64,000 bases of DNA from Methylobacterium mesophilicum SR1.6/6 (GTDB lineage: Bacteria; Pseudomonadota; Alphaproteobacteria; Rhizobiales; Beijerinckiaceae), in contig NZ_CP043538.1 in the NCBI RefSeq assembly GCF_000364445.2, positions 4,049,447-4,113,446 of the forward strand, in the 5' to 3' direction. Below the pieces are notes generated by a model. The model was not told the origin of the DNA, did no database searches, and saw nothing but the letters and a program-made list of their open reading frames with translations. Within the stretch, counting starts at the first letter, position 1. Every line of letters begins with the position of its first letter. Positions 1-64,000 of the stretch are shown here, piece by piece. The position numbers and the translations under genes are program-made.

Positions 1-215
1 CGGACGCCATGCGCGGCCGGGTCTCGGCGGTGAACACGGTGTTCATCGGCGCGTCCAACGAGCTCGGCGAATTCGAGTCCGGCCTGCTGGCCGCCGCGAT
101 CGGGGCCGTCCCGGCGGTGGTAGCGGGCGGCGCGGCGACGATCGGCGTAGCTCTGCTCTGGGGGAAGCTCTTTCCGGCGCTGAAGGCGCGCGATCGGCTG
201 ATGGTGCAGGGGTGA
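1..215 (+). CDS. MFS transporter, C-terminal fragment (truncated by window edge)
   Basis: The open frame enters from the left edge (first full codon at base 3) and ends with TGA at 213-215. The visible ~70 residues include RGRVSAVNTVFIGASNELGE followed by a hydrophobic helix rich in Ala, Gly and Val. That is how the last part of MFS exporters of the EntS/MFS_3 type reads: a loop after helix 10, then the last helices and a short basic tail. The protein would be an inner-membrane drug or siderophore exporter. The substrate cannot be judged from this fragment, and the start lies outside the window. Confidence 0.75.
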   Translation, partial: DAMRGRVSAVNTVFIGASNELGEFESGLLAAAIGAVPAVVAGGAATIGVALLWGKLFPALKARDRLMVQG

Positions 216-363
216 TACCGTTTCCGGTGGATCAGATCGGTCCGCCGTCTGTGCGAGCGGAGCGAAGCAATCCAGCAGCGTCGCTCTGACCTGGGTCGCT
301 GCACAGCGCTCGCGATGGCCCAGCAGGCTGGATCGGACCGAAGCGTTCAACCGGAAACGATAT
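216..363. repeat. Palindromic interspersed element (about 148 bp)
   Basis: The outer arms at 216-229 and 350-363 are inverted copies (13 of 14 positions, core CGTTTCCGGT). A second inner inverted pair lies at 237-244 and 334-341 (TCGGTCCG/CGGACCGA). The interior contains GCGAGCGGAGCGAAGCAATC, a type of string I associate with intergenic repeats in Methylobacterium genomes. The element starts at the stop codon of the upstream MFS gene. No transposase or coding frame is inside. The remaining bases 364-507 and 620-658 hold no gene I can support. Confidence 0.55.
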
Positions 364-507
364 GAGAACGCGTATTCAATGACCGGCGCACTCTGCGCGT
401 CGGGTGGATGTTGTCTTGCGGCTCAGTCTTGTGCGCGCGGCAGATCGAGCACCTGCGCGGTACGCGGCACAGGATCGCAATCTTGATTGAGCCCTCCGAC
501 CCGCGCC

Positions 508-619
508 CTCATCCTGGGGCGCCGGAGCGGAGAGCCGGGCCCGGAGGAGCCCTCCAGGGCTCGCGCGGCTGGCTGGAAGGCTTCTTCGAGGCCCTCTGAC
601 GCGGGCGCCTCAGGATGAG
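508..619. repeat. Second palindromic interspersed element
   Basis: The arms at 508-523 (CTCATCCTGGGGCGCC) and 604-619 (inverse of CTCATCCTGAGGCGCC) match at 15 of 16 positions. Inside is a smaller hairpin, GAGCCCT-CC-AGGGCTC. It resembles the CTCATCCTGAGG repeats scattered between genes in rhizobial and Methylobacterium genomes. It lies downstream of tolB, where it could fold in the tolB mRNA tail. There is no coding content. Confidence 0.5.
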
Positions 620-658
620 ACGGTTGGGCGAGATCCACCGCTCACGCAATCGCAGGCG

Positions 659-1996
659 TCAGCGCCCCGCGAGGAGCGGCGACCAGGTCGGGTCCGACGC
701 GTAGGCGGGCGTCGGGACCGGCTGCTCGACCTTGCCGGTGATGTCGACCATGAACAGCTTGCCGCCGCCCTGGCCGCCCGGATCGCGGAAGAACAGCACG
801 TACTGGCCGTTCGGCGCGAAGGTCGGGCCCTCGTTGTGGAAGCCCTCGGTCAGGACGCGCTCGCCGGAACCGTCGGGCTTCGACACGCAGATGGCGAAGC
901 CGCCGTTGCGCTGACGCGTGTAGGCGATCAGGTCGCCGCGGGGCGAGAAGGCCGGCTGCGAGGCCGAGCCGGCACCGAAGGTGATGCGGTGCGGGTTAGA
1001 GCCGTCCGCGCCCATCACGTAGACCTGCTGCGAGCCGCCCCGATCCGACTCGAACGCGATCTGCGATCCGTCCGGCGAATAGGTCGGAGACGTGTCGATG
1101 GCCATGCCGTTGGTGATCGAGCGCTGGGCCTTCGAGGCGATGTCCATCGTCACGATGTCGGCGTTGCCGCCCTGCTGCACGCTCATGACGATCTTGCGTC
1201 CGTCCGGCGAGAAGCGGGGGCTGGCGCTCATGGAATCGACGTTGCCGAGGGCCTGACGCGCGCCGGTCTCCAGGTTGATCATCTGCACACGCGGCTGGTG
1301 GCCGGTGGCCTGCGCCATGAAGGCAATGTCCTGGGTCGCCGGCGAGTAGCGCGGCGCGACGATCGACATCTCGCCGTTGGTGATCGCCCGAACGTTGGCG
1401 CCGTCCTGATCCATCACCATCAGGCGCTTGCGGCGGTTCTCCTTCGGGCCGGTCTCGTCCACGAAGGCGATGCGGCTGTCGAACCAGGGGCCGAGGCCGG
1501 TGATCTTGGTGTAGACGGCGTCCGAGATCAGGTGGCCGGTGCGCCGGACGTTGGCGGCGTCGGTGCCGTATTGCTGGCCGGTCATCTGCTGGCCGGAGGT
1601 CACGTCCCAGAGCCGGAACTCGACCTTGACGCGGCCGGCCTCCCGGACGACGCGGCCGGTAACGAGGCCCTGGACGCCCGTGGCGCGCCACTTCTCGAAG
1701 TTGGGAGCCGCGTCGAAGTTCGGCTGCTCCGGGAAGCGGGCGTGGTCGAGGGGCGTGAAATACCCTGAGCGGCGCAGGTTGTTGGTGACCACGCCGGAGA
1801 CGAGGCCGGCGAGGCTCGGATCGCCGCCGAAATCCGCGATGGCGATCGGCATCGGCTGGAAGTTGCCGCCGCCGATGCGCAGCTGCAGCTGCGCCTGGGC
1901 CGGCCCCGCCAGGAAAGCCGTCAGCAGGGCGAAGACCGCGATCAGGCGCGCGGCGAAGGACGTCGGGAGGCGCCCGACGAATGAGACGTTCTGCAT
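659..1996 (-). CDS. tolB: Tol-Pal system protein TolB
   Basis: Periplasmic beta-propeller protein of the Tol-Pal envelope complex. It normally binds Pal and the TolA C-terminal domain and helps the outer membrane constrict at division. The 445-residue product has an N-terminal signal peptide with a cleavage site after AQA (about residue 35). An N-terminal domain of about 130 residues follows, then repeated propeller blades with motifs such as SPDGRKIVMS, SPDGSQIAFES, SPRGDLIAYT and APNGQYVLFF. Length is normal. It is the last gene of the minus-strand tolQ-tolR-tolA-tolB run, 63 bases after tolA. No pal gene follows in the expected place downstream. Confidence 0.96.
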   Translation of the reverse strand: MQNVSFVGRLPTSFAARLIAVFALLTAFLAGPAQAQLQLRIGGGNFQPMPIAIADFGGDPSLAGLVSGVVTNNLRRSGYFTPLDHARFPEQPNFDAAPNFEKWRATGVQGLVTGRVVREAGRVKVEFRLWDVTSGQQMTGQQYGTDAANVRRTGHLISDAVYTKITGLGPWFDSRIAFVDETGPKENRRKRLMVMDQDGANVRAITNGEMSIVAPRYSPATQDIAFMAQATGHQPRVQMINLETGARQALGNVDSMSASPRFSPDGRKIVMSVQQGGNADIVTMDIASKAQRSITNGMAIDTSPTYSPDGSQIAFESDRGGSQQVYVMGADGSNPHRITFGAGSASQPAFSPRGDLIAYTRQRNGGFAICVSKPDGSGERVLTEGFHNEGPTFAPNGQYVLFFRDPGGQGGGKLFMVDITGKVEQPVPTPAYASDPTWSPLLAGR

Positions 1997-2059
1997 AGTT
2001 CAGATCCGAGTGACGATCAGACGAGTCGGCTGTCGAGGGCAGCGGTCCGGGGCATGGCC

Positions 2060-3382
2060 TCAGGTCGCCGTGAACTCGAACTCCGCGTTGATGGCCTTCC
2101 AGTCATTGTAATACGGCGCGTAGGTGGCCGGGATGTTGTACGGCGCACAGCGGCGGACCGCCCGGAGCGCGGCCTGCGCGATCGACTGATCCACGGAGCT
2201 CGACCCGCCGCGCATGATCCGCGGCTCCGTGCTCAGCGAGCCGTTCGGGTTCAGCCGGATGTCGAGGACGGGCAGAACCACGCCCTGGGTCGCACCAGGG
2301 GGTGCCGAGTAGCAGCGCTCGATCTGCTGCTGGAGCAGGCCGACGAGCGCGTCGCGCAGGGACGGCGACAGGCGCTGCGCCGTGCCGGTCGCGGCACCGA
2401 GCGCCGCCACCTTCTGCACCGCGTGGCCGGTGGCTCCGGTCGATTGCGACGGTGCCTTCGAGGCGAGCATGGAGCGGATGTCGCCCGCGTTGAACTTGTC
2501 GGCGAGTTCCGCCTGCTTCCGCGCCTTGGCCTCACCGTCGGCCTTGGCCTTCGCGTCCGCCATCGCCTTGGCCTTTGCCTTGGCGGCGGCTTCCGCTTTG
2601 GCAGCAGCCTCTGCTTTGGCGGCCTCGGCCTTGGCCTTCGCGGCGGCCTCCGCCTTCTCGCGCTCGGCCTCGGCCTTCGCCTCGGCGATTTCCTTCTGGC
2701 GCTCGGCTTCCGCCTCGGCCTTAGCCTTGGCATCGGCCGCCTTCTTGGCCGCCTCCTTGGCCGCCTCGGCCTTCGCCTTGGCGGCGGCTTTCTGGGCGGC
2801 TTCGGCCTCGGCTTCCTGCTTCTCGATCAGCTTCTCCAGCTGCTCGCGCTTCTCGGCCTCCGCCTTGGCGGCGGCCGCCTCGGCCTTGGCCTTCGCCTCA
2901 GCCTTGGCCGCCTTGTCGGCCGCAGCCTTCTCGGCCGCGGCCTTGGCGGCTTTCTCGGCGGCCTTCTCAGCTGCCTTCTCGGCGTCGCGCTTCTCCTGCG
3001 CTGCCTTGGCGGCCTTGGCGGTCTCTTGCGGATCCGGCTCGCTGCGGAGCGGCATCTCCTCCGCGTTGGCGAGCTTCATCTCGGCGGTCCGGGTCGGGGC
3101 CGTCGGCGCGTCGGTCTTGGCGTTCTCGGGCTCGCGATCCTCGACCTTCTCGGCCTGGCGATCAGCTCGCGATTGGGCGTTCGGCATCGGCTTGTCGGCC
3201 TGACGCTCACCCTTGGTGATCTCGGAGAACTGGTTCTCGGTGATCACCTCGACGGGCACGCCCTCCTGCGCCTCGGGCAGGGCAGGGGCGGCGACGCTGA
3301 ACAGCGCCAGCGCGAGGAGCGCCACATGGGTCCCGGCGGAGATCCAGACACCCGGTTCCTGGCGGTCGAAGCGGAACTCCAC
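2060..3382 (-). CDS. tolA: Cell envelope integrity protein TolA
   Basis: Inner-membrane protein that spans the periplasm and links TolQ/TolR to TolB/Pal and the outer membrane. The 440 residues show one N-terminal membrane helix (about residues 15-35), a Pro/Glu-rich linker, and a long Ala/Lys/Glu helical stretch (about residues 105-285) made of short repeats such as AEKAAEKAAK. A C-terminal globular domain resembling TolA/TonB ends the protein (about residues 300-440, with LPVLDIRLNPNGSLS). The compositional repeat produces long spurious open frames on the other strand. It lies 9 bases after tolR, so the genes are co-transcribed. Confidence 0.93.
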   Translation of the reverse strand: MEFRFDRQEPGVWISAGTHVALLALALFSVAAPALPEAQEGVPVEVITENQFSEITKGERQADKPMPNAQSRADRQAEKVEDREPENAKTDAPTAPTRTAEMKLANAEEMPLRSEPDPQETAKAAKAAQEKRDAEKAAEKAAEKAAKAAAEKAAADKAAKAEAKAKAEAAAAKAEAEKREQLEKLIEKQEAEAEAAQKAAAKAKAEAAKEAAKKAADAKAKAEAEAERQKEIAEAKAEAEREKAEAAAKAKAEAAKAEAAAKAEAAAKAKAKAMADAKAKADGEAKARKQAELADKFNAGDIRSMLASKAPSQSTGATGHAVQKVAALGAATGTAQRLSPSLRDALVGLLQQQIERCYSAPPGATQGVVLPVLDIRLNPNGSLSTEPRIMRGGSSSVDQSIAQAALRAVRRCAPYNIPATYAPYYNDWKAINAEFEFTAT

Positions 3383-3391
3383 GGCGCGGCC

Positions 3392-3838
3392 CTACTGATG
3401 CTCAGGCTCGGTCACGAGGGCGACCTTCTTGAAGCCGCCGCCGGTCACGATTGCCATCACCTGCGCCACCCGGCCGTAATCGACCCGCTTGTCGCCGCGC
3501 ACGAAGACGCGCTCCTCGGTCCCGGTCTTGGCGGTCTCCATGAGCTTCGGCACGATCGTGTCGTCGGTGAGCTCATCCTCGCCCAGGAAGATCTGGCCGG
3601 TCTGGCGGATTGACAGGGTGATGGGCTTCACGTCGGAATTGAGCGGCGAGGCCTTCGACTGCGGCAGGTCGAGGGGCACACCCACGGTCATCATCGGCGC
3701 GGCCACCATGAAGATGATCAGGAGCACCAGCACGACGTCGATGAACGGCGTCATGTTGATCTCGTTGATGGCGCCGCTGCGCCTGCCCCTGCGCCGGCGG
3801 CGCTTGCCACCCTGGGACGCGCCCGCTGCCATACCCAT
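3392..3838 (-). CDS. tolR: Biopolymer transport protein TolR (ExbD family)
   Basis: ExbD/TolR family subunit of the proton-driven TolQ-TolR motor. The 148-residue product has a basic cytoplasmic tail, then INMTPFIDVVLVLLIIFM. That motif contains the membrane Asp (about residue 34) that carries protons in this family. A periplasmic domain follows (about residues 55-148, with ITLSIRQTGQIFLGEDEL). Length is typical. It sits between tolQ (27-base gap) and tolA (9-base gap) on the same strand. Confidence 0.95.
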   Translation of the reverse strand: MGMAAGASQGGKRRRRRGRRSGAINEINMTPFIDVVLVLLIIFMVAAPMMTVGVPLDLPQSKASPLNSDVKPITLSIRQTGQIFLGEDELTDDTIVPKLMETAKTGTEERVFVRGDKRVDYGRVAQVMAIVTGGGFKKVALVTEPEHQ

Positions 3839-3865
3839 GGATCGGTCTCCTCTGGATCAGCCGGT

Positions 3866-4582
<717 letters not shown>

Positions 4583-4902
4583 CCGTCGAGGTCTCCTGCT
4601 CCGGATCGCGATGCGCCGGGCGAGGCCCGCGTCCGCCGGATCCGTGAGCGATATCAAGGCTGTCGCCCGCGAATCTGTCGAAAGTAAGGGCCGTCGGCAG
4701 CCCCTACGCCCCGCCGTCGCATCGACCCCGTTAAGGCCGCGGCAGGGTTAAGGATCGGTTTCGATCCGGGCGATCCTGAGGCGTCCGGCTGTTCGAACCG
4801 GGGCGGCGGGCTGGACCTCCTGAAACCGTGGCCTCTATGGTCGGGCCGGGGCGCTGAGTCGCCGCCCGCACGAGATCTCCACCAGACCAGTACAGGAAGC
4901 GC
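4583..4902. promoter_or_regulatory. Divergent promoter region between tolQ and the aldolase gene
   Basis: This 320-base gap separates two divergently read genes, so promoters for the tol operon (minus) and the aldolase (plus) should lie here. I could not pick out a convincing -35/-10 pair, and there is no coding frame with family resemblance. The plus-strand leader immediately before 4903 contains CAGGAAGCGC, a plausible ribosome-binding site. Confidence 0.4.
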
Positions 4903-5691
4903 ATGACCCTTCCCGTCCCCAGCCTCCAGGAAATCCTGCCGACGGGCCCGGCCCGATTCCTCGGCTGGTCCGTGATCGCCGATCCGGCGCTGGCCGGCGC
5001 CCTGGCCCGGGCGGGCTTTGACGCCGTGCTCCTCGACCAGCAGCACGGTGGCTACGATTACAAATCCGCGTGCGCGGCGATCACCGAGGTGGCCCTGGCC
5101 GGTAAGGCCGCCCTCGTGCGCGTCGCCGTCGGCGACGTCGCCATGGTCTCGCGGATGCTGGACGCGGGCGCCGCCGGAATCGTCGCGCCGATGATCAACA
5201 CCGTGGCGCAGGCGCAGGCGCTCGCGGACGCCGCCAAGTTTCCACCGGTCGGGCAGCGGAGCTGGGGACCGGACCGGGCGATCCTGCTGTCCGGCCTTCG
5301 GGACGGGTCGGAATACCTCGCAGCCGGCAATTCGCGGGCGCTGACCATCGCCATGTGCGAGACTGCGGAGTCGATCGCCGCCTTGGAGCAGATCCTCGCG
5401 GTTCCGGGCATCGACGGCGTGCTGGTCGGCCCCGCCGACCTGTCGATCGCGCTGTCCAAGGGGACGGTCATCGACCCGTCAGGCTCGGCGGTGACGGCGG
5501 CGCTCGGCGACATCGTCCGCAAGACGCTGGCGGCGGGCAAGCTCCCCTGCGCCTTCGCGCCGTCGCCGGCACGCGCCCGGGAAATGGTGGCGATGGGCTA
5601 CCAGCTCGTCTCGATCGAGTACGACGCGATGACGATCGCCCATGCCTTTGCCCGGCTATTGCAGGAGGTCGATCCATCGCGGGCCGGCTGA
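4903..5691 (+). CDS. HpcH/HpaI-type aldolase/citrate lyase family protein
   Basis: Class II pyruvate-dependent aldolase of the HpcH/HpaI family (TIM barrel). These enzymes cleave or form 2-keto-3-deoxy or related acids using a divalent metal. Over 262 residues I see LLDQQHGGYD with the family His, MINTVAQAQALADAAKFPP, a metal-site Glu in MCETAESIAALEQI, and VLVGPADLSIALS with the second metal-site Asp. The usual D-x-E-H motif after strand 2 reads DQQH here, so substrate use may differ from HpaI. The gene reads against its neighbours and splits ybgC from tolQ. The physiological substrate is unknown. Confidence 0.85.
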   Translation: MTLPVPSLQEILPTGPARFLGWSVIADPALAGALARAGFDAVLLDQQHGGYDYKSACAAITEVALAGKAALVRVAVGDVAMVSRMLDAGAAGIVAPMINTVAQAQALADAAKFPPVGQRSWGPDRAILLSGLRDGSEYLAAGNSRALTIAMCETAESIAALEQILAVPGIDGVLVGPADLSIALSKGTVIDPSGSAVTAALGDIVRKTLAAGKLPCAFAPSPARAREMVAMGYQLVSIEYDAMTIAHAFARLLQEVDPSRAG

Positions 5692-5695
5692 GGAG

Positions 5696-6145
5696 CTAGT
5701 CCAGACCTCTCGGCGCGAGACAGCGGCGGAGGGTGTCCGGAAGGCGGACCGCCCGACCCTCCCGCACGCAGGCGACGGTGACATCGGCAGCCACCAACAC
5801 GGCGTCGCCGCGGCGGACCTCCTGGGCCAGTTGCATCGAGGCGCCGCGCAGCGCGGTCGTGCGGGTGACGATCGTCAGCAGATCGTCCATCCGGGCCGGG
5901 CGCAGATAATCGAGGCTCATCCGCCGGACGACGAAGACGAGACCGCTGGCCTCACGGTGGAGGTCGGACTGATCGCCGGCGAGGCCGCGGAGCAGCTCGG
6001 TTCGGCCCCGCTCCAGGAAGCGCAGGTAGCTCGCGTGGTAGACGAAGCCCGAGAAGTCGGTGTCCTCGTAGTAGACGCGCACGGACAGATGATGCGGCGG
6101 GCTGCCGCCTACGGGCATGTCGGTCGTGGGCTCGCTGGCGCTCAT
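5696..6145 (-). CDS. ybgC: Tol-Pal-associated acyl-CoA thioesterase YbgC
   Basis: Hot-dog fold thioesterase found with the Tol-Pal genes in most proteobacteria; it hydrolyses short acyl-CoA thioesters. The 149-residue product carries the family signature VRVYYEDTDFSGFVYHASYL, including the catalytic Asp in YEDTDFSG. LRFLERGRTELLRGL and VRRMSLDYLRPARMDDLL are also as expected. Length is a little above the usual 130-140 because of a Pro/Gly-rich start. It ends 4 bases from the convergent end of the aldolase gene, so it cannot be co-transcribed with tolQ here. Confidence 0.93.
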   Translation of the reverse strand: MSASEPTTDMPVGGSPPHHLSVRVYYEDTDFSGFVYHASYLRFLERGRTELLRGLAGDQSDLHREASGLVFVVRRMSLDYLRPARMDDLLTIVTRTTALRGASMQLAQEVRRGDAVLVAADVTVACVREGRAVRLPDTLRRCLAPRGLD

Positions 6146-6288
6146 GGCGACTCTTAGAGCCGTTCTCGATCGCGTGGCAATTGGGGAACGGTGCTAAGCC
6201 TTTGTTTCAATGCGCGCTCTTGCGCCGGGCCGGCAGCCGCTTCGGCTCGCAACGCTTTCGCGGCCCGCCGAGAGCCCGCGCGACACGA

Positions 6289-6317
6289 CGAGGGCCGCCT
6301 CTTTGGGGCGGCCCTCG
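6289..6317. terminator. Strong hairpin downstream of the DUF4142 gene
   Basis: A perfect 11-base-pair stem (6289-6299 with 6307-6317, CGAGGGCCGCC/GGCGGCCCTCG) has a 7-base loop. It lies 25 bases past the stop of the minus-strand gene ending at 6342. No U-run follows on either strand, so it is a terminator-like hairpin rather than a classical intrinsic terminator. Confidence 0.6.
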
Positions 6318-6341
6318 CAAACATTCTCGGTGAGGCGCGGA

Positions 6342-7067
6342 TCAGCCGCCGATGCGGGCAGCGAGGCTCGCCGAGTGGGCGTGCTCGTCGGCGATGTAGG
6401 GCAGCGCCTCGCTGGCGAACTTGCGGCCCTGGGCATTGTCGCCGGACTTCGCGTAGGAGTCGTAGAGCGCCAGGGTCCGGGCGTCCGAACGGGCCTGCTG
6501 GTCCACGTAGGTGCGATCGAAGGCGCGGCCGTTCGGGGCGGACTGCAGCTGCGCCAGCCGCGCCTGACCGCGCTCGCCCAGCGCCACGCGACGGCCCGGC
6601 TCGGCGGGGCTGTTGTCGACGATGCCGACCGCGCCGAGGGCGCCGCCCACGATGCTGGTCCCAATGTTCGCCGCGACCGTCACCGGCGCGAGCACCAGCC
6701 CGACCGGGTTGCTCAGGTCGGTGCGGATGCCTTGGTTGTCGGAGACGACCGAGCCGTTGCGCGACAGGGAGGTGTTCGGCGGCAGCAGGGCATCGGTGGT
6801 CGCCTTGCGCTCGACGAGAACACGGTTGGCGTAGTTGCGCACCTGCGGATTGCGCGAGCGCTGCAGGGCGATGCGGCTCGCCTCAATGCTGGCAGCGTCC
6901 GAACGCAGGGCCTCGGCGCGGAATGCCGGGGTCTCGGTCGCGGCGGCACCGACACCGTCCTGGTTGGCGAAAGGCAGGATGCGGATCGGCAGCGCGTCCT
7001 GCGCGAAGGCCGGCGCCGAGATCACGGCAGCGGAGAGGCCGAGGACGGCCAGCGTCATCTTCTTCAT
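6342..7067 (-). CDS. DUF4142 domain-containing secreted protein
   Basis: Likely periplasmic helical protein of unknown function with a DUF4142 (ferritin-like) fold. I start it at the ATG at 7067 (MKKMTLAVLGLSAAV), which gives a clean signal peptide ending at APAFAQ, rather than at an upstream start. The two halves of the family signature are visible: ALQRSRNPQVRNYANRVLVE (about residues 55-75) and DRTYVDQQARSDARTLALYD (about residues 175-195). They are separated by a hydrophobic, Gly/Val-rich insert. Total length is 241 residues. It lies between ybgC and ruvB, which are often neighbours in alphaproteobacteria, so it looks like an insertion into that order. Confidence 0.8.
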   Translation of the reverse strand: MKKMTLAVLGLSAAVISAPAFAQDALPIRILPFANQDGVGAAATETPAFRAEALRSDAASIEASRIALQRSRNPQVRNYANRVLVERKATTDALLPPNTSLSRNGSVVSDNQGIRTDLSNPVGLVLAPVTVAANIGTSIVGGALGAVGIVDNSPAEPGRRVALGERGQARLAQLQSAPNGRAFDRTYVDQQARSDARTLALYDSYAKSGDNAQGRKFASEALPYIADEHAHSASLAARIGG

Positions 7068-7433
7068 GGCTGAAGTTTTTCCCTGACGTTGTTCTTGATG
7101 CTCGAAGACCTGCCGCGAGCCGGGGGACAGGACCCCGAATGACGGCAGCCTCACCGGCGCCAATCAAACTTGGCGCGGTCGCCTCCACAACAAACCGGTT
7201 TTCCCGCTGTTCCATCACGAGAACTAGATTTTCGTCACCGGAACCAGTGCAGCGCCTCCGCAAAGCTCGGCTGTATTGTCAGGTGGGCGGACAGGAAAAT
7301 CGTTATGTCGACAACACTTTGCGATTGATGCGGCGCACAAGATCCGCAAGCCCCGCGGGAAGACGGCTAACTGCAAGACATGTTGCAAGCGAAGATCTGG
7401 CCTGAGGCAGGCGCATGTGGACCGATAAGGTGC
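7068..7433. other. Intergenic region between ruvB and the DUF4142 gene
   Basis: These 366 bases contain no supported gene. The segment is less GC-rich than the genes around it (for example AAACCGGTTTTCCCGCTG near 7190 and AACACTTTGCGATTGATG near 7312). It must hold the promoter of the minus-strand DUF4142 gene and the end of the ruvB transcript. I see no clear -35/-10 pair. Confidence 0.4.
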
Positions 7434-8489
7434 TCAGTCCGGCGCGCCGTCGAAGAAGCCGGACTGGCCGTTCGGATCGCGTTTCGGTTGGGCGATGCCG
7501 AGATGGCGGTAGGCGTGGCGGGTGAGCACGCGGCCGCGGGGCGTGCGCTGCACGAAGCCGCGCTGGATCAGGTAGGGCTCGATGATGTCCTCGATCGCGT
7601 CCCGAGGCTCCGACAGCGCCGCCCCGATCGTCTCGATCCCCACAGGCCCGCCCCCGAACGAGCGCGCGATCAGACCCAGGTACTTGCGGTCCATCACGTC
7701 GAGCCCCGCCCCGTCCACGTCGAGCAGCTGCAGCGCCCGGTCGGCGATCGCCCGCGTCACCGTCTCGGCCTCCGCCACGACCGCGAAGTCCCGCACCCGC
7801 CGCAGCAGACGCCCCGCGATCCGCGGCGTGCCCCGCGCCCGCCGCGCGATCTCGTTGGCCCCCTCCGCCGACATCCCCAAGCCCAGAACCCGCGCGCCGC
7901 GGGCCACGATCTGCTCCAGCTCGTCGATCTCGTAGAACTCCAGCCGGATCGGGATGCCGAACCGGTCGCGCAGCGGCGTGGTCAAGAGACCCGCCCGCGT
8001 CGTGGCGCCCACCAGCGTGAACTTGGGCAGCTCGATCTTGACCGAGCGCGCCGCCGGGCCCTCGCCGATGATCAGGTCGAGCTGGTAGTCCTCCATGGCC
8101 GGATAGAGGATCTCCTCCACCGCCGGGTTGAGCCGGTGGATCTCGTCGATGAACAGGACGTCGCGCTCCTCCAGGTTGGTCAGCTGCGCGGCCAGGTCCC
8201 CGGCCTTGGCGATCACCGGACCGGAGGTGGAGCGGAAGTTCACGCCCAGTTCGCGCGCCACGATCTGGGCCAGCGTGGTCTTGCCCAGGCCCGGCGGGCC
8301 GACAAACAGCACGTGGTCGAGCGCCTGCCCGGTCTTGCGCGCCGCCTCGATGAAGATCTGCATGTTCGCCCGCGCCGCCCGCTGACCGATGAACTCGGAC
8401 AGGCTCAGCGGACGGATCGTCTGATCAACGTCCTCGGCGCGCTTCTCCGGCGTCAGAAGCGCGTTGGTCGGAGGCTTCGGCTTGCTCAT
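7434..8489 (-). CDS. ruvB: Holliday junction branch migration DNA helicase RuvB
   Basis: AAA+ motor that, with RuvA, drives branch migration of Holliday junctions. The 351 residues contain the Walker A motif GPPGLGKTT (about residue 64), Walker B FIDEIHRL, sensor [18 protein letters not shown], arginine-finger and sensor regions, and the C-terminal winged helix ([20 protein letters not shown] to [17 protein letters not shown]). Length is standard. ruvB is usually preceded by ruvC and ruvA. Here the upstream side (8490-8722) has neither; a small secreted-protein gene reads the other way. Confidence 0.97.
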
Positions 8490-8722
8490 GAACCCTTGCT
8501 TCGTGGACCGGATCTCGCAGCCCTGATCGGGGACGATGCCGGAGCGTCGGGGGTCCCGATATCCGGTTTTGTTCCTCCTTACTCGCGAAAACCGGGAAGT
8601 CTAAGCGCCGTCGGGGGCGGTGTGGGTGGGCACACCGTGCAACGCCAACGATGAAACCGAATCGGCGGGCCGTGCATTCATGGAACGACCCCCGAAGCAT
8701 GGCCGCAGAGCGCTTCCCCCAC

Positions 8723-8953
8723 ATGATGATTCGTCTGAAAGCTGCTGGCTTGGCCGGCGCGGCTGTTCTTGTCGCCACATTCGCAGCCCAGGCGGCGAGC
8801 GATCCCGGCGAGACCAAGGTCGCGGAGGCCGGCACGCAGGTCCACCCCGCCTCGGCCGACCGGGACGACGATGCCACATGCAGCCGCGCGCGACGCCGCC
8901 TCTGGATCGAGGGAGAGGGCTGGGTGGTTCGGCGGATCACCACCTGCCGCTGA
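8723..8953 (+). CDS. Small secreted protein of unknown function
   Basis: I do not recognise a named family. From the ATG at 8723 the product is 76 residues, with a signal peptide (MMIRLKAAGLAGAAVLVATF) ending near AQAA. The short acidic mature part ends in CSRARRRLWIEGEGWVVRRI plus TTCR. The two Cys, near residues 53 and 75, could form a disulfide. Earlier in-frame starts at 8651 and 8699 are possible, and no strong Shine-Dalgarno decides between them. The protein would be periplasmic. Confidence 0.6.
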   Translation: MMIRLKAAGLAGAAVLVATFAAQAASDPGETKVAEAGTQVHPASADRDDDATCSRARRRLWIEGEGWVVRRITTCR

Positions 8954-9036
8954 TCGCCGAACGCTCGCAGGGCGATCCCGCGACGCATCTGCTGGGTATG
9001 GTTGGGGGTTTACGCAATCTCCGCGTCTGGAGGAGC

Positions 9037-9061
9037 GGAACGGCGGGTGCTCCGCTCCGTT
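9037..9061 (+). promoter_or_regulatory. Candidate sigma-EcfG (general stress response) promoter
   Basis: GGAAC at 9037-9041 is followed after 16 bases by CGTT at 9058-9061. This matches the GGAAC-N16/17-CGTT pattern known for EcfG sigma factors in alphaproteobacteria, including Methylobacterium. It lies 66 bases before the ATG of the small secreted protein gene at 9128. The site is also part of a short inverted repeat (GGAACGG/CCGTTCC), which could have produced the match by chance. Confidence 0.5.
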
Positions 9062-9127
9062 CCCAATCATTACTCCCCAGCCCCCCCGCGCGACCCGGTC
9101 GCGCCGACGCGCATCGGAGCCGGTCCC

Positions 9128-9502
9128 ATGGCGACCCGGACCATCCTGACTTTACTCGCCCTCGTCGCGGCGATGCCGGCCTCGGCGCAACCCTTTCACA
9201 GATCCTTCCCGTACGGCCCCGTTTACGCGGGCAGCGACGGCTTCGCCGGCGACTTCGTGCGCGGAACCTACATCGGCGCCCCGCTGACCAGGGTGCCCCG
9301 GCCAACCGAGATCGTCCCGTCCCCCTGGAGCTACGGGACCTACGGCGTTCCCACCGTCACGGGGATCGCGGCCCCGCCCGCGGCGCAGCCGACGCTCACC
9401 GTCATCAACGGCGCCCCCGCGAACGGCCGCCGGCGCGTAGGCGCCGCGGAGGATGGGCCCGCCGGCCCGCAGATCATCACGGTGCGGGTTCCCCGGCGGT
9501 GA
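9128..9502 (+). CDS. Small secreted hypothetical protein
   Basis: No known family recognised. The start at 9128 is supported by GGAG about 8 bases upstream and by a signal peptide (MATRTILTLLALVAAMPASA, cleavage after ASA). The mature region of about 105 residues is rich in Pro, Gly and Tyr (FPYGPVYAGSDGFAGDF, SPWSYGTYGVPTVTG) and ends in a short basic tail. It is probably an envelope or secreted protein. A candidate EcfG promoter lies just upstream. The 3' end overlaps the convergent gene by 26 bases. Confidence 0.6.
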   Translation: MATRTILTLLALVAAMPASAQPFHRSFPYGPVYAGSDGFAGDFVRGTYIGAPLTRVPRPTEIVPSPWSYGTYGVPTVTGIAAPPAAQPTLTVINGAPANGRRRVGAAEDGPAGPQIITVRVPRR

Positions 9503-9842
9503 GCCCCGCAAACCACGCAGCGTAGGGCGTATGGCGCGCCAGCCTGCGGTTGAGGTCGGGCGCGCCGTCGCTCCGCCAGACGGGACCCCGCTCACCGAGG
9601 GCGACCTTGGCCGCATCCACTTCGGCGCGGGCGGCCGCCAGGGCGGCACCGGCCTCTGGATCGCTTTGCCGCTCCGCGCGCTTGGCGGCCTGGACGGCGC
9701 GGCGTGCCGTCATCAGCCGGGCGACAAGGGCCTCGCGACGCTCCGGCGGAAGCGCGGGATTGGCGGTTCGCCACAGGCGGCCGCGAACGACGATGTAGCG
9801 CCCGTCCGGTGTGGTTAAGGCCGCGGTCATATTGGAATCCAT
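9477..9842 (-). CDS. Conserved-looking hypothetical protein (coiled-coil)
   Basis: Unrecognised 121-residue protein. It has an N-terminal beta-like segment (TTPDGRYIVVRGRLWRTANP), then an Ala/Arg/Glu-rich helix (about residues 35-85, LVARLMTARRAVQAAKRA) that could form a coiled coil. The C-terminal region RSDGAPDLNRRLARHTPYAA is conserved-looking. No signal peptide or membrane helix is visible, so it is probably cytoplasmic. An alternative start is the Met at residue 5. It reads divergently from the GGDEF gene at 9904. Confidence 0.65.
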   Translation of the reverse strand: MDSNMTAALTTPDGRYIVVRGRLWRTANPALPPERREALVARLMTARRAVQAAKRAERQSDPEAGAALAAARAEVDAAKVALGERGPVWRSDGAPDLNRRLARHTPYAAWFAGLTAGEPAP

Positions 9843-9903
9843 CCCGTTTGGGGTGAGTTAAGTCTTCTGGCCTAGACCGCGGATATCGTGTTCGGACCGC
9901 GCC

Positions 9904-10797
9904 ATGCAGATCGTCATCGTCGATTCGAGCCGCGTCGTGCTCCAGATCATCGCCTCGCTGATCGAACCGCGGGGTCATGCGGTTCATCCCTTCACCGATT
10001 CCGCGCAGGCGCTCGAATTTCTAGCCGCGACACCCGCCGTGCGGGTCCTCATCACGAGCCTGGAGGTGCGGCCGCTGTCCGGGCTCGAACTCTGCTGGTC
10101 CGCCCGCCTGCTGGCCGAAGAGCGCCGACCGCTGCACGTCATCACCATGTCGTCCGCCCGGAACGTCCGGATCCTGGCCGAAGCCCTCGACAGCGGCGCC
10201 GACGATTTCATCGAGAAGCCCCCGAGCGCCGAGGAACTGAACGCCCGGCTGCGCGCGGCCGAGCGCCTGACGACCATGCAGGAGGAACTGATCCGCCTCG
10301 CCGAGACGGACCCCCTCACGGGCTCCTATAACCGGCGCGCCTTCTTCAACCGGGCGCGCCAAGCGGCCGAACAGCACCGGCGTCCGGGAGGGATCTCGGC
10401 GATCCTCCTCGACATCGATCATTTCAAACGGATCAACGACGAGCATGGGCACGATGTCGGCGACGTGGCGATCAAGGCGGTCGCCGACCTGATCGCCGAG
10501 GATGGGATCGCCGGCCGGCTGGGCGGCGAGGAGTTCGCCGTCGTCCTGCCCGGCTGCTGCCTCGTGGAGGCAAGCGCGCGGGCCGAGCGACTGCGCGCCG
10601 CCACCCAGAACCGGCGCATCCGCGGCGCCCACGGCACGATCCGGCTGACCTGCAGCTTCGGGGTCAGCACTTGGACCGATGGAGACTGCATCGAGGCCCT
10701 GATCAAGCGGGCCGACTTGGCGCTGTACGCAGCGAAGAGCGGCGGACGCAATCGTGTCGTCCCTTATCCGGCCGACGCCCTCGCGGTCGCGAGCTGA
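9904..10797 (+). CDS. Response-regulator-like GGDEF diguanylate cyclase
   Basis: Two-domain protein: a receiver-like domain (about residues 1-120) and a GGDEF diguanylate cyclase domain (about residues 135-290). The cyclase part looks active, with DPLTGSYNRRAF, DIDHFKRINDEHGHDVGD and the signature GGEEF in RLGGEEFAVV. It should make cyclic di-GMP in the cytoplasm. The receiver is degenerate. The position that normally holds the phosphorylated Asp reads Ser (LITSLEV, residue 52), and the N-terminal acidic pair is DS instead of DD, although the Lys in FIEKPP is kept. Regulation is therefore unlikely to be by normal phosphotransfer. No RxxD-type product-inhibition site is obvious. Confidence 0.88.
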   Translation: MQIVIVDSSRVVLQIIASLIEPRGHAVHPFTDSAQALEFLAATPAVRVLITSLEVRPLSGLELCWSARLLAEERRPLHVITMSSARNVRILAEALDSGADDFIEKPPSAEELNARLRAAERLTTMQEELIRLAETDPLTGSYNRRAFFNRARQAAEQHRRPGGISAILLDIDHFKRINDEHGHDVGDVAIKAVADLIAEDGIAGRLGGEEFAVVLPGCCLVEASARAERLRAATQNRRIRGAHGTIRLTCSFGVSTWTDGDCIEALIKRADLALYAAKSGGRNRVVPYPADALAVAS

Positions 10798-11009
10798 GAC
10801 ATTACCATTGCCCCAGAACGGTACGGCCACGTTGGGCAACCGACGGCGCTGTCCCAGATCGGACCGTCGATCAGGTTAGTATCTGTAAGATTGCACCGAA
10901 TCCGCTGGCATCAAGCTTAATATTCGCCGAACTGCGCTGGAACGAATCTTGGAACTTCGACTTCGAGCCCGGCCACTTGTATCAAGCCGGGAGAGAGAGG
11001 TGCGAGGTC

Positions 11010-11696
11010 ATGAGTACGGCCGTTGGCGTCCTGATCCTTGATGAACCGCAGGACCTGAGCGCGACTGTTCGCGCGACACTGGAGCACATGCCCGAGCTCC
11101 ACACGATCGGCGAGGCGGATCTGGATCGGGCGAACACCGACACGACCGTCGCGCTGATCTTCCTCGACGAGATCCGGCTCGCCGACGGGATCGCCCGCAT
11201 CGTCGGCCTGAAGGAGCGTCAGCCCAACCTGCGCACGCTGGTGGCCTTCGGCGCGCTCGCGGCGGATGACCTGCGCGCGCTGCTGGCTGCGGGCGTCGAC
11301 GCGTTCGTGGCGCGCTCGAAGTCGCCCCGGGAACTCGGCGCCGCGCTGCTGGCGCTCGCGGAGGGCTCGGACTGCCTGACGCCGCCGGAGCAGCCCGGTG
11401 CGGCGGCGAGCGAGGCGGCCGACAGCCTGGGCCTCACGCCCCGCGAGGCCGAGGTGCTGCGCTTCCTCAGCTCCGGCTTCAGCAACAAGGAGGTCGCCCG
11501 GCGGCTGGCGCTGAGCGTGCGCACCGTCGAGACCCACCGGCTCAACCTGCGCCGCAAGACCCAGACGGGCCGCCTCAAGGATCTGGTCTCGCTCGCCCGA
11601 CAGCTCGGCCTGGCGCCCGTCGTTGACAACGGCGATCAGGTCCGGCGCGGCACCGACAGCCGCAGATCGAACACCGACGGCCAGTCCCGGCATTGA
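11010..11696 (+). CDS. LuxR-family response regulator
   Basis: Cytoplasmic transcription factor of 228 residues. The N-terminal receiver-like domain (about 1-125) keeps an Asp at the phospho-acceptor place in LIFLDEIRLADG and a Lys in ARSKSP. The C-terminal LuxR/GerE helix-turn-helix (about 148-210) reads LTPREAEVLRFLSSGFSNKE followed by VARRLALSVRTVETHRLNL. I start it at the ATG at 11010 because a purine-rich GAGAGAGAGG precedes it and the domain begins directly after. No partner kinase is adjacent. The preceding 210 bases have no gene. Confidence 0.88.
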   Translation: MSTAVGVLILDEPQDLSATVRATLEHMPELHTIGEADLDRANTDTTVALIFLDEIRLADGIARIVGLKERQPNLRTLVAFGALAADDLRALLAAGVDAFVARSKSPRELGAALLALAEGSDCLTPPEQPGAAASEAADSLGLTPREAEVLRFLSSGFSNKEVARRLALSVRTVETHRLNLRRKTQTGRLKDLVSLARQLGLAPVVDNGDQVRRGTDSRRSNTDGQSRH

Positions 11697-11735
11697 CTGG
11701 GACCTCGGGCCGCCCCCCGGTGGGCCGCTCCATCC

Positions 11736-13010
11736 TCAGGCTGCGCCGACCCGTGTCTCGGCGCGGGCCTTCGGCGGACGCCGTCCCTTGGCGGAGGCCG
11801 ACCCTTGAGATCCGGCCGCCGGCTTCGCCGTGCCTTGCGCCTTGCTTTTGGGCGACGCCTTGCCGGGCGGTGCCTTGGAACCCCGGCCGCGCGCAGTGGC
11901 TGGCTTGACCGGCTGTCCGTTCCGGGCCGCGTGCCTGGCGGCAGCCAGACGGGCCTGGAGCAGGCCGAGAACCGCAGCCTCCTCGGGGCGAAGATCGGAG
12001 AGGTCCGCACTCAATTCCGATTCCACCGCATCCTTCACCTGAAGGAGCAGGCCGCCCTCCAGATAGCAGTCGAGGACCTCGGGATGGATGTAGCATTTGC
12101 GGCAGATGGTCGGCGTATTGCCGAGCCGGCCCGCCACGCTCTCGATGGCGGTGCGAATGTTGCGCTTGGCACCCGCCTCGCTGTCGAAGCTCTCGAACTC
12201 GCGCAGCGCCAGTGCCGCCAGCACCGTCCCGGCCCAGGTCCGGAAGTCCTTGGCGGTGAACTCTTCGCCGGTGATCTCGCGCAGATAGGCGTTCACGTCC
12301 GAGGACGTGACGTCGCGCTGGGTGCCGTCCTGGTCGATGTACTGGAACAGCTCTTGGCCGGGCAGGTCCTGGCAGGCCTTCACGATCCTCGCCACGCGCC
12401 GATCCTTGAGCGACACGTCCCAGGTCTTGCCGCTCTTGCCCTTGAAGCGGAAGGACAGCGCCGCACCTTCGATCCGGACGTGCGGATCGCGCAGGGTAGT
12501 GAGGCCGTAGCTCTTGTTGGTGCGGGCGTAATCGTCGTTTCCGACGCGGATCAGCGTGGTCTCGAGAAGGTGGACGACCGTGGCCAGCACCTTCTCGCGG
12601 GTGAGGCCCTTTCCCCTCATGTCGGCGTCGACGCGCTGGCGGATGCCCGGCAGGGCATTCGCGAAGGCCATGATCCGCGAGAACTTGTTGGCCTCCCGGG
12701 CCTCCCGGAAGTCCGGGTGATAGCGGTACTGCTTCCGGCCCTTGGCATCCCGACCGGTCGCCTGGATGTGGCCGTTGCCGCGGGGGCAGATCCAGACATC
12801 CGTGTAGGCCGGCGGCACGGCGAGCGACCGGATACGGGCCAGCACCGCCTTGTCGCGCACCGGGGCGCCCTTGGCGTCGAGGTAGCGGAAGCCGGTGCCG
12901 CTGCGCTTGCGCGTCAGGCCGGGACGGCCGTCATCGACGTAGACGAGCCCGGCCTCCTCCGCGGCAGCCCGAAGGTTTCCGCCGCTCTCCGCCGTCTCGA
13001 CACCCGCCAT
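11736..13010 (-). CDS. DNA topoisomerase IB
   Basis: Eukaryotic/poxvirus-type topoisomerase I that relaxes supercoils through a 3'-phosphotyrosyl link. The ATG at 13010 (MAGVETAES) is preceded by GGAAGGGGGG and is preferred to the longer frame. The 424-residue product shows the N-terminal DNA-binding part (GFRYLDAKGAPVRD, GHIQATGRDAKGRKQYRYH) and catalytic motifs VGNDDYARTNKSYGLTTLR and FTAKDFRTWAGT. The active-site Tyr is in CRKCYIHP. The final 60 or so residues are a Lys/Ala/Pro tail typical of bacterial members. It stands alone and converges on the LuxR gene. Confidence 0.93.
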   Translation of the reverse strand: MAGVETAESGGNLRAAAEEAGLVYVDDGRPGLTRKRSGTGFRYLDAKGAPVRDKAVLARIRSLAVPPAYTDVWICPRGNGHIQATGRDAKGRKQYRYHPDFREAREANKFSRIMAFANALPGIRQRVDADMRGKGLTREKVLATVVHLLETTLIRVGNDDYARTNKSYGLTTLRDPHVRIEGAALSFRFKGKSGKTWDVSLKDRRVARIVKACQDLPGQELFQYIDQDGTQRDVTSSDVNAYLREITGEEFTAKDFRTWAGTVLAALALREFESFDSEAGAKRNIRTAIESVAGRLGNTPTICRKCYIHPEVLDCYLEGGLLLQVKDAVESELSADLSDLRPEEAAVLGLLQARLAAARHAARNGQPVKPATARGRGSKAPPGKASPKSKAQGTAKPAAGSQGSASAKGRRPPKARAETRVGAA

Positions 13011-13146
13011 GGAACCCCCCTTCCGTGCACGCCGCCGGGCGACCGGGCCCGGCGGGAAGGCCTTGTTCAACCGGCCGCCCGCGACGCCGTTCCGGGCCTG
13101 CGCATCGGTCGCAGGACGAGCCGCTCCCGCGTGCTAGAGGGCTTCC

Positions 13147-14304
13147 ATGGATCCCGCGCCTGAAAACCCGCCCCGCCCGATGCGCCGTCTGGTCTTCGTG
13201 GTGACCGAGGACTGGTTCTTCGCCTCGCATTTCCTGCCGATGGCGCGGGCCGCCGTCGGCATGGGCCTCTCCGTGTCGGTCGTCACCCGCGTGCGCGCGC
13301 ATCGCGCGGCCATCGAGGCGACGGGCGCGCGGGTCGTGCCGCTGGAGGCGGAACGGGCGAGCCTTAACCCGATGGCCGCCGGCTACGCGGCCGGGCAGCT
13401 CGCCGCGATCCTGAAGGCGCTTCAGGCCGACGTCGTGCACTGCATCGCCCTGCGCGGCATCCTGGTCGGCGGCACGGCGGCGGCCATGGCGGGGATCCCC
13501 GCGCGTGTCTACGCGCTGACGGGCCTCGGTCTCGTCGGGGCGCGGAGCGACCGGGTTGGGCGCGCGACCCGCCTCGCCCTGCGGGCCCTGATCCGCGGGC
13601 CCCTGGCCTCTCGCCGCACGCGCTTCCTGTTCGAGAACCCGGACGACGCCCGCGCGCTCGGCCTCGACCCGTTGGAGCAGTCGGTCACCGTCGTGGGCGG
13701 GGCCGGAGTCGATCCCGCGGCCTTCGCGCCCACACCCCTTCCGCCGATGCCCCCCCTGCGCGTGGCCGTGGTGGCCCGCATGCTGTGGTCCAAGGGGATC
13801 GACGTGGCCGTCGAGGCGGTCCGCCTCGCCCGTTCGCAGGGCGCACCCGTGGAACTCGCCCTGTACGGTGCACCCGACCCGTCGAACCGGCGCGTGATCG
13901 CCGAGGCGACGTTGAGGGATTGGAGCCGCGACGGCGTGACCTGGCACGGGCCGACGGCCGACATACCCGCGGTCTGGGCGGCCCACCATGTGGCCTGCCT
14001 CCCGTCCCGGGGCGGGGAGGGGCTGCCGCGCACGCTGCTGGAAGCGGCCGCCTGCGGCCGGGCGTTGGTCGCGTCCGACGTTCCGGGCTGCCGCAGCCTC
14101 GTGCGCGACGGCGTCGAGGGTCTTCTCGTCCCGCCGGGGGATGCACCGGCCCTGGCGAGCGCCCTGGTGCGGCTGAGCGGCGATCCCGCACATGTCGCCG
14201 GCTTCGGGGCAGCGGCGCGCGCGCGGATCGAGACCGGCGGCTTCACGGAGCTCGCGGTGACCGACAGCGTCCGCGCCCTCTGGCGCGACCTGCTGGAGGC
14301 CTGA
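13147..14304 (+). CDS. Glycosyltransferase family 4 (group 1)
   Basis: Cytoplasmic or membrane-peripheral sugar transferase with two Rossmann-like domains (GT-B). The 385-residue protein has an N-terminal acceptor domain (LVFVVTEDWFFASHFLPMAR). The C-terminal nucleotide-sugar domain contains VAVVARMLWSKGIDVAVEAV and the family signature SRGGEGLPRTLLEAAACGRA with the E-x7-E region. It is followed after 2 bases by a methyltransferase gene, so the two are likely translated together. Substrate unknown; exopolysaccharide or lipopolysaccharide synthesis is a guess. Confidence 0.88.
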   Translation: MDPAPENPPRPMRRLVFVVTEDWFFASHFLPMARAAVGMGLSVSVVTRVRAHRAAIEATGARVVPLEAERASLNPMAAGYAAGQLAAILKALQADVVHCIALRGILVGGTAAAMAGIPARVYALTGLGLVGARSDRVGRATRLALRALIRGPLASRRTRFLFENPDDARALGLDPLEQSVTVVGGAGVDPAAFAPTPLPPMPPLRVAVVARMLWSKGIDVAVEAVRLARSQGAPVELALYGAPDPSNRRVIAEATLRDWSRDGVTWHGPTADIPAVWAAHHVACLPSRGGEGLPRTLLEAAACGRALVASDVPGCRSLVRDGVEGLLVPPGDAPALASALVRLSGDPAHVAGFGAAARARIETGGFTELAVTDSVRALWRDLLEA

Positions 14305-14306
14305 CC

Positions 14307-14966
14307 ATGCGCGCGCCCGACGATCCGGCCGGCTTCATCCGCGCCCACACCCGCCTGCTGCCGGTCCCGCACGCTCCGGAGATCCGGCTCCACGTGGCCG
14401 ACGAGGCAACGGCCCTGTGGCAGAAGACCGAGGAGGAGCTTCAGGAGATCGGGCTCCCGCCGCCGTTCTGGGCCTTCGCCTGGGCCGGCGGACAGGCGCT
14501 CGCCCGCTACGTCCTCGATCATCCGGAGGCCGCGGCGGGCGCGGCGACGGTGGATTTCGCCTCCGGCTCCGGTCTGGTGGCGATCGCGGCCGCCCGCGCC
14601 GGGGCGCGGCACGTGACCGCCAGCGACCTCGATCCTTTCGCCGTCGCGGCGATCGGCCTGAACGCCGCCGCCAACGGCGTCGCAGGGCTGATCGAGCCGG
14701 TTGCCCACGACCTGCTCCGGGAGCAGCCGGAGGCCGACTTGGTCCTGGCGGCCGACGTGTTTTACGAGCGTGACCTCGCCCAGGCCGTCACTGCCTGGCT
14801 CACGAGCCTGCAGGCGCGGGGCACGACGGTGCTGATCGGGGATCCGGGCCGCACATACCTCCCGCGGGAGCGGCTCGAATGCCTGGCGACCTACGCGGTG
14901 CCCGTCTCGCGGTCCCTGGAGGATTCCGAGATCAAGCGCAGCCACGTCTGGAGACTGCGCGCATGA
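14307..14966 (+). CDS. Class I SAM-dependent methyltransferase (ETFB-lysine methyltransferase-like)
   Basis: The 219-residue protein has a Rossmann methyltransferase core. Motif I is VDFASGSGLVAIAAARAGA, the acidic residue binding SAM is in VTASDLDPFAV, and DLVLAADVFYERDLA serves as motif IV. LPPPFWAFAWAGGQALARYV before motif I is the hallmark of the METTL20/nicotinamide methyltransferase-like group, some of which methylate lysines of electron transfer flavoprotein beta. The start ATG lies 2 bases after the glycosyltransferase stop. The actual substrate is not shown by the sequence. Confidence 0.82.
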   Translation: MRAPDDPAGFIRAHTRLLPVPHAPEIRLHVADEATALWQKTEEELQEIGLPPPFWAFAWAGGQALARYVLDHPEAAAGAATVDFASGSGLVAIAAARAGARHVTASDLDPFAVAAIGLNAAANGVAGLIEPVAHDLLREQPEADLVLAADVFYERDLAQAVTAWLTSLQARGTTVLIGDPGRTYLPRERLECLATYAVPVSRSLEDSEIKRSHVWRLRA

Positions 14967-14996
14967 AAATCCGCCGACAACTAACCATACGGCCGC

Positions 14997-15019
14997 AACA
15001 CTCGGATGCACCGAGTGTT
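14997..15019 (+). terminator. Hairpin after the glycosyltransferase/methyltransferase pair
   Basis: A perfect 9-base-pair stem, AACACTCGG (14997-15005) with CCGAGTGTT (15011-15019), has a 5-base loop 30 bases after the methyltransferase stop. There is no T-run after it, so it is a terminator-like structure. The rest of 15020-15129 holds only the leader of the next gene. Confidence 0.45.
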
Positions 15020-15129
15020 CACCCGGCCGAGGAATGCGCTACCAATACTTGGCTCCAGGCGCGTGTGCGGTACGCGGCTGACTTGTGCGCGGTCCCGTCT
15101 CGGGGCGTCTCGCAGCGGAAGGGTTCCCG

Positions 15130-15702
15130 GTGAGTATCGAGTCGAACATCAAGCCGAGGCTTGCCCGCGTCGTCGCCTTCTCCGGAAGCGCCAAGCGGCC
15201 TTCGCGCACCCGCGTCCTAGTCGAAGCGCTGGGGGCGGAGCTCGAACGCCTGCGCCGGATCGATCTCACGGTCTACGATCTGATCGACGCCGGACCCGGG
15301 CTGGGCGTGACCCAGCGCGATGACCTGCCCCCGGCGGCGGCGGGCCTGATCGAGGCGATCGAGGGCGCGGACGCGCTGATCGTCGGCACCCCGGTCTACC
15401 AGGGCGGCTATGCCGGCCTGTTCAAGCACGTCTTCGACTTCGTCGAGCCGGCGCGGATGGCCGGCATGCCGGTGGCGATCACCGCCACCGGCGGCGGCCT
15501 GCGCCACGCCCTCGTGGTCGAGCATGGACTTCGGCCGCTCTTCGGCTTCTTCGCGGCCCATGTGGCGCCGACTTCGGTCTATGCCGGGTCCGACGATCTC
15601 GTGGATGGTCGCGTCGTCAACGGCACCGTGGCGACCCGGCTCGGCGCAGCGGCGACGGAACTCGCGGCCCTGCTCGACGTGAAGCGGACCGCCGACGTCT
15701 GA
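15130..15702 (+). CDS. NADPH-dependent FMN reductase family protein
   Basis: Flavodoxin-like reductase of the SsuE/MsuE type (190 residues) that supplies reduced FMN to monooxygenases. Visible motifs are the phosphate loop FSGSAKRPSRTRVLVEAL near the N-terminus, the hallmark GTPVYQGGYAGLFKHVFDFV, and TATGGGLRHALVVEHGLRPL. The start is GTG at 15130, with GGAAGGG about 7 bases upstream. In this family a neighbouring sulfonate monooxygenase is common, but none is present here, so the partner is unknown. Confidence 0.87.
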   Translation: MSIESNIKPRLARVVAFSGSAKRPSRTRVLVEALGAELERLRRIDLTVYDLIDAGPGLGVTQRDDLPPAAAGLIEAIEGADALIVGTPVYQGGYAGLFKHVFDFVEPARMAGMPVAITATGGGLRHALVVEHGLRPLFGFFAAHVAPTSVYAGSDDLVDGRVVNGTVATRLGAAATELAALLDVKRTADV

Positions 15703-15770
15703 CGGGATACTCCCCCCGTGCCGATGCGGGCCCTAGATCCCAGGCGGACCACGCTCATCCGCGAGGGATC

Positions 15771-16385
15771 ATGTCAGGTTCTCCGATTACGGCCGGCAAA
15801 ACGATCACGCCGCAGCCGGCCACATACGTCACGGCCTCCGGCCTGCCCCGCTACCACCCGGTGTCGCAGGTCCTGCACTGGCTGACCGCGGCGCTGGTGC
15901 TGGCCATCCTGCCGCTGGCCTGGGTGGCGATCAGCCTCCCGCCGACGCCGGCCAAGGGGAGCATGTTCGTGCTTCACAAGTCGGTGGGCCTGACGATCCT
16001 GGCGATCGTCGTCCTGCGGATCGTCTGGCGCATGATTCGTCCCGCGCCCCCGGACCCGCAGGCCCCGCGGCTCCTGACGCTGATCGGCCGCATCAATCAT
16101 TGGTTGCTCTACGCGATCTTCCTGATCATGCCGATCAGCGGCTATCTGCTGAGCGCGCTCTCCGGCCGCGACACGCCGTATTTCTGGCTGTTCACCGTCC
16201 CGGGGCTGCAGAAGGACGAAGCCGCCCAGAAGGTGGCGGAGTCGGTCCACGTCGCGGGGCAGTGGGCCGTCTATGCCCTGGTGCTCCTGCACATCGCCGG
16301 CACCGTGTGGCACCTCCTGGTCCGCCGCGACGGTTTGCTGGAGCGGATGCTCCCGGTGCAGGACGGGCGCGGCGCCACGCGCTGA
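15771..16385 (+). CDS. Cytochrome b561 family protein
   Basis: Integral membrane di-heme cytochrome of 204 residues with four hydrophobic helices. They are around residues 35-55 (SQVLHWLTAALVLAILPLA), 65-85 (LHKSVGLTILAIVVLRIVWR), 105-130 (INHWLLYAIFLIMPISGYLL) and 160-182 (VHVAGQWAVYALVLLHIAGT). His residues suited as heme ligands lie in LHWL, LHKS, INHW, VHVA and LLHI. It resembles the YodB/CybB type, which passes electrons from quinol, often to dispose of superoxide. It stands alone after the FMN reductase. Confidence 0.9.
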   Translation: MSGSPITAGKTITPQPATYVTASGLPRYHPVSQVLHWLTAALVLAILPLAWVAISLPPTPAKGSMFVLHKSVGLTILAIVVLRIVWRMIRPAPPDPQAPRLLTLIGRINHWLLYAIFLIMPISGYLLSALSGRDTPYFWLFTVPGLQKDEAAQKVAESVHVAGQWAVYALVLLHIAGTVWHLLVRRDGLLERMLPVQDGRGATR

Positions 16386-16468
16386 GCCATTTCCGCGACG
16401 AAAACCTGCGACCGTCCGCGGGCGCCGGCAGGCCTGCGCTGGCTTGGCCGACGCCGGCCTGCGCGACG

Positions 16469-17359
16469 TCACTCGACGCGGCGCAGCACGAAGGTGGTGC
16501 CGACCTCCGGGTCGCGCCGCCAGCGCCCGTCGCCGCTCGGCACGAGATCGATGCTGTGGCCGCGCTTCGCCGTCAGGGTCATGCGACCGTTGGCGAAGCG
16601 CCACCGGACGGGATCGAACACCTCGAGGCCGCCATCGTGGCAACCCGGGACGATCCGCACGCCGCCGCCGGTCCCATCGAGGGCGATGCGACAGGTGTCG
16701 CGCTCCTGGAAGCGATCGAGGGCGTAGACGCCCGGCCTGGGCCCGGGATCGGCCGCGGCCGCCGTCGCGGGCTGCAATTCGGCCGGGACGGGCGCCGCGG
16801 CCTGAAGCGGGGAGGGCGGCGTTCCTTCCGGTGCGGCGGCCTCGGCCTCGGACGGCCCGCCGGGGCGCATCGCCACGATGTCGAGGGGCACGAGGCTGTA
16901 GCGCTCACCGCCCTCGGAGGACGCGACGAGGCTGCGTTGATCCGGCCGTCGCGTGAAGTCGAGGATCGGGCGGACGTTGCGATCGACCAGCCGCACGACG
17001 CCGTCGACGAAGAGCCATCCCGCGACACCGTTGAGCACCGGCAGGGCGCGGCGGCAGCCGGCCGGGAAGCGCAGCTTCCGTCCGGCATCGCCGTTGTCCA
17101 GCACGAGGGTCATCACGCAGCGGCGGTTGGTGCCGTCGCGGGACAGATCCCAGGTTCCGGGCACCTGGCCGATCTTCTCGGGAAGGCTCGGCGGCGCCGA
17201 CGACGCGGCGGGCGTATCCGCGGCGGGCGAATCCGCGGCGGGCGTCGCCGGCTCGGGGTTCGCCGCCGGCGCGGCCTGCGCCGCCGGCATATCCTGCGCC
17301 GCCGCCGGCCGGGACACCAGTGCCAGGAGTATCAGGAAGGCAGGTCCGGCGGATCTCAC
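16469..17359 (-). CDS. AprI/Inh-like protease inhibitor domain protein
   Basis: Probable periplasmic protein with two AprI/Inh-like beta-barrel repeats, the fold that inhibits serralysin-type metalloproteases. The GTG start at 17359 overlaps the TGA stop of the upstream dehydrogenase (GTGA), which suggests translational coupling. The 296 residues begin with a signal sequence ending near RPAAAQ, followed by an Ala/Pro-rich linker. Repeat 1 is around residues 65-165 (VPGTWDLSRDGTNRRCVMTL). Repeat 2 is around residues 205-296 (CRIALDGTGGGVRIVPGCHD, then WRFANGRMTLTAKRG). Paired Cys in each repeat fit a disulfide. No protease target is nearby. Confidence 0.75.
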   Translation of the reverse strand: MRSAGPAFLILLALVSRPAAAQDMPAAQAAPAANPEPATPAADSPAADTPAASSAPPSLPEKIGQVPGTWDLSRDGTNRRCVMTLVLDNGDAGRKLRFPAGCRRALPVLNGVAGWLFVDGVVRLVDRNVRPILDFTRRPDQRSLVASSEGGERYSLVPLDIVAMRPGGPSEAEAAAPEGTPPSPLQAAAPVPAELQPATAAAADPGPRPGVYALDRFQERDTCRIALDGTGGGVRIVPGCHDGGLEVFDPVRWRFANGRMTLTAKRGHSIDLVPSGDGRWRRDPEVGTTFVLRRVE

Positions 17360-18327
17360 GCCTTCGGCTTCCAGGGCGTCTCGCCGACGGGCGTCAACGG
17401 GCCCCGACCCTCGAACCACGAGATCACGTTGTCGACGACGAGTTGGGCCATGGCCGCGCGGGTATGCTCGGAGGCCGAGCCGACGTGCGGCAGCAGCACC
17501 GTGTTGTCGAGGGCCGCGAGGTCGGACGGCACGTGCGGCTCGTTCTCGAACACGTCGAGGCCGGCACCGAGGATCGTGCCCGCCTTCAGCGCTTCGGTGA
17601 GGGCCGCCTCGTCCACGAGGCTGCCGCGGGCGACATTGACCAGGATACCTTCGGGGCCGAGGGCCTCCAGCACGGCCTTGTCGACGAGACCGCGGGTGTC
17701 GGAGCCGCCCGGGGCCACCACGATCAGCACGTGGACGGCTTGTGCGAGGCCGATCAGGCTGTCGTAGTAGGCGAAGGGCACGTCCGTCTGCCGGCGTCGA
17801 CCGTGATAGGCGATCTCGACGCCGAAGCTTTCCAGCCTCTTGGCGATGGCCCGCCCGATCCGGCCGAGGCCGAGGATGCCAACCCGCCGCCCGCGCAGGG
17901 ACGCCGTGAGCGGGAACGGCGCCTTCGGCCAGTGACCCGCGCGCAGGTAGCGGTCGGCCTGGGGCAGGCGCCGGAGCGTGGCGAGCACGAGGCCGATGGC
18001 GAGATCGGCGACCTCGTCCGTGAGCACGTCCGGCGTATTGGTGACGACGATGCCCCGCCGATGGGCCTCGACGGCGTCGACGGCGTCGTAGCCGACACCG
18101 AAATTGGCGATGACCTCCAGGTTCGGCAGCCGGTCCATCAGCGCGCCGTCGATGCCGACCTGCCCGCCGACGCAGAGCCCGCGGATGCGCGGTCCGACCG
18201 CGTCCAGCATTGCCTCTGGGTCAGGGGCGTCCGCGAGGCGGTGGACCGTGTGCCGTCCGTCCAGAGCTGTCTCGACCAGCGGGTGCATCTTCCGCAGGAA
18301 CAGGATGTCGGCCGCCGCGTCAGGCAT
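17356..18327 (-). CDS. D-isomer-specific 2-hydroxyacid dehydrogenase
   Basis: NAD(P)-dependent reductase of the glyoxylate/hydroxypyruvate reductase group (323 residues). It shows the substrate-domain loop VIANFGVGYDAVDAVEAHRR, the dinucleotide fold VGILGLGRIGRAIAKRLESF, the catalytic Arg in VNVARGSLVDEAAL, Glu in LDVFENEPHVP, and His in LLPHVGSASEHTR. The ATG at 18327 has AGGGAG 7 bases upstream. In methylotrophs such enzymes may act in the serine cycle or in glyoxylate detoxification, but exact substrate preference cannot be read here. It is coupled to the inhibitor-like gene downstream. Confidence 0.9.
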   Translation of the reverse strand: MPDAAADILFLRKMHPLVETALDGRHTVHRLADAPDPEAMLDAVGPRIRGLCVGGQVGIDGALMDRLPNLEVIANFGVGYDAVDAVEAHRRGIVVTNTPDVLTDEVADLAIGLVLATLRRLPQADRYLRAGHWPKAPFPLTASLRGRRVGILGLGRIGRAIAKRLESFGVEIAYHGRRRQTDVPFAYYDSLIGLAQAVHVLIVVAPGGSDTRGLVDKAVLEALGPEGILVNVARGSLVDEAALTEALKAGTILGAGLDVFENEPHVPSDLAALDNTVLLPHVGSASEHTRAAMAQLVVDNVISWFEGRGPLTPVGETPWKPKA

Positions 18328-18588
18328 CAATCACTCCCTTGTGAGGCCGTCGGCCGGCCATCGTCGATCCGCCGCCTGCGCAACCGGATCCCGCGCCCGG
18401 CATAGGGCCTGAAGCGGGGGCGGCGCCACCCTGACCGGCCCGTCCGCGTGACATCCGTCCACGGGCGCCGGGCGGCCATCCGACCGCGACAGACCTGGCC
18501 TCTTTCGGAAACCGCGCGCGATGCCTACTAAGGACCACGCATCACCCGCGAGCGCCAGAACCGACGCATCATCTGAAGACGAAAACCG

Positions 18589-20001
18589 ATGACCAGCCCG
18601 CGCACCCTCTACGACAAGATCTGGGACGACCACGTCGTCGATGTCCAGCCGGACGGCTCCAGCCTTCTCTACATCGACCGTCACCTCGTTCACGAAGTGA
18701 CGAGCCCGCAGGCCTTCGAGGGGCTGCGGGCGGCGGGCCGCAAGGTGCGTCACCCGGAGAAGACGCTGGCGGTGGTCGACCACAACGTCCAGACCTCCGA
18801 CCGCAGCCAGGGTATCGACGACCCCGAGAGCCGCACCCAGCTCGAGGCGCTCGCCGAGAACGTGCGCGACTTCGGCATCGAGTTCTACGACGCCCTTGAT
18901 GTCCGCCAGGGCATCGTTCACATCATCGGGCCCGAGCAAGGCTTCACGCTGCCGGGCCAGACGATCGTGTGCGGCGATTCGCACACCTCGACGCACGGTG
19001 CCTTCGGGGCGCTCGCGCACGGCATCGGCACCTCCGAGGTCGAGCACGTCCTGGCCACCCAGACGCTCGTGCAGCGCAAGGCCCGGAACATGCGCGTGAC
19101 CGTCGACGGCACGCTGCCGGCGGGGGTGACCGCGAAGGACATCATCCTGGCGATCATCGGCGAGATCGGGACAGCCGGCGGCACCGGCCACGTCATCGAG
19201 TATGCCGGCGAGGCGATCCGCGGCCTCTCGATGGAAGGCCGGATGACGATCTGCAACATGTCGATCGAGGGCGGTGCCCGCGCCGGTATGGTCGCCCCCG
19301 ATGCGACCACCTTCGCGTATGTGCAAGACCGCCCGAAGGCGCCGAAGGGTGCGGCCTTCGATGCGGCCCGGCGCTACTGGGAGAGCCTCGTCACCGACGA
19401 GGGCGCGCATTTCAACCGTGAGGTGCGCCTCGACGCCGCCAACCTGCCGCCGCTGGTCAGCTGGGGGACGAGCCCCGAGGACGTGATCTCGATCCAGGGT
19501 CGCGTGCCGGACCCGGCGGAGATCGCCGACGACAACAAGCGCCAGTCGAAGGAGAAGGCGCTGGCCTATATGGGCCTGACGCCGGGCACGAGGATCACCG
19601 ACATCACCCTCGACCGGATCTTCATCGGCTCCTGTACCAACGGCCGCATCGAGGATTTGCGCGAGGTCGCGCGTGTGGTTGGCGACCGCAAGGTGCATGA
19701 GGGCGTCTCCGCCATGATCGTCCCGGGCTCGGGCCTCGTGAAGGCGCAGGCGGAGGCTGAAGGCCTCGACAAGATCCTCAAGGCAGCGGGCTTCGACTGG
19801 CGCGAGCCGGGTTGCTCGATGTGCTTGGGCATGAACCCCGACAAGCTGCGGCCGGGCGAGCGCTGCGCCTCCACGTCGAACCGCAACTTCGAGGGCCGCC
19901 AGGGTCCGCGGGGGCGCACGCATCTGGTCTCGCCGGCGATGGCGGCGGCCGCCGCGGTGGCCGGACGCTTCGTCGACATCCGGGAATGGCCGCGCGGCTG
20001 A
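18589..20001 (+). CDS. leuC: 3-isopropylmalate dehydratase large subunit
   Basis: Aconitase-family enzyme of leucine biosynthesis, acting with LeuD to interconvert 2- and 3-isopropylmalate. The 470 residues include [30 protein letters not shown] and [20 protein letters not shown]. The three Cys that bind the 4Fe-4S cluster are in the SCTNGR segment and in [13 protein letters not shown]. The ending [20 protein letters not shown] is typical. Length is standard. leuD is not adjacent; tRNA-Leu follows. Confidence 0.97.
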
Positions 20002-20014
20002 AATCCCGATTGAC

Positions 20015-20049
20015 GGCGACGGCTCCGTTGCCTAAACGGAGCCGTCGCC
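20015..20049 (+). terminator. Hairpin between leuC and tRNA-Leu
   Basis: A perfect 15-base-pair stem, 20015-20029 (GGCGACGGCTCCGTT) with 20035-20049, has a 5-base loop 13 bases after the leuC stop. No U-run follows, so it is a strong structural terminator or processing signal separating leuC from the tRNA gene. Confidence 0.65.
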
Positions 20050-20068
20050 GGCCGATGGCCGACGGCGA

Positions 20069-20153
20069 GCCCAGGTGGCGGAATTGGTAGACGCGCTGGT
20101 TTCAGGTACCAGTCTCGCGAGAGGTGAAGGTTCGAGTCCTTTCCTGGGCACCA
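20069..20153 (+). tRNA. tRNA-Leu (anticodon CAG)
   Basis: An 85-nt class II tRNA with encoded CCA. The acceptor stem GCCCAGG (20069-20075) pairs with CCTGGGC (20143-20149), followed by discriminator A and CCA. The D-arm includes GGCGGAATTGGTAGACGC. The anticodon arm CTGGT-TTCAGGT-ACCAG gives anticodon CAG. A short variable arm (CTCGCGAGAG) and the T-arm GGTTCGAGTCC complete the cloverleaf. It reads CUG leucine codons, the commonest in this GC-rich window, and lies just downstream of leuC. Confidence 0.97.
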
Positions 20154-20888
20154 TCGATCGGGTGGAGTCGCGAAAACCTGAGAGGCTCACGGCAGCCTCA
20201 AGACTTCCTTCAGTATCGATTGAATTGTACAGCCCGCGCCGGCTTGGCGACAGGTATCGATCCCGTCTTTCATAGCGTGGGGCTTCGCCTTCACCAACGC
20301 TTTTCTCGGGCGCGACCGATCCGTGTCTTGGTCTCCTTCAGCCGGCGACTTGGATACGCACCTCCAGCGCCCGATCGGACCATTGCAGAGCCTGAAAGCC
20401 GGGCCGCCGCGGCACGGCGCAGGGCCGCCGGCCGGTGGGCTCATGGCGAACGGCTTTCCAATCCGGAAAGCTTTCACAGGCGATCTGATCTTAATCCAGC
20501 TGCTCGGCAAAAAATTCAATTCCATGTGACCAGCAATCGCAACACGCACGCAGGTGATTAGACAAAGAATATACTCCTTCTACTCCAATAAACTTCTCGA
20601 TCGCCCTTGAACGAATGTCCGTCCTGTGCGACAGAGCGGTGTCCGTACAAGACGATGCGGGAGAGCCCAGACCGGCCTGAGTCGGTCATGGCGCCGCGGA
20701 GCGACCGCCCCCGGAAGCTTCGAGGCACAATTCCGTAGCGTTGGACGATCTGGAGTGCGACGCGTCCTGCGTCCTTGACGAGCCGAGGCTGCCGAAAGGT
20801 CGCCGCGGCTCCAGGCACCCGCGACAGAGGGGGGCGACCGGAATGCTTTGACGGGCATTTCCTCGCCCGTCCGTCGAGGGAGAGCGGC
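20154..20888. other. Gene-poor region after tRNA-Leu
   Basis: I find no convincing gene in these 735 bases. The part from about 20480 to 20600 is clearly more AT-rich than the genome (for example GCAAAAAATTCAATTCC and AAAGAATATACTCC). A small palindrome, GCTTTCC-AATCC-GGAAAGC, lies near 20455-20473. Open frames here have no family resemblance. The region follows a tRNA 3' end, a common integration site, but I see no integrase and no second copy of the tRNA end. Confidence 0.45.
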
Positions 20889-21683
20889 ATGTTTCCGGAC
20901 GACGACGACTTCGAATTTGTCGGCCCTGTACGCGATTGGAACCTCGAACCGGCCTGCGCGGACGTCTTCAAGGATTTCACGTCGCCCGTCTACACGACGG
21001 ACGCCGATGGCTGGCTGACCTACTACAACGAAGCGGCAGCTGATCTGTGGGGCTATCATCCCGAGCTCGGGAAGACGCGCTGGTGCGGCTGCTGGCGCAT
21101 CTTCACGATGGACGGCGCTCTGCTTCCCTTCGATCGATGCCCCATGGCCGAGACGATCCGCCAGGGCGTACCCGTACGCGGCGTCCAGGCCCTGCTGGAG
21201 CGGCCGGACGGGACACGCATTCCCTTCATGCCGTATCCCACACCCCTGCGCGACGCGTCCGGCACCCTCGTCGCGGCGTCCAATGTGCTCCTGAGGATCA
21301 CGCGGCTGAACTGGTTGGGTCAGACCGGTGCCTCGGCCGATCCTGGGGCCGATCCCTTGTCCGATGCGATGTCCGGCGCGCGCGGAGCAGATCTCGGGCT
21401 CGATGATCTGACGGGGATGCTCCAGGCCACCCTGGCGGCCCTGGCAGATGTCGAGTTCGGCTTCCAGAGCGATTGCGAGCGCCTCGAGGGTTGGTCCGAT
21501 CCCGTGGCGGAGCGGGATCGGATCCTCTGCCAGCTCGAGCAGAAACGGCAGAGGCAGCGCGAGGTCTTGGTCAGACGCGCTGAATGGCTCCAGCGGCAGG
21601 CGAGGCCGTTCATCGGCCATCAATCAACCGACACCCCGCGACGGCCGCGACGTGCTTTGCAGGGAGGCGGCACGATTCACTGA
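20889..21683 (+). CDS. PAS domain-containing protein
   Basis: Cytoplasmic protein of 264 residues with one PAS domain (about residues 35-140). Motifs are SPVYTTDADGWLTYYNEAA, ADLWGYHPELGK, a Cys-rich CGCWRIF and LLPFDRCPMAETIRQG. The last is common in PAS domains placed before histidine kinases. No kinase, GGDEF or HTH domain follows. The C-terminal part (about 190-250) is predicted helical and charged (ERDRILCQLEQKRQRQREVL), possibly a coiled coil. The start at 20889 has GAGGGAGAGC upstream. It is a standalone sensor that might work with a separate partner. Confidence 0.78.
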   Translation: MFPDDDDFEFVGPVRDWNLEPACADVFKDFTSPVYTTDADGWLTYYNEAAADLWGYHPELGKTRWCGCWRIFTMDGALLPFDRCPMAETIRQGVPVRGVQALLERPDGTRIPFMPYPTPLRDASGTLVAASNVLLRITRLNWLGQTGASADPGADPLSDAMSGARGADLGLDDLTGMLQATLAALADVEFGFQSDCERLEGWSDPVAERDRILCQLEQKRQRQREVLVRRAEWLQRQARPFIGHQSTDTPRRPRRALQGGGTIH

Positions 21684-21950
21684 GCGCCCGGCGGAACACT
21701 CCGGAGGAGCGCCTGCCGGAAGCGTGCCCGATCTCGTTCAAACGGAAGCGTCGGCTTCGCCGGTGCCAAAGGCGCGCGCCGTGAGCGCGTCGCGTCAGCA
21801 TGCCCGATCAGGTCCCGTCACCTCCCTCACCCACCCCCGCTTGGACGAGGTGGCGGGTCGCGCCAGACCGGGACCGGCGATGCCCACTCGATAGAGCGTT
21901 GCAAAAGGCTCCGGGCGAGTCCAGGGCGTCGGCGCGTCCGCCGGACAGAG

Positions 21951-23270
21951 CTACGCGTGCAGCTCGGATCCGAGCGCGCGGGCCGCAAGAGCGCTGTCGG
22001 CGATGAGGGCTGCCGGAACGTCCGGCACGATGTCGGCCTCAGGCAGGAGGGTGCTCGGCAGCGTGATCGCCGGCGCAGCCTCCACCGCCCCTCCGTGTGC
22101 CTCCATGAACGCGACGATCTTCGGCACGATCTCGGCCCGGAAGCGGGAGCCGTTGAAGACGCCGTAATGGCCGGCGCCCATCTGGAGGTGATAGGCCTTC
22201 TTGCTGTCGGGCAGGTTCAGCGTCAGGTCGAGCGCGGCGCGCGTCTGGCCGATGCCGGTGATGTCGTCCTTCTCGCCCTCGATCGCCATCAGCGCGCAGC
22301 GACGGATCGCGTTCAGGTCGACGAGCGCGCCGCGATGGCGCATCTCACCCTTTGGCAGGCGGTGCTCGATGAACACCGTCTCGACCGTCTGGAGATAGTA
22401 CTCCGCGGGCAAATCCATCACGGCCAGGTACTCGTCGTAAAACTCCCGGTGCTTGGCCGCGGAGTCGCCGTCACCCTCGACGAGGTGGTTGAACATGTCC
22501 CAGTGGGCCGTCTGATGCCGGTCCAGGTTCATGCTGATGAAGCCGGCCAGCTGGAGAAATCCCGGATAGACGTCGCGGCCGTGGCCCTGATGCGTCCACG
22601 GCACCTCGTGGATGCAATGGCGCTCGAACCAGCCGATGCTCCGCTCCTGCGGCAGGCGGTTCACGGCCGTCGGCGAGCGGCGCGTATCGATCGGGCCACC
22701 GATCAGCACGGCGGAACGCGGGACGAGTGGATGGTTCTCCGCCTCCATGCGGGCGATTGCAGCCAGGACCGGAACGGAGGGCTGACATACCGCCGCCACG
22801 TGCAGGTCCGGGCCGAGTTCCGTGAACAGGTCGATGCAGTAATCGATGTAGTCGTCGAGATCGAAGCGGCCGGCCGAGAGCGGCACCTTCTTGGCGTCGG
22901 CCCAGTCGGTGATGAACACCTGATGCGTGTCGAGGAAGGCCGCGACCGTGCCACGGAGCAGGGTGGCGTAATGACCGGACAGCGGGGCCACCACCAGGAG
23001 CTTCGGTTTGTCCGACGGTTCGCCGAAGGCAACGACGCGGCAAAATGGTCGCTCCCACACCACCCGCTCGGCGACCTGAAGGTTGAAGGCCGGCTTGGCG
23101 TAAGTGCGTGTGGCACGCTCGAACAGCTCACAGCCGGCGGCGATGGCGCGACTCGTGGGTGCGTAAGAGAGAGGGCTGAACGGATTTTCGCACGCCGTCC
23201 GGGCCACCTCGGCGGCCACGCGCATGGGCGAGAGCATCTGATCGTAGGCGTCGCGCATCAGGTACAGCAT
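21951..23270 (-). CDS. phaZ: Intracellular polyhydroxyalkanoate depolymerase
   Basis: Alpha/beta hydrolase that mobilises PHB storage granules. The 439-residue product matches the intracellular PhaZ type, which uses Cys instead of Ser as nucleophile: AAVCQPSVPVLAAIARM with Cys162. Other landmarks are LLVVAPLSGHYATLLRGTV, VFITDWADAKKVPL, SAVLIGGPIDTRRSPT, AIEGEKDDITGIGQT (acid) and MGAGHYGVFNGSRFR (catalytic His). There is no signal peptide, consistent with action on cytoplasmic granules. A phasin gene elsewhere in the window (46439-46765) fits PHB metabolism. Confidence 0.93.
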   Translation of the reverse strand: MLYLMRDAYDQMLSPMRVAAEVARTACENPFSPLSYAPTSRAIAAGCELFERATRTYAKPAFNLQVAERVVWERPFCRVVAFGEPSDKPKLLVVAPLSGHYATLLRGTVAAFLDTHQVFITDWADAKKVPLSAGRFDLDDYIDYCIDLFTELGPDLHVAAVCQPSVPVLAAIARMEAENHPLVPRSAVLIGGPIDTRRSPTAVNRLPQERSIGWFERHCIHEVPWTHQGHGRDVYPGFLQLAGFISMNLDRHQTAHWDMFNHLVEGDGDSAAKHREFYDEYLAVMDLPAEYYLQTVETVFIEHRLPKGEMRHRGALVDLNAIRRCALMAIEGEKDDITGIGQTRAALDLTLNLPDSKKAYHLQMGAGHYGVFNGSRFRAEIVPKIVAFMEAHGGAVEAAPAITLPSTLLPEADIVPDVPAALIADSALAARALGSELHA

Positions 23271-24190
23271 GCGGATGTGTCCTCTGGCGGCCTGACGTCA
23301 TGCGGCCCGAAACGCCTAACGTTCTTGCATTATGATGCGGTTCCGGGCGCCGACAGCTTTTTATTGCTCATGCCTGCGGCACAAAATTGCTCATCTCCTC
23401 CAGTCCTGGCTAGGTTGCCCACGCTACGAAGCGGTGGAAAGCCGCCGCTTGTTGCTCCGCGGCAACAGCGTTGAACGATGGTCTGAGCACACGAAAGCCC
23501 GCGTCGGCGGGGCCGAGCGGGCTGAGTGGCGGCATAGGGTCTGGGAATTTCGCCGTGGCGCGCCGCTATCATCCCGGTGATGACGTGCGCGTGACGCCCT
23601 GGTGCTTGGCGCGGCGGCAGGATGCACCCTTCGTGTCCCGCATGGCGTAGGGCCGAACGCAACCGACGCCGCGCTAGCCCCCGGTAACCCCAATCAGGAT
23701 TTTTATCTTATTAACGCTCGGGTCCGAAGCACCCTGGTCTGATGACTTTCGACTGAAACCGCATCACCTTCGCGGTACTGGCGGCACGAAGCGGAGCCCC
23801 AGGATTCGAACACGCCGATGGCCGAGATCCTGACGCAACAGGGGTTCTGGATTTCGGGCTCGCCTGCGGCGCCCTGGAGAGACCGGGGCGACCATCAACC
23901 CAGGGCATCCTCGTCGGAGTGGAAGAACGGTCGAACCCATGTGATCCTCCGCCGAACGAAGAGGTCGGGCGCATCATCAAGGCTCCCAGGACGCAACGTC
24001 CCGAGATCCGCGGAGAGGGCCGCGGCTCCGAGGACCGTGCGGTTGCTCCGGCATCGGCCCGAGGCCGGATCCGTCCGGCGCCGGCGATCGACCTCCTGAA
24101 TGCGCTTTCCGAAACGCCGAAGCCGCCTATCTGCGCGCGCAGGTGCCGGAACCCGAGGCGAGGGTGCCCAGGAGGAGGACGACGCCCTCG
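23271..24190. other. Long intergenic region between phaZ and the histidine kinase
   Basis: About 920 bases without a gene I can support. The right part of the region has only frames that look like shadow translation. Short AT-rich tracts occur near 23350-23365 (GCTTTTTATTGCTC) and 23697-23715 (GGATTTTTATCTTATTAA), which may be promoter or terminator material. No tRNA, rRNA, CRISPR or insertion-sequence end was seen. Confidence 0.4.
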
Positions 24191-25931
24191 ATGTCACTGA
24201 CGAAGCGGATCGTGGGGCTGGTGGGCTTGGCGCTCGTGCCCGCACTCGCCATCCAGGGCTACAACGAGTACGCGCTGCGCGCCGCCCGGAGCGCGGCTGT
24301 CCGCAGCGAGGCGATGCGGACCGCGCGGGGCATCGCCGCCGACCTGGGCCAGTACGGGCGCGGCGCTCAGCAGATCCTCGGCATCCTGTCCGAACTGCCC
24401 GAGATCCGGCACCCGGGATCCGCAAACCTGCACGGCCTATCTCCGGCGCGTCGTCGACAAGGTCCCCGGGTCATTCTTCTTCGGCGTCGCCGATCCGGAC
24501 GGGAAAATTCGCTGCAACACACTCGGGTCCTCGCCCGGCGCCTACACGATCGCCGACCGATCCTACTTCCAGGACGCGATGCGCACGGGCGCCTTCGCGG
24601 TCGGAGACGTCGTGTCCGGCCGTGTCACCCGGAGGCCGACCATTCAGTTCGCCATAGGGATACCCGGTGCGGACGGTCGCTCGGACGGGATCGTGCTGAC
24701 GAGCATCGACCTGTCTTATCTGGCGGGCCGACAGGCCTCAGCCGGCCTGCCCCCCGACGCGACCCTGACGGTCGCGGACCGGAAGGGCACGGTCCTCATC
24801 CGGCTGCCGGGTCACGAGGAATGGGTGGGCAGGACGCTCCCGCAGCCGTTCTGGGCGGCCCTGGTCCAGCACCGCGGCGGCGTTGCGGATCTGCCCGGCC
24901 TCAACGGAAGCCCGCGGATCACCGCCGTGGCGGAGGCGAGCCCCGACGACCTCGACTCCGTCACGGTGTCGGTCGCCTTCTCACCGACGACGGCCTTCGC
25001 CGACATCGATGCCGCCACGCGGCGCGGACTGGTCCTGATCGGCCTCGGCGCCGCCTTGGCGATCGCGGCCGCCTTGCTGGCGGGACGCGCCTTCATCCGC
25101 CAGCCTGTCCGCCGGCTGCTCCGCGCCGCCGCGTCGTGGCGGGCCGGTGCGCTGGACACGCGCAGCGGGCTTGCCGGCCCGGGTGAGTTCGGGGAACTGG
25201 GCGAGGCGTTCGACGCCATGGCCGCCGCGCTCCAGACCCACGAGGGCGAGCTGCGATCGGAGATCGAGCGGAGCCGCCGTCTGCAGGAGCGGCAGACCCT
25301 GATGCTGCACGAGCTGAACCACCGGGTGCGCAACACGCTGGCGACCGTTCAGTCCCTGGCCCGTCAAGGACGACGCGACGATGACCGGGGCGAACGGCTG
25401 GAGGGACGCATCCTGGCGCTGTCGAAATCGCACGACCTGCTGTCGCGCGATGATTGGGGCGGGGCGTCCCTGCGCGCGGTGCTCGAGAGCGCGCTCGCCC
25501 CCTTCGAGGACGCGGCGCCGCGCCGCTTCGGGCTGAACGGCCCCGACATCGAATTGCCGCCCCGCTACGTGCTGGCGCTCGGCATGACGATCCACGAACT
25601 GACCACAAACGCGGCGAAGTACGGAGCGCTCGCGGCCGAGGGCGGCCGGATCGACATCACGTGGCACGTGGCCACGACGGACAGGCCCACCCGGACCCTG
25701 GCGCTGGAGTGGCGCGAGAGCGGCGGTCCCCCCGTCACAGCCCCGCAGCGCCGCGGCTTCGGCACGCGCCTGATCTCCGGCGGCATCAGCCGGGAACTCG
25801 GCGGCACCGTAGACCTGAGCTTTCCGACGGAGGGCGTCCGCTGCACCCTCGCGGTGCCCCTGGACGAGCCGGACCGCTTCACCTCGTTCCGGAACCCCGT
25901 GGGAGCCGGGACATCCGCGATACCGGTCTGA
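24191..25931 (+). pseudogene. HWE-family sensor histidine kinase with an apparent frameshift
   Basis: The kinase is read in two frames. From ATG 24191, frame 1 gives an N-terminal membrane helix (IVGLVGLALVPALAIQGY) and the first part of a dCache sensor domain up to LPEIRHPG near 24415. The rest, from TCTAYLRRVVDKVPG to the stop at 25931, is in another frame. It contains dCache motifs (ADRSYFQDAM), a second helix, a HAMP-like segment, the HWE-type phospho-acceptor box ELNHRVRNTLATVQSLA and an ATP domain (MTIHELTTNAAKYGAL). Removing one G from GGG at 24415-24417 would restore HPDPQTC and one 579-residue kinase. This may be a sequencing error or a real pseudogene. It converges with the amidohydrolase gene. 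Confidence 0.8.
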
Positions 25932-25937
25932 CCCGCG

Positions 25938-26897
25938 CTAGGACTTCGGGAAGTCGTAGAGTTCGGCCGGGTTGTCGACGAGGATGCGCGTGCGGGCGCC
26001 CGCGTCGGGCACGAAGGTCGGAAGCAGGTCGAGGAGCAGGGCGTCGTCCGGCTTGTTGGACTGGTTCTCGGTGGGATGCGGCCAGTCTGTCCCCCAGAGG
26101 CACCGCGTCGGCGCCGCGGCCGCGAAGGCGCGCGCGACGGCCACGGAATCCCCGTAGGTGGGCGGCCCGACCTTGGTGTCGGCGTAGAGGCCGGTCAGCT
26201 TCACCCAGGTGTTGCCCTGGTCGAGGAGCCGGCGGATCAGCTTGAACGTGTCGCTCTCGACGCCCGCAGGCTGCGGACAATGGGCCAGATGGTCGAAGAC
26301 CAGCTTGCCGCGGATCTTGCGGAAGGTGTCGGCCGCCGCCGCGATCTTCTCGCCCGGCATGTTGATCTGACAGTGCCAGCCGAGGGCGTCGACCCGCTGC
26401 GACAGCGGCTCCAGCATGTCGAGCGTCGTGGCGCCGGTTTGCGCGAGGTTGAAACGGATGCCGCGGATGCCGAGGCCGTGCAGGCGCTGCAGCTCGGCGT
26501 CGCTCACGGAGGGGTTCACCACGGCCACGCCGCGGAAGTTCGGCCCGAGGGCCGCCATGCCCTCGAGGGTCGGACGGTTGTCGAACCCGTAGAGGGACGG
26601 TTGGATGACCACGCCCCGGCCGGTGCCGAGACGCGCCTGAAGGGCGCGGTAATCGTCCAGTGAGGCGTTCGGCGCCGGCAGTCCGCCCGCCACCGGCGCG
26701 AAGCGGTCGTCGTAGATGTGGAAGTGGCAGTCGGTGGCGTTCTGCGGGACGCGGAACTTCGGCGCCTCGCTCCCGGTCGAGTACCGCACGTTGTGCTGCG
26801 CGGAGGCCGATCGGGCGCGGAGCCCGAGCGAGGCGCCCAGGGACGCGGCGGCCGCACTGCCGAGCACACGGCGTCGGCTGGGGTCAGATGGAATCAT
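25938..26897 (-). CDS. Tat-exported amidohydrolase (lactonase-like, PF04909 type)
   Basis: TIM-barrel metal-dependent hydrolase of 319 residues, resembling 2-pyrone-4,6-dicarboxylate and galactarolactone hydrolases. The ATG at 26897 follows GGGAGGACGCG. The N-terminus has a twin-arginine signal (SRRRVLGSAAAASLGASLG, cleavage near ASAQ), so the enzyme should fold first and act in the periplasm. Barrel motifs are DCHFHIYD (metal His pair), VVIQPSLYGFDN, GIRGIRFNLAQTGA, LVFDHLAHCPQ, WVKLTGLY and LWGTDWPHP (catalytic Asp). It shares a leader and upstream motif with the MFS gene at 28130-29428 (see the site at 26937), which suggests joint control by the GntR regulator. Confidence 0.85.
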   Translation of the reverse strand: MIPSDPSRRRVLGSAAAASLGASLGLRARSASAQHNVRYSTGSEAPKFRVPQNATDCHFHIYDDRFAPVAGGLPAPNASLDDYRALQARLGTGRGVVIQPSLYGFDNRPTLEGMAALGPNFRGVAVVNPSVSDAELQRLHGLGIRGIRFNLAQTGATTLDMLEPLSQRVDALGWHCQINMPGEKIAAAADTFRKIRGKLVFDHLAHCPQPAGVESDTFKLIRRLLDQGNTWVKLTGLYADTKVGPPTYGDSVAVARAFAAAAPTRCLWGTDWPHPTENQSNKPDDALLLDLLPTFVPDAGARTRILVDNPAELYDFPKS

Positions 26898-26936
26898 CGC
26901 GTCCTCCCACTGCCTATAGCCCGCCGCTCTCCGCGG

Positions 26937-26954
26937 CGCGCCAACTTGAATGCA
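26937..26954 (-). promoter_or_regulatory. Shared regulatory motif upstream of the amidohydrolase
   Basis: Read on the minus strand the site is TGCATTCAAGTTGGCGCG, 39 bases before the ATG. The site upstream of the MFS transporter reads TGCATGGAAGATGGCGCG at almost the same distance; 15 of 18 positions agree. The leader next to the start codon is shared too (GGCA-TGGGAGGA-GCG ATG). Likely a common operator or promoter element, possibly for the neighbouring GntR protein. Confidence 0.5.
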
Positions 26955-27021
26955 GAGTACAGTCGGTCCGCATCCGCCGGAACGATGCACGGCGGATGCG
27001 GGATACGTCTGCGCGGAAGCG

Positions 27022-28101
27022 TCAGGCGTTGTCGCCCCGGATCGCCGCGATGACGGCGTCGGTGACCTGCCGGGTCGTCGCCTTGCCGCCCAGATCGGGC
27101 GTGTGCAGGTTCGGATCCGCGGTCACCCGCTCGACGGCGCGCATCAGCCGGTCGGCCGCCGGCTTCTCGCCGAGGTGCTCCAGCATCTGGCAGGCCGTCC
27201 AGAAGGTCGCGACCGGGTTGGCGATGCCTTTGCCGGTGATGTCGAAGGCCGAGCCGTGGATCGGCTCGAACATCGACGGGAAGGTCCGCTCGGGGTTGAT
27301 GTTGGCGGTCGGCGCGATGCCGAGCGAGCCCGCGAGGGCCGCCGCGAGGTCCGATAGGATGTCGGCGTGCAGATTCGTCGCCACGATCGTGTCGAGGGTC
27401 TCGGGCTTGGTCACCATGCGCATGGTCATGGCGTCGACCAGCATCTTGTCCCAGGTGACGTCCGGGAAATCCTTCGCGACCTCGGCGGCGATCTCGTCCC
27501 ACATCACCATGGCGTGGCGCTGGGCGTTGGACTTGGTGACGACGGTGAGCAGCTTGCGCGGGCGAGAGCGGGCGAGCTCGAAGGCGTAGCGGATGATCCG
27601 GTCGACGCCCGAGCGGGTCATCATCGAGACGTCGGTGGCGACCTCGTTGGGGTGGCCCTGGTGGACCCGGCCGCCGACGCCCGCATACTCGCCCTCCGAG
27701 TTCTCGCGCACGATCACCCAGTCGAGCTCCGGCCCCGAGACGTTGCGCAGCGGGCTGGTGATGCCCGGCAGGATCCGGGTCGGGCGGACGTTGGCGTACT
27801 GGTCGAAGGGCTGGCAGATCGCGAGCCGCAGGCCCCAGAGGGTGATGTGATCGGGCACGTCCGGCGCGCCGACGGCGCCGAAGAAGATCGCGTCGTGGTC
27901 CCGGATCTGCTCGCGGCCGTCGGCCGGCATCATCACGCCGTGCTTCTTGTAATAGTCCGAGCCCCAGTCGAAATGGTCGAACGTGAAGGCGAAGGAGCCG
28001 GTCTTCTCGGCCAGCGCGTCGAGCACCTCGATGCCGGCGGCGATGACCTCGACGCCGATGCCGTCTGCGGGGATGGCCGCGATGGTGTAAGTCTTCGTCA
28101 T
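27022..28101 (-). CDS. Tartrate dehydrogenase/decarboxylase-like (isocitrate/isopropylmalate dehydrogenase family)
   Basis: NAD- and metal-dependent beta-decarboxylating dehydrogenase, about 359 residues, of the TtuC/DmlA group. These act on tartrate, D-malate and related hydroxyacids. Motifs: IPADGIGVEVIAAGIEVLDA, FFGAVGAPDVPDHITLWGLR, the substrate Arg in YANVRPTRILPG, VRENSEGEYAGVGGR, VTKSNAQRHAMVMW (catalytic Lys), DAMTMRMVTKPETLDTIVAT with metal Asp, and the NAD loop EPIHGSAFDITGKGIANP. Two adjacent ATGs exist (28104 and 28101); the second fits AAGGAG spacing better. It follows the MFS gene by 28 bases, so import and oxidation are co-expressed. Confidence 0.88.
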   Translation of the reverse strand: MTKTYTIAAIPADGIGVEVIAAGIEVLDALAEKTGSFAFTFDHFDWGSDYYKKHGVMMPADGREQIRDHDAIFFGAVGAPDVPDHITLWGLRLAICQPFDQYANVRPTRILPGITSPLRNVSGPELDWVIVRENSEGEYAGVGGRVHQGHPNEVATDVSMMTRSGVDRIIRYAFELARSRPRKLLTVVTKSNAQRHAMVMWDEIAAEVAKDFPDVTWDKMLVDAMTMRMVTKPETLDTIVATNLHADILSDLAAALAGSLGIAPTANINPERTFPSMFEPIHGSAFDITGKGIANPVATFWTACQMLEHLGEKPAADRLMRAVERVTADPNLHTPDLGGKATTRQVTDAVIAAIRGDNA

Positions 28102-28129
28102 CATCGATCTCCTTGAGCTTTGGAAAGGT

Positions 28130-29428
28130 TCAGCGGGCGACCGCGCCGGCGGGCTCGGCGCGCCGCCCGGCCCGGGCGACCACCAGGGTCAGGATGGCGG
28201 AGAGCACGAGCAGGCCCGCCACGAACATCAGGCCGCCGGAGAAGCTGCCGGTCCGGTCCCGGATCCAGCCGATCACCCAGGGGCCGACGAAGCCGCCGAG
28301 ATTGCCGATCGCGTTGATGGTGGCGATCCCCACGGCCGCCGCCGAGCCGGACAGGAACATGGTCGGCATGGCCCAGAGAGGCGGCTTCGCGGCGCTGATC
28401 CCGACATTGACGAGGCTCAGCGCGGCGACGACCGCGAGCACGGAGGCGGCGCCCCCGGCCAGGATCAGGCCGACGGCCGCGGCGAGGCAGGCGATCACCA
28501 CGTGCCACGTGCGCTCGCCGGTCCTGTCGGAATGACGCGCCCAGAGCACCATCGCCACCACCGCCACGGAGGGCGGCACGGCGTTGAGCAGGCCCACCGC
28601 CATCGTCGACAGGCCCAATCCCTTGATGATCTGTGGCGCCCAGATGCCCAGCGTGTAGAGGCCGGCTGAAGTGCCAAAATAGATGAGCGCGAGGGCCAGC
28701 ACGCGCGGGTCGGAGAGTCCGCTCAGGAGACTGTGGCGGGCGCTCGTCTGTTTGCGGGCGCGCTCCGCCTCCATCTCGGCGACGAGCCACGCCCGCTGAT
28801 CGGCGGCGAGCCACGTCGCCTTCTCGGGCCGGTCGGTCAGGTAGAACAGCACGACGACCCCGAGGATCACGGCGGGCACCGCCTCGACCAGGAACATCCA
28901 CTGCCAGCCGTGCAGGCCGAGAAGCCCCTCCATCTCGAGGAGCAGGCTCGACAGGGGCGAGCCGAGCAGCACGGAGATCGGCGCCGCCGCCATGAACAGG
29001 GACACCACCGCGGCGCGGTAGCGGGCCGGGAACCAGTAGCTCAGGTAGAGGATGATGCCGGGAAAGAAGCCGGCCTCGGCGGCGCCGAGCAGGAAGCGCA
29101 GCACGTAGAAGCTCGTCTCGCCGGCGATGAAGGCGAAGGCTCCCGAGAGGAAGCCCCAGGTGATCATCACCCGGGCGATCCAGAGCCGCGCGCCGACCTT
29201 GTCGAGGATGATGTTCGAGGGGACCTCGAACAGGAAATATCCGAAGAAGAAGATCCCGGCCCCAAAGCCGAAGACTGTCGACGAGAAGCCGAGATCCTTG
29301 TTCATCGTCAATGCCGCGAAACCGATGTTCACGCGGTCGATGAAGGCGATGAAATAGAGGAGGCAGATGAAGGGTATCAACCGCCACGCGACGCGGCGCA
29401 TCGTGGCCTGCTCGAGCGAGCCGTCCAT
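28130..29428 (-). CDS. MFS transporter, anion:cation symporter family (tartrate/phthalate-type)
   Basis: Twelve-helix major facilitator of 432 residues. The start at 29428 follows GGGAGGATGCG. N-terminal helices read LIPFICLLYFIAFIDRVNIG, a signature of ACS-family carboxylate importers, then FGAGIFFFGYFLFEVPSNI and FLLGAAEAGFFPGIILYLSY. The central loop is basic and acidic (about residues 200-235), and six more helices follow. The family imports tartrate, phthalate, galactarate and similar acids with protons. Gene order importer, then dehydrogenase, with a divergent GntR gene supports uptake and oxidation of a hydroxy-dicarboxylate or sugar acid. Confidence 0.9.
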   Translation of the reverse strand: MDGSLEQATMRRVAWRLIPFICLLYFIAFIDRVNIGFAALTMNKDLGFSSTVFGFGAGIFFFGYFLFEVPSNIILDKVGARLWIARVMITWGFLSGAFAFIAGETSFYVLRFLLGAAEAGFFPGIILYLSYWFPARYRAAVVSLFMAAAPISVLLGSPLSSLLLEMEGLLGLHGWQWMFLVEAVPAVILGVVVLFYLTDRPEKATWLAADQRAWLVAEMEAERARKQTSARHSLLSGLSDPRVLALALIYFGTSAGLYTLGIWAPQIIKGLGLSTMAVGLLNAVPPSVAVVAMVLWARHSDRTGERTWHVVIACLAAAVGLILAGGAASVLAVVAALSLVNVGISAAKPPLWAMPTMFLSGSAAAVGIATINAIGNLGGFVGPWVIGWIRDRTGSFSGGLMFVAGLLVLSAILTLVVARAGRRAEPAGAVAR

Positions 29429-29466
29429 CGCATCCTCCCAGTGCCGCGACGCGCTGCTGTTCCTTG

Positions 29467-29486
29467 CGCGCCATCTTCCATGCAAG
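29467..29486 (-). promoter_or_regulatory. Candidate GntR operator upstream of the MFS gene
   Basis: On the plus strand, ATCTTCCATGCAAGAT (29472-29487) is an inverted repeat (ATCTT-N6-AAGAT). It overlaps the 18-base motif (29467-29484) shared with the amidohydrolase promoter. It lies 38 bases before the MFS start and about 95 bases before the divergent GntR gene, a usual place for an FCD-type GntR operator. Binding is inferred. Confidence 0.5.
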
Positions 29487-29581
29487 ATGAAATACAGGTA
29501 CGGCCGATGAGGTGGGCTGTCAACGCGTGTTCCGCAGGGGCCCCGGACAGTGATAGGGCTGCCTTGCTAGGGGAGGGGTCG

Positions 29582-30307
29582 ATGGCGCGGGCGCAGCCCA
29601 GCAAGGGTCAGGACGGGCAGGCGGGCGCCGACGAGGGTCAGAGACCCGCCTCCCTGGTCGACGCGGCTTACGCGGCGATGCGCGCCGCGATCCGGGACGC
29701 CAGCTTCACCCCGGGTTATCAGGCCTCCGAGCAGGAGATCGCCCTGCGGCTCGGCATGAGCCGGACCCCGGTCCACGAGGCGGCCATCCGTCTGCAGGAG
29801 GACGGGCTCGTGCGGGTCCTGCCCCGGAAGGGCATCCTGATCCTGGCGCTGGCGCCGGACGACATGCGCGAGATCTACGACGTCGTGATCGCGATGGATG
29901 GCCGGGCGGCGGAACTGGTCGCCGCGCTGCCGGACGACGCGCGCCATGCGGCCGCGCAGGTCCTCGACGGCCACACGGACGCAATGGCGGACGCGCACGC
30001 CAGCGGCGATCTCCTCGGCTGGGGTCAGGCGGACGGGGCGTTCCACGCCGCGCTGATCGAGCAGGCCCGGAACGGCCGCATGAGCCGGATCGTGCAGGCG
30101 ATCAACGACCAGTCCCATCGGGCGCGGATGCTGACGCTCAACCTCCGCCGGGGTCTCGACGCCTCGATCGCGGAGCACCGGCGCATCGCCGGAGCGGTCC
30201 GCGCGGGCGATGCCGCCGAGGCCCTCGACGCCGCGCGCCAGCATCGCATCCGGGCCCGGAACGAGTTGCTGCCCCTCCTGAGCAGCTACGGCCTCAAGCA
30301 CCTTTAG
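29582..30307 (+). CDS. GntR family transcriptional regulator (FCD subfamily)
   Basis: DNA-binding regulator of 241 residues. The winged helix-turn-helix is at about residues 25-95 (AAIRDASFTPGYQASEQEIA, then LGMSRTPVHEAAIRLQEDGL, VRVLPRKGILI). The FCD ligand domain follows (about 100-230), with LVAALPDDARHAAAQVLDGH, a metal/ligand His-Asp set in QADGAFHAALIEQA, and EHRRIAGAVRAGDAAEALDA. The ATG at 29582 has GGGGAGGGG directly upstream. It reads away from the MFS/dehydrogenase operon and most likely represses it, with an organic acid as inducer. Confidence 0.9.
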   Translation: MARAQPSKGQDGQAGADEGQRPASLVDAAYAAMRAAIRDASFTPGYQASEQEIALRLGMSRTPVHEAAIRLQEDGLVRVLPRKGILILALAPDDMREIYDVVIAMDGRAAELVAALPDDARHAAAQVLDGHTDAMADAHASGDLLGWGQADGAFHAALIEQARNGRMSRIVQAINDQSHRARMLTLNLRRGLDASIAEHRRIAGAVRAGDAAEALDAARQHRIRARNELLPLLSSYGLKHL

Positions 30308-30334
30308 CGCAGATGCGATCCCTCCACCGCTTCA

Positions 30335-30351
30335 TGTAACGTTTTGTGACA
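30335..30351 (+). promoter_or_regulatory. Direct-repeat operator upstream of the response regulator
   Basis: TGTAACGTTTTGTGACA contains two half-sites (TGTAAC and TGTGAC) ten bases apart, the spacing favoured by OmpR-type dimers. An inverted copy, CGTAACGTTCCGTAACG when read on the minus strand, lies after the kinase gene at 32529-32545. It sits 49 bases before the response regulator start, which suggests autoregulation. Confidence 0.5.
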
Positions 30352-30400
30352 GCGGCCGGATTCGCGTTGCCGCCGCGTCGGCGGCGCCTATGCTCCAGCC

Positions 30401-31132
30401 ATGCACGAAGGCACGACCATCGCCGTCGTCGAGGACGATCCCGACATCCGTACGCTGCTCGCCGGCTACCTGGAGGGCGAGGGCTTTCGCGTCGTCGCGC
30501 TCGACGGCGGCGCCAGCCTCGACCGGCTCCTGGCCTCCGGCACGCTCCCGGACCTGATCGTCCTCGACTGGATGCTGCCCGGCGAGGACGGGCTCTCGAT
30601 CTGCCGGCGCCTGCGCGACGCGAACGGGCCGCCGGTGGTGATGCTCACTGCCAAGGACGAGGATATCGACCGGGTGCTCGGCCTGGAGATGGGCGCCGAC
30701 GACTACGTCTCGAAGCCCTTCAATCCGCGGGTGCTGCTCGCCCGCATTCGCGCCGTCCTGCGCCGGGCCAACGGCGGAGGCTCTGCCGCCGAGCCCGGAC
30801 CGGAAACGCTGAGCGTAGCCGACCTCGTCATCAACCTCGCCGCCCGCACCGTCACCACCGGAGCGCCGGCCACCGAGGTACCCCTCACCAGCGCCGAGTA
30901 CGACCTGCTGCACTGCTTCGTCACGCGCCCGCAACGGGTGCTCTCGCGCGACCAGCTCCTCGACTGGACACGCGGGCGGACCGCCGACGCCTTCGATCGC
31001 ACCATCGACGTCCAGGTCAGCCGCCTGCGGCACAGGCTCGACGCCGCCGGCAGCAGCGCCGCCGGCCTCCTCAAGACCGTGCGCAACGCGGGATATATCC
31101 TGGCGGCAGCGGTGAAGCCCGGAAGCCCGTGA
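30401..31132 (+). CDS. OmpR-family response regulator
   Basis: DNA-binding response regulator of 243 residues. The receiver (about 5-120) keeps all key residues: acidic pair in VVEDDPDIRTLL, phospho-acceptor Asp in LIVLDWMLPGEDG, Thr in VMLTAKDEDIDRVLG and Lys in DYVSKPFNPR. The C-terminal winged helix (about 140-235) reads TSAEYDLLHCFVTRPQRVLS, DQLLDWTRG, then DVQVSRLRHRLD and KTVRNAGYIL. Its stop overlaps the start of the kinase gene (TGATG), so the pair is translationally coupled. A direct-repeat operator precedes it. Confidence 0.95.
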   Translation: MHEGTTIAVVEDDPDIRTLLAGYLEGEGFRVVALDGGASLDRLLASGTLPDLIVLDWMLPGEDGLSICRRLRDANGPPVVMLTAKDEDIDRVLGLEMGADDYVSKPFNPRVLLARIRAVLRRANGGGSAAEPGPETLSVADLVINLAARTVTTGAPATEVPLTSAEYDLLHCFVTRPQRVLSRDQLLDWTRGRTADAFDRTIDVQVSRLRHRLDAAGSSAAGLLKTVRNAGYILAAAVKPGSP

Positions 31133-32505
31133 TGAGCCGCGTCGGCCTGCTCGGCCGGATCATGCTGCTTCTCCTGGGGGCGCTGTCGCTGCTCGTCCTC
31201 GCCACCGTGGGCGTCGACAGCTGGCAGCGGGGCCAGGAGATCTCGCCCTACAAGACGCCGTTTCCCCGCGTGGACCAGGCGGCGGGAATCATCTCGCTCC
31301 TGTCGGAGGCCGATCCGGCACAGCGGCCGGCGATCCTGAAGGCCGTGAGCGGCGAGGCGCTCGCCGTGGACATCGTCGACACGCCGCCCGACGAAACCAC
31401 GCTGATCCGCGAGCCGCGTCTTGAGGCACGCCTGCGCCGCCTGACCAGCGAGCCGGCCAGCCAGGTCTCCGCGTTCACCCGCCCCGACATGCTGCGCCAC
31501 GGCGTCAATGCGGCCGACGTGGCCCGGGCGGATGTCACGCGGCCCCAGGGCGGCCTGGCCCTGGCCAGCGCCCGGTTGCCGGACGGCCGGACCGTCGTCA
31601 TCACGACGATCCGGAGCCATCGCTCGCTGATGCCCTGGCTGCTGGGTCAGCCGCTCAGCCTGTGGGTCGCGGCCCTCGGCGTGGCGGTGGCGGGCCTCGT
31701 CCTGGTCGGCGCCCGCCACGAACTTGCCCCGCTGCGGCGCCTCACGGATGCGGTCTCCCGCTTCGACGGCCACGTACCGGAGCGGGTGAGTGCTCCGCGC
31801 GGCGCCCCGGAGATCCGGCGTCTCGCGCGCGCGGTCCAGCACATGCAGGAGCGGATCGCCGGCCTCATGGCCGAGCGCTCGCTGCTGATCGGCGCAATCT
31901 CACACGACCTCAAGACCTACCTGACACGCCTGCGCCTGCGGGCCGAAGGGGTCGGCGAGGCGGTCGTGCGCGACCGGATCGTGTCTGATCTCGACGCCAT
32001 GACCGACCTGATCGAGACGTCCCTCGGCTTCGCCCGCGGCACCGCCGTCCAGGCCACCCGGTCGGCGGTGGATCTCGCCGACCTCGTGGCCGTCGAGGTC
32101 GCCGAGCACGCCGCGCAGGGCGCCAACATCCGCATGACCGGCGAGGAGGTGCGGGACGCCACGGTGGCGGGGGATGCCGTCGCCCTGCGCCGGGTCGTCG
32201 CCAACCTCATCGGGAACGCCGTCAAGTTCGGTCGGACCTCGGTGGCGGTCGCGGTGCAGCGTGTTGGAGCGGTCTGCCAGATCGTCGTCGAGGATGACGG
32301 ACCGGGGATCCCGGAGGCGGAGCGGTCGGCGGTGTTCAGCCCCTACTACCGGGTCGAGCGGTCCCGGAACCGCCAGACCGGCGGTACGGGCCTGGGCCTC
32401 GCGATCAGCCGGCAGATCGCCGAGGCGCATGGCGGCTCCGTGGTCGCCGAGGCGGGTGCGCGGGGCGGGGCGCGGCTCGTCCTGACGCTGCCGAGCCTGG
32501 CCTGA
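31132..32505 (+). CDS. EnvZ-type sensor histidine kinase
   Basis: Membrane sensor kinase of 457 residues, partner of the preceding regulator. Two membrane helices (about residues 7-27 and 178-200) flank a periplasmic domain of about 145 residues. A HAMP segment and the HisKA domain with ISHDLKTYLTRLRLRAEG (phospho-acceptor His near residue 258) follow. The ATPase domain has N box NLIGNAVKFG, G1 VEDDGPGIPEAER, and G2 GGTGLGLAISRQIAEAHGGS. The common Pro after the H box (HDLRTPLTR) is Tyr here. The start overlaps the regulator stop. Signal unknown. Confidence 0.94.
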   Translation: MSRVGLLGRIMLLLLGALSLLVLATVGVDSWQRGQEISPYKTPFPRVDQAAGIISLLSEADPAQRPAILKAVSGEALAVDIVDTPPDETTLIREPRLEARLRRLTSEPASQVSAFTRPDMLRHGVNAADVARADVTRPQGGLALASARLPDGRTVVITTIRSHRSLMPWLLGQPLSLWVAALGVAVAGLVLVGARHELAPLRRLTDAVSRFDGHVPERVSAPRGAPEIRRLARAVQHMQERIAGLMAERSLLIGAISHDLKTYLTRLRLRAEGVGEAVVRDRIVSDLDAMTDLIETSLGFARGTAVQATRSAVDLADLVAVEVAEHAAQGANIRMTGEEVRDATVAGDAVALRRVVANLIGNAVKFGRTSVAVAVQRVGAVCQIVVEDDGPGIPEAERSAVFSPYYRVERSRNRQTGGTGLGLAISRQIAEAHGGSVVAEAGARGGARLVLTLPSLA

Positions 32506-32528
32506 CGGCTCGGGCGCACGCAACTCAT

Positions 32529-32545
32529 CGTTACGGAACGTTACG
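32529..32545 (-). promoter_or_regulatory. Second copy of the direct-repeat operator
   Basis: CGTTACGGAACGTTACG (plus strand) is the reverse of CGTAACGTTCCGTAACG, which matches the element before the response regulator at most positions. It lies between the kinase stop and the first GCG_CRPN gene, 128 bases before that gene's ATG. This is a plausible link between the two-component system and the small secreted proteins. Confidence 0.45.
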
Positions 32546-32673
32546 ATCCGGCGCCTGCCCGTCACACCCGGGCACAGCGCGCGGGCGAACCTCTGCTCAC
32601 ACGTCGCGGCTTCACGGGCCGGGGCAATTCTGAGAGCCCGACACCCCCTCACACGAGCAGAAGGAACTCATCG

Positions 32674-32937
32674 ATGCTGAAGATATTCGCCCCGGCCGCG
32701 CTGCTCGCCGCGCTCGCGGTCCCGGCCTCGGCCCTGCCGCAAGTCCAGTACGCGGTGTCCGATGGACCGGGCGACGCGCAGATCATCCAGGTCTACGGCG
32801 GCTGCGGTCCCTACGCCCATCGTGGCCCCTACGGCGGCTGCCGCCCGGGCGGTCAGTGGGGCGGCTATGTCCGGGGCGTCTCCTGTCCGGCCGGCTTCCA
32901 CATCGGGCCTTACGGCCGCCGCTGCTGGCCGAACTGA
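32674..32937 (+). CDS. GCG_CRPN-type small secreted protein
   Basis: An 87-residue secreted protein. The signal peptide (MLKIFAPAALLAALAVPASA) is followed by a mature part carrying the two signatures of the group: GGCGPYAHRGPYGGCRPGGQ and a C-terminal CPAGFHIGPYGRRCWPN. Four Cys suggest two disulfides. Function of this family is unknown; members are common and multicopy in Methylobacterium and relatives. AAGGAACTCATCG precedes the ATG. It lies just after the two-component system and before a paralogue. Confidence 0.8.
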   Translation: MLKIFAPAALLAALAVPASALPQVQYAVSDGPGDAQIIQVYGGCGPYAHRGPYGGCRPGGQWGGYVRGVSCPAGFHIGPYGRRCWPN

Positions 32938-32994
32938 GCTCGATCCTGAGTCCGCTTCCCGTCCGGCAAGGGCCGGACATCCTTGGAGGAGATC

Positions 32995-33315
32995 ATGATT
33001 CGCACGCTTGCCCTTCCCGTCGCGCTCGCGGCGGGCGTTCTGATGGCCGGCACGAGCGCCGAGGCGCGCGACGGGTGCGGCCCCGGCTTTCACCGCAATT
33101 TCTATGGATGGTGCCGGCCGAACGGCTTCTATCGTCCGTACGTGTTCGTCCCGGCCTACCGCCGGTTCGGCTACCGGTGGCATTACGGCTACCGTCACGG
33201 CTGGCACCGCGGCTTCGCGTGGCACCGCGGCTATCGCTGGGGCGGATTCCGCCACGTGGGTTGGCACGGTGGATGGCATCGGGGTTGGCACGGCGGCTGG
33301 CACCGCCGCTGGTGA
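32995..33315 (+). CDS. GCG_CRPN-type secreted protein with His/Trp-rich repeats
   Basis: A 106-residue paralogue of the previous gene. A signal peptide ends near AEA, followed by GCGPGFHRNFYGWCRPNGFY, the compact GCG...CRPN motif. The C-terminal half is low complexity, with repeated WHRG, WHGG and YR units (for example GWHGGWHRGWHGGWHRRW). The His density could bind metals; this is inference only. The start at 32995 follows GGAGGAGATC and is preferred to an upstream in-frame ATG at 32983. Likely co-transcribed with the preceding gene (57-base gap). Confidence 0.8.
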   Translation: MIRTLALPVALAAGVLMAGTSAEARDGCGPGFHRNFYGWCRPNGFYRPYVFVPAYRRFGYRWHYGYRHGWHRGFAWHRGYRWGGFRHVGWHGGWHRGWHGGWHRRW

Positions 33316-33348
33316 AACCGCGCTGCCCGCCCGACGGCAGGAACCGCC

Positions 33349-34335
33349 CTATGGCAGGACCAAGCCCGACACCGCATAGGTCAGGGCGGCGACGAGGCCC
33401 GCGGCCGGCATCGTGATCACCCAGGCGACCACGATGCTCTGCGCCACGTTCCAGCGGACAGCGGAGACCCGGCGGGCCGCCCCGACCCCGACGATCGCCC
33501 CGGTGATCGTGTGGGTGGTGGAGACCGGGATGCCGAGGGCCGTCGCGGCGAACAGCGTGACGGCCCCGCCCGTCTCGGCGCAGAAGCCCTGCATGGGCGA
33601 CAGGCGCGTGATCTTCGATCCCATCGTGTGGACGATGCGCCAGCCGCCTAGCAGAGTGCCGAGCGCCATGGCGGTCTGGCAGGACAGGACTACCCACAGG
33701 GGGACATGGAAGCTGCCACTCTCACCGTGCGCGTAGAGCAGGGCCGCGATGATGCCCATGGTCTTCTGGGCATCGTTGCCGCCGTGGCCCAGCGAGTAGA
33801 GCGAGGCCGAGACGAACTGCATCCCGCGGAACAGGCGGTCCACCGCGTAGGGCGTCGAGCGGACGAAGATCCACGACACCGCCAGCATCAGCAGCAGGCC
33901 GAGGGCGAAGCCCAGGGCCGGCGACAGCACGATGGCGGCGCTGGTGGCGATGACGCCGTGCCAGACGATGACGCCCACCCCCGCCTTGGCGATCCCGGCG
34001 CCCAGCAGGCCGCCGATGAGGGCGTGCGAGCTCGAGGAGGGGATCCCGGCGTACCACGTGATCAGGTTCCACGAGATGGCGCCGCCGAGCGCACCCAGGA
34101 TCACCCGATCGTCGACCGCACCGACGTCGATGATGCCGGAGCCCACCGTGCCGGCCACGTGCAGGCCGAAGACCAGGAACGCCACGAAGTTGAAGAACGC
34201 CGCCCAGAATACCGCGTAGCGCGGCGCCAGGACGCGGGTCGACACGATGGTGGCGATGGAGTTCGCCGCATCGTGCAGCCCGTTCAGAAAGTCGAAGACC
34301 AGCGCCAGGGCGATGAGGATGACGAGGAACGTCAC
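33349..34335 (-). CDS. Inorganic phosphate transporter, Pit family
   Basis: Low-affinity phosphate/metal:proton symporter (328 residues, about ten membrane helices). It has the duplicated PiT signatures: FDFLNGLHDAANSIATIVST near the N-terminus and SLGHGGNDAQKTMGIIAALL in the middle. GIPSSSSHALIGGLLGAG and GIPVSTTHTITGAIVGVGAA are also present. Length fits the short bacterial Pit form. It lies 16 bases after the DUF47 gene, and the pair is a common operon in which the DUF47 protein modulates the transporter. The 3' end faces the GCG_CRPN gene. Confidence 0.94.
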   Translation of the reverse strand: MTFLVILIALALVFDFLNGLHDAANSIATIVSTRVLAPRYAVFWAAFFNFVAFLVFGLHVAGTVGSGIIDVGAVDDRVILGALGGAISWNLITWYAGIPSSSSHALIGGLLGAGIAKAGVGVIVWHGVIATSAAIVLSPALGFALGLLLMLAVSWIFVRSTPYAVDRLFRGMQFVSASLYSLGHGGNDAQKTMGIIAALLYAHGESGSFHVPLWVVLSCQTAMALGTLLGGWRIVHTMGSKITRLSPMQGFCAETGGAVTLFAATALGIPVSTTHTITGAIVGVGAARRVSAVRWNVAQSIVVAWVITMPAAGLVAALTYAVSGLVLP

Positions 34336-34351
34336 GCGTGCGGCCCGCGGC

Positions 34352-34993
34352 TCAGACGTGCTCGACCACGATGCTGCTGATCTGGTTCGCCACGTCCTCG
34401 AAGCGGTCCATGACTTTCTCCAGGTGATCGTACAGCTCGGACCCGACCAGGAAGGCCATGGGATCCCGGCCCGACGCCTTGAACAGGGTCTTCAGTCCGG
34501 CGTTATGCAGATCGTCCGCGCGGCCTTCCAGCTCGATGACGCGCTCGGTCAGGGTGTTCAGCGCGGCGGCGTTCTCGCCGAGCGAGCGCAGCTTCGGCAG
34601 CGCCTCGGCTGTGACCTGCGCGGCCTCCTGGATCACGGCCCCCATCTCGCGCATCGCGGGCTCGAAAGCCGTCACTTCGAAGAGCTGCACCGCTTTGGCG
34701 GTCTTGAGCATCTGGTCGATGGCATCGTCCAGGGAGCCGACCAGAGCCTGAATGTCGCCGCGGTCGAAGGGGGTGATGAAGGTCCGGCGCACCGCGAGGA
34801 GCGCGTCCCGCGTGATGGCGTCGGCTTCGTCCTCGCGCGCCGCGATGACCGCACACGCCGCCGGGACATCCTGCGTGCCGTCCAGCAGCGTCCTCAATGC
34901 CGCCGCGCCGTCGACAAGGGTGGCGGCGTGACGCTCGAAGAGATCGAAGAACCGATCCTCCTTCGGCATCAGGGCGCGGAACCAAGCCAGCAT
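34352..34993 (-). CDS. DUF47 family (PhoU-like) protein, partner of Pit
   Basis: Cytoplasmic helical-bundle protein of 213 residues related to PhoU. It starts at ATG 34993 (MLAWFRALMPKEDRFFDLFE), which gives the family's usual N-terminus rather than the longer frame from 35050. Conserved elements: FFDLFERHAATLVDGAAALR, REDEADAITRDALLAVRRTF, TPFDRGDIQALVGSLDDAID (metal-binding Asp/Glu) and ALGRADDLHNAGL-like ELEGRADDLHNAGLKTLF. It is upstream of and co-transcribed with the phosphate transporter. Confidence 0.92.
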   Translation of the reverse strand: MLAWFRALMPKEDRFFDLFERHAATLVDGAAALRTLLDGTQDVPAACAVIAAREDEADAITRDALLAVRRTFITPFDRGDIQALVGSLDDAIDQMLKTAKAVQLFEVTAFEPAMREMGAVIQEAAQVTAEALPKLRSLGENAAALNTLTERVIELEGRADDLHNAGLKTLFKASGRDPMAFLVGSELYDHLEKVMDRFEDVANQISSIVVEHV

Positions 34994-35125
34994 GTCGTGT
35001 CCGGGTCCAGAAATCGAGGTGGTGCCGGCAGACCGGCTTCCGGCAGGCACAACGGACCAAGGGCCCGGACCGATCCCGACGCGCCTGCTTCGACGGGATT
35101 CAGGCCGTCGCGGCGGACCGGCGGC

Positions 35126-35338
35126 TCACCGCAGGGGCAACAGGCCAAGACGCCGCGCGATGGGGACCGACCGACGCCAGCGGCGTTTGCGTCCGAAGAC
35201 TCGGCGCGGATCCGGAAGCCGCGTGCCCGCGGCTACCCTGCGGACGACAGGTGCCTGTCGGCTGGCTCCGATCGCCACCAGAGCCGCCGCACTGATCAGC
35301 GCGACGAGTGCCGGGCCCAGGAACCAGCTCTCGAACAT
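35126..35338 (-). CDS. Small predicted membrane protein
   Basis: Unrecognised 70-residue protein. The ATG at 35338 follows GGGAG at good spacing and gives MFESWFLGPALVALISAAAL, a likely membrane helix. A basic tail follows (RRVFGRKRRWRRSVPIARR). The pattern of one helix with a cationic C-terminus would be N-out/C-in. A longer frame to 35407 is less likely. It is upstream of the DUF47/Pit operon on the same strand, about 130 bases away. Confidence 0.5.
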   Translation of the reverse strand: MFESWFLGPALVALISAAALVAIGASRQAPVVRRVAAGTRLPDPRRVFGRKRRWRRSVPIARRLGLLPLR

Positions 35339-35786
35339 CGGCAACTCCCGGCCCGGAAAGACATCACACGTCGAAAACCGGCGACGATTGCGGCCAAATC
35401 TGGACAACGCCTAAGCTTCCCCCGGAACTCCAATAATGGGGCGATCTGAGCTGTGGACATCCGCGCAGACGGTGGTGCGGCGCCCGGCCGCCCTGCTTCC
35501 ACGACGCGTCGCGCGAGCGTCGGGACTCGCCGGTCTCAGGACGGCGCGCCCGGCTGCGCAGCGGGTGTGCGATGCCGCACCGGACCCGCCAGGGAGCCGT
35601 CGCGAGTGGGCGGCGTCACGCATTCCCGCCGCGTTTCTGGTCTTTTCAGGCGGCGTTGATGCAGCCGCGCACGGCGCAAGCCGGTCGTCTCCGGGATGAC
35701 CGAGGCGGCCTCGCAGCGGTGAGGTTAAGTATTCATTTACCCTCCAGGTGTCCCATCCGGGTTCACGGAGGCGGGAAGGGGAAGCG
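35339..35786. other. Intergenic region, no supported gene
   Basis: Bases 35339-35786 carry only weak frames. An AT-richer promoter-like segment (TTAAGTATTCATTTACCCTC, 35725-35744) lies about 45 bases before the small membrane-protein gene at 35787. GGAACTCC near 35420 resembles the first half of an EcfG promoter, but no CGTT follows at the right distance. Confidence 0.35.
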
Positions 35787-35969
35787 ATGTCGAGCGAGAC
35801 CAAGACGCCGCCTCAGGAGCCGATCCTGGAACTGTGGCGCATTGTGGCGCTCGCGCTGATCGTGGCGGCCGGCATGCTCTTCGTCCACCTGATCGTCCCC
35901 AACGAGGCCGACGCGTCCGCCGATCCGGTCGTGGCGAGCGCAACCGCCGGCAATCCCGGTCTTCGCTAG
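35787..35969 (+). CDS. Small single-pass membrane protein
   Basis: A 60-residue protein with a short hydrophilic N-terminus (MSSETKTPPQEPILELWR), one membrane helix (IVALALIVAAGMLFVHLIV) and a soluble Asp/Ala-rich tail. GGAAGGGGAAGCG directly precedes the ATG, which strongly supports this start. No family recognised; topology predicted N-in. Confidence 0.65.
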   Translation: MSSETKTPPQEPILELWRIVALALIVAAGMLFVHLIVPNEADASADPVVASATAGNPGLR

Positions 35970-36044
35970 AGCAGGACATGGCGGACCGCACGATCGGGAC
36001 ATGCGATCGCGGCCGCCGTCACCGATGCCTGTCGGGCGCGCCGG

Positions 36045-36746
36045 TCACTTCACCGCGGCCTGATCCAATGCGGACGCGGCCGCCTTCAGATCGCGGCGCG
36101 CCTGCGCGATCGCCGTCGCCTTCTCGTCGCCCTGCGCATTCAGTGCTTCCAGGAAGGCCGTCCAGTCCGCGCGGGCGCTGTCCGGGATCTCTCCGTCGAG
36201 CCGTTTCCGAAGCTGGGCCACCCGCGCATCCGCGGTCGCGGCGGCCGGTGCGACCACATCGGCGTCGTAGACGCCAACCCCACAGGTCTGGCCACCAGCC
36301 TTGGTGTAGTACGTGGTCTTTGGCTCCTCCACCGTGCTGCCGGGCTTGGGAAACAGGTAGCGGATCACCGAAATCTGGCCCGGCACGGCGGACCCCATCA
36401 TCGTCCGGATGAAATAGTTGCCGGTCCTGTCGTGCAGGTCCCGCACGTCGTGTCCCCTGAGGATCGGGTTCGGGTGGGCGCTCATCACGCCGTCGGGCCC
36501 GACACAGAACACGTAGGTGTCGGCGGTCCGAAACCCGCGCGCGCCGTCAGTGAAGTCGCGAAGCGCCTGCGCCTTGTCGGCCTTCAGGGCCCGCTCGACC
36601 CGGCCGAGCATCCAGGAAGCGAGTCCGTTCGGGCTCGGATCGTCGCAGGAAGTCGGCGCCTCGCCGTCACCGCACGCCAGAGCCGGCGAGATCGGTGACA
36701 TCGCGAGGACCAGCACGGCCGCGAGCATCGAAGCTTTCAGGGTCAT
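36045..36746 (-). CDS. Secreted cache-domain protein
   Basis: A 233-residue periplasmic protein. The signal peptide (MTLKASMLAAVLVLAMSPIS, cleavage near ALA) leads into a single cache sensor-like domain at about residues 45-150. That domain contains FCVGPDGVMSAHPNPILRGH and DLHDRTGNYFIRTMM, typical of cache ligand pockets. YYTKAGGQTCGVGVYD follows. The last 70 residues are helical and charged. It has no transmembrane anchor or output domain, so it would act as a soluble binding protein, perhaps for a partner receptor. The start at 36746 is preferred over 36815 because of the signal peptide. Confidence 0.75.
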   Translation of the reverse strand: MTLKASMLAAVLVLAMSPISPALACGDGEAPTSCDDPSPNGLASWMLGRVERALKADKAQALRDFTDGARGFRTADTYVFCVGPDGVMSAHPNPILRGHDVRDLHDRTGNYFIRTMMGSAVPGQISVIRYLFPKPGSTVEEPKTTYYTKAGGQTCGVGVYDADVVAPAAATADARVAQLRKRLDGEIPDSARADWTAFLEALNAQGDEKATAIAQARRDLKAAASALDQAAVK

Positions 36747-36868
36747 CGGCCCCTCTCGAATGCAGCACATTCGCCGAATCGGGACCATCAGAAACTGCAC
36801 TTGCCCGATTGGCAAGCGCTGAAGACAGTTTTCGCTAGATCTTCAGCGGCATCCGTACCGCCGAATCG

Positions 36869-37744
36869 CTACTGCAGCGGCAGCGGGATCGCTTCGACGC
36901 CCACTTCGCCGATCCCGCGGGCCGCCAGGGCGGCCCGCAACGGGGCGTTGAGACAGCTACCCGCGGTAAACGCGCCGAGCGCCGAGCCGTGCCGACCGGC
37001 CTCGCGCGGAAGTGGCCCAATCAGCTGCACGACGCGCCGGGCGATCGCCGGTGCCGGATCGATCCAGGTCACCGGCCATGGAGCCAGGGCTTCAAGGCGC
37101 GGCAGCAGGAGGGGGTAGTGCGTGCAGGCGAGGCAGACCACGTCGGTGCGCCGCCCATCCGGTTCGGTCACGAAGCAGGGGGCGATCTCGGCCGCCAGGG
37201 CGGCATCGTCCACGGGTGCGCCGGCGAGTTCGGCCTCCGCGTAACCCGCGAGGTTCTGCGAGCCGACCCGGGTCACCGTGCAGGCGCCCGCGTAGGTGGC
37301 AATGAGATCCTGCGTGTAGGAGCGTGCCACCGTTCCGGGCGTGGCCAGGAGCGAGACGACCCGCGAGCGCGTCGCCGCCGCCGCAGGCTTGATCGGTGGC
37401 ACGACGCCGACGAAGGGCGTGGTGAAGCGCTGACGCAGGGCCGGAAGGACGAGGGTCGAGGCAGTGTTGCAGGCGATGACCACGAGGTCCGGCCTGTGCG
37501 TCGCGACCAGACGCTCCATCACGGCGAGGACGCGGGCGACGAGGGTGGCCTCGCCGAGGCGGCCATACGGGAAGGCCGCATCGTCACCGACATAGACGTA
37601 GCGGGCATCCGGACGGGCGCGGCGCACAGCCTCGAGGACGGTGAGTCCGCCGAGGCCGGAATCGAACACCAGGATGGTCGGCTCGGCTGCGACATGCAGC
37701 GCGGCGGCGGAGTGGGTGGCCCCGGCCATCAGATCGATCCGCAT
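36869..37744 (-). CDS. murI: Glutamate racemase
   Basis: Makes D-glutamate for peptidoglycan. The 291-residue product has the two catalytic Cys in VIACNTASTLVLPAL and VVCLACTHYPLLLPRL. It also has ILVFDSGLGGLTVLEAVRR and VYVGDDAAFPYGRLGE at the N-terminus. A GTG at 37762 is a possible longer start. The gene stands alone, with divergent egtB upstream. It complements the mur genes at 53-58 kb. Confidence 0.94.
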   Translation of the reverse strand: MRIDLMAGATHSAAALHVAAEPTILVFDSGLGGLTVLEAVRRARPDARYVYVGDDAAFPYGRLGEATLVARVLAVMERLVATHRPDLVVIACNTASTLVLPALRQRFTTPFVGVVPPIKPAAAATRSRVVSLLATPGTVARSYTQDLIATYAGACTVTRVGSQNLAGYAEAELAGAPVDDAALAAEIAPCFVTEPDGRRTDVVCLACTHYPLLLPRLEALAPWPVTWIDPAPAIARRVVQLIGPLPREAGRHGSALGAFTAGSCLNAPLRAALAARGIGEVGVEAIPLPLQ

Positions 37745-37997
37745 GAGAACCCCGGACTCCACGAACAGCGGCCCAAAATCTCGACGGCGAGGGTTAAGGC
37801 GGCCTCACTGCGGCGAGAGAAAGACGCGCCATCCCCAACAGTTCCGGTTAACCGACGCGGCGCCGGCGCGAAGATGACGGCGGACGGGTCGGGGGAGCGG
37901 CTGACCCGACGGAGGTTGTCGAAGCTCGAGCAGGACATATCTTCTGCGCACCAACCCTGGGCAGGGAAATGCTTCCGGGCTGGGGCCGAAAACAGGG

Positions 37998-39275
37998 ATG
38001 AATCTCATGGCAGCGACGGCCGCACTGCGCCCGGAGGAAGGGTGCGAGCAGGAGGCGCCAGCCTTCCCGCCCCCCGCGGTGTCGGCCCGCCCGATCGACC
38101 GGACTGCCTGGATCGCCGCCTTCCGACAGGTGCGCGGCGAGACCGAGCGCCGCGCTGCACCGCTTTCCGCGGAGGACCAGCAGGTCCAGTCCATGGCAGA
38201 TGCGAGCCCGACCAAGTGGCACCGGGCGCATGTGACGTGGTTCTTCGAGCAATTCCTGCTCCGCGAGCATCTGCCAGGCTACGCGATCTACGACGAGCGG
38301 CTGCACTACCTGTTCAACTCGTACTATGTGGCCGCCGGCCCGCGGCAACCGCGCATCCAGCGGGGCCTGATCACGCGCCCGACCATGGCGGAGGTCACCG
38401 CCTACCGCGCGCATGTGGACCGGGCGGTGGAGACCCTGCTCGGTCAGGCGTCCGACGGGGCGCTGGAGGCGGTGCTGCCGATCCTGGAAATCGGGCTCTA
38501 CCACGAGCAGCAGCACCAGGAACTTCTCCTCACCGATATCCTGCACGCCTTCGCGCAGAACCCGCTGAATCCCGCCTACGATTCCGCGTGGCGTTTCCCG
38601 GCACTGGAGGCTCTCTCCGGCCAGCGTCGCCTCGACCGGGCCATCGCGTGGATCGGGCACGACGGGGAGGGCTTCTCGTTCGACAACGAGTCGCCCCGCC
38701 ACGAGGCTCTCATCCCGGCCGGACGGATCGACCGGGCGCTGGTGACCAACCGGCAGTGGCTCGCCTTCATGGAGGACGGCGGCTATGCCAAGGCCGAGTT
38801 GTGGCTGTCCGACGGCTGGTATGCCGGCCCCGGCGAGGGCTGGGAGGCGCCCGGCTACTGGCGCCGGTCCGACGGCGGCTGGGCGACCATGACGCTGGGC
38901 GGCCTGCGCCCCGTGGACCTCGACGCCCCGGTCACGCATGTCAGCTACTACGAGGCCGATGCGTTTGCCCGCTGGTCGGGACGCTTCCTGCCGACTGAGT
39001 TCGAGTGGGAGGTCGCGGCCCGGGACGGCCAGCTGCCCGACGCCTTCGGACTCGTGTGGCAATGGACCCGCAGCGCCTACCTGCCGTATCCCGGCTACCG
39101 GCCGCTGCCGGGGGCCCTCGGCGAGTACAACGGCAAGTTTATGGCCAACCAGTTCGTGCTGCGCGGCTCGTCGGTCGCGACGCCCGCGGGCCATGCCCGG
39201 CTGCCCTACCGCAACTTCTTCTATCCGCACCAGCGCTGGCAGTTCACGGGCCTGCGTCTGGCCGACGCCGCCTGA
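37998..39275 (+). CDS. egtB: Ergothioneine biosynthesis protein EgtB (hercynylcysteine S-oxide synthase type)
   Basis: Iron-dependent sulfoxide synthase joining a thiol donor to hercynine. The 425 residues include an N-terminal DinB-like domain with PTKWHRAHVTWFFEQFLLRE and the iron-binding triad HEQQHQE (H-x3-H-x-E). The C-terminal formylglycine-generating-enzyme-like domain has YWRRSDGGWATM, THVSYYEADAFARW, LPTEFEWEVAARDG and NQFVLRGSSVATP. Length is normal. egtD follows after 19 bases. The egtA, egtC and egtE genes are absent here, which fits the short EgtB/EgtD arrangement. Methylobacterium species are known ergothioneine producers. Confidence 0.94.
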   Translation: MNLMAATAALRPEEGCEQEAPAFPPPAVSARPIDRTAWIAAFRQVRGETERRAAPLSAEDQQVQSMADASPTKWHRAHVTWFFEQFLLREHLPGYAIYDERLHYLFNSYYVAAGPRQPRIQRGLITRPTMAEVTAYRAHVDRAVETLLGQASDGALEAVLPILEIGLYHEQQHQELLLTDILHAFAQNPLNPAYDSAWRFPALEALSGQRRLDRAIAWIGHDGEGFSFDNESPRHEALIPAGRIDRALVTNRQWLAFMEDGGYAKAELWLSDGWYAGPGEGWEAPGYWRRSDGGWATMTLGGLRPVDLDAPVTHVSYYEADAFARWSGRFLPTEFEWEVAARDGQLPDAFGLVWQWTRSAYLPYPGYRPLPGALGEYNGKFMANQFVLRGSSVATPAGHARLPYRNFFYPHQRWQFTGLRLADAA

Positions 39276-39294
39276 CGCGCCCCCGGAGGCCTCC

Positions 39295-40269
39295 TTGACC
39301 ATCAAGCCCGCATTCCCCGACGCGACCCCGATCGCGCTGGAAACGGCCGAACTCGCCTTCCTGGCCGATGTCCGGGAGGGCCTGTCCCGGCCGCAGAAGG
39401 CGCTCTCGCCCAAGTACTTCTACGACACCGCCGGCTCGGACCTGTTCGAGGCCATAACCCGCCTGCCGGAATACTACCCGACCCGCACCGAGATCGGCAT
39501 CCTGGACCGGATCGGTCCGGAGATCGCGGCGCTGCTGCCGGCTCAGGCGGCCCTGGTGGAATTCGGCAGCGGCTCGACCGTGAAGCTCCGCTGCCTGCTC
39601 CGGCACCTCGACACGCTCGCCGCCTATGTTCCGGTGGACGTCTCCGGCGAGTTCCTGCGCGCGCAGGCGGACGTTCTCAGCGCCGACTTCCCGCACCTGC
39701 GCGTGGAGCCGGTGGCGGCGGATTTCACCCGGGACTTCGTGCTGCCGGAGAGCCTGGACGGACTGCCGCGGGCGGGCTTCTTCCCGGGCTCGACGATCGG
39801 CAACTTCGAGCCGTCCGAGGCCGAGGACTTGTTGCGCCGCTTCGGCCGGATCCTGGGGCAGGGCGCCCACATGATCGTGGGCGTCGACCTCGTGAAGGAC
39901 TCTGCGACCCTTGAGACGGCCTACGACGATGCCGCGGGTGTGACGGCGGCGTTCAATCGCAACCTCCTGACCCGGATCAACCGGGAACTCGCCGGGCGCT
40001 TCAACCTCGATGCCTTCGCTCACCGCGCCGTGTTCAACCCGCAGGCATCGCGGATCGAGATGCATCTCGTCGCCCGGGACGCGCAGGCGGTGCGCGTCGG
40101 TTCCGACACCTTCACCTTCGCGGCGGGCGAGACGATCCACACGGAGAGCAGCTACAAATATACGCCGACGACCTTCCGGGAATTGGCGGAACGGGCCGGC
40201 TGGACATGGCTTACCGTGTGGACTGATCCGGACGCGCTGTTCTCGGTCCACGCCCTGCGGCTGGACTGA
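39295..40269 (+). CDS. egtD: L-histidine N(alpha)-methyltransferase EgtD
   Basis: SAM-dependent trimethylation of histidine to hercynine, the first step of ergothioneine synthesis. The start is TTG at 39295 with CCGGAGGCC upstream; no ATG fits. The 324-residue protein shows KALSPKYFYDTAGSDLFEAI, EYYPTRTEIGIL, the SAM motif LVEFGSGSTVKLRCLL, YVPVDVSGEFLRAQA, FFPGSTIGNFEPSEAEDLL and HMIVGVDLVKD. Length is standard. It is the second gene of an egtB-egtD operon; a membrane cyclase gene starts 41 bases further on. Confidence 0.94.
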   Translation: MTIKPAFPDATPIALETAELAFLADVREGLSRPQKALSPKYFYDTAGSDLFEAITRLPEYYPTRTEIGILDRIGPEIAALLPAQAALVEFGSGSTVKLRCLLRHLDTLAAYVPVDVSGEFLRAQADVLSADFPHLRVEPVAADFTRDFVLPESLDGLPRAGFFPGSTIGNFEPSEAEDLLRRFGRILGQGAHMIVGVDLVKDSATLETAYDDAAGVTAAFNRNLLTRINRELAGRFNLDAFAHRAVFNPQASRIEMHLVARDAQAVRVGSDTFTFAAGETIHTESSYKYTPTTFRELAERAGWTWLTVWTDPDALFSVHALRLD

Positions 40270-40310
40270 GGAGCGCCGGCGACCGGGGGGCCGCCACAGA
40301 GGACGCGTCG

Positions 40311-41375
40311 ATGCGTTTCAGGCCCCCATGGTTCTTTCTCGTCGCGCCGACGCTCGGTGCCCTGGCCGGCCTGATGTACGGAGCGATCTTCGAGGTCGGT
40401 CCGCTCACGGGCGCGGCGATCCGTGGCGCCATCATCGGCACGCCGATCATGCTCTACGAGCGCCGTCTCCTGCTCCCACGCCTGCGGGAGCGGATCCGAG
40501 GCCTTGCGACGCCGCTGTTCCTGCTCGCCACCGTGGCGATCTACATCGCGATGATCGTCATCGGCAACGCGGTCGCCAGCACCATCCTGAACCGCCTGTT
40601 CCGCTTCATGTACAGCGAGCGCAACGCGATGCTGATGACGGATACGGGTCTGCTCTACGCGCTCGGCATCTCGGCCATCGTGGTTTTCGTTTTCCGCGTC
40701 CGCGACCTGATCGGACCGGGCGTGTTCGCCAACCTGCTGATCGGCCGCTACCACCGGCCGATCAGCGAGGAGCGTATCTTCCTCTTCCTCGACGTCACCG
40801 GCTCGACCCGCTTCGCCGACCGGTACGGCGACCGCGCTGCCCAGGCCTATCTCGGGCAGGTCTTCAACGCCCTGGCCCTACCGGTCTCCCGCACGCGCGG
40901 CTCCATCGACGACTATATCGGCGACCTCGCGCTGGTGACCTGGACGATGGAGCGGGGCCTGCGCGACGCGGCGTGCCTGCGCTGCGTCTTCGATTTCGCC
41001 GCGCGGCTCAACGCCGAGGCGGAGAGTTGGCGCAGCCGCTTCGGGCAGGTGCCGGAATTCCGCGCCGCGCTCCATTGCGGCCCGGTCGTCACCGCCGAGA
41101 TCGGACTGGAACGCCACAAGATCGCGTATTTCGGCGACGTCGTGAACACCACGGCACGGTTGGAGACGCTGTCCAAGTCGCTGGGCGTCCACGTCCTCGT
41201 CTCGGCCGATCTCCTCGACCGGATCGGACAGCTGCCGGACGACCTCGAGGCGGAGGATCTCGGCGCCCATACCCTGCGCGGGCGGGAGGAAGCCCTGGTG
41301 GTGGCCGCGGTTCGGCATCGAACGCCCGTTCCGTTTCCGGCGGCAGCGCCGCGCCGGGCGGCCGTGACGGGCTGA
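40311..41375 (+). CDS. Membrane-anchored class III adenylate/guanylate cyclase
   Basis: The 354-residue protein has about four N-terminal membrane helices (around residues 8-28, 33-50, 67-90 and 115-132). A cytoplasmic cyclase catalytic domain follows (about 155-335). Metal-binding Asp residues occur in FLFLDVTGSTRFADRYGD and in the IDDYIGDLALVTW segment. The nucleotide/transition-state residues are in HKIAYFGDVVNTTARLETL (Asn, Arg). It should make cAMP; the purine-specifying residues were not checked. It follows egtD by 41 bases on the same strand and may be co-transcribed. The stop codon directly abuts the convergent oxidase stop (TGATCA). Confidence 0.88.
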   Translation: MRFRPPWFFLVAPTLGALAGLMYGAIFEVGPLTGAAIRGAIIGTPIMLYERRLLLPRLRERIRGLATPLFLLATVAIYIAMIVIGNAVASTILNRLFRFMYSERNAMLMTDTGLLYALGISAIVVFVFRVRDLIGPGVFANLLIGRYHRPISEERIFLFLDVTGSTRFADRYGDRAAQAYLGQVFNALALPVSRTRGSIDDYIGDLALVTWTMERGLRDAACLRCVFDFAARLNAEAESWRSRFGQVPEFRAALHCGPVVTAEIGLERHKIAYFGDVVNTTARLETLSKSLGVHVLVSADLLDRIGQLPDDLEAEDLGAHTLRGREEALVVAAVRHRTPVPFPAAAPRRAAVTG

Positions 41376-42692
41376 TCAGGCGCCCAACACCTTCAGCACG
41401 TCGCGGGCGGCCCGGCCGCCGTCGAGGGTCGCGCCGCCGACCGTCATGGCGCCGCCGCCGGCCAGCGCCTCCCCGGCGAAGAACACCCGTCCGCCTACCG
41501 GTTCGCGCAGCCGGTCGCGGGCGTCGGCGTGGCCCGGCACGACGATCGAGTAGGACCCGCGGGCCTGCGGATCCGTCCACCAGCCGGCGAGCCGACCGGC
41601 CAGCACGACGCCCCGGGCCTTGTCGCCCAGGATCGCGCCGAGTCGTTCGGTGGCGAGTGCCACCGCCGCAGCTTCTCCGGCGCGGCAGAGGTCGCGGGCG
41701 AGATCGCCGCCGAGATTGGCGACTGCCAGCGGGCGGCCGAACGGAGCCATCTCGAGGTAGAGGGTCGGTCCGCCGGCCGCGACCGAGACCGCGTCGCCCA
41801 GGGCCGCCGGGTCGATCTTCGCCGGGTCGAGGCTAAGTCCGATCTTCGTGTAGGCACCCATGCGCAGCCCATCCAGCGCAGCCCGCGCGGAGTCCGGGAG
41901 GCCCGGCGTGAACCGGATCGCGCCCTCCCTCAGGACGCCGACCGGGACCGTGACGATGACGGCCGCCGCCGTCAGGGTGCCGCGCGCCGTCTCGACCCGC
42001 ACATCCCGTTCGGACCAGTCGATCGCCCGGACGGCGCAGCCGAGGCTTACCGGCACGTCGGAGAAGTGCCGCGCGACGAGGTCGCCGTAGCCGTCGACCC
42101 ACAGGTCGCTGCCAGACCAGAGGCGATCGTAATCGACCGCCGAGACGCGCTCCGGATCTTCGCCCAGCGACAGCCGGCTCAAGCCCGCGGCGGCCTGTTC
42201 AGCATCGGGGCCGCCGGCGCGGGCTGCCTCCGCCAGCGACGGGTCGCCCTTGCCCTTCGGGTCCAGCAGGGCATCGAGGCCGGAGAAGCCGGCGCGCCGC
42301 TTGGCCTTCTCGGCGTCGGTGGCCGGCCGCCCGTCGATCGTGAGGCTGCGCGCCCAGCCGTCCTCGCGGGCAAAGCGGACCGCTGCCTGCCGGGCGATCG
42401 GCGCCCAGGGATTGTGCTCGGCCCAGTGAATATACTCGGCGCCCGCATCGAAGGGGCAGTCGGGACCGAGCGCCCTGTCGGTGAAGGCGCGACCGCCGAT
42501 CCGGTCCCGAGCCTCGACCAGCGTGAAGTTCTGTCCGGCCGCACGCAGGGCGGAGGCGGCCGCGAGGCCGGCCGCACCGGCGCCGACGATCACCACCGGG
42601 CCGCCGCGCGCAGCCGCGCGCAGGGCCGGGGCCGCCAGCACCGCAGATGCGAGGATCGAGCGTCGGGTCGGTCTCAGTCGAGCCGGGTTCAT
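41376..42692 (-). CDS. Tat-exported flavin amine oxidase family protein
   Basis: FAD-dependent oxidase of the monoamine/polyamine oxidase group, 438 residues. The ATG at 42692 follows GGAGGCGCC. A twin-arginine signal (PTRRSILASAVLAAPALRAA) opens the protein. The FAD dinucleotide fold is VVIVGAGAAGLAAASALRAA with VEARDRIGGRAFTD. AAVIVTVPVGVLREGAIRF and the C-terminal FAD loop RVFFAGEALAGGGAMTVGGA are also diagnostic. Export suggests periplasmic amine oxidation; substrate unknown. Confidence 0.88.
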   Translation of the reverse strand: MNPARLRPTRRSILASAVLAAPALRAAARGGPVVIVGAGAAGLAAASALRAAGQNFTLVEARDRIGGRAFTDRALGPDCPFDAGAEYIHWAEHNPWAPIARQAAVRFAREDGWARSLTIDGRPATDAEKAKRRAGFSGLDALLDPKGKGDPSLAEAARAGGPDAEQAAAGLSRLSLGEDPERVSAVDYDRLWSGSDLWVDGYGDLVARHFSDVPVSLGCAVRAIDWSERDVRVETARGTLTAAAVIVTVPVGVLREGAIRFTPGLPDSARAALDGLRMGAYTKIGLSLDPAKIDPAALGDAVSVAAGGPTLYLEMAPFGRPLAVANLGGDLARDLCRAGEAAAVALATERLGAILGDKARGVVLAGRLAGWWTDPQARGSYSIVVPGHADARDRLREPVGGRVFFAGEALAGGGAMTVGGATLDGGRAARDVLKVLGA

Positions 42693-42945
42693 GGCGCCTC
42701 CGCCCGGACAGGTCCCGGAGCCCGCGGACCACGGTAAACGACGGGACAACCTCGGACCGGCTGTCCCGCTCACACCTTCGTCCTGAGATGCCGCGCGATC
42801 GGAGATCGCGGGGTCTCGACGGAGCCGTCCGGGGAGCGCGCGGCCCGGCCCCTCGTTGAAGGCGGCTACGCCCCGTCTCGGAATGAGGGCGTGGGTCGGA
42901 GGGGCCACGTCAGACAGGTCTGAGGCCGCCTTTCGAGACGATCCT

Positions 42946-43230
42946 CTAGCCGCGCCCGGCCGGGTTGCTCGAACGCTTCTCCATCATCGCCTTGACCTGC
43001 ATCAGCTGGTCCCAGACCTGTCCCGGCGACGTCCCGAAGAAGCTGAAGCCCGCGTTGACGCCCCAGTAGACGCCGAAACAGATCAGCGGCACCAGAAACC
43101 AGGAGAGGACCTCCTCGCCGCGCTTGCGCCGACGGCGGCGCTTGCGGCGCTCCTCGCGCCAGGTCGGCTTTTTCGGGGGCGCCGGCTGCGCGACGGGGGA
43201 CAGGGGTCCCTCGTGCAAGTTGTCAGTCAT
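42946..43230 (-). CDS. Hypothetical protein with one membrane helix and a basic cytoplasmic tail
   Basis: A 94-residue protein of unknown family. It has a Pro-rich start, then a strongly basic stretch (WREERRKRRRRRKRGEE, residues 24-40), one membrane helix (VLSWFLVPLICFGVYWGVNA) and a short C-terminal part (TSPGQVWDQLMQVKAMMEKR). The basic segment fixes the N-terminus inside. It reads in the same direction as clpA, 91 bases downstream of it. I see no characterised homologue. Confidence 0.7.
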   Translation of the reverse strand: MTDNLHEGPLSPVAQPAPPKKPTWREERRKRRRRRKRGEEVLSWFLVPLICFGVYWGVNAGFSFFGTSPGQVWDQLMQVKAMMEKRSSNPAGRG

Positions 43231-43321
43231 CGGGCGCCTCCTCGCCGCGGCGCATTCGCGTCGCGGCGGTCATAGACCGGCGGATCCTGGTCCGGAAGGC
43301 CGCCGGCCGGCGTGCACACCA

Positions 43322-45805
<2,484 letters not shown>

Positions 45806-45842
45806 AGCTGGCCTCTGTGTGGGTGCCTACCGCGAGCGGCGC

Positions 45843-46244
45843 CTATTTCTTTTCCATAACGCACTGGAGAGGATGTTGGTGTTTGCGCGCGAAGTCCATG
45901 ACCTGCGTCACCTTGGTCTCCGCCACCTCGTAGGTGAAGACCCCGCACTCTCCGACCCCGTTCTGATGCACGTGCATCATGATGTGATAGGCGTCCTCGT
46001 GGCTCTTATTGAAGAACCGCTCGACCACCAGCACCACGAACTCCATCGGCGTGTAGTCGTCGTTGAGGAGGAGCACCCGGTAGAGACTCGGCCGCTTGGT
46101 GCGGGGCTTCGTGCGGGTGATGATCGCGGTGTTGGACCGGTCGTCGCCTCCCGGGGCGCGCGAGCCGGACGCCGTGATCGCGCTGCGCGCCGGCCGGAGA
46201 ACCCTCGTCGAAATCGCGGTGCCCTGCATGGGGACCTGTATCAT
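45843..46244 (-). CDS. clpS: ATP-dependent Clp protease adaptor ClpS
   Basis: Adaptor that delivers N-end-rule substrates to ClpA. The conserved domain (about the last 85 residues) contains [40 protein letters not shown] and [20 protein letters not shown], plus the ending [10 protein letters not shown]. The start is uncertain. I used the ATG at 46244 (133 residues); a shorter start at the next in-frame ATG (46229) or a longer one at 46343 is possible. None has a convincing Shine-Dalgarno. Co-transcribed with clpA downstream. Confidence 0.92.
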
Positions 46245-46438
46245 GTGCGTCGAACCGATCCCTCGATTGGAGCGGGCGTCGCCGACCCTAGCGGGCGAAC
46301 CTGTCCTGGCCCTGCCGGGGGCAGCGCTCAGCTCCACGGTCATTAATCTACAGACGGTGAGCCGACTTCGCCAGACGCCTGTGCGCGTTTGTCCGCCCCG
46401 CGAAGCTTGCGTCCGGCGCAGGTCCGCCGACGCCCAGG

Positions 46439-46765
46439 TCAGGGTCGGTCGCCGCGCGACGCCACCGGATTCATGAGATCACCGGCCAGTGTCGCCACGA
46501 GGCTGTTGGCCGCCGTCGCGCGCGCAGTGAAACGCTCGCCGGCGCGGCTCAGATAGGCCGTCTGCACCGCGAGGACCTCGGCCGGGTTGCGAGCCGCAGC
46601 GAGGCGCTGCGCCGTAGCGGCCAGGTCGTCGAGCCCCTGCCTGGCGGAATCGAGCCACTCGATGCCGAGCGTCTGAGCCGTCCGGGTCGCGTGACCGAGT
46701 CGACGCAGCGCCAAGCGCGTCCCGGCGGAGGGCGGGAATGCGGGGAAGGCGCGATCGTTCGACAT
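46439..46765 (-). CDS. Phasin family protein
   Basis: Small helical protein of 108 residues that coats PHB granules or serves as a general phasin. The ATG at 46765 has CTGGAGG upstream. The sequence is mostly one long amphipathic helix: [69 protein letters not shown]...YL is the typical phasin signature. No signal peptide. It fits with phaZ at 21951-23270. A longer frame to 47050 is not supported. Confidence 0.8.
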
Positions 46766-47059
46766 GGGCCGACCTCCAGGCCGCCGCCGGCCCTGAAGGC
46801 CATACTCGACCGGCACGGCCAGCGAATGCGGATCTGCGCCGACTTTGTGCGCCGCGTCAGCGAGCGTCAAGCCGGCGCGCCCGGGCGCCGATAAGTGGCC
46901 TCCCAAACGCAGGGATCCGGTACTCGAAGCGTCGGCATTAACGGGCCTGTAACTGCGCTTGCCTAACTCTCCGATGATGCAGCGGGGCCACGCGATCAAG
47001 GCGGGCTCACGCAGGGGACACGACCGGCGAGCGCCGGTTTCGCGAGGCAATCAGGCGTG

Positions 47060-48529
47060 ATGCGTAGCGTAGTAGGCCGCTCCCGGACCATCCCCGCGCT
47101 GCCGGCCGCCCTCGCGGCCGCGGCGGTCCTGACGGCTCTCGCCTCGCCGGCGGAAGCCAGGCGCGGGCGGCATCACCATCACGTGCGCGCCGGCGGCGGC
47201 TACAACCCGCCCTACGCCGCCATGGTCGTCGACGTGAAGAGCGGCAAGACCCTGCACGCGGTGAACGAGGACGCCCTGCGCCACCCGGCCTCGATCACCA
47301 AGGTCATGACGCTCTACATGCTGTTCGAGCAGATGGAGCGCGGGAAGTTCGCCCTCGATTCCGACCTGACCATCTCGGCCCACGCCGCCGCGCAGGCACC
47401 CTCGAAGCTGGGTCTGCGCCCGGGTCAGACCATCTCGGTCGAGGACGCCATCAAGGCGATCGTGACGAAGTCGGCCAACGACGTGGCCTGCGCCATCGGC
47501 GAGAACATCGCCGGCTCCGAGGAGCGCTTCGCCGAGATGATGACCGCGAAGGCCCGCGCGCTCGGCATGAGCCGGACGCACTACGCCAACGCTTCGGGCC
47601 TGCCCGATCCTGACCAGATCACCACAGCCCGCGATCTGACCGTGCTGGCCCGGGCGATCCAGGACCGGTTCCCGCACTACTACCGCTACTTCCAGACCCG
47701 CTCCTTCGCCTTCCGCGGCCGGGTGATCGGCAACCACAACCACCTGCTGGGCAACGTCCAGGGCGTGGACGGGATCAAGACCGGCTACACCCGCGATTCC
47801 GGCTTCAACCTGATGACCGCCGCGAAGTCCGAGGGCCGCCAGATCGTGGCGATCGTGCTCGGCGGCAAGTCGGGCGCGAGCCGCGACCGGATCATGGCCG
47901 ACCTCGTCCGCTCCAGCCTGCCGCGGGCCTATGCCGGCGCGCGGATCTCGGCGCCCGTCACCGAGGTGGCCGAGCGCGCCCGCCCGGCGGTGGTCGCCGA
48001 CGCGGTCTCACGGACCCGCACGCAGGTCGCGTCCGCCGACGACGAGGATGTCGAGACCACCGGCACCACGGGCGAACCCCTCGATCTCGCGCCGTCCAAG
48101 ACGACGACGCCGGGCGGCACCTGGAAGCCCGGCCCGCAGGGCATCCCGAAGGCCGCGCAGGCCTATGCCGGCGCCGGCAGTGCCCAGGCCCCGTTCCCGG
48201 GCGCGACCAAGTCGGCCGCCCGCGTGGCCTCGGTCGAACGCGACGAGCCGCCGAAGGCGGTCTCCGGCGCGCGCGTCGTCCCCACCGCCTGGGTGATCCA
48301 GCTCGGCGCCATGGACGACGAGACCAAGGCCCGCTCGATGCTCTCGGAGGCGCGCGCCAAGGTGGGCAGCACCCTCTCGAAGGCGGCCCCCTACACGGTG
48401 AAGGTCGAGCACGGCGGCACGACCCTGTTTCGCGCCCGCTTCTCGGGCTTCGCCGAGCAGGATTCTGCCCAGGAGGCCTGCTCGGCCCTGAAGCGCAGCG
48501 GCTTCAGCTGCTTCGCGACCCGGAGCTGA
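47060..48529 (+). CDS. D-alanyl-D-alanine carboxypeptidase with SPOR domain
   Basis: Periplasmic penicillin-binding protein (class C, DacD/PBP5-like) that trims peptidoglycan stem peptides. The 489-residue product has a signal peptide, a His-rich junction (RRGRHHHHVRAGGG), and the three catalytic motifs: SITK in HPASITKVMTLYML, SAN in TKSANDVACAIGEN, and KTG in VDGIKTGYTRDSGFN. A long Pro/Thr/Ala-rich linker (about residues 290-400) follows. A C-terminal SPOR domain (about 410-489, VIQLGAMDDETKARSMLSEA) binds denuded septal glycan and so points to action at division sites. A GTG at 47057 is an alternative start. Confidence 0.92.
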   Translation: MRSVVGRSRTIPALPAALAAAAVLTALASPAEARRGRHHHHVRAGGGYNPPYAAMVVDVKSGKTLHAVNEDALRHPASITKVMTLYMLFEQMERGKFALDSDLTISAHAAAQAPSKLGLRPGQTISVEDAIKAIVTKSANDVACAIGENIAGSEERFAEMMTAKARALGMSRTHYANASGLPDPDQITTARDLTVLARAIQDRFPHYYRYFQTRSFAFRGRVIGNHNHLLGNVQGVDGIKTGYTRDSGFNLMTAAKSEGRQIVAIVLGGKSGASRDRIMADLVRSSLPRAYAGARISAPVTEVAERARPAVVADAVSRTRTQVASADDEDVETTGTTGEPLDLAPSKTTTPGGTWKPGPQGIPKAAQAYAGAGSAQAPFPGATKSAARVASVERDEPPKAVSGARVVPTAWVIQLGAMDDETKARSMLSEARAKVGSTLSKAAPYTVKVEHGGTTLFRARFSGFAEQDSAQEACSALKRSGFSCFATRS

Positions 48530-48545
48530 GCACCTCACGATGGTG

Positions 48546-48595
48546 CGACGCGCAGGCGCGTCGAAACGGTGATCCCGCGGGGTGTCCGCCCGCGG
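48546..48595. terminator. Tandem hairpins between convergent genes
   Basis: Two stems lie in the gap between the carboxypeptidase (+) and the DnaJ-like gene (-). The first is CGACGCG (48546-48552) with CGCGTCG (48557-48563); the second is CCGCGGG (48575-48581) with CCCGCGG (48589-48595). They probably serve as a bidirectional transcription stop; no U-run is present. Confidence 0.45.
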
Positions 48596-48632
48596 TCCAG
48601 CATCTGTAGATCTCTGACAACGCGCGTGGAGT

Positions 48633-49385
48633 TTAGCGATGTCGGTTCAGAAGCCTGTCCCGGGCCGCGTTGACACGCGCCGCCCGCTCGGCGCTTCCCC
48701 CCTGGTCGGGGTGGGCGCTCTTCATGAGAGACCGGTGGGCCGACCGGATCTGCTCAGCGGTCGCCCCGCGCTGAAGCCCCAGGATCTGGTACGCCTCCTC
48801 CTGCGTCATCGTCCCTGGGTTCGGCGGGCGGCGCGGCCGCGGGTCTCGATCGCGCTCAGCGTCTACACGCCAGCCGGGCGCCCGGCGGTCGAGATACGGC
48901 TCTAGCAGGGCCGCCCCGGCGGCGTCGCGCTGGCGGCAGAGCCGCAGCAGGTCGATCACCGCCTCCGCCGGCATGGCATCGAGCCGCGCGCCGGCGTCCG
49001 GCCCGGCCAAGACCCGGCCCGTGTACAGTGTGCCGTCCGGGTTCAGCTGCGCCTCCAGCAGCGCCGTCCGGACGCGATTTTCCGGCTGTCGCGCTCCGAA
49101 GGGGCGCTTCAGGAGGCGCGCGAGGCGCGCGGTCATCGATGCCTGCCCCTCGATCAGCCAGATCCCGCTGAGCCCGAGGAGCGCCGCGAGGACGAGGTTG
49201 CCGCGGAACAGGAGGAAGCCGGCTGCCAGGAGCGCGAAGGCGCCGAAGGCCGGCCAGCGGACGGGCCCGAGCACGGCGCCGGCCCCCTGACCGAGGGCGC
49301 GCTTGAGCCGTCGGCCGAGGCCGCCGCTGTTCTTCGACAGCCACCACAGCGTCAGGCAGGCGAGCAGGCCGGCAAACAGCGCCAT
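48633..49385 (-). CDS. DnaJ-domain membrane protein
   Basis: Inner-membrane protein of 250 residues with a C-terminal J domain. Two hydrophobic helices occupy the N-terminal region (MALFAGLLACLTLWWLSK, then WPAFGAFALLAAGFLLFRGN and LVLAALLGLSGIWLI). A middle region contains ALLEAQLNPDGTLYTGRVL. The J domain (about residues 193-250) reads EEAYQILGLQRGATAEQIRS and the HPD motif in SAHPDQGGSAERAARVNAAR. It should recruit a cytoplasmic DnaK/Hsp70. It follows the 84-residue secreted gene by 2 bases, in an operon with a DegP-like protease. Confidence 0.87.
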   Translation of the reverse strand: MALFAGLLACLTLWWLSKNSGGLGRRLKRALGQGAGAVLGPVRWPAFGAFALLAAGFLLFRGNLVLAALLGLSGIWLIEGQASMTARLARLLKRPFGARQPENRVRTALLEAQLNPDGTLYTGRVLAGPDAGARLDAMPAEAVIDLLRLCRQRDAAGAALLEPYLDRRAPGWRVDAERDRDPRPRRPPNPGTMTQEEAYQILGLQRGATAEQIRSAHRSLMKSAHPDQGGSAERAARVNAARDRLLNRHR

Positions 49386-49387
49386 CG

Positions 49388-49642
49388 CTAGCGCCGCACA
49401 CCGAACTCGGACGTGACCCGGCCGCCGAACCGCAGCGTCGTCCCGTCCCCCAGGTCGTATTCACCCGAGCGCCGCTTCGGCTCGGCCCCGACAGGCCCAG
49501 CGCCGCAGCCGGGTTGCGGTGGCAGGCGCACGCCCTCAGGCAGGTCCTCCGGACAGAGCTTCGACCGCCGCGGCTGTTCCGCGGCCGAAACGGGACCGAT
49601 TGCCGAGAGGGCGAGGAGCGCCGCGAGCGTGCGCGCGTTCAT
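49388..49642 (-). CDS. Small secreted protein between protease and DnaJ-like genes
   Basis: An 84-residue product starting with a signal peptide (MNARTLAALLALSAIGPVSA, cleavage near SAAE). The short mature part has Cys, Pro and Gly (LCPEDLPEGVRLPPQPGCGA) and a C-terminal LGDGTTLRFGGRVTSEFG. No family recognised. The ATG overlaps the protease stop (ATGA), and its own stop is 2 bases before the DnaJ-like start, so all three genes are translationally coupled. Presumably it is a periplasmic accessory of the protease. Confidence 0.7.
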   Translation of the reverse strand: MNARTLAALLALSAIGPVSAAEQPRRSKLCPEDLPEGVRLPPQPGCGAGPVGAEPKRRSGEYDLGDGTTLRFGGRVTSEFGVRR

Positions 49643-50769
49643 CGGCGGTTCTCCGCGACGTCGGCCGTCGTGAGCCGGACCTGCCGGACCCGGCCATCGC
49701 GTTCGACCTTGAGGGTTACGGCCGTGCCGAGTCCCGCTTCCTCGATGGCCGCCGTGAGGTCGGCCAGCCGGTGGACCGGGTGCCCGTTGGCCTCGACGAT
49801 CACGTCGCCGATATCGCCGGTCTGCAGATCGACGCCGCGCAGGCCGGCCTGGGCCGCCGGGGATCCGGGCAGGACCCGCACGATCACCACGCCGTCGATC
49901 CCGAGACGCGCCGTGGCCGCCTCCTGGGCGGCGATGATCCCGATGCCGGGGTTGCGCACCCGGCCCACCCGGATCAGCTCCGGCACGACGCGGTTCACGA
50001 CGTCGACGGGGATCGCGAAGCCGATCCCGGCGCTGGCGCCCGAAGGCGACACGATGGCGGTGTTGACGCCGATCAGCCGGCCGGCGGAATCGAGGAGCGG
50101 CCCCCCGGAATTGCCGGGATTGATCGCCGCATCCGTCTGGATGACGCCGGAGAGTTCGCGACCCTCGCTGGTCGGCATCCGCCGCCGCACAGCGCTGATC
50201 ACACCGGTCGTCAGCGTGTGGTCGAGGCCGAACGGGTTGCCGATGGCGAAGGTCGACTGCCCGACCTTGAGGTCCGCCGAGGTGCCGATCGCCAGGGGCG
50301 GCGGCATCTGGGTCACCCGCCCGAGCCGCAGGACCGCGAGGTCGTAGGACGGCGCAAGGCCGACCAGGGTGGCCGAGACCACCGTGCCGTCGCTCAACCG
50401 GACCGACACGAAGCCGCCGCTCTGCGCGGCATTTTGCACCACATGCGTGTTGGTGACCACATGGCCGGCGCCGTCCCAGACGAAGCCGGTCCCGGTCTGC
50501 GTGCCGCCCTGCTCGCCGCCGCCCTCGTCGAGGTCGAGGAGGTCGCGGTTCTGCGCCGCACCCTGTGCGAACACGTGAACGACCGATGGGCTCGCCCGCT
50601 CGAACAGGGCAATCGTGGCCGTCTCGGACTGGGCGAGATCGCCCCGCGCCGTCACGGCCCGCGGCGCATCGGCCGAGTAGAGCAGCGGCTGCAGGTAGGG
50701 CTGGGCGACGTAGAGCGCCAGCAGGACCAGAACCGCGGCGAGCACGATGCGCACGGTGCGATCCGGCAC
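49639..50769 (-). CDS. Trypsin-like serine protease, DegP/DegS family
   Basis: Membrane-anchored HtrA-type protease of 376 residues. An N-terminal helix (IVLAAVLVLLALYVAQPYL, about residues 8-26) serves as anchor. The catalytic triad is His in GHVVTNTHVVQNA, Asp in APSYDLAVLRLG and Ser in INPGNSGGPLLD. One C-terminal PDZ domain (about 270-370) reads VLPGSPAAQAGLRGVDLQTG and GDIGDVIVEANGHPVHRLAD. A single PDZ plus an anchor resembles DegS more than DegP. It probably handles misfolded envelope proteins or signals envelope stress. First gene of a three-gene coupled operon. Confidence 0.9.
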   Translation of the reverse strand: MPDRTVRIVLAAVLVLLALYVAQPYLQPLLYSADAPRAVTARGDLAQSETATIALFERASPSVVHVFAQGAAQNRDLLDLDEGGGEQGGTQTGTGFVWDGAGHVVTNTHVVQNAAQSGGFVSVRLSDGTVVSATLVGLAPSYDLAVLRLGRVTQMPPPLAIGTSADLKVGQSTFAIGNPFGLDHTLTTGVISAVRRRMPTSEGRELSGVIQTDAAINPGNSGGPLLDSAGRLIGVNTAIVSPSGASAGIGFAIPVDVVNRVVPELIRVGRVRNPGIGIIAAQEAATARLGIDGVVIVRVLPGSPAAQAGLRGVDLQTGDIGDVIVEANGHPVHRLADLTAAIEEAGLGTAVTLKVERDGRVRQVRLTTADVAENRR

Positions 50770-51174
50770 GGGTGTCTCCGATACAGGGGCCCTCGCCGGG
50801 CGCGGGCCTTAAGTGCGCGTTCAGGATCGGGGCGTCAACAAGGATGCAGACCGCCGCCGACACACGCCACACGTGTTCTGGCACACACCGGAAGGCGGCC
50901 CTTACTGGCTAACGGAATGGTCATCATTCGAGAGCCACAATTCTCGCAAGTCGACATCAGGCAATCCGTGCTCAATAGAGATATGGAACAACTCACTGGC
51001 CCTCGTCTGGTGTCTCAGCACCGGGAGCCGGCTGCGTAATCCGCCAGAATTGATCGCAAAGCTGCCGCAGAGATGCTTGCTTTGACGCGCAGACCATCGA
51101 TCCCCGCCGTCCGCAGGTACGGACGGGCGGCGGCGATCTGAACGGTCCAAAACGGTTCGGAAGGACGAGTACCC
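50770..51174. other. Intergenic region with an AT-richer stretch
   Basis: No supported gene. The segment from about 50910 to 51080 (for example GGTCATCATTCGAGAGCCAC and CAATAGAGATATGG) is visibly less GC-rich than its surroundings and could be foreign or regulatory. Frames in it have no recognisable family. The protease promoter (minus strand) must lie at the left end and that of the 71-residue gene at the right. Confidence 0.35.
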
Positions 51175-51390
51175 ATGGAAACCGAAGCTCTGGAACGGCC
51201 CGCTGATCTGACGATCTGGCGCACGGCCCCGGCGAGCACCCCGCTCGCGCAGCCCGAGCGCTACCAGACCCTGCGCGAGGCCATCGCGGCCGCCGCTGGC
51301 GCCCTGGCCGATCCAGCCAAGCAGCCCTGGATCATCACCGAGGAAGGCGAGATCCTCTCGCCGAACTGGATCCGCACGTACCTGAACTGA
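51175..51390 (+). CDS. Small conserved-looking cytoplasmic protein
   Basis: A 71-residue protein preceded by GGAAGGACGAG. The second half (QPERYQTLREAIAAAAGALA, PWIITEEGEILSPNWIRTYL) looks like a folded core of one helix and two strands. No Cys or membrane helix. It lies between the protease and the division cluster, and reads in the same direction as ftsW 525 bases later. Function unknown. Confidence 0.65.
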   Translation: METEALERPADLTIWRTAPASTPLAQPERYQTLREAIAAAAGALADPAKQPWIITEEGEILSPNWIRTYLN

Positions 51391-51915
51391 AGAACGGGGA
51401 TAGCGGGGAGGGCGGAACGAGCCCGTCCGGGCGGGCATGCGAGGCCGCGGCCGTCGCGAAGCCACGGTCCCTCAAGGCAATGTTCACCCCACGATCCCGG
51501 GGCCGCACGGTGGAACCCGGGATCCGCAATCGTTGTGGGTTGAGGGTCCGATTCGACAGCGGCTGCAGATCGGCTGCCACAGGCGTGTCTCTCGACGGGT
51601 CGGGCATCGCCGCCCACGCTGGCCCGCGATACCGGCCGCGTGACCGGGCTTGGCATCTCCGGCAGCCGAGCGACCCCGCGGGCGCGCGATCGTTCCCGAC
51701 CCTGTCCCCGACGCGACGGGCCCCTCGGCCTCCGGACCTGCGCGAGACCGCTCCGCAGTCGACCGCTCTGCAGTTCTTCGGTGCCCGTGGTCGAAACCCG
51801 GCCCCTGATCGAGGGGCGTCGCCGCCGACCCTAAGGCTCCGTTTACCATTCCTGCACAGGATCCGGCCCGACCCGCGCGGATCGGCATCCGCGCGGCCTG
51901 GAGTCGTCGCCCGGC
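51391..51915. promoter_or_regulatory. Region upstream of ftsW, with a hairpin near the start codon
   Basis: A 525-base gap where murD usually sits in other alphaproteobacteria. I see no gene that I trust. A 10-base-pair stem (CCGCGCGGAT 51873-51882, ATCCGCGCGG 51887-51896) with a CGGC loop ends 19 bases before the ftsW ATG, close to the ribosome-binding site. The promoter of the division operon should be in this gap. Confidence 0.4.
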
Positions 51916-53082
51916 ATGATGTCACGCGCGGAACGCACCCCCCTGACGGACTGGTGGTGGACGGTGGATCGCGGGCTGCTCGCGGCCCTGTTCGCGCTGA
52001 TGATCGCGGGCCTCGTCTTCCTGATGGGCGGCGGTCCGCCGGTCGCCGAGCGGATCGGCCTGCCGACCTTCTATTTCCTGAACCGGCAGGCGATGTACCT
52101 CGCCCCGACCATCCTGCTGATCTGCGCGGTCTCGTTCCTGTCGCTGCGCGGCATCCGCCGGCTGGCGCTGATCACCTGGGTCTGCGGCGTCGTGCTGTGC
52201 CTGCTCGCCGGCAAGTTCGGCCCCGAGATCAAGGGCGCGCACCGCTGGATCCAGTTCGGCTCCTTCGGCCTCCAGCCGTCCGAGTTCGTCAAACCCGCCT
52301 TCGTGGTGGTGGCCGCCTGGGCCTTCTCGGAGGGCGCGCAGCGCCGTGACATGCCGGGCGGGATCCTGGCGCTGCTGCTCCTGCCGATCACCATCGTGCC
52401 GCTGCTGCTGCAGCCCGATTTCGGCCAGACCATGCTGATTACCATGGTGTGGTGCGCGCTGTTCTTCGTCGCCGGCCTCCACCTGATCTGGGTGGCGGTG
52501 CTCGGCGTGCTCGGCCTCGGGGGTGTGTTTGCGGCGTATCTGTTCTTCCATCACGTCCGCGAGCGCTTCAACAAGTTCCTCGACAAGGATTCGGGCGGCG
52601 GCTTCCAGGATTTCTGGTCGCGGGAATCGTTCCGGTCGGGCGGCTGGTTCGGCACCGGCCCGGGGGAGGGGGTGGCCAAGCGCCACCTGCCGGACGCGCA
52701 CACGGACTTCATCTTCTCCGTCACCGGCGAGGAGTTCGGCGTGATCGTCTGCCTGTGCCTCGTGGCCCTGTTCGCCTACATCGTGCTGCGCGGCCTCAAG
52801 CTCGCACGGCGCACCGACGACACCTTCTCGCGCCTGGCGATCACCGGCCTGACCACGCTGTTCGGCCTCCAGGCCTGCATCAACATGGCGGTGAACACGC
52901 AACTCATGCCCGCCAAGGGCATGACGCTGCCCTTCGTCTCCTACGGCGGCTCGTCGCTGATCTCCCTGGCGCTCGGCACCGGCTTCCTCGTCGCCCTGAC
53001 CCGCAAGCGTCCCCGCACCGTGATGCTCAGCCAGAAGCCCCCGGGCACCGCGCCCGCCACCGTCGCCGGGGTGATGCGGTGA
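51916..53082 (+). CDS. ftsW: Peptidoglycan polymerase/division protein FtsW (SEDS family)
   Basis: Polytopic SEDS glycosyltransferase that polymerises septal glycan from lipid II with its cognate PBP. The 388 residues have about ten membrane helices. Conserved loops: [54 protein letters not shown] and [15 protein letters not shown]. Two adjacent ATGs are possible. The end overlaps the murG GTG start (GTGA), so FtsW and MurG are translationally coupled. Confidence 0.96.
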
Positions 53083-54188
53083 CGGTCTTCACCCCCACGA
53101 TCCTGCTCTGCGCGGGCGGCACCGGCGGCCACCTGTTCCCGGCCGAGAGCCTCGCCCACGCGCTGCGCGCCCGCGGCATCCGGGTGGCGCTCGCCACCGA
53201 CGCCCGGGTCGACGCGATCGCCGCCGAGTTCCCGGCCTCCGAGGTGGTGACCATCGCGTCGGCGACGCCGTCCGGCCGCTCGCCGCTGAAGCGGGCCGGC
53301 GCGGTGCTGACGCTCGGCCGCGGCTTCGGCGTGGCCGCCAAGGAGATCCGCCGGATCAACCCGGCCGCCATCGTGGGCTTCGGCGGCTACCCGACCGTGC
53401 CGCCGGTGCTCGCCGGTCAGATCCTGCGGGTTCCGACGATCCTGCACGAGCAGAACGCCGTGATGGGCCGGGCCAACGCCTTCCTGGCGCGGGGCGCCCG
53501 CACCATCGCGACGGGCTTCAAGGTCGTCCGCGGCGTGCCCGACAAGGCGCGCGCCCCCCGCATCCACACCGGCAACCCGCTCCGCCCCGCGGTGATCGAG
53601 GCGTCCAAGATTCCCTATCCGGCCTTCGGGGCGGATGCCGTCCTGCGCCTGCTGGTCTTCGGCGGCAGCCAGGGCGCCCGGGTCATGGGCGAGGTCGTCC
53701 CCGAGGCGATCGCGCGCCTGCCCGCCGTCCTGCGCGCCCGGCTGCACCTCGTCCAGCAGGTCCGCCCCGAGGACCTGACCGCGGTGCAGAACCGCTACCT
53801 TGCCATGGGGCTCGCCGGGATCGAGGCGGCGCCGTTCTTCAAAGACCTGCCGGCCCGCATGGCGGCGAGCCACCTCGTGGTCTCGCGCTCCGGCGCCTCG
53901 ACGGTCTCGGAACTCGCGGCGATCGGCCGTCCCTCGATCCTCGTGCCGTTGCCCGGATCTCTCGATCAGGACCAGGCGGCGAACGCCGCGACCCTCGACG
54001 CCATCGGCGCGGCGCTGGCGGTGAAGCAGCCCGATTTCACGCCGGACCGCCTCGCCGCGGAACTCACCGCCTGCTTCGCGACGCCGGCAAAATTGACCGC
54101 GGCGGCCGATGCGGCCAGAAGCGCGGGCATCCACGACGCCGCCGAGCGGCTGGCCGAGGTCGTCGTCGAGACGGCTGCCCGCACCTGA
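53079..54188 (+). CDS. murG: UDP-N-acetylglucosamine--lipid I transferase MurG
   Basis: GT-B enzyme that adds GlcNAc to lipid I to make lipid II on the inner membrane face. The 369-residue product starts with GTG at 53079, overlapping the ftsW stop. Motifs: [20 protein letters not shown] (G-loop), [66 protein letters not shown], and [20 protein letters not shown] for UDP binding. Length is normal. Confidence 0.96.
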
Positions 54189-54238
54189 TTCTTGAGGGAT
54201 TCCGCGACCGGCGGTCCCGCCACCAGACGGTTCGACCC

Positions 54239-55645
54239 ATGAAGCTGCCCGACAAGCTCGGCCCCATCCACTTCATCGGCATCGGCGGGATCGGCATGTC
54301 CGGCATCGCCGAGGTGATGAACAACCTCGGCTACACGGTGCAGGGGTCGGATGCGTCCGACAACGCCAATGTCCGCCGTCTCGCCGAGAAGGGCATGCGG
54401 ACCTTCGTGGGCCACGACGCCAAGAACGTCGAGGAGGCGGCCCTGGTCGTGGTCTCCACGGCGATCCGGCGCGACAACCCCGAGTTGCAGGCCGCCCGGG
54501 AGCGTCGGCTGCCGGTGGTGCGCCGCGCCGAGATGCTGGCCGAGCTGATGCGCTTCAAGTCCTGCGTCGCCATCGCGGGCACGCACGGAAAGACCACCAC
54601 CACGTCGCTCGTGGCGACCCTGCTCGACGCCGGCAACCTCGACCCGACCGTGATCAACGGCGGCATCATCAACGCCTACGGCACCAACGCCCGCATGGGC
54701 GCGGGCGAGTGGATGGTGGTGGAGGCCGACGAGTCGGACGGCACCTTCCTGAAGCTGCCGGCGGACGTCGCGATCGTCACCAACATCGACCCCGAGCACC
54801 TCGATCATTTCGGCTCGTTCGAGGCGATCAAGGACGCGTTCCGGCGCTTCATCGACAACATCCCGTTCTACGGCTTCGCGGTGATGTGCATCGACCACCC
54901 GGTGGTCCAAGATCTTGTCGGCCATATCGAGGACCGGCGGATCATCACTTACGGCGAGAACCCGCAGGCCGACGTGCGCCTGATCGACGTGGACCTGCGC
55001 GGCGGCCAGAGCCGCTTCCGGGTGATGATCCGCGACCGTCGCCCCGGCTACCGGATGGAAATGGAGGATCTCGTCCTGCCTATGCCCGGCAAGCACAACG
55101 CGCTGAACGCCACGGCGGCGCTGGCGGTGGCGCACGAACTCGGCGTCAAGCCGGACGCGATCCGCAACGCGCTCGCCGGCTTCGGCGGCGTGAAGCGGCG
55201 CTTCACCCGCACCGGCGAGTGGAACGGCGCCACGATCTTCGACGATTACGGGCACCATCCGGTGGAGATCAAGGCGGTCCTGAAGGCCGCCCGCGCGTCG
55301 ACCGAGCAGGGCGTGATCGCGGTGGTGCAGCCGCACCGTTACACCCGCCTCCAGTCGCTGTTCGACGATTTCTGCACCTGTTTCAACGACGCCGACACGG
55401 TCATCGTCGCCCCGGTCTACGCGGCGGGCGAGCAGCCGATCGAGGGGTTCGACCGCGACAGCCTCGTGGCGGGTCTGCGCTCCCGCGGACACCGCGACGC
55501 CCGGGCCCTGGAGCGGCCGGAGGAACTTGCCGGGATCGTCGCGGAGCTGGCGAAGCCCGGGGATTACGTCGTGTGCCTCGGCGCCGGCACGATCACTCAG
55601 TGGGCCTATGCCCTGCCGGACGAGCTCGCCGCGCGGGGGCGGTGA
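54239..55645 (+). CDS. murC: UDP-N-acetylmuramate--L-alanine ligase
   Basis: ATP-dependent ligase adding L-Ala to UDP-MurNAc. The 468 residues show the N-terminal dinucleotide-like loop [20 protein letters not shown], the P-loop [60 protein letters not shown], and the C-terminal [18 protein letters not shown]. Length is typical. murB usually follows; here a toxin-antitoxin locus lies in between on the other strand. Confidence 0.97.
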
Positions 55646-55660
55646 GGGGATGACGGTGCG

Positions 55661-56044
55661 TCAGGGCGCGTCCGGCACGAGATCCTCGGCATCGATGCCG
55701 AGCGCCCGCGCGAGCCGTCCGTAAACCGCCATGTCCGCTGTCCATGCGCCCGCTTCAAGTGCACTGAACTCCTCCTCCGCGAGGCCGCAAGCCCTTCCCA
55801 AAGCAGCGGCCGTTTCGCCCCGGCGGGCCCGCCAGAACGCCAGCGGGCTCGGCGCCACGCGAAGAGCATCGAGGTCAGCCTCGCTGAGAAGTTCCTCCTT
55901 TCCGGCGGCCAGCCTTGCCGCTGAGTCATCGATCAGCCGAGCGTCGATCGCATCCTCCGCCAGTTCTCTCAGGCGCTCGAAGTCGGCTTCCGGCAGGATC
56001 ACGATGGCCTCTCCGGCGGGCGTCTTCGTTTTGACGATCGTCAA
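55661..56044 (-). CDS. HTH (Xre-like) antitoxin of a RelE-type toxin-antitoxin pair
   Basis: The 127-residue product is the probable antitoxin and autoregulator of the adjacent RelE-like gene. The N-terminal part (GEAIVILPEADFERLRELAE) resembles antitoxin dimerisation segments. The C-terminal part (about residues 65-125) is an Xre-type helix-turn-helix: FWRARRGETAAALGRACGLA, FSALEAGAWTADMAVYGRLA, RALGIDAEDLVPDAP. I chose the TTG at 56044 with TAGGAC upstream, 10 bases after the toxin stop; an ATG at 56089 lies inside the toxin. It is antisense to the mur/fts genes, starting just past murC. Confidence 0.75.
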   Translation of the reverse strand: MTIVKTKTPAGEAIVILPEADFERLRELAEDAIDARLIDDSAARLAAGKEELLSEADLDALRVAPSPLAFWRARRGETAAALGRACGLAEEEFSALEAGAWTADMAVYGRLARALGIDAEDLVPDAP

Positions 56045-56054
56045 GGACGGTGTC

Positions 56055-56324
56055 CTAATCGTAGATCGAGCCGCGCGGGCCGACTGCATGGACTATGATC
56101 CGATCGGGCTCGATCTTGAAGATGGCTCGCCAGTCGCCGACGCGCAGGCGCAAGCGCTTTCCATCACCTTTGAGCGCCTTCACGTTGTTGGCGAGACTTC
56201 CGGGGTCGCGTGCGTAGAGTCGGAGCTACTCACGGATCAGATCCTCGGCGTCCTTCGGCAACTGACCGAGGCTTCGCGCGGCGGCCCACGTGAAGACCAG
56301 AGCTGTGCCCGCCTCCTCAACCAT
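56055..56324 (-). pseudogene. RelE-type toxin gene interrupted by an amber stop at codon 33
   Basis: On the minus strand, ATG at 56324 to TAG at 56055 gives 89 codons that read as a RelE/ParE-fold toxin. The reading includes [40 protein letters not shown] and AIFKIEPDRIIVHAVGPRGS, then IYD. Codon 33 (56226-56228) is TAG, where homologues usually carry Lys or a similar residue (IR-x-K-L). The frame before and after is intact, so the gene seems to be disabled by one substitution, unless the stop is suppressed or is a sequencing error. It lies between murC and murB, divergent from murB by 50 bases. Confidence 0.82.
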
Positions 56325-56374
56325 CGCCTCGCGATCCCCTCACGCACGCCGGTTCTCCCGGCGCGAAGCTTAGC

Positions 56375-57301
56375 ATGACCGCATCCCTCCACGGCCGCAT
56401 CCGCGCCGCCGCGCCCGATCTCCGCGGGCGCCTGCTCAGCCATCAGCCACTGGCCGACCTCACCTGGTTCCGCGTCGGCGGGCCGGCCGAGGTTCTCTTC
56501 ACCCCCGCCGACGAGGAGGATCTCGCCCGCCTCCTCGGCGCCCTGGATCCGGACGTGCCGGTGACGGTCATCGGTCTCGGCTCCAACCTGATCGTGCGGG
56601 ACGGCGGCGTCCCGGGCGTTGTGGTCCGCCTCGGCGGCAAGGCCTTCGGCAGCGTCGCGATCGACGGCGATACGCTGACCGTCGGCACCGCGGTGCCGGA
56701 TATGCGCCTCGCCAAGGCGGCCGCCGAGGCCGGGCTCGACGGGCTCGCCTTCTACCGCGGCATCCCGGGCTCGATCGGCGGCGCGTTGCGCATGAACGCC
56801 GGCGCGCATGGCGGCGAGACCACCGACGTGCTGGTGGAAGCCCGCGGGATCGATCGCGGGGGCGCGTTGCGCACCTTCAGCCATGCCGACATGGACTTCT
56901 CCTACCGGCATACGGACGCCCCGGAGGACGTGATCTTTACGCGCGCCCTCTTCCGCGGCCGGCCCGGCGATCGGGTTGCCATCGAGGCCGAGATGGAGCG
57001 GGTCACGGCCGCCCGAGAGGCCGCGCAGCCGATCCGCGAGAGGACAGGCGGCTCGACCTTCGCCAACCCGGACGGCGGCAAGGCGTGGCAGCTCATCGAC
57101 GCCGCCGGCTGCCGCGGGCTGACGCGGGGCGGCGCTCAGGTCAGCGAGATGCACTGCAACTTCCTGATCAATACCGGTAGCGCGACCGCGTCCGATATCG
57201 AGCAGCTCGGCGAGGAAGTCCGGCGCCGCGTCCGCGACACCAGTGGGGTCGAGCTGCGCTGGGAGATCCGGCGCATCGGCCGGCCCACCGGCGCGACGTA
57301 A
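56375..57301 (+). CDS. murB: UDP-N-acetylmuramate dehydrogenase
   Basis: FAD/NADPH enzyme that reduces UDP-GlcNAc-enolpyruvate to UDP-MurNAc. The 308 residues carry [40 protein letters not shown] (FAD), [40 protein letters not shown] (catalytic Arg region) and [20 protein letters not shown] with the active-site Ser. The C-terminal [13 protein letters not shown] holds the conserved Glu. Length is typical of the short MurB class. Confidence 0.96.
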
Positions 57302-57412
57302 GAGCGGCGTTCCGGATGCGCCGGGGAGGCGGAGATACGATGCTCGGCCGCCGCAGCGACCGTTCGGGTGCGTTCAGATCCTGATTGAAGCCGATCTATT
57401 CGAGGTGCCCTG

Positions 57413-58335
57413 ATGTCCAAGCACGTCGCCGTCCTGCTGGGCGGCACCTCCGCCGAGCGCGAGGTCTCCCTCAGTTCCGGCAAGGCCTGCGCCGACGCGC
57501 TCGAAGGGGAGGGCTTCCGGGTCACGCGCGTCGATGTCGGCCCCGACATCGCCTCGGTGCTGACGACGCTCCGGCCCGACGTGGCCTTCAACGCGCTGCA
57601 CGGCCCGGACGGCGAGGACGGCACGATCCAGGGCCTGCTGGAGATCTTGAAGATTCCCTACACCCATTCCGGCGTCCTCGCCTCGGCGCTCGCGATGGAC
57701 AAGGAGAAGGCCAAGATGGCGATGCGCGCCGCCGGCGTCGACGTGCCGGGGGCCGCATCGTTAACCGTCTTGAGGCCGCCAGGACACACCCCATGCCGCC
57801 ACCCTACGTGGTGAAGCCCAACGCGGAGGGCTCATCGATGGGTGTGATCATCGTGCGCGACGGGCGCTCGCACCCGCCCCAGATCCTCGCCTCCGAGGAC
57901 TGGACCTTCGGCGAGCAAGTCCTTGTCGAACCTTACATAGCGGGTCGCGAGCTCACCTGCGGGGTGATGGGCGACAGGGCCCTCGGGGTCATCGAGGTGA
58001 AGGCCGCCAATGGGGGCTGGTACGACTACGACGCGAAATATGCCCCCGGCGGCTCGGTGCACGTGCTGCCGGCCGAACTTAAACCAAATGTTTACCAGCG
58101 TGTCCAAGAACTGTCGTTAACGGCGCATCAAGCACTGGGCTGCCGGGGCGTCAGCCGTGCCGACCTTCGCTACGACGACACACCGGGTGGAACCGGTCTG
58201 CTCGTGGTGCTGGAGGTCAACACGCAACCCGGCATGACCCAGACGAGCCTTGTGCCGGAGATGGCGGCCCATGCGGGCCTGAGTTTCGGTGAGCTCGTCC
58301 GATGGATGGTGGAGGACGCTTCCCTGAATCGCTGA
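57413..58335 (+). pseudogene. ddl: D-alanine--D-alanine ligase with an apparent frameshift
   Basis: ATP-grasp enzyme that makes D-Ala-D-Ala. The first part (from ATG 57413: [60 protein letters not shown]) ends in a premature stop at 57814. The second part, in another frame, continues as [52 protein letters not shown] and LEVNTQPGMTQTSLVPEMAA to 58335. The join lies at a run of five G at 57748-57752; a sixth G would give VPGGRIVN and one normal-length enzyme. ddl is normally essential, so a homopolymer sequencing error is likely. The 3' end overlaps ftsQ by 34 bases. Confidence 0.88.
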
Positions 58336-59255
58336 GCGGCGGCGACGCCGCCGGTCGGAGCGGCCCCGCGCGCCTCGTCGGCGCTCTCCTGGGGCGGCTC
58401 ACCGGCCGCCGCGCACGCGCGCTCTCGGTTCGCCGGCTCCGCTCCGGCCAGCGCCTCAGCGAGCGCCTGCCCCGGGGTACCGGGACCGTCGCCGTCTCTC
58501 TGTCGTTCGCCGCCGCGGCGCTCGCCGGGTTCGTGGCGAGCGGGCGCTATGACTCCTTCGTGGCCGAGCAAGGCCGCCCCCTGGACATCGCCGCGCGCCT
58601 CGCCGGCTTCGGCGTGGAGCGTGTCACCATCTCGGGCATCTCGCGGATGTACGAGCGCGAGGTGCTGGCCGCCGCCGGTATCGACTGGCGCTCCTCCGTC
58701 CCCTTCCTCGACGTCGGCGCCGTGCGCGAGAAGCTCCTGCGCGTGCCGCTGATCGCCCAGGCCTCGGTCCGCAAGATCTACCCGAACGAGATTGCCATCA
58801 CCCAGGTGGAGCGCGAGCCCGCCGCCCTCTGGCAGAAGAACGGCGAACTCAGCGTCATCGCGGCGGACGGCACGGTGATCGACGCCATGCGCGACGATCG
58901 CTACGCCAGCCTGCCCCTGGTGGTCGGCGAGGACGCCAACACCAAGCTGCCGGAATACCTCGCCCTGGTCGCCGCCGCCGGGCCGCTGGCCGACCGGATC
59001 AAGGCGGGGACCTACGTTTCCGGCCGGCGCTGGACTCTCAAGCTCGACGGCGTCGACGTGCGCCTGCCCGAGTCCGACCCGGCCGCGGCCCTCGCCCGGC
59101 TCGTCCGCTTCGAGCGCGAGGCCGGCCTCCTCGAGAAGGACATCATCGCGGTGGACCTGCGCATGCCGGACCGCCTCGTTGTGCGCCTGACCGAAGAAGC
59201 GGCCGCCGCCCGCGCGGAAGCCCAGAAGGCGAAGAAGAAGGGCGCGGCCAGCTGA
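58302..59255 (+). CDS. ftsQ: Cell division protein FtsQ
   Basis: Bitopic divisome protein of 317 residues. The N-terminal cytoplasmic part of about 60 residues is rich in Arg and Gly. One membrane helix follows (VAVSLSFAAAALAGFVAS, about 62-80), then a periplasmic POTRA domain (VERVTISGISRMYEREVLAA, about 105-175) and the FtsQ beta domain. Typical motifs are AGIDWRSSVPFLDVGAVREK, RVPLIAQASVRKIYPNEIAI and REPAALWQKNG. The Ala/Lys-rich tail ends at KKKGAAS. The start overlaps the ddl end. Confidence 0.93.
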   Translation: MDGGGRFPESLSGGDAAGRSGPARLVGALLGRLTGRRARALSVRRLRSGQRLSERLPRGTGTVAVSLSFAAAALAGFVASGRYDSFVAEQGRPLDIAARLAGFGVERVTISGISRMYEREVLAAAGIDWRSSVPFLDVGAVREKLLRVPLIAQASVRKIYPNEIAITQVEREPAALWQKNGELSVIAADGTVIDAMRDDRYASLPLVVGEDANTKLPEYLALVAAAGPLADRIKAGTYVSGRRWTLKLDGVDVRLPESDPAAALARLVRFEREAGLLEKDIIAVDLRMPDRLVVRLTEEAAAARAEAQKAKKKGAAS

Positions 59256-59307
59256 TGCCCTCGACCACGATCTCCGCCCGTCCCGCACCCCGCGTCCGGT
59301 AGCGTCA

Positions 59308-60630
59308 ATGCACAGCCAACACGGCCTCACGCCGCGCCTGAAGCCGCTCTCCGCGCGACGCTCGACCACCCTGTCGGTGCTCGACATCGGCACGAGCAAG
59401 GTGGTCTGCCTCATCGCCGAGTTGCAGCCCGCCGAGGCGCTGACGACGTTGCGCGGCCGCACCCACCTCGCGCGCATCATCGGCATCGGCCATCAGCGCT
59501 CGCTCGGCCTGAAGGGCGGCGCCATCGTCGACCTCGCCGCCGCCGAGGGCGCGATCCGTCAGGCGGTGCACGCCGCCGAGCGGATGGCCAAGGTCGAGGT
59601 CCAGTCGGTCATCGTCAACATGTCGGGCGGCCGGCTCGCCTCCCAGCACTTCCAGGCGCGGGTGAACGTCCGCTCCGGCACCGTGACGGGCAGCGACGTC
59701 GAGCGGGTGCTCGAGACCGCGAGCGCCCACGGCGTCAGCCCCGGCCGCGCCGTGCTCCACGCGCTGCCCACCGGCTACGCCCTGGACGGGCAGGGCGCCG
59801 TGATCGATCCGTCGGGCATGATCGGCGAGGCGCTGAGCGTCGACCTGCACGTTGTCACCAGCGAGCTGGCGGCGGCCCGCAACGTGATGCTGGCGGTGGA
59901 ACACTGCCACCTGGGCGTCGAGGCGGTGATCGCCACGCCTTATGCGTCCGGCCTTTCGGCGCTCGTCGACGACGAGGCCGAGATGGGCGTCTGCGTCGTC
60001 GACATGGGCGGCGGCACCACCAGCGTCGGTGTGTTCTCGGGCGGGCACCTCGTCCACGTGGACGCCCTGGCGGTGGGCGGCCACCACGTCACCATGGACA
60101 TCGCCCGCGGCCTCTCCACCCGCATGGCGGCGGCCGAGCGGCTGAAGACCCTCTACGGCTCGGCCCTGTCCACCCCGTCGGACGACCGGGACATGATCGC
60201 CGTGCACGGCGTCGGCGAGGACGAGGGCGAGGCCCCGGCCCATATCCCGCGCTCGCAGCTCGTGCGGATCATCAAGCCGCGGGTCGAGGAGGTGGTCGAG
60301 CTGGTCCGCGACCGCCTGCGGGACGCGGGCTTCGCCGCCCAGGCCGGGCGGCGCGTGGTGCTCACCGGCGGCGCCAGCCAGCTGGTCGGGCTTCCGGAGG
60401 TCGCCCGGCGCGTCCTCCAGGGGCAGGTGCGGATCGGGCGGCCGCTGGGGATCCGCGGCCTGCCCGAGGCCGCCAAGGGGCCGGCCTTCTCGGCGGCGGT
60501 GGGCCTGCTGGTCTACCCGCAGGTGGCCCACGCCGAACATTTCGAGCCGCGGGGCCACAGCGCCTTCGCGGCCACCGGAACCGGGGGCTACATCTCGCAG
60601 GTCGGCCGCTGGCTCCGAGACAGCTTCTGA
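59308..60630 (+). CDS. ftsA: Cell division protein FtsA
   Basis: Actin-like ATPase that tethers FtsZ to the membrane. The 440 residues contain phosphate-1 [20 protein letters not shown], phosphate-2 [20 protein letters not shown], the adenosine motif [20 protein letters not shown], and the SHS2 (1C) domain with [20 protein letters not shown]. The C-terminus ends in an amphipathic VGRWLRDSF, suited to membrane binding. Length is normal. It is followed by ftsZ after 92 bases. Confidence 0.96.
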
Positions 60631-60722
60631 AGGTTTCGCATCCGCCTTCTGGCGGGTGTGTCGACGCGAATCCGGCGCCGCGGCGCCGCACGGACAGCAA
60701 GGTTAGCGAGAGGCTCGACACC

Positions 60723-62459
60723 ATGGCCATCACACTCCAGGCGCCGGACATCCGGGAACTGAAGCCCCGCATCACCGTCTTCGGCGTCGGCGGCGCCGGC
60801 GGCAACGCCGTCAACAACATGATCGAGTCGGGCCTGCTCGGCTGCGAGTTCGTCGTGGCCAACACCGACGCGCAGGCGCTCACCTCCTCGAAGGCCGAGC
60901 GGGTGATCCAGATGGGCCTGGGCGTGACCCAGGGCCTCGGCGCCGGCTCGCACCCGGAGGTCGGCTCGGCCGCCGCCGACGAGGTGATCGACGAGATCCG
61001 CGACCAACTCTCGGGCGCCCACATGTGCTTCATCACCGCCGGCATGGGCGGCGGCACCGGCACCGGCGCCGCCCCGGTCATCGCCCGCGCGGCCCGGGAC
61101 ATGGGCATCCTGACGGTCGGCGTCGTGACCAAGCCGTTCCAGTTCGAGGGCATGCGCCGCATGCGCACCGCCGAGTCCGGCATCCAGGAGCTGCAGGCCG
61201 CGGTCGACACCCTGATCGTGATCCCGAACCAGAACCTGTTCCGGGTCGCCAACGAGAAGACCACCTTCGCCGACGCCTTCGCGATGGCCGACCAGGTGCT
61301 CTACTCGGGCGTCGCCTGCATCACCGACCTGATGGTGAAGGAGGGCCTCATCAACCTCGACTTCGCCGACGTCCGGGCGATCATGCGCGGCATGGGCAAG
61401 GCCATGATGGGCACCGGCGAGGCGTCGGGCGAGAAGCGCGCCAACCGCGCCGCCGAGGCCGCCATCGCCAATCCGCTCCTCGACGACGTCTCGATGAAGG
61501 GCGCCCGCGGCCTGCTGATCTCGATCACCGGCGGCTCGGACCTCACCCTGTACGAGCTCGACGAGGCCGCCACCCGCATCCGCGAGGAGGTCGATCAGGA
61601 CGCCAACATCATCCTGGGCGCCACCTTCGACGAGAGCCTGGACGGCATCATCCGCGTGTCGGTGGTCGCCACCGGCATCGAGCCGGCCCTGATCTCGGCG
61701 AACTCGCCGAACAACCCGGCCATCGCCGAGACCGAGCAGCGCATCGCCGAGGTCGCCGAGCGCCTGCGCGCCGAGGCCCGCTCCCGCGCCGCCTCGCCGG
61801 TGCCGAGCATCCGCACCGAGGCGTTGGCCCCGGCTCCCGCCCCGATGCCGGCCGCGCCGCAGGCGGGCCTGGACATGCGGCCCGAGCCGCGGCCCCAGAC
61901 GCATTTCGAGGCGGCCGCCCCCGTGACCCGCGACGACGTCGTCCTCGCGCCGGCTCAGCCGCGCGCCGCCGCGCCCTTCGTCCCGGCCCCTGCGCCCCAT
62001 CCGGCCGAACCCGCGCAGCCGCTCCAGGCCGGTCCGTTCGTTCCGCCGCGCGCGGCCGCGCCGGCCGGCACGCCGCTCGCCCGCGCGCCGCGGATGCCGC
62101 AGATCCACGAGCTGCCGCCGATCGCCCAGACCCAGATCATGGCGAGCCGCGCGGCCGAGGAGCCCGCACCGGAATCCAAGCGCACCTCGCTGCTCCGCCG
62201 GCTGGCGACCCTCGGATCCGGCGGCCGTCGCGACGAGGCGGACGGCGCCCCGCTTCCGACCCGGGCCGCCCCGCCGGCGGCACCCCAGCCGCAGATGGCG
62301 CAGCCGCCGGCGCCGCGCGCCCCGGCCCCTCCGGCCGTGCCGCAGTACCGTCCGGCCCAGGGCAACCTGGACGCTCAGGGCCGCGTCGCGCCGCAGCCGC
62401 GCATGATGGACGACGACCAGCTCGAGATCCCGGCCTTCCTGCGCCGCCAGGCGAACTGA
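60723..62459 (+). CDS. ftsZ: Cell division protein FtsZ
   Basis: Tubulin-like GTPase forming the Z ring. The GTPase core (about residues 1-320) shows [19 protein letters not shown], the GTP loop [37 protein letters not shown] and the T7 loop [17 protein letters not shown]. The long Ala/Pro/Arg linker (about 325-560) makes the protein 578 residues, far longer than the E. coli protein but usual in alphaproteobacteria. The conserved C-terminal peptide [14 protein letters not shown] ends the protein. A strong hairpin follows. Confidence 0.97.
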
Positions 62460-62490
62460 CCGGCTCCGGATCCTGAGAAGGACCCTCAAC

Positions 62491-62526
62491 GGCGCGGGAG
62501 CCGGCGGAGACGCCGGCTCCCGCGCC
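62491..62526 (+). terminator. Strong hairpin after ftsZ
   Basis: A perfect 16-base-pair GC stem (62491-62506 with 62511-62526) closed by a GAGA tetraloop (a stable GNRA type) begins 31 bases after the ftsZ stop. No U-run follows. It likely ends or protects the division-operon transcript before lpxC. Confidence 0.65.
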
Positions 62527-62737
62527 GCGTTGCAGCAACTCTGGGTTGCGATTCCGCGCACGCGCTGCCGCTTCGGCCATGCGATCGCGGCGAGTCACCT
62601 GTTGACTTGATGCATCCATGCCACAGAACGGCCGCCGGTTAGCCACGCATTAACCAACCTTTAAGCCTTTGGTGGATCAACGTTTTACTGCGGGCTGCGC
62701 GCAAGCGTGTCTGTAACACAGCGTAAGAATCCGTGAT

Positions 62738-62766
62738 TTGGCTGCCCTGTGCGGTGCAGCTATAGA
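62738..62766 (+). promoter_or_regulatory. Candidate sigma-70 promoter for lpxC
   Basis: TTGGCT (62738-62743) and TATAGA (62761-62766) are separated by 17 bases, a good match to the vegetative -35/-10 pair. It is 138 bases before the lpxC ATG, leaving a leader of about 130 bases. This agrees with separate control of lpxC after the ftsZ hairpin. Confidence 0.6.
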
Positions 62767-62904
62767 AACGTCGAGACCGAAGAGACGCGCACCAGGACAC
62801 AACCTGATAGCGTGGGCAGGGGCATCAAGCAGCGGACGGATCAGCCAGTTTCCTCACCCTCCCCGTTGGGATGGTGGGACCTGATCGCGGCCTGGGGCTA
62901 AGGA

Positions 62905-63852
62905 ATGCGAACGCATAAACAGACGACCCTCAAAGGGCCGGCGACTCTCTCGGGTATCGGGGTCCATTCCGGGAACCCCGCCGAGATCACCATCCGGCCC
63001 GCTCCCGCCAATCACGGCATCGCCTTCCTTCGAACCGGCACCACCCACGGCAACGACCGCCTGATCAAGGCCCATCACGCCCTGGTCTCCGCCACCGAGC
63101 TCTGCACCGTCCTCGGGGACGTCGAGACCGGCGCGGTGGCCACCGTCGAGCACCTGATGTCGGCCCTGTACGGGCTGGGGGTCGACAACGCCCTCGTCGA
63201 GATCGACGGGCCCGAGATGCCGATCCTCGACGGATCGGCGCTCCCCTTCGTCCAGGCGATCGACCAAGTCGGGATCGCCACCTGCGACACACCCCGGCGC
63301 TGGCTGAAGATCCTGCGCCACGTCCGCATCGAGACCGGCCGGTCCTTCGCGGAACTCCGCCCCATCGATCGGGGCTTCCGCCTCGACGTCGAGATCGATT
63401 TCGACAGTCCGGTGATCGGCCGCTCGCGCAAGGCGATGGACCTGTCGCCCGCCTCCTACCGCCGCGAGATCGCCGGCGCCCGCACCTTCGGGATGATGCG
63501 GGATGTGGAGCGCTACTGGAAGGCGGGCTTCGCCCTCGGCGCGTCCCTGGAGAACACCGTCGCGGTCGGCGAGAGCGCGGTGGTCAACCCCGAGGGCCTG
63601 CGCTTTCCGGACGAGTTCGTCCGCCACAAGGTCCTCGACGCCGTCGGCGACCTCGCCTTGGCGGGACTGCCGATCCAGGGCGCGTACCGCTCCTATTGCG
63701 GCGGCCACCGGATGAATGTCGGGGTGCTGTCCGCGCTCTTCTCCGATCGGGCCAACTACGCCATCGTCGAGGCACAGGGTTCCCGCCGCGAGACCGTGCT
63801 CTCCGAGCTGGGCGTCGGTCTGGGCATCGCCGCCTTCGCGGGCGATCTCTGA
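62905..63852 (+). CDS. lpxC: UDP-3-O-acyl-N-acetylglucosamine deacetylase
   Basis: Zinc enzyme for the committed step of lipid A synthesis. The 315-residue product has the zinc-binding TVEHLMSALYGLGVDNALVE (first His), HKVLDAVGDLALAGLP (second His and Asp) and SYCGGHRMNVGVL. The N-terminal QTTLKGPATLSGIGVHSGNP and ARTFGMMRDVERYWKAGFAL-type loops are as expected. The ATG directly follows CTAAGGA. It lies downstream of ftsZ, the usual order in proteobacteria, but with its own promoter. Confidence 0.96.
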   Translation: MRTHKQTTLKGPATLSGIGVHSGNPAEITIRPAPANHGIAFLRTGTTHGNDRLIKAHHALVSATELCTVLGDVETGAVATVEHLMSALYGLGVDNALVEIDGPEMPILDGSALPFVQAIDQVGIATCDTPRRWLKILRHVRIETGRSFAELRPIDRGFRLDVEIDFDSPVIGRSRKAMDLSPASYRREIAGARTFGMMRDVERYWKAGFALGASLENTVAVGESAVVNPEGLRFPDEFVRHKVLDAVGDLALAGLPIQGAYRSYCGGHRMNVGVLSALFSDRANYAIVEAQGSRRETVLSELGVGLGIAAFAGDL

Positions 63853-64000
63853 AAAGCGCCTGTGGCCTACAAGACACAGCCGGAAACCGATCCTGATCGC
63901 CGCAGCCTTGCCGCTTTCGTGCCCGAATCAAACGGCACGGTTTAACGGTCCGTGAACGGGAGGCACGGCCCGGAAGGGTCGGATCCCCCTCACGCGATGG
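63853..64000. other. Window end, intergenic
   Basis: These 148 bases hold no gene that I can support. They may carry the promoter of the next gene to the right, which is outside the window. Confidence 0.3.

Follow-up and report, generated by a model that had tools for sequence, protein, structure and literature searches.

A RelE-type toxin–antitoxin module with an interrupted toxin and a DUF559 gene as alternative occupants of the murC–murB gap in Methylobacterium

The gap between murC and murB in Methylobacterium mesophilicum SR1.6/6 carries, antisense to the mur genes, an open antitoxin gene and a RelE-type toxin frame interrupted by an in-frame TAG, and in most species of the genus the same gap is filled either by this pair or by a sense DUF559 gene. 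We analyzed a 64,000-nt stretch of this genome (hereafter the window) together with the corresponding gap throughout the genus and in other genera of the family. The account that we regard as probable for the whole is that the pair would be a type II toxin–antitoxin (TA) module, with a RelE-fold toxin first and a helix-turn-helix (HTH) antitoxin second, that a nonsense mutation would recently have silenced the toxin of the window strain while the antitoxin remained open, and that the gap would be a two-cassette site of the genus, whose alleles are swapped by recombination. The comparisons below demonstrate the identity of the toxin, its interruption, the conservation of the module and the alternation of the cassettes, and they show that the choice between the two is free of phylogenetic signal. 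Among the matches listed in a literature search, no title concerned a TA or DUF559 locus between murC and murB.

Results

The module in the window

The features of the locus are as follows.

54239–55645, plus strand: murC, left flank (ORF), which served as the left anchor of the survey
55661–56044, minus strand: antitoxin, 127 aa from a likely TTG start (ORF, PF13560 match, 121 homologues)
56055–56324, minus strand: interrupted RelE-type toxin frame of 89 codons, closed by its own stop (frame, homologues, genome profile match)
56226–56228, minus strand: TAG stop lying in frame at toxin codon 33 (sequence)
56055–56183, minus strand: GTG-started 42-aa ORF restricted to the toxin's C-terminal half (ORF)
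56325–56374, no strand: divergent 50-bp spacer between the toxin start and the murB start (sequence)
56347–56363, no strand: inverted repeat in the spacer, putative operator (sequence)
56375–57301, plus strand: murB, right flank (ORF), which served as the right anchor

When the window sequence was re-read, the coordinates, the gene order and the TAG interruption proved to be as the sequence-only reading had given them, and the 89-codon minus-strand frame is unbroken except for the TAG at codon 33. The antitoxin ORF, which that reading described as preserved, is indeed open; it ends at 55661, and the listed ATG at 56089 would give 142 aa. Since its 121 homologues are mostly about 124–130 aa long, many of them 127 aa, translation likely starts at the TTG at 56044, 10 nt past the stop of the toxin. 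A Cro/C1-type HTH lies at residues 86–136 of the 142-aa ORF, which scores 27 bits against PF13560 at a cut-off of 27, and the relative P0002 scores 32.1 bits; PADLOC gave no more than weak HTH matches for P0002. Toxin and antitoxin keep their order, strand and place in other Methylobacterium genomes. The module and murB are divergent, 50 bp apart, and the inverted repeat in the spacer is possibly a candidate operator; by-eye comparison found similar forms of it in close relatives and none in the other TA-bearing clades.

Identity of the toxin

The read-through of the toxin frame (with X at the stop) gave 178 protein matches at E <= 1e-3. The best match is P0121 of Methylobacterium sp. A49B, an intact 89-aa RelE-family protein with 92% identity over 100% of the length, and a frame with so many matches, the best of them so close, is not a chance one. 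A profile of 16 intact relatives led to RelE3 of M. jannaschii (3bpq, E 2.8e-5), the sole PDB sequence that it matched at E <= 0.01, and the alignment of these relatives has an arginine-rich C-terminal half with a nearly invariant Tyr near the end. For structure prediction, the intact relative P0121 was modelled in place of the window's own frame. The AlphaFold2 model (pLDDT 84.8) best matches RelE of T. thermophilus (2khe, E 4.3e-6, TM 0.80); RelE proteins hold ranks 1–9 and 11 among its fold matches, and HigB2 first occurs at rank 33. Sequence and predicted fold thus agree and support the assignment as RelE-type, so that the toxin identity proposed by the sequence-only reading is borne out by the search of the 89-codon read-through.

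With the Pfam model ParE_toxin (PF05016), the window read-through scored 22 bits, just below the cut-off of 23, and the three intact relatives tested were all above it (23.3–27.4 bits); the 42-aa GTG ORF remained below it at 18.9 bits. The NCBIfam RelE/StbE cut-off of 27.9 was not reached, as P0154 scored 13.3 bits and P0121, P0122 and P0130 gave no RelE match, and NCBIfam assigned the window read-through to no family. PADLOC found no defence family for P0121. The toxin-family profile matched a single place in the window genome at E <= 1e-3, with one TAG inside, and no second copy elsewhere in the genome at this threshold. We infer that an intact toxin of this family would act as a ribosome-dependent mRNA interferase. 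A metagenomic protein of 222 aa (P0119) contains a RelE-type toxin and an antitoxin fused in one chain.

Occupants of the gap in the genus and family

We surveyed the gap in one genome per species, with murC and murB as anchors, and 106 of 111 genus genomes were readable; the five left out were G101 and G027 (no murB match), G014 (split between contigs), and G098 and G064 (murB only). Toxin and antitoxin were found together in 34 of the 106 gaps, in the same order and on the same strand. Two gaps contained a toxin remnant only, one an antitoxin remnant only, and one (G030) the antitoxin with DUF559, the toxin being displaced. DUF559 alone occupied 52 gaps, 15 were short (<250 bp), and one held something else. 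The pair or its remnants are therefore present in 38 gaps and DUF559 in 53, with G030 counted in both, and 68 gaps have no trace of the pair. All matches to the pair lie on the minus strand, antisense to mur, and all DUF559 matches on the plus strand, in the sense direction. By eye, some of the short gaps keep the tail of the DUF559 unit. The module is a regular occupant of the gap in Methylobacterium and not an oddity of the window strain; the view that such a pair is unusual in a core division operon is not borne out for this genus by these counts. The genus-wide comparison suggested by the sequence-only reading thus showed the recurrence of the pair and, in addition, a second occupant.

From the other genera of the family, stretches were taken from 40 of the 93 genomes that gave a murB match, and 37 gaps were readable. 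None of these 37 gaps contained the pair, one had a clear DUF559, and one gave a weak match (E 8e-3). Four of the stretches from other genera (L281, L289, L291 and L294) have gaps of 685–712 bp that lack the pair and contain no clear DUF559, L291 giving a weak match.

State of the module and order of loss

The state of the module was judged in the 38 gaps by open frames, irrespective of start codons. Both frames are open in 25 of them and, given the fixed order and strand, the module is a conserved co-directional pair of the kind expected of type II TA systems. The toxin is broken beside an open antitoxin in the window strain (G000), G079, G066, G075 and G030 (toxin displaced), and in G039 its frame stays open without the usual stop, again beside an open antitoxin, so that toxin loss next to an open antitoxin accounts for 5–6 of the 38 gaps. 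In seven gaps, both sides are degraded or remnants (G042, G062, G105, G035, G050, G090 and G093). The antitoxin frames of G105 and G035 are open but shortened, with only 37–39% identity, and in G035 the toxin frame is open with the usual stop lost, which makes this gap ambiguous for the order of loss. Apart from the ambiguous G035, the reverse situation, with the toxin intact and the antitoxin broken, is not clearly seen in any of the 38 gaps. This pattern would fit a toxin lost before its antitoxin, the order expected of a TA pair, and toxin loss would then precede, or coincide with, the loss of the module.

The DUF559 cassette

An open stretch of at least 95 codons is present in 48 of the 53 DUF559 gaps (for example, L067:1105-1416), and these genes gave an omega of 0.14 with relative branch lengths held fixed; both cassettes are under purifying selection (omega 0.11–0.14). 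The gap protein of G067 scored 133.9 bits against PF04480 and matched a solved endonuclease-like protein (3hrl, E 6.9e-23). By these matches, the alternative cassette is a sense DUF559, Vsr-like gene of the PD-(D/E)XK type, with a predicted nuclease-like product. The DUF559 gene has a palindromic tail (repeats of the GGGGAGAGGG type) that extends up to murB. Anywhere in the genome, DUF559 is found in 97 of the 111 genus genomes, with up to six matches in one.

In the 1046-bp gap of G030 (L020), the DUF559 unit starts within the last codons of the toxin and reaches murB, and the antitoxin is open. This arrangement looks like a replacement caught part-way. A more far-reaching interpretation, which we consider rather unlikely, takes the gap as a contest of two self-preserving cassettes, each resisting replacement: the TA module would resist by addiction, the DUF559 nuclease would damage cells or alleles without it, and toxin-dead alleles such as those of the window, J-070 and G030 would permit the swap. 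It follows from a parallel with VsrA of Caulobacter, a DUF559 Vsr-like protein of the PD-(D/E)XK superfamily (PMC12907096). The SOS response of Caulobacter cells without the solitary cytosine methyltransferase ScmA needs VsrA (PMC12907096), and such a gene can therefore penalise the loss of its partner. The DUF559 domain is common to VsrA and to the alternative cassette.

Alternation of the cassettes between relatives

A tree built from 714 columns of the 106 murC/murB flanks, in which 37 of the 103 inner branches lack resolution, requires 32 changes of the TA state, with a shuffled mean of 30.9 and 371 of 500 shuffles as low, and 37 changes of the DUF559 state, with a shuffled mean of 35.6 and 383 of 500 shuffles as low. 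The nearest flank neighbour shares the state in 43 of the 89 TA or DUF559 genomes (null mean 45.3). Neither the shuffles on the flank tree nor the nearest-neighbour test thus detected phylogenetic signal in the choice between TA and DUF559, and the starred branches force at least 14 changes in each of the two. Short gaps cluster (7 changes against a shuffled mean of 15.2, a value that none of 500 shuffles reached), and a weak signal is present when all four states are taken jointly (40 changes against a mean of 44.4; 13 of 200 shuffles as low). A tree of 15 genomes from full murC, murB and ftsQ places the window strain among DUF559 and short-gap genomes with modest support. Recombination within murC and murB could scramble the 714-column flank tree.

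The cassette sequences themselves correlate with their hosts, with Mantel r of 0.71 for the antitoxin (35 rows), 0.69 for the toxin (33 rows) and 0.63 for DUF559 (49 rows), none of 999 permutations being as high. The TA and flank trees (28 rows) have 17 of 25 splits in common, yet each data set rejects the tree of the other (AU 0.0006 and 0.002); the DUF559 and flank trees (48 rows) have 15 of 45 splits in common, and the rejection is stronger than for TA. Each cassette is conserved, and its sequences roughly follow the hosts, yet are formally incongruent with them. Along the flanks, state-linked divergence was absent from murC and confined to nucleotides 1–30 of murB, where the start is partly extrapolated, so that no long recombination tract was caught.

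An ancestor of the genus that held both cassettes in the gap, of which each lineage then lost one, would account for the rough agreement of each cassette with host relationships, and G030 does contain an antitoxin together with DUF559. However, none of the 106 gaps has both cassettes intact, tblastn (E <= 1e-3) found a remnant of one beside the other only in G030, and the DUF559 unit of G030 begins inside the C-terminal end of the toxin, which fits a replacement and not an old tandem. Such an origin would also call for about 30 or more losses, and we think it improbable. The pattern would most likely be explained if relatives swap entire alleles of the gap, with murC and murB as the flanks for homologous recombination; most species have either the module or the sense DUF559 gene, and each of them fills the gap.

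The stop in the toxin frame

The same stop codon occurs at the same position in G079 (Methylobacterium sp. J-070), whose frame is otherwise open, and in both G000 and G079 the frame runs on beyond the stop without indels. Of the 33 aligned toxin copies, the remaining 31 all encode an amino acid at codon 33, and P0121 of A49B also has a sense codon at this position. In the module tree, G079 pairs with G097, which has the sense codon, and not with G000. Since this grouping and the intact A49B copy make two separate stop events the simpler account, shared ancestry of the two stops is not favoured. The probability of two independent nonsense changes in the same codon is about 0.08–0.10, as estimated from five naturally intact frames, and the coincidence is therefore unremarkable; reversion or exchange may also possibly lie behind the pattern. 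The sequence-only reading held that a sister genome with a sense codon at 56226–56228 would make the toxin an active one. Such sense codons are indeed found in many relatives and prove that intact copies exist, but activity of the window copy does not follow from them.

We examined selection by branch tests with a codon-model script written by ourselves; once broken or partial sequences had been excluded, 28 of the 33 toxins and 31 of the 35 antitoxins were covered. The toxin omega is 0.114 both overall and as background, 0.10 on the G000 branch (2dlnL 0.03), 0.03 on the G079 branch (2dlnL 3.26) and 0.11 on the G039 branch (2dlnL 0.05); the intact control G097 gave 0.25 (2dlnL 1.49). These tests thus revealed no relaxed selection on the toxin frame in G000, G079 or G039. 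The antitoxin omega is 0.14 as background, 0.08 on G000 (2dlnL 2.07) and 0.05 on G079 (2dlnL 4.61). Three positions that are invariant across the 16 aligned intact relatives are altered in the window toxin, which may be a hint of decay, although the omega test does not mirror it. Since no branch is relaxed, either the stops arose recently or the frame continues to be used; we prefer youth, which the substitution pattern makes probable for the window stop. The earlier description of a decayed toxin is correct as to the interruption at codon 33, but the omega tests gave no sign of a long decay, and the toxin of the window strain has likely been inactivated recently by a nonsense mutation, with the antitoxin left open.

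The sequence-only reading further proposed that the antitoxin may persist to regulate the murB promoter region; to this account, in which the toxin would have decayed long ago, we give little credence. Six lineages do have a broken toxin (stop-lost in G039) beside an open antitoxin, the antitoxin omega on these six branches is 0.10 against the background of 0.14 (2dlnL 3.38), and the repeat-bearing spacer separates the divergent module from murB. However, most of each fitted branch may predate the stop or other toxin loss. The constraint on the toxin frame matches that of intact copies, so that little time has passed since toxin loss, most of the genus gaps (68 of 106) manage without the pair, and the inverted repeat, compared by eye, is not common to all TA-bearing clades. 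A lasting role of the antitoxin at murB is therefore unsupported, and the interval since toxin loss may simply have been too short for the antitoxin to vanish.

The window also contains a second interrupted gene, ddl (57413–58335), whose reading frame breaks into two near 57750, at a distance of about 1.5 kb from the TAG. The three relatives compared (G002, G097 and G063) all have ddl in one frame, and in G079 no ddl ORF was found with the motif used. The two ddl halves are the best D-Ala-D-Ala ligase matches of the window genome, in which no place reaches the cut-off. Since ddl is essential, the frameshift is probably an assembly error and otherwise a striking loss, and the assembly of the window should be treated with caution, as base errors are possible. 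If the TAG were itself such a sequencing or assembly error, the toxin of the strain would work, in keeping with the unrelaxed omega of its frame and with the intact frame of the close relative P0121. Against this, ddl is broken by an indel and the toxin frame by a base substitution, and three further conserved positions are altered in the window copy. Moreover, the separately assembled J-070, a different species, has an identical stop at codon 33, which renders a random base error unlikely, and we accordingly judge that the TAG is hardly an artefact.

Recoding of the stop was tried with a CTA-anticodon pattern search, a pattern test and not a full tRNA census, which gave three genome hits; ARAGORN identified two of them as tRNA-Glu and the third as no tRNA. 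Continued use of the interrupted frame, via read-through or restart at GTG 56183, would agree with unrelaxed selection in either stop-bearing species and with the indel-free continuation of both frames past the stop, but it is very improbable given that no true CTA-anticodon tRNA is among these hits, that the strand and helices of the N-terminus are missing from the ORF after the stop, and that three conserved positions are altered.

Discussion

The toxin of the present module resembles the RelE/StbE mRNA interferases of RelBE systems (2khe, 3bpq, 1wmi and 4fxe) in size, fold, arginine-rich C-terminal half and Tyr near the end. Unlike in RelBE, the toxin gene comes first, the antitoxin has a C-terminal Cro/C1-type HTH, and the NCBIfam model RelE_StbE is not reached. 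In HigBA-type modules, the toxin likewise comes first and is followed by an HTH antitoxin. The present module shares this gene order and the HTH antitoxin, whereas the fold of its toxin is nearest to RelE and reaches HigB2 only from rank 33. Orphan antitoxins and degraded chromosomal TA modules, in which the antitoxin is left after toxin loss, have been described (PMC7354431); the present case differs in that it recurs at one fixed core-gene site, where the other occupant is a nuclease-like gene.

For a TA module to end as a disabled toxin next to a living antitoxin is nothing out of the ordinary. It is less ordinary that a single junction of two essential cell-wall genes is occupied, from species to species and regardless of kinship, by a TA pair or else by a nuclease-like gene, and it is this alternation of cassettes between two core genes that merits further study. 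Should a whole-genome tree show the same pattern, it would provide a natural experiment on the function of chromosomal TA modules, in which many near relatives differ at one locus.
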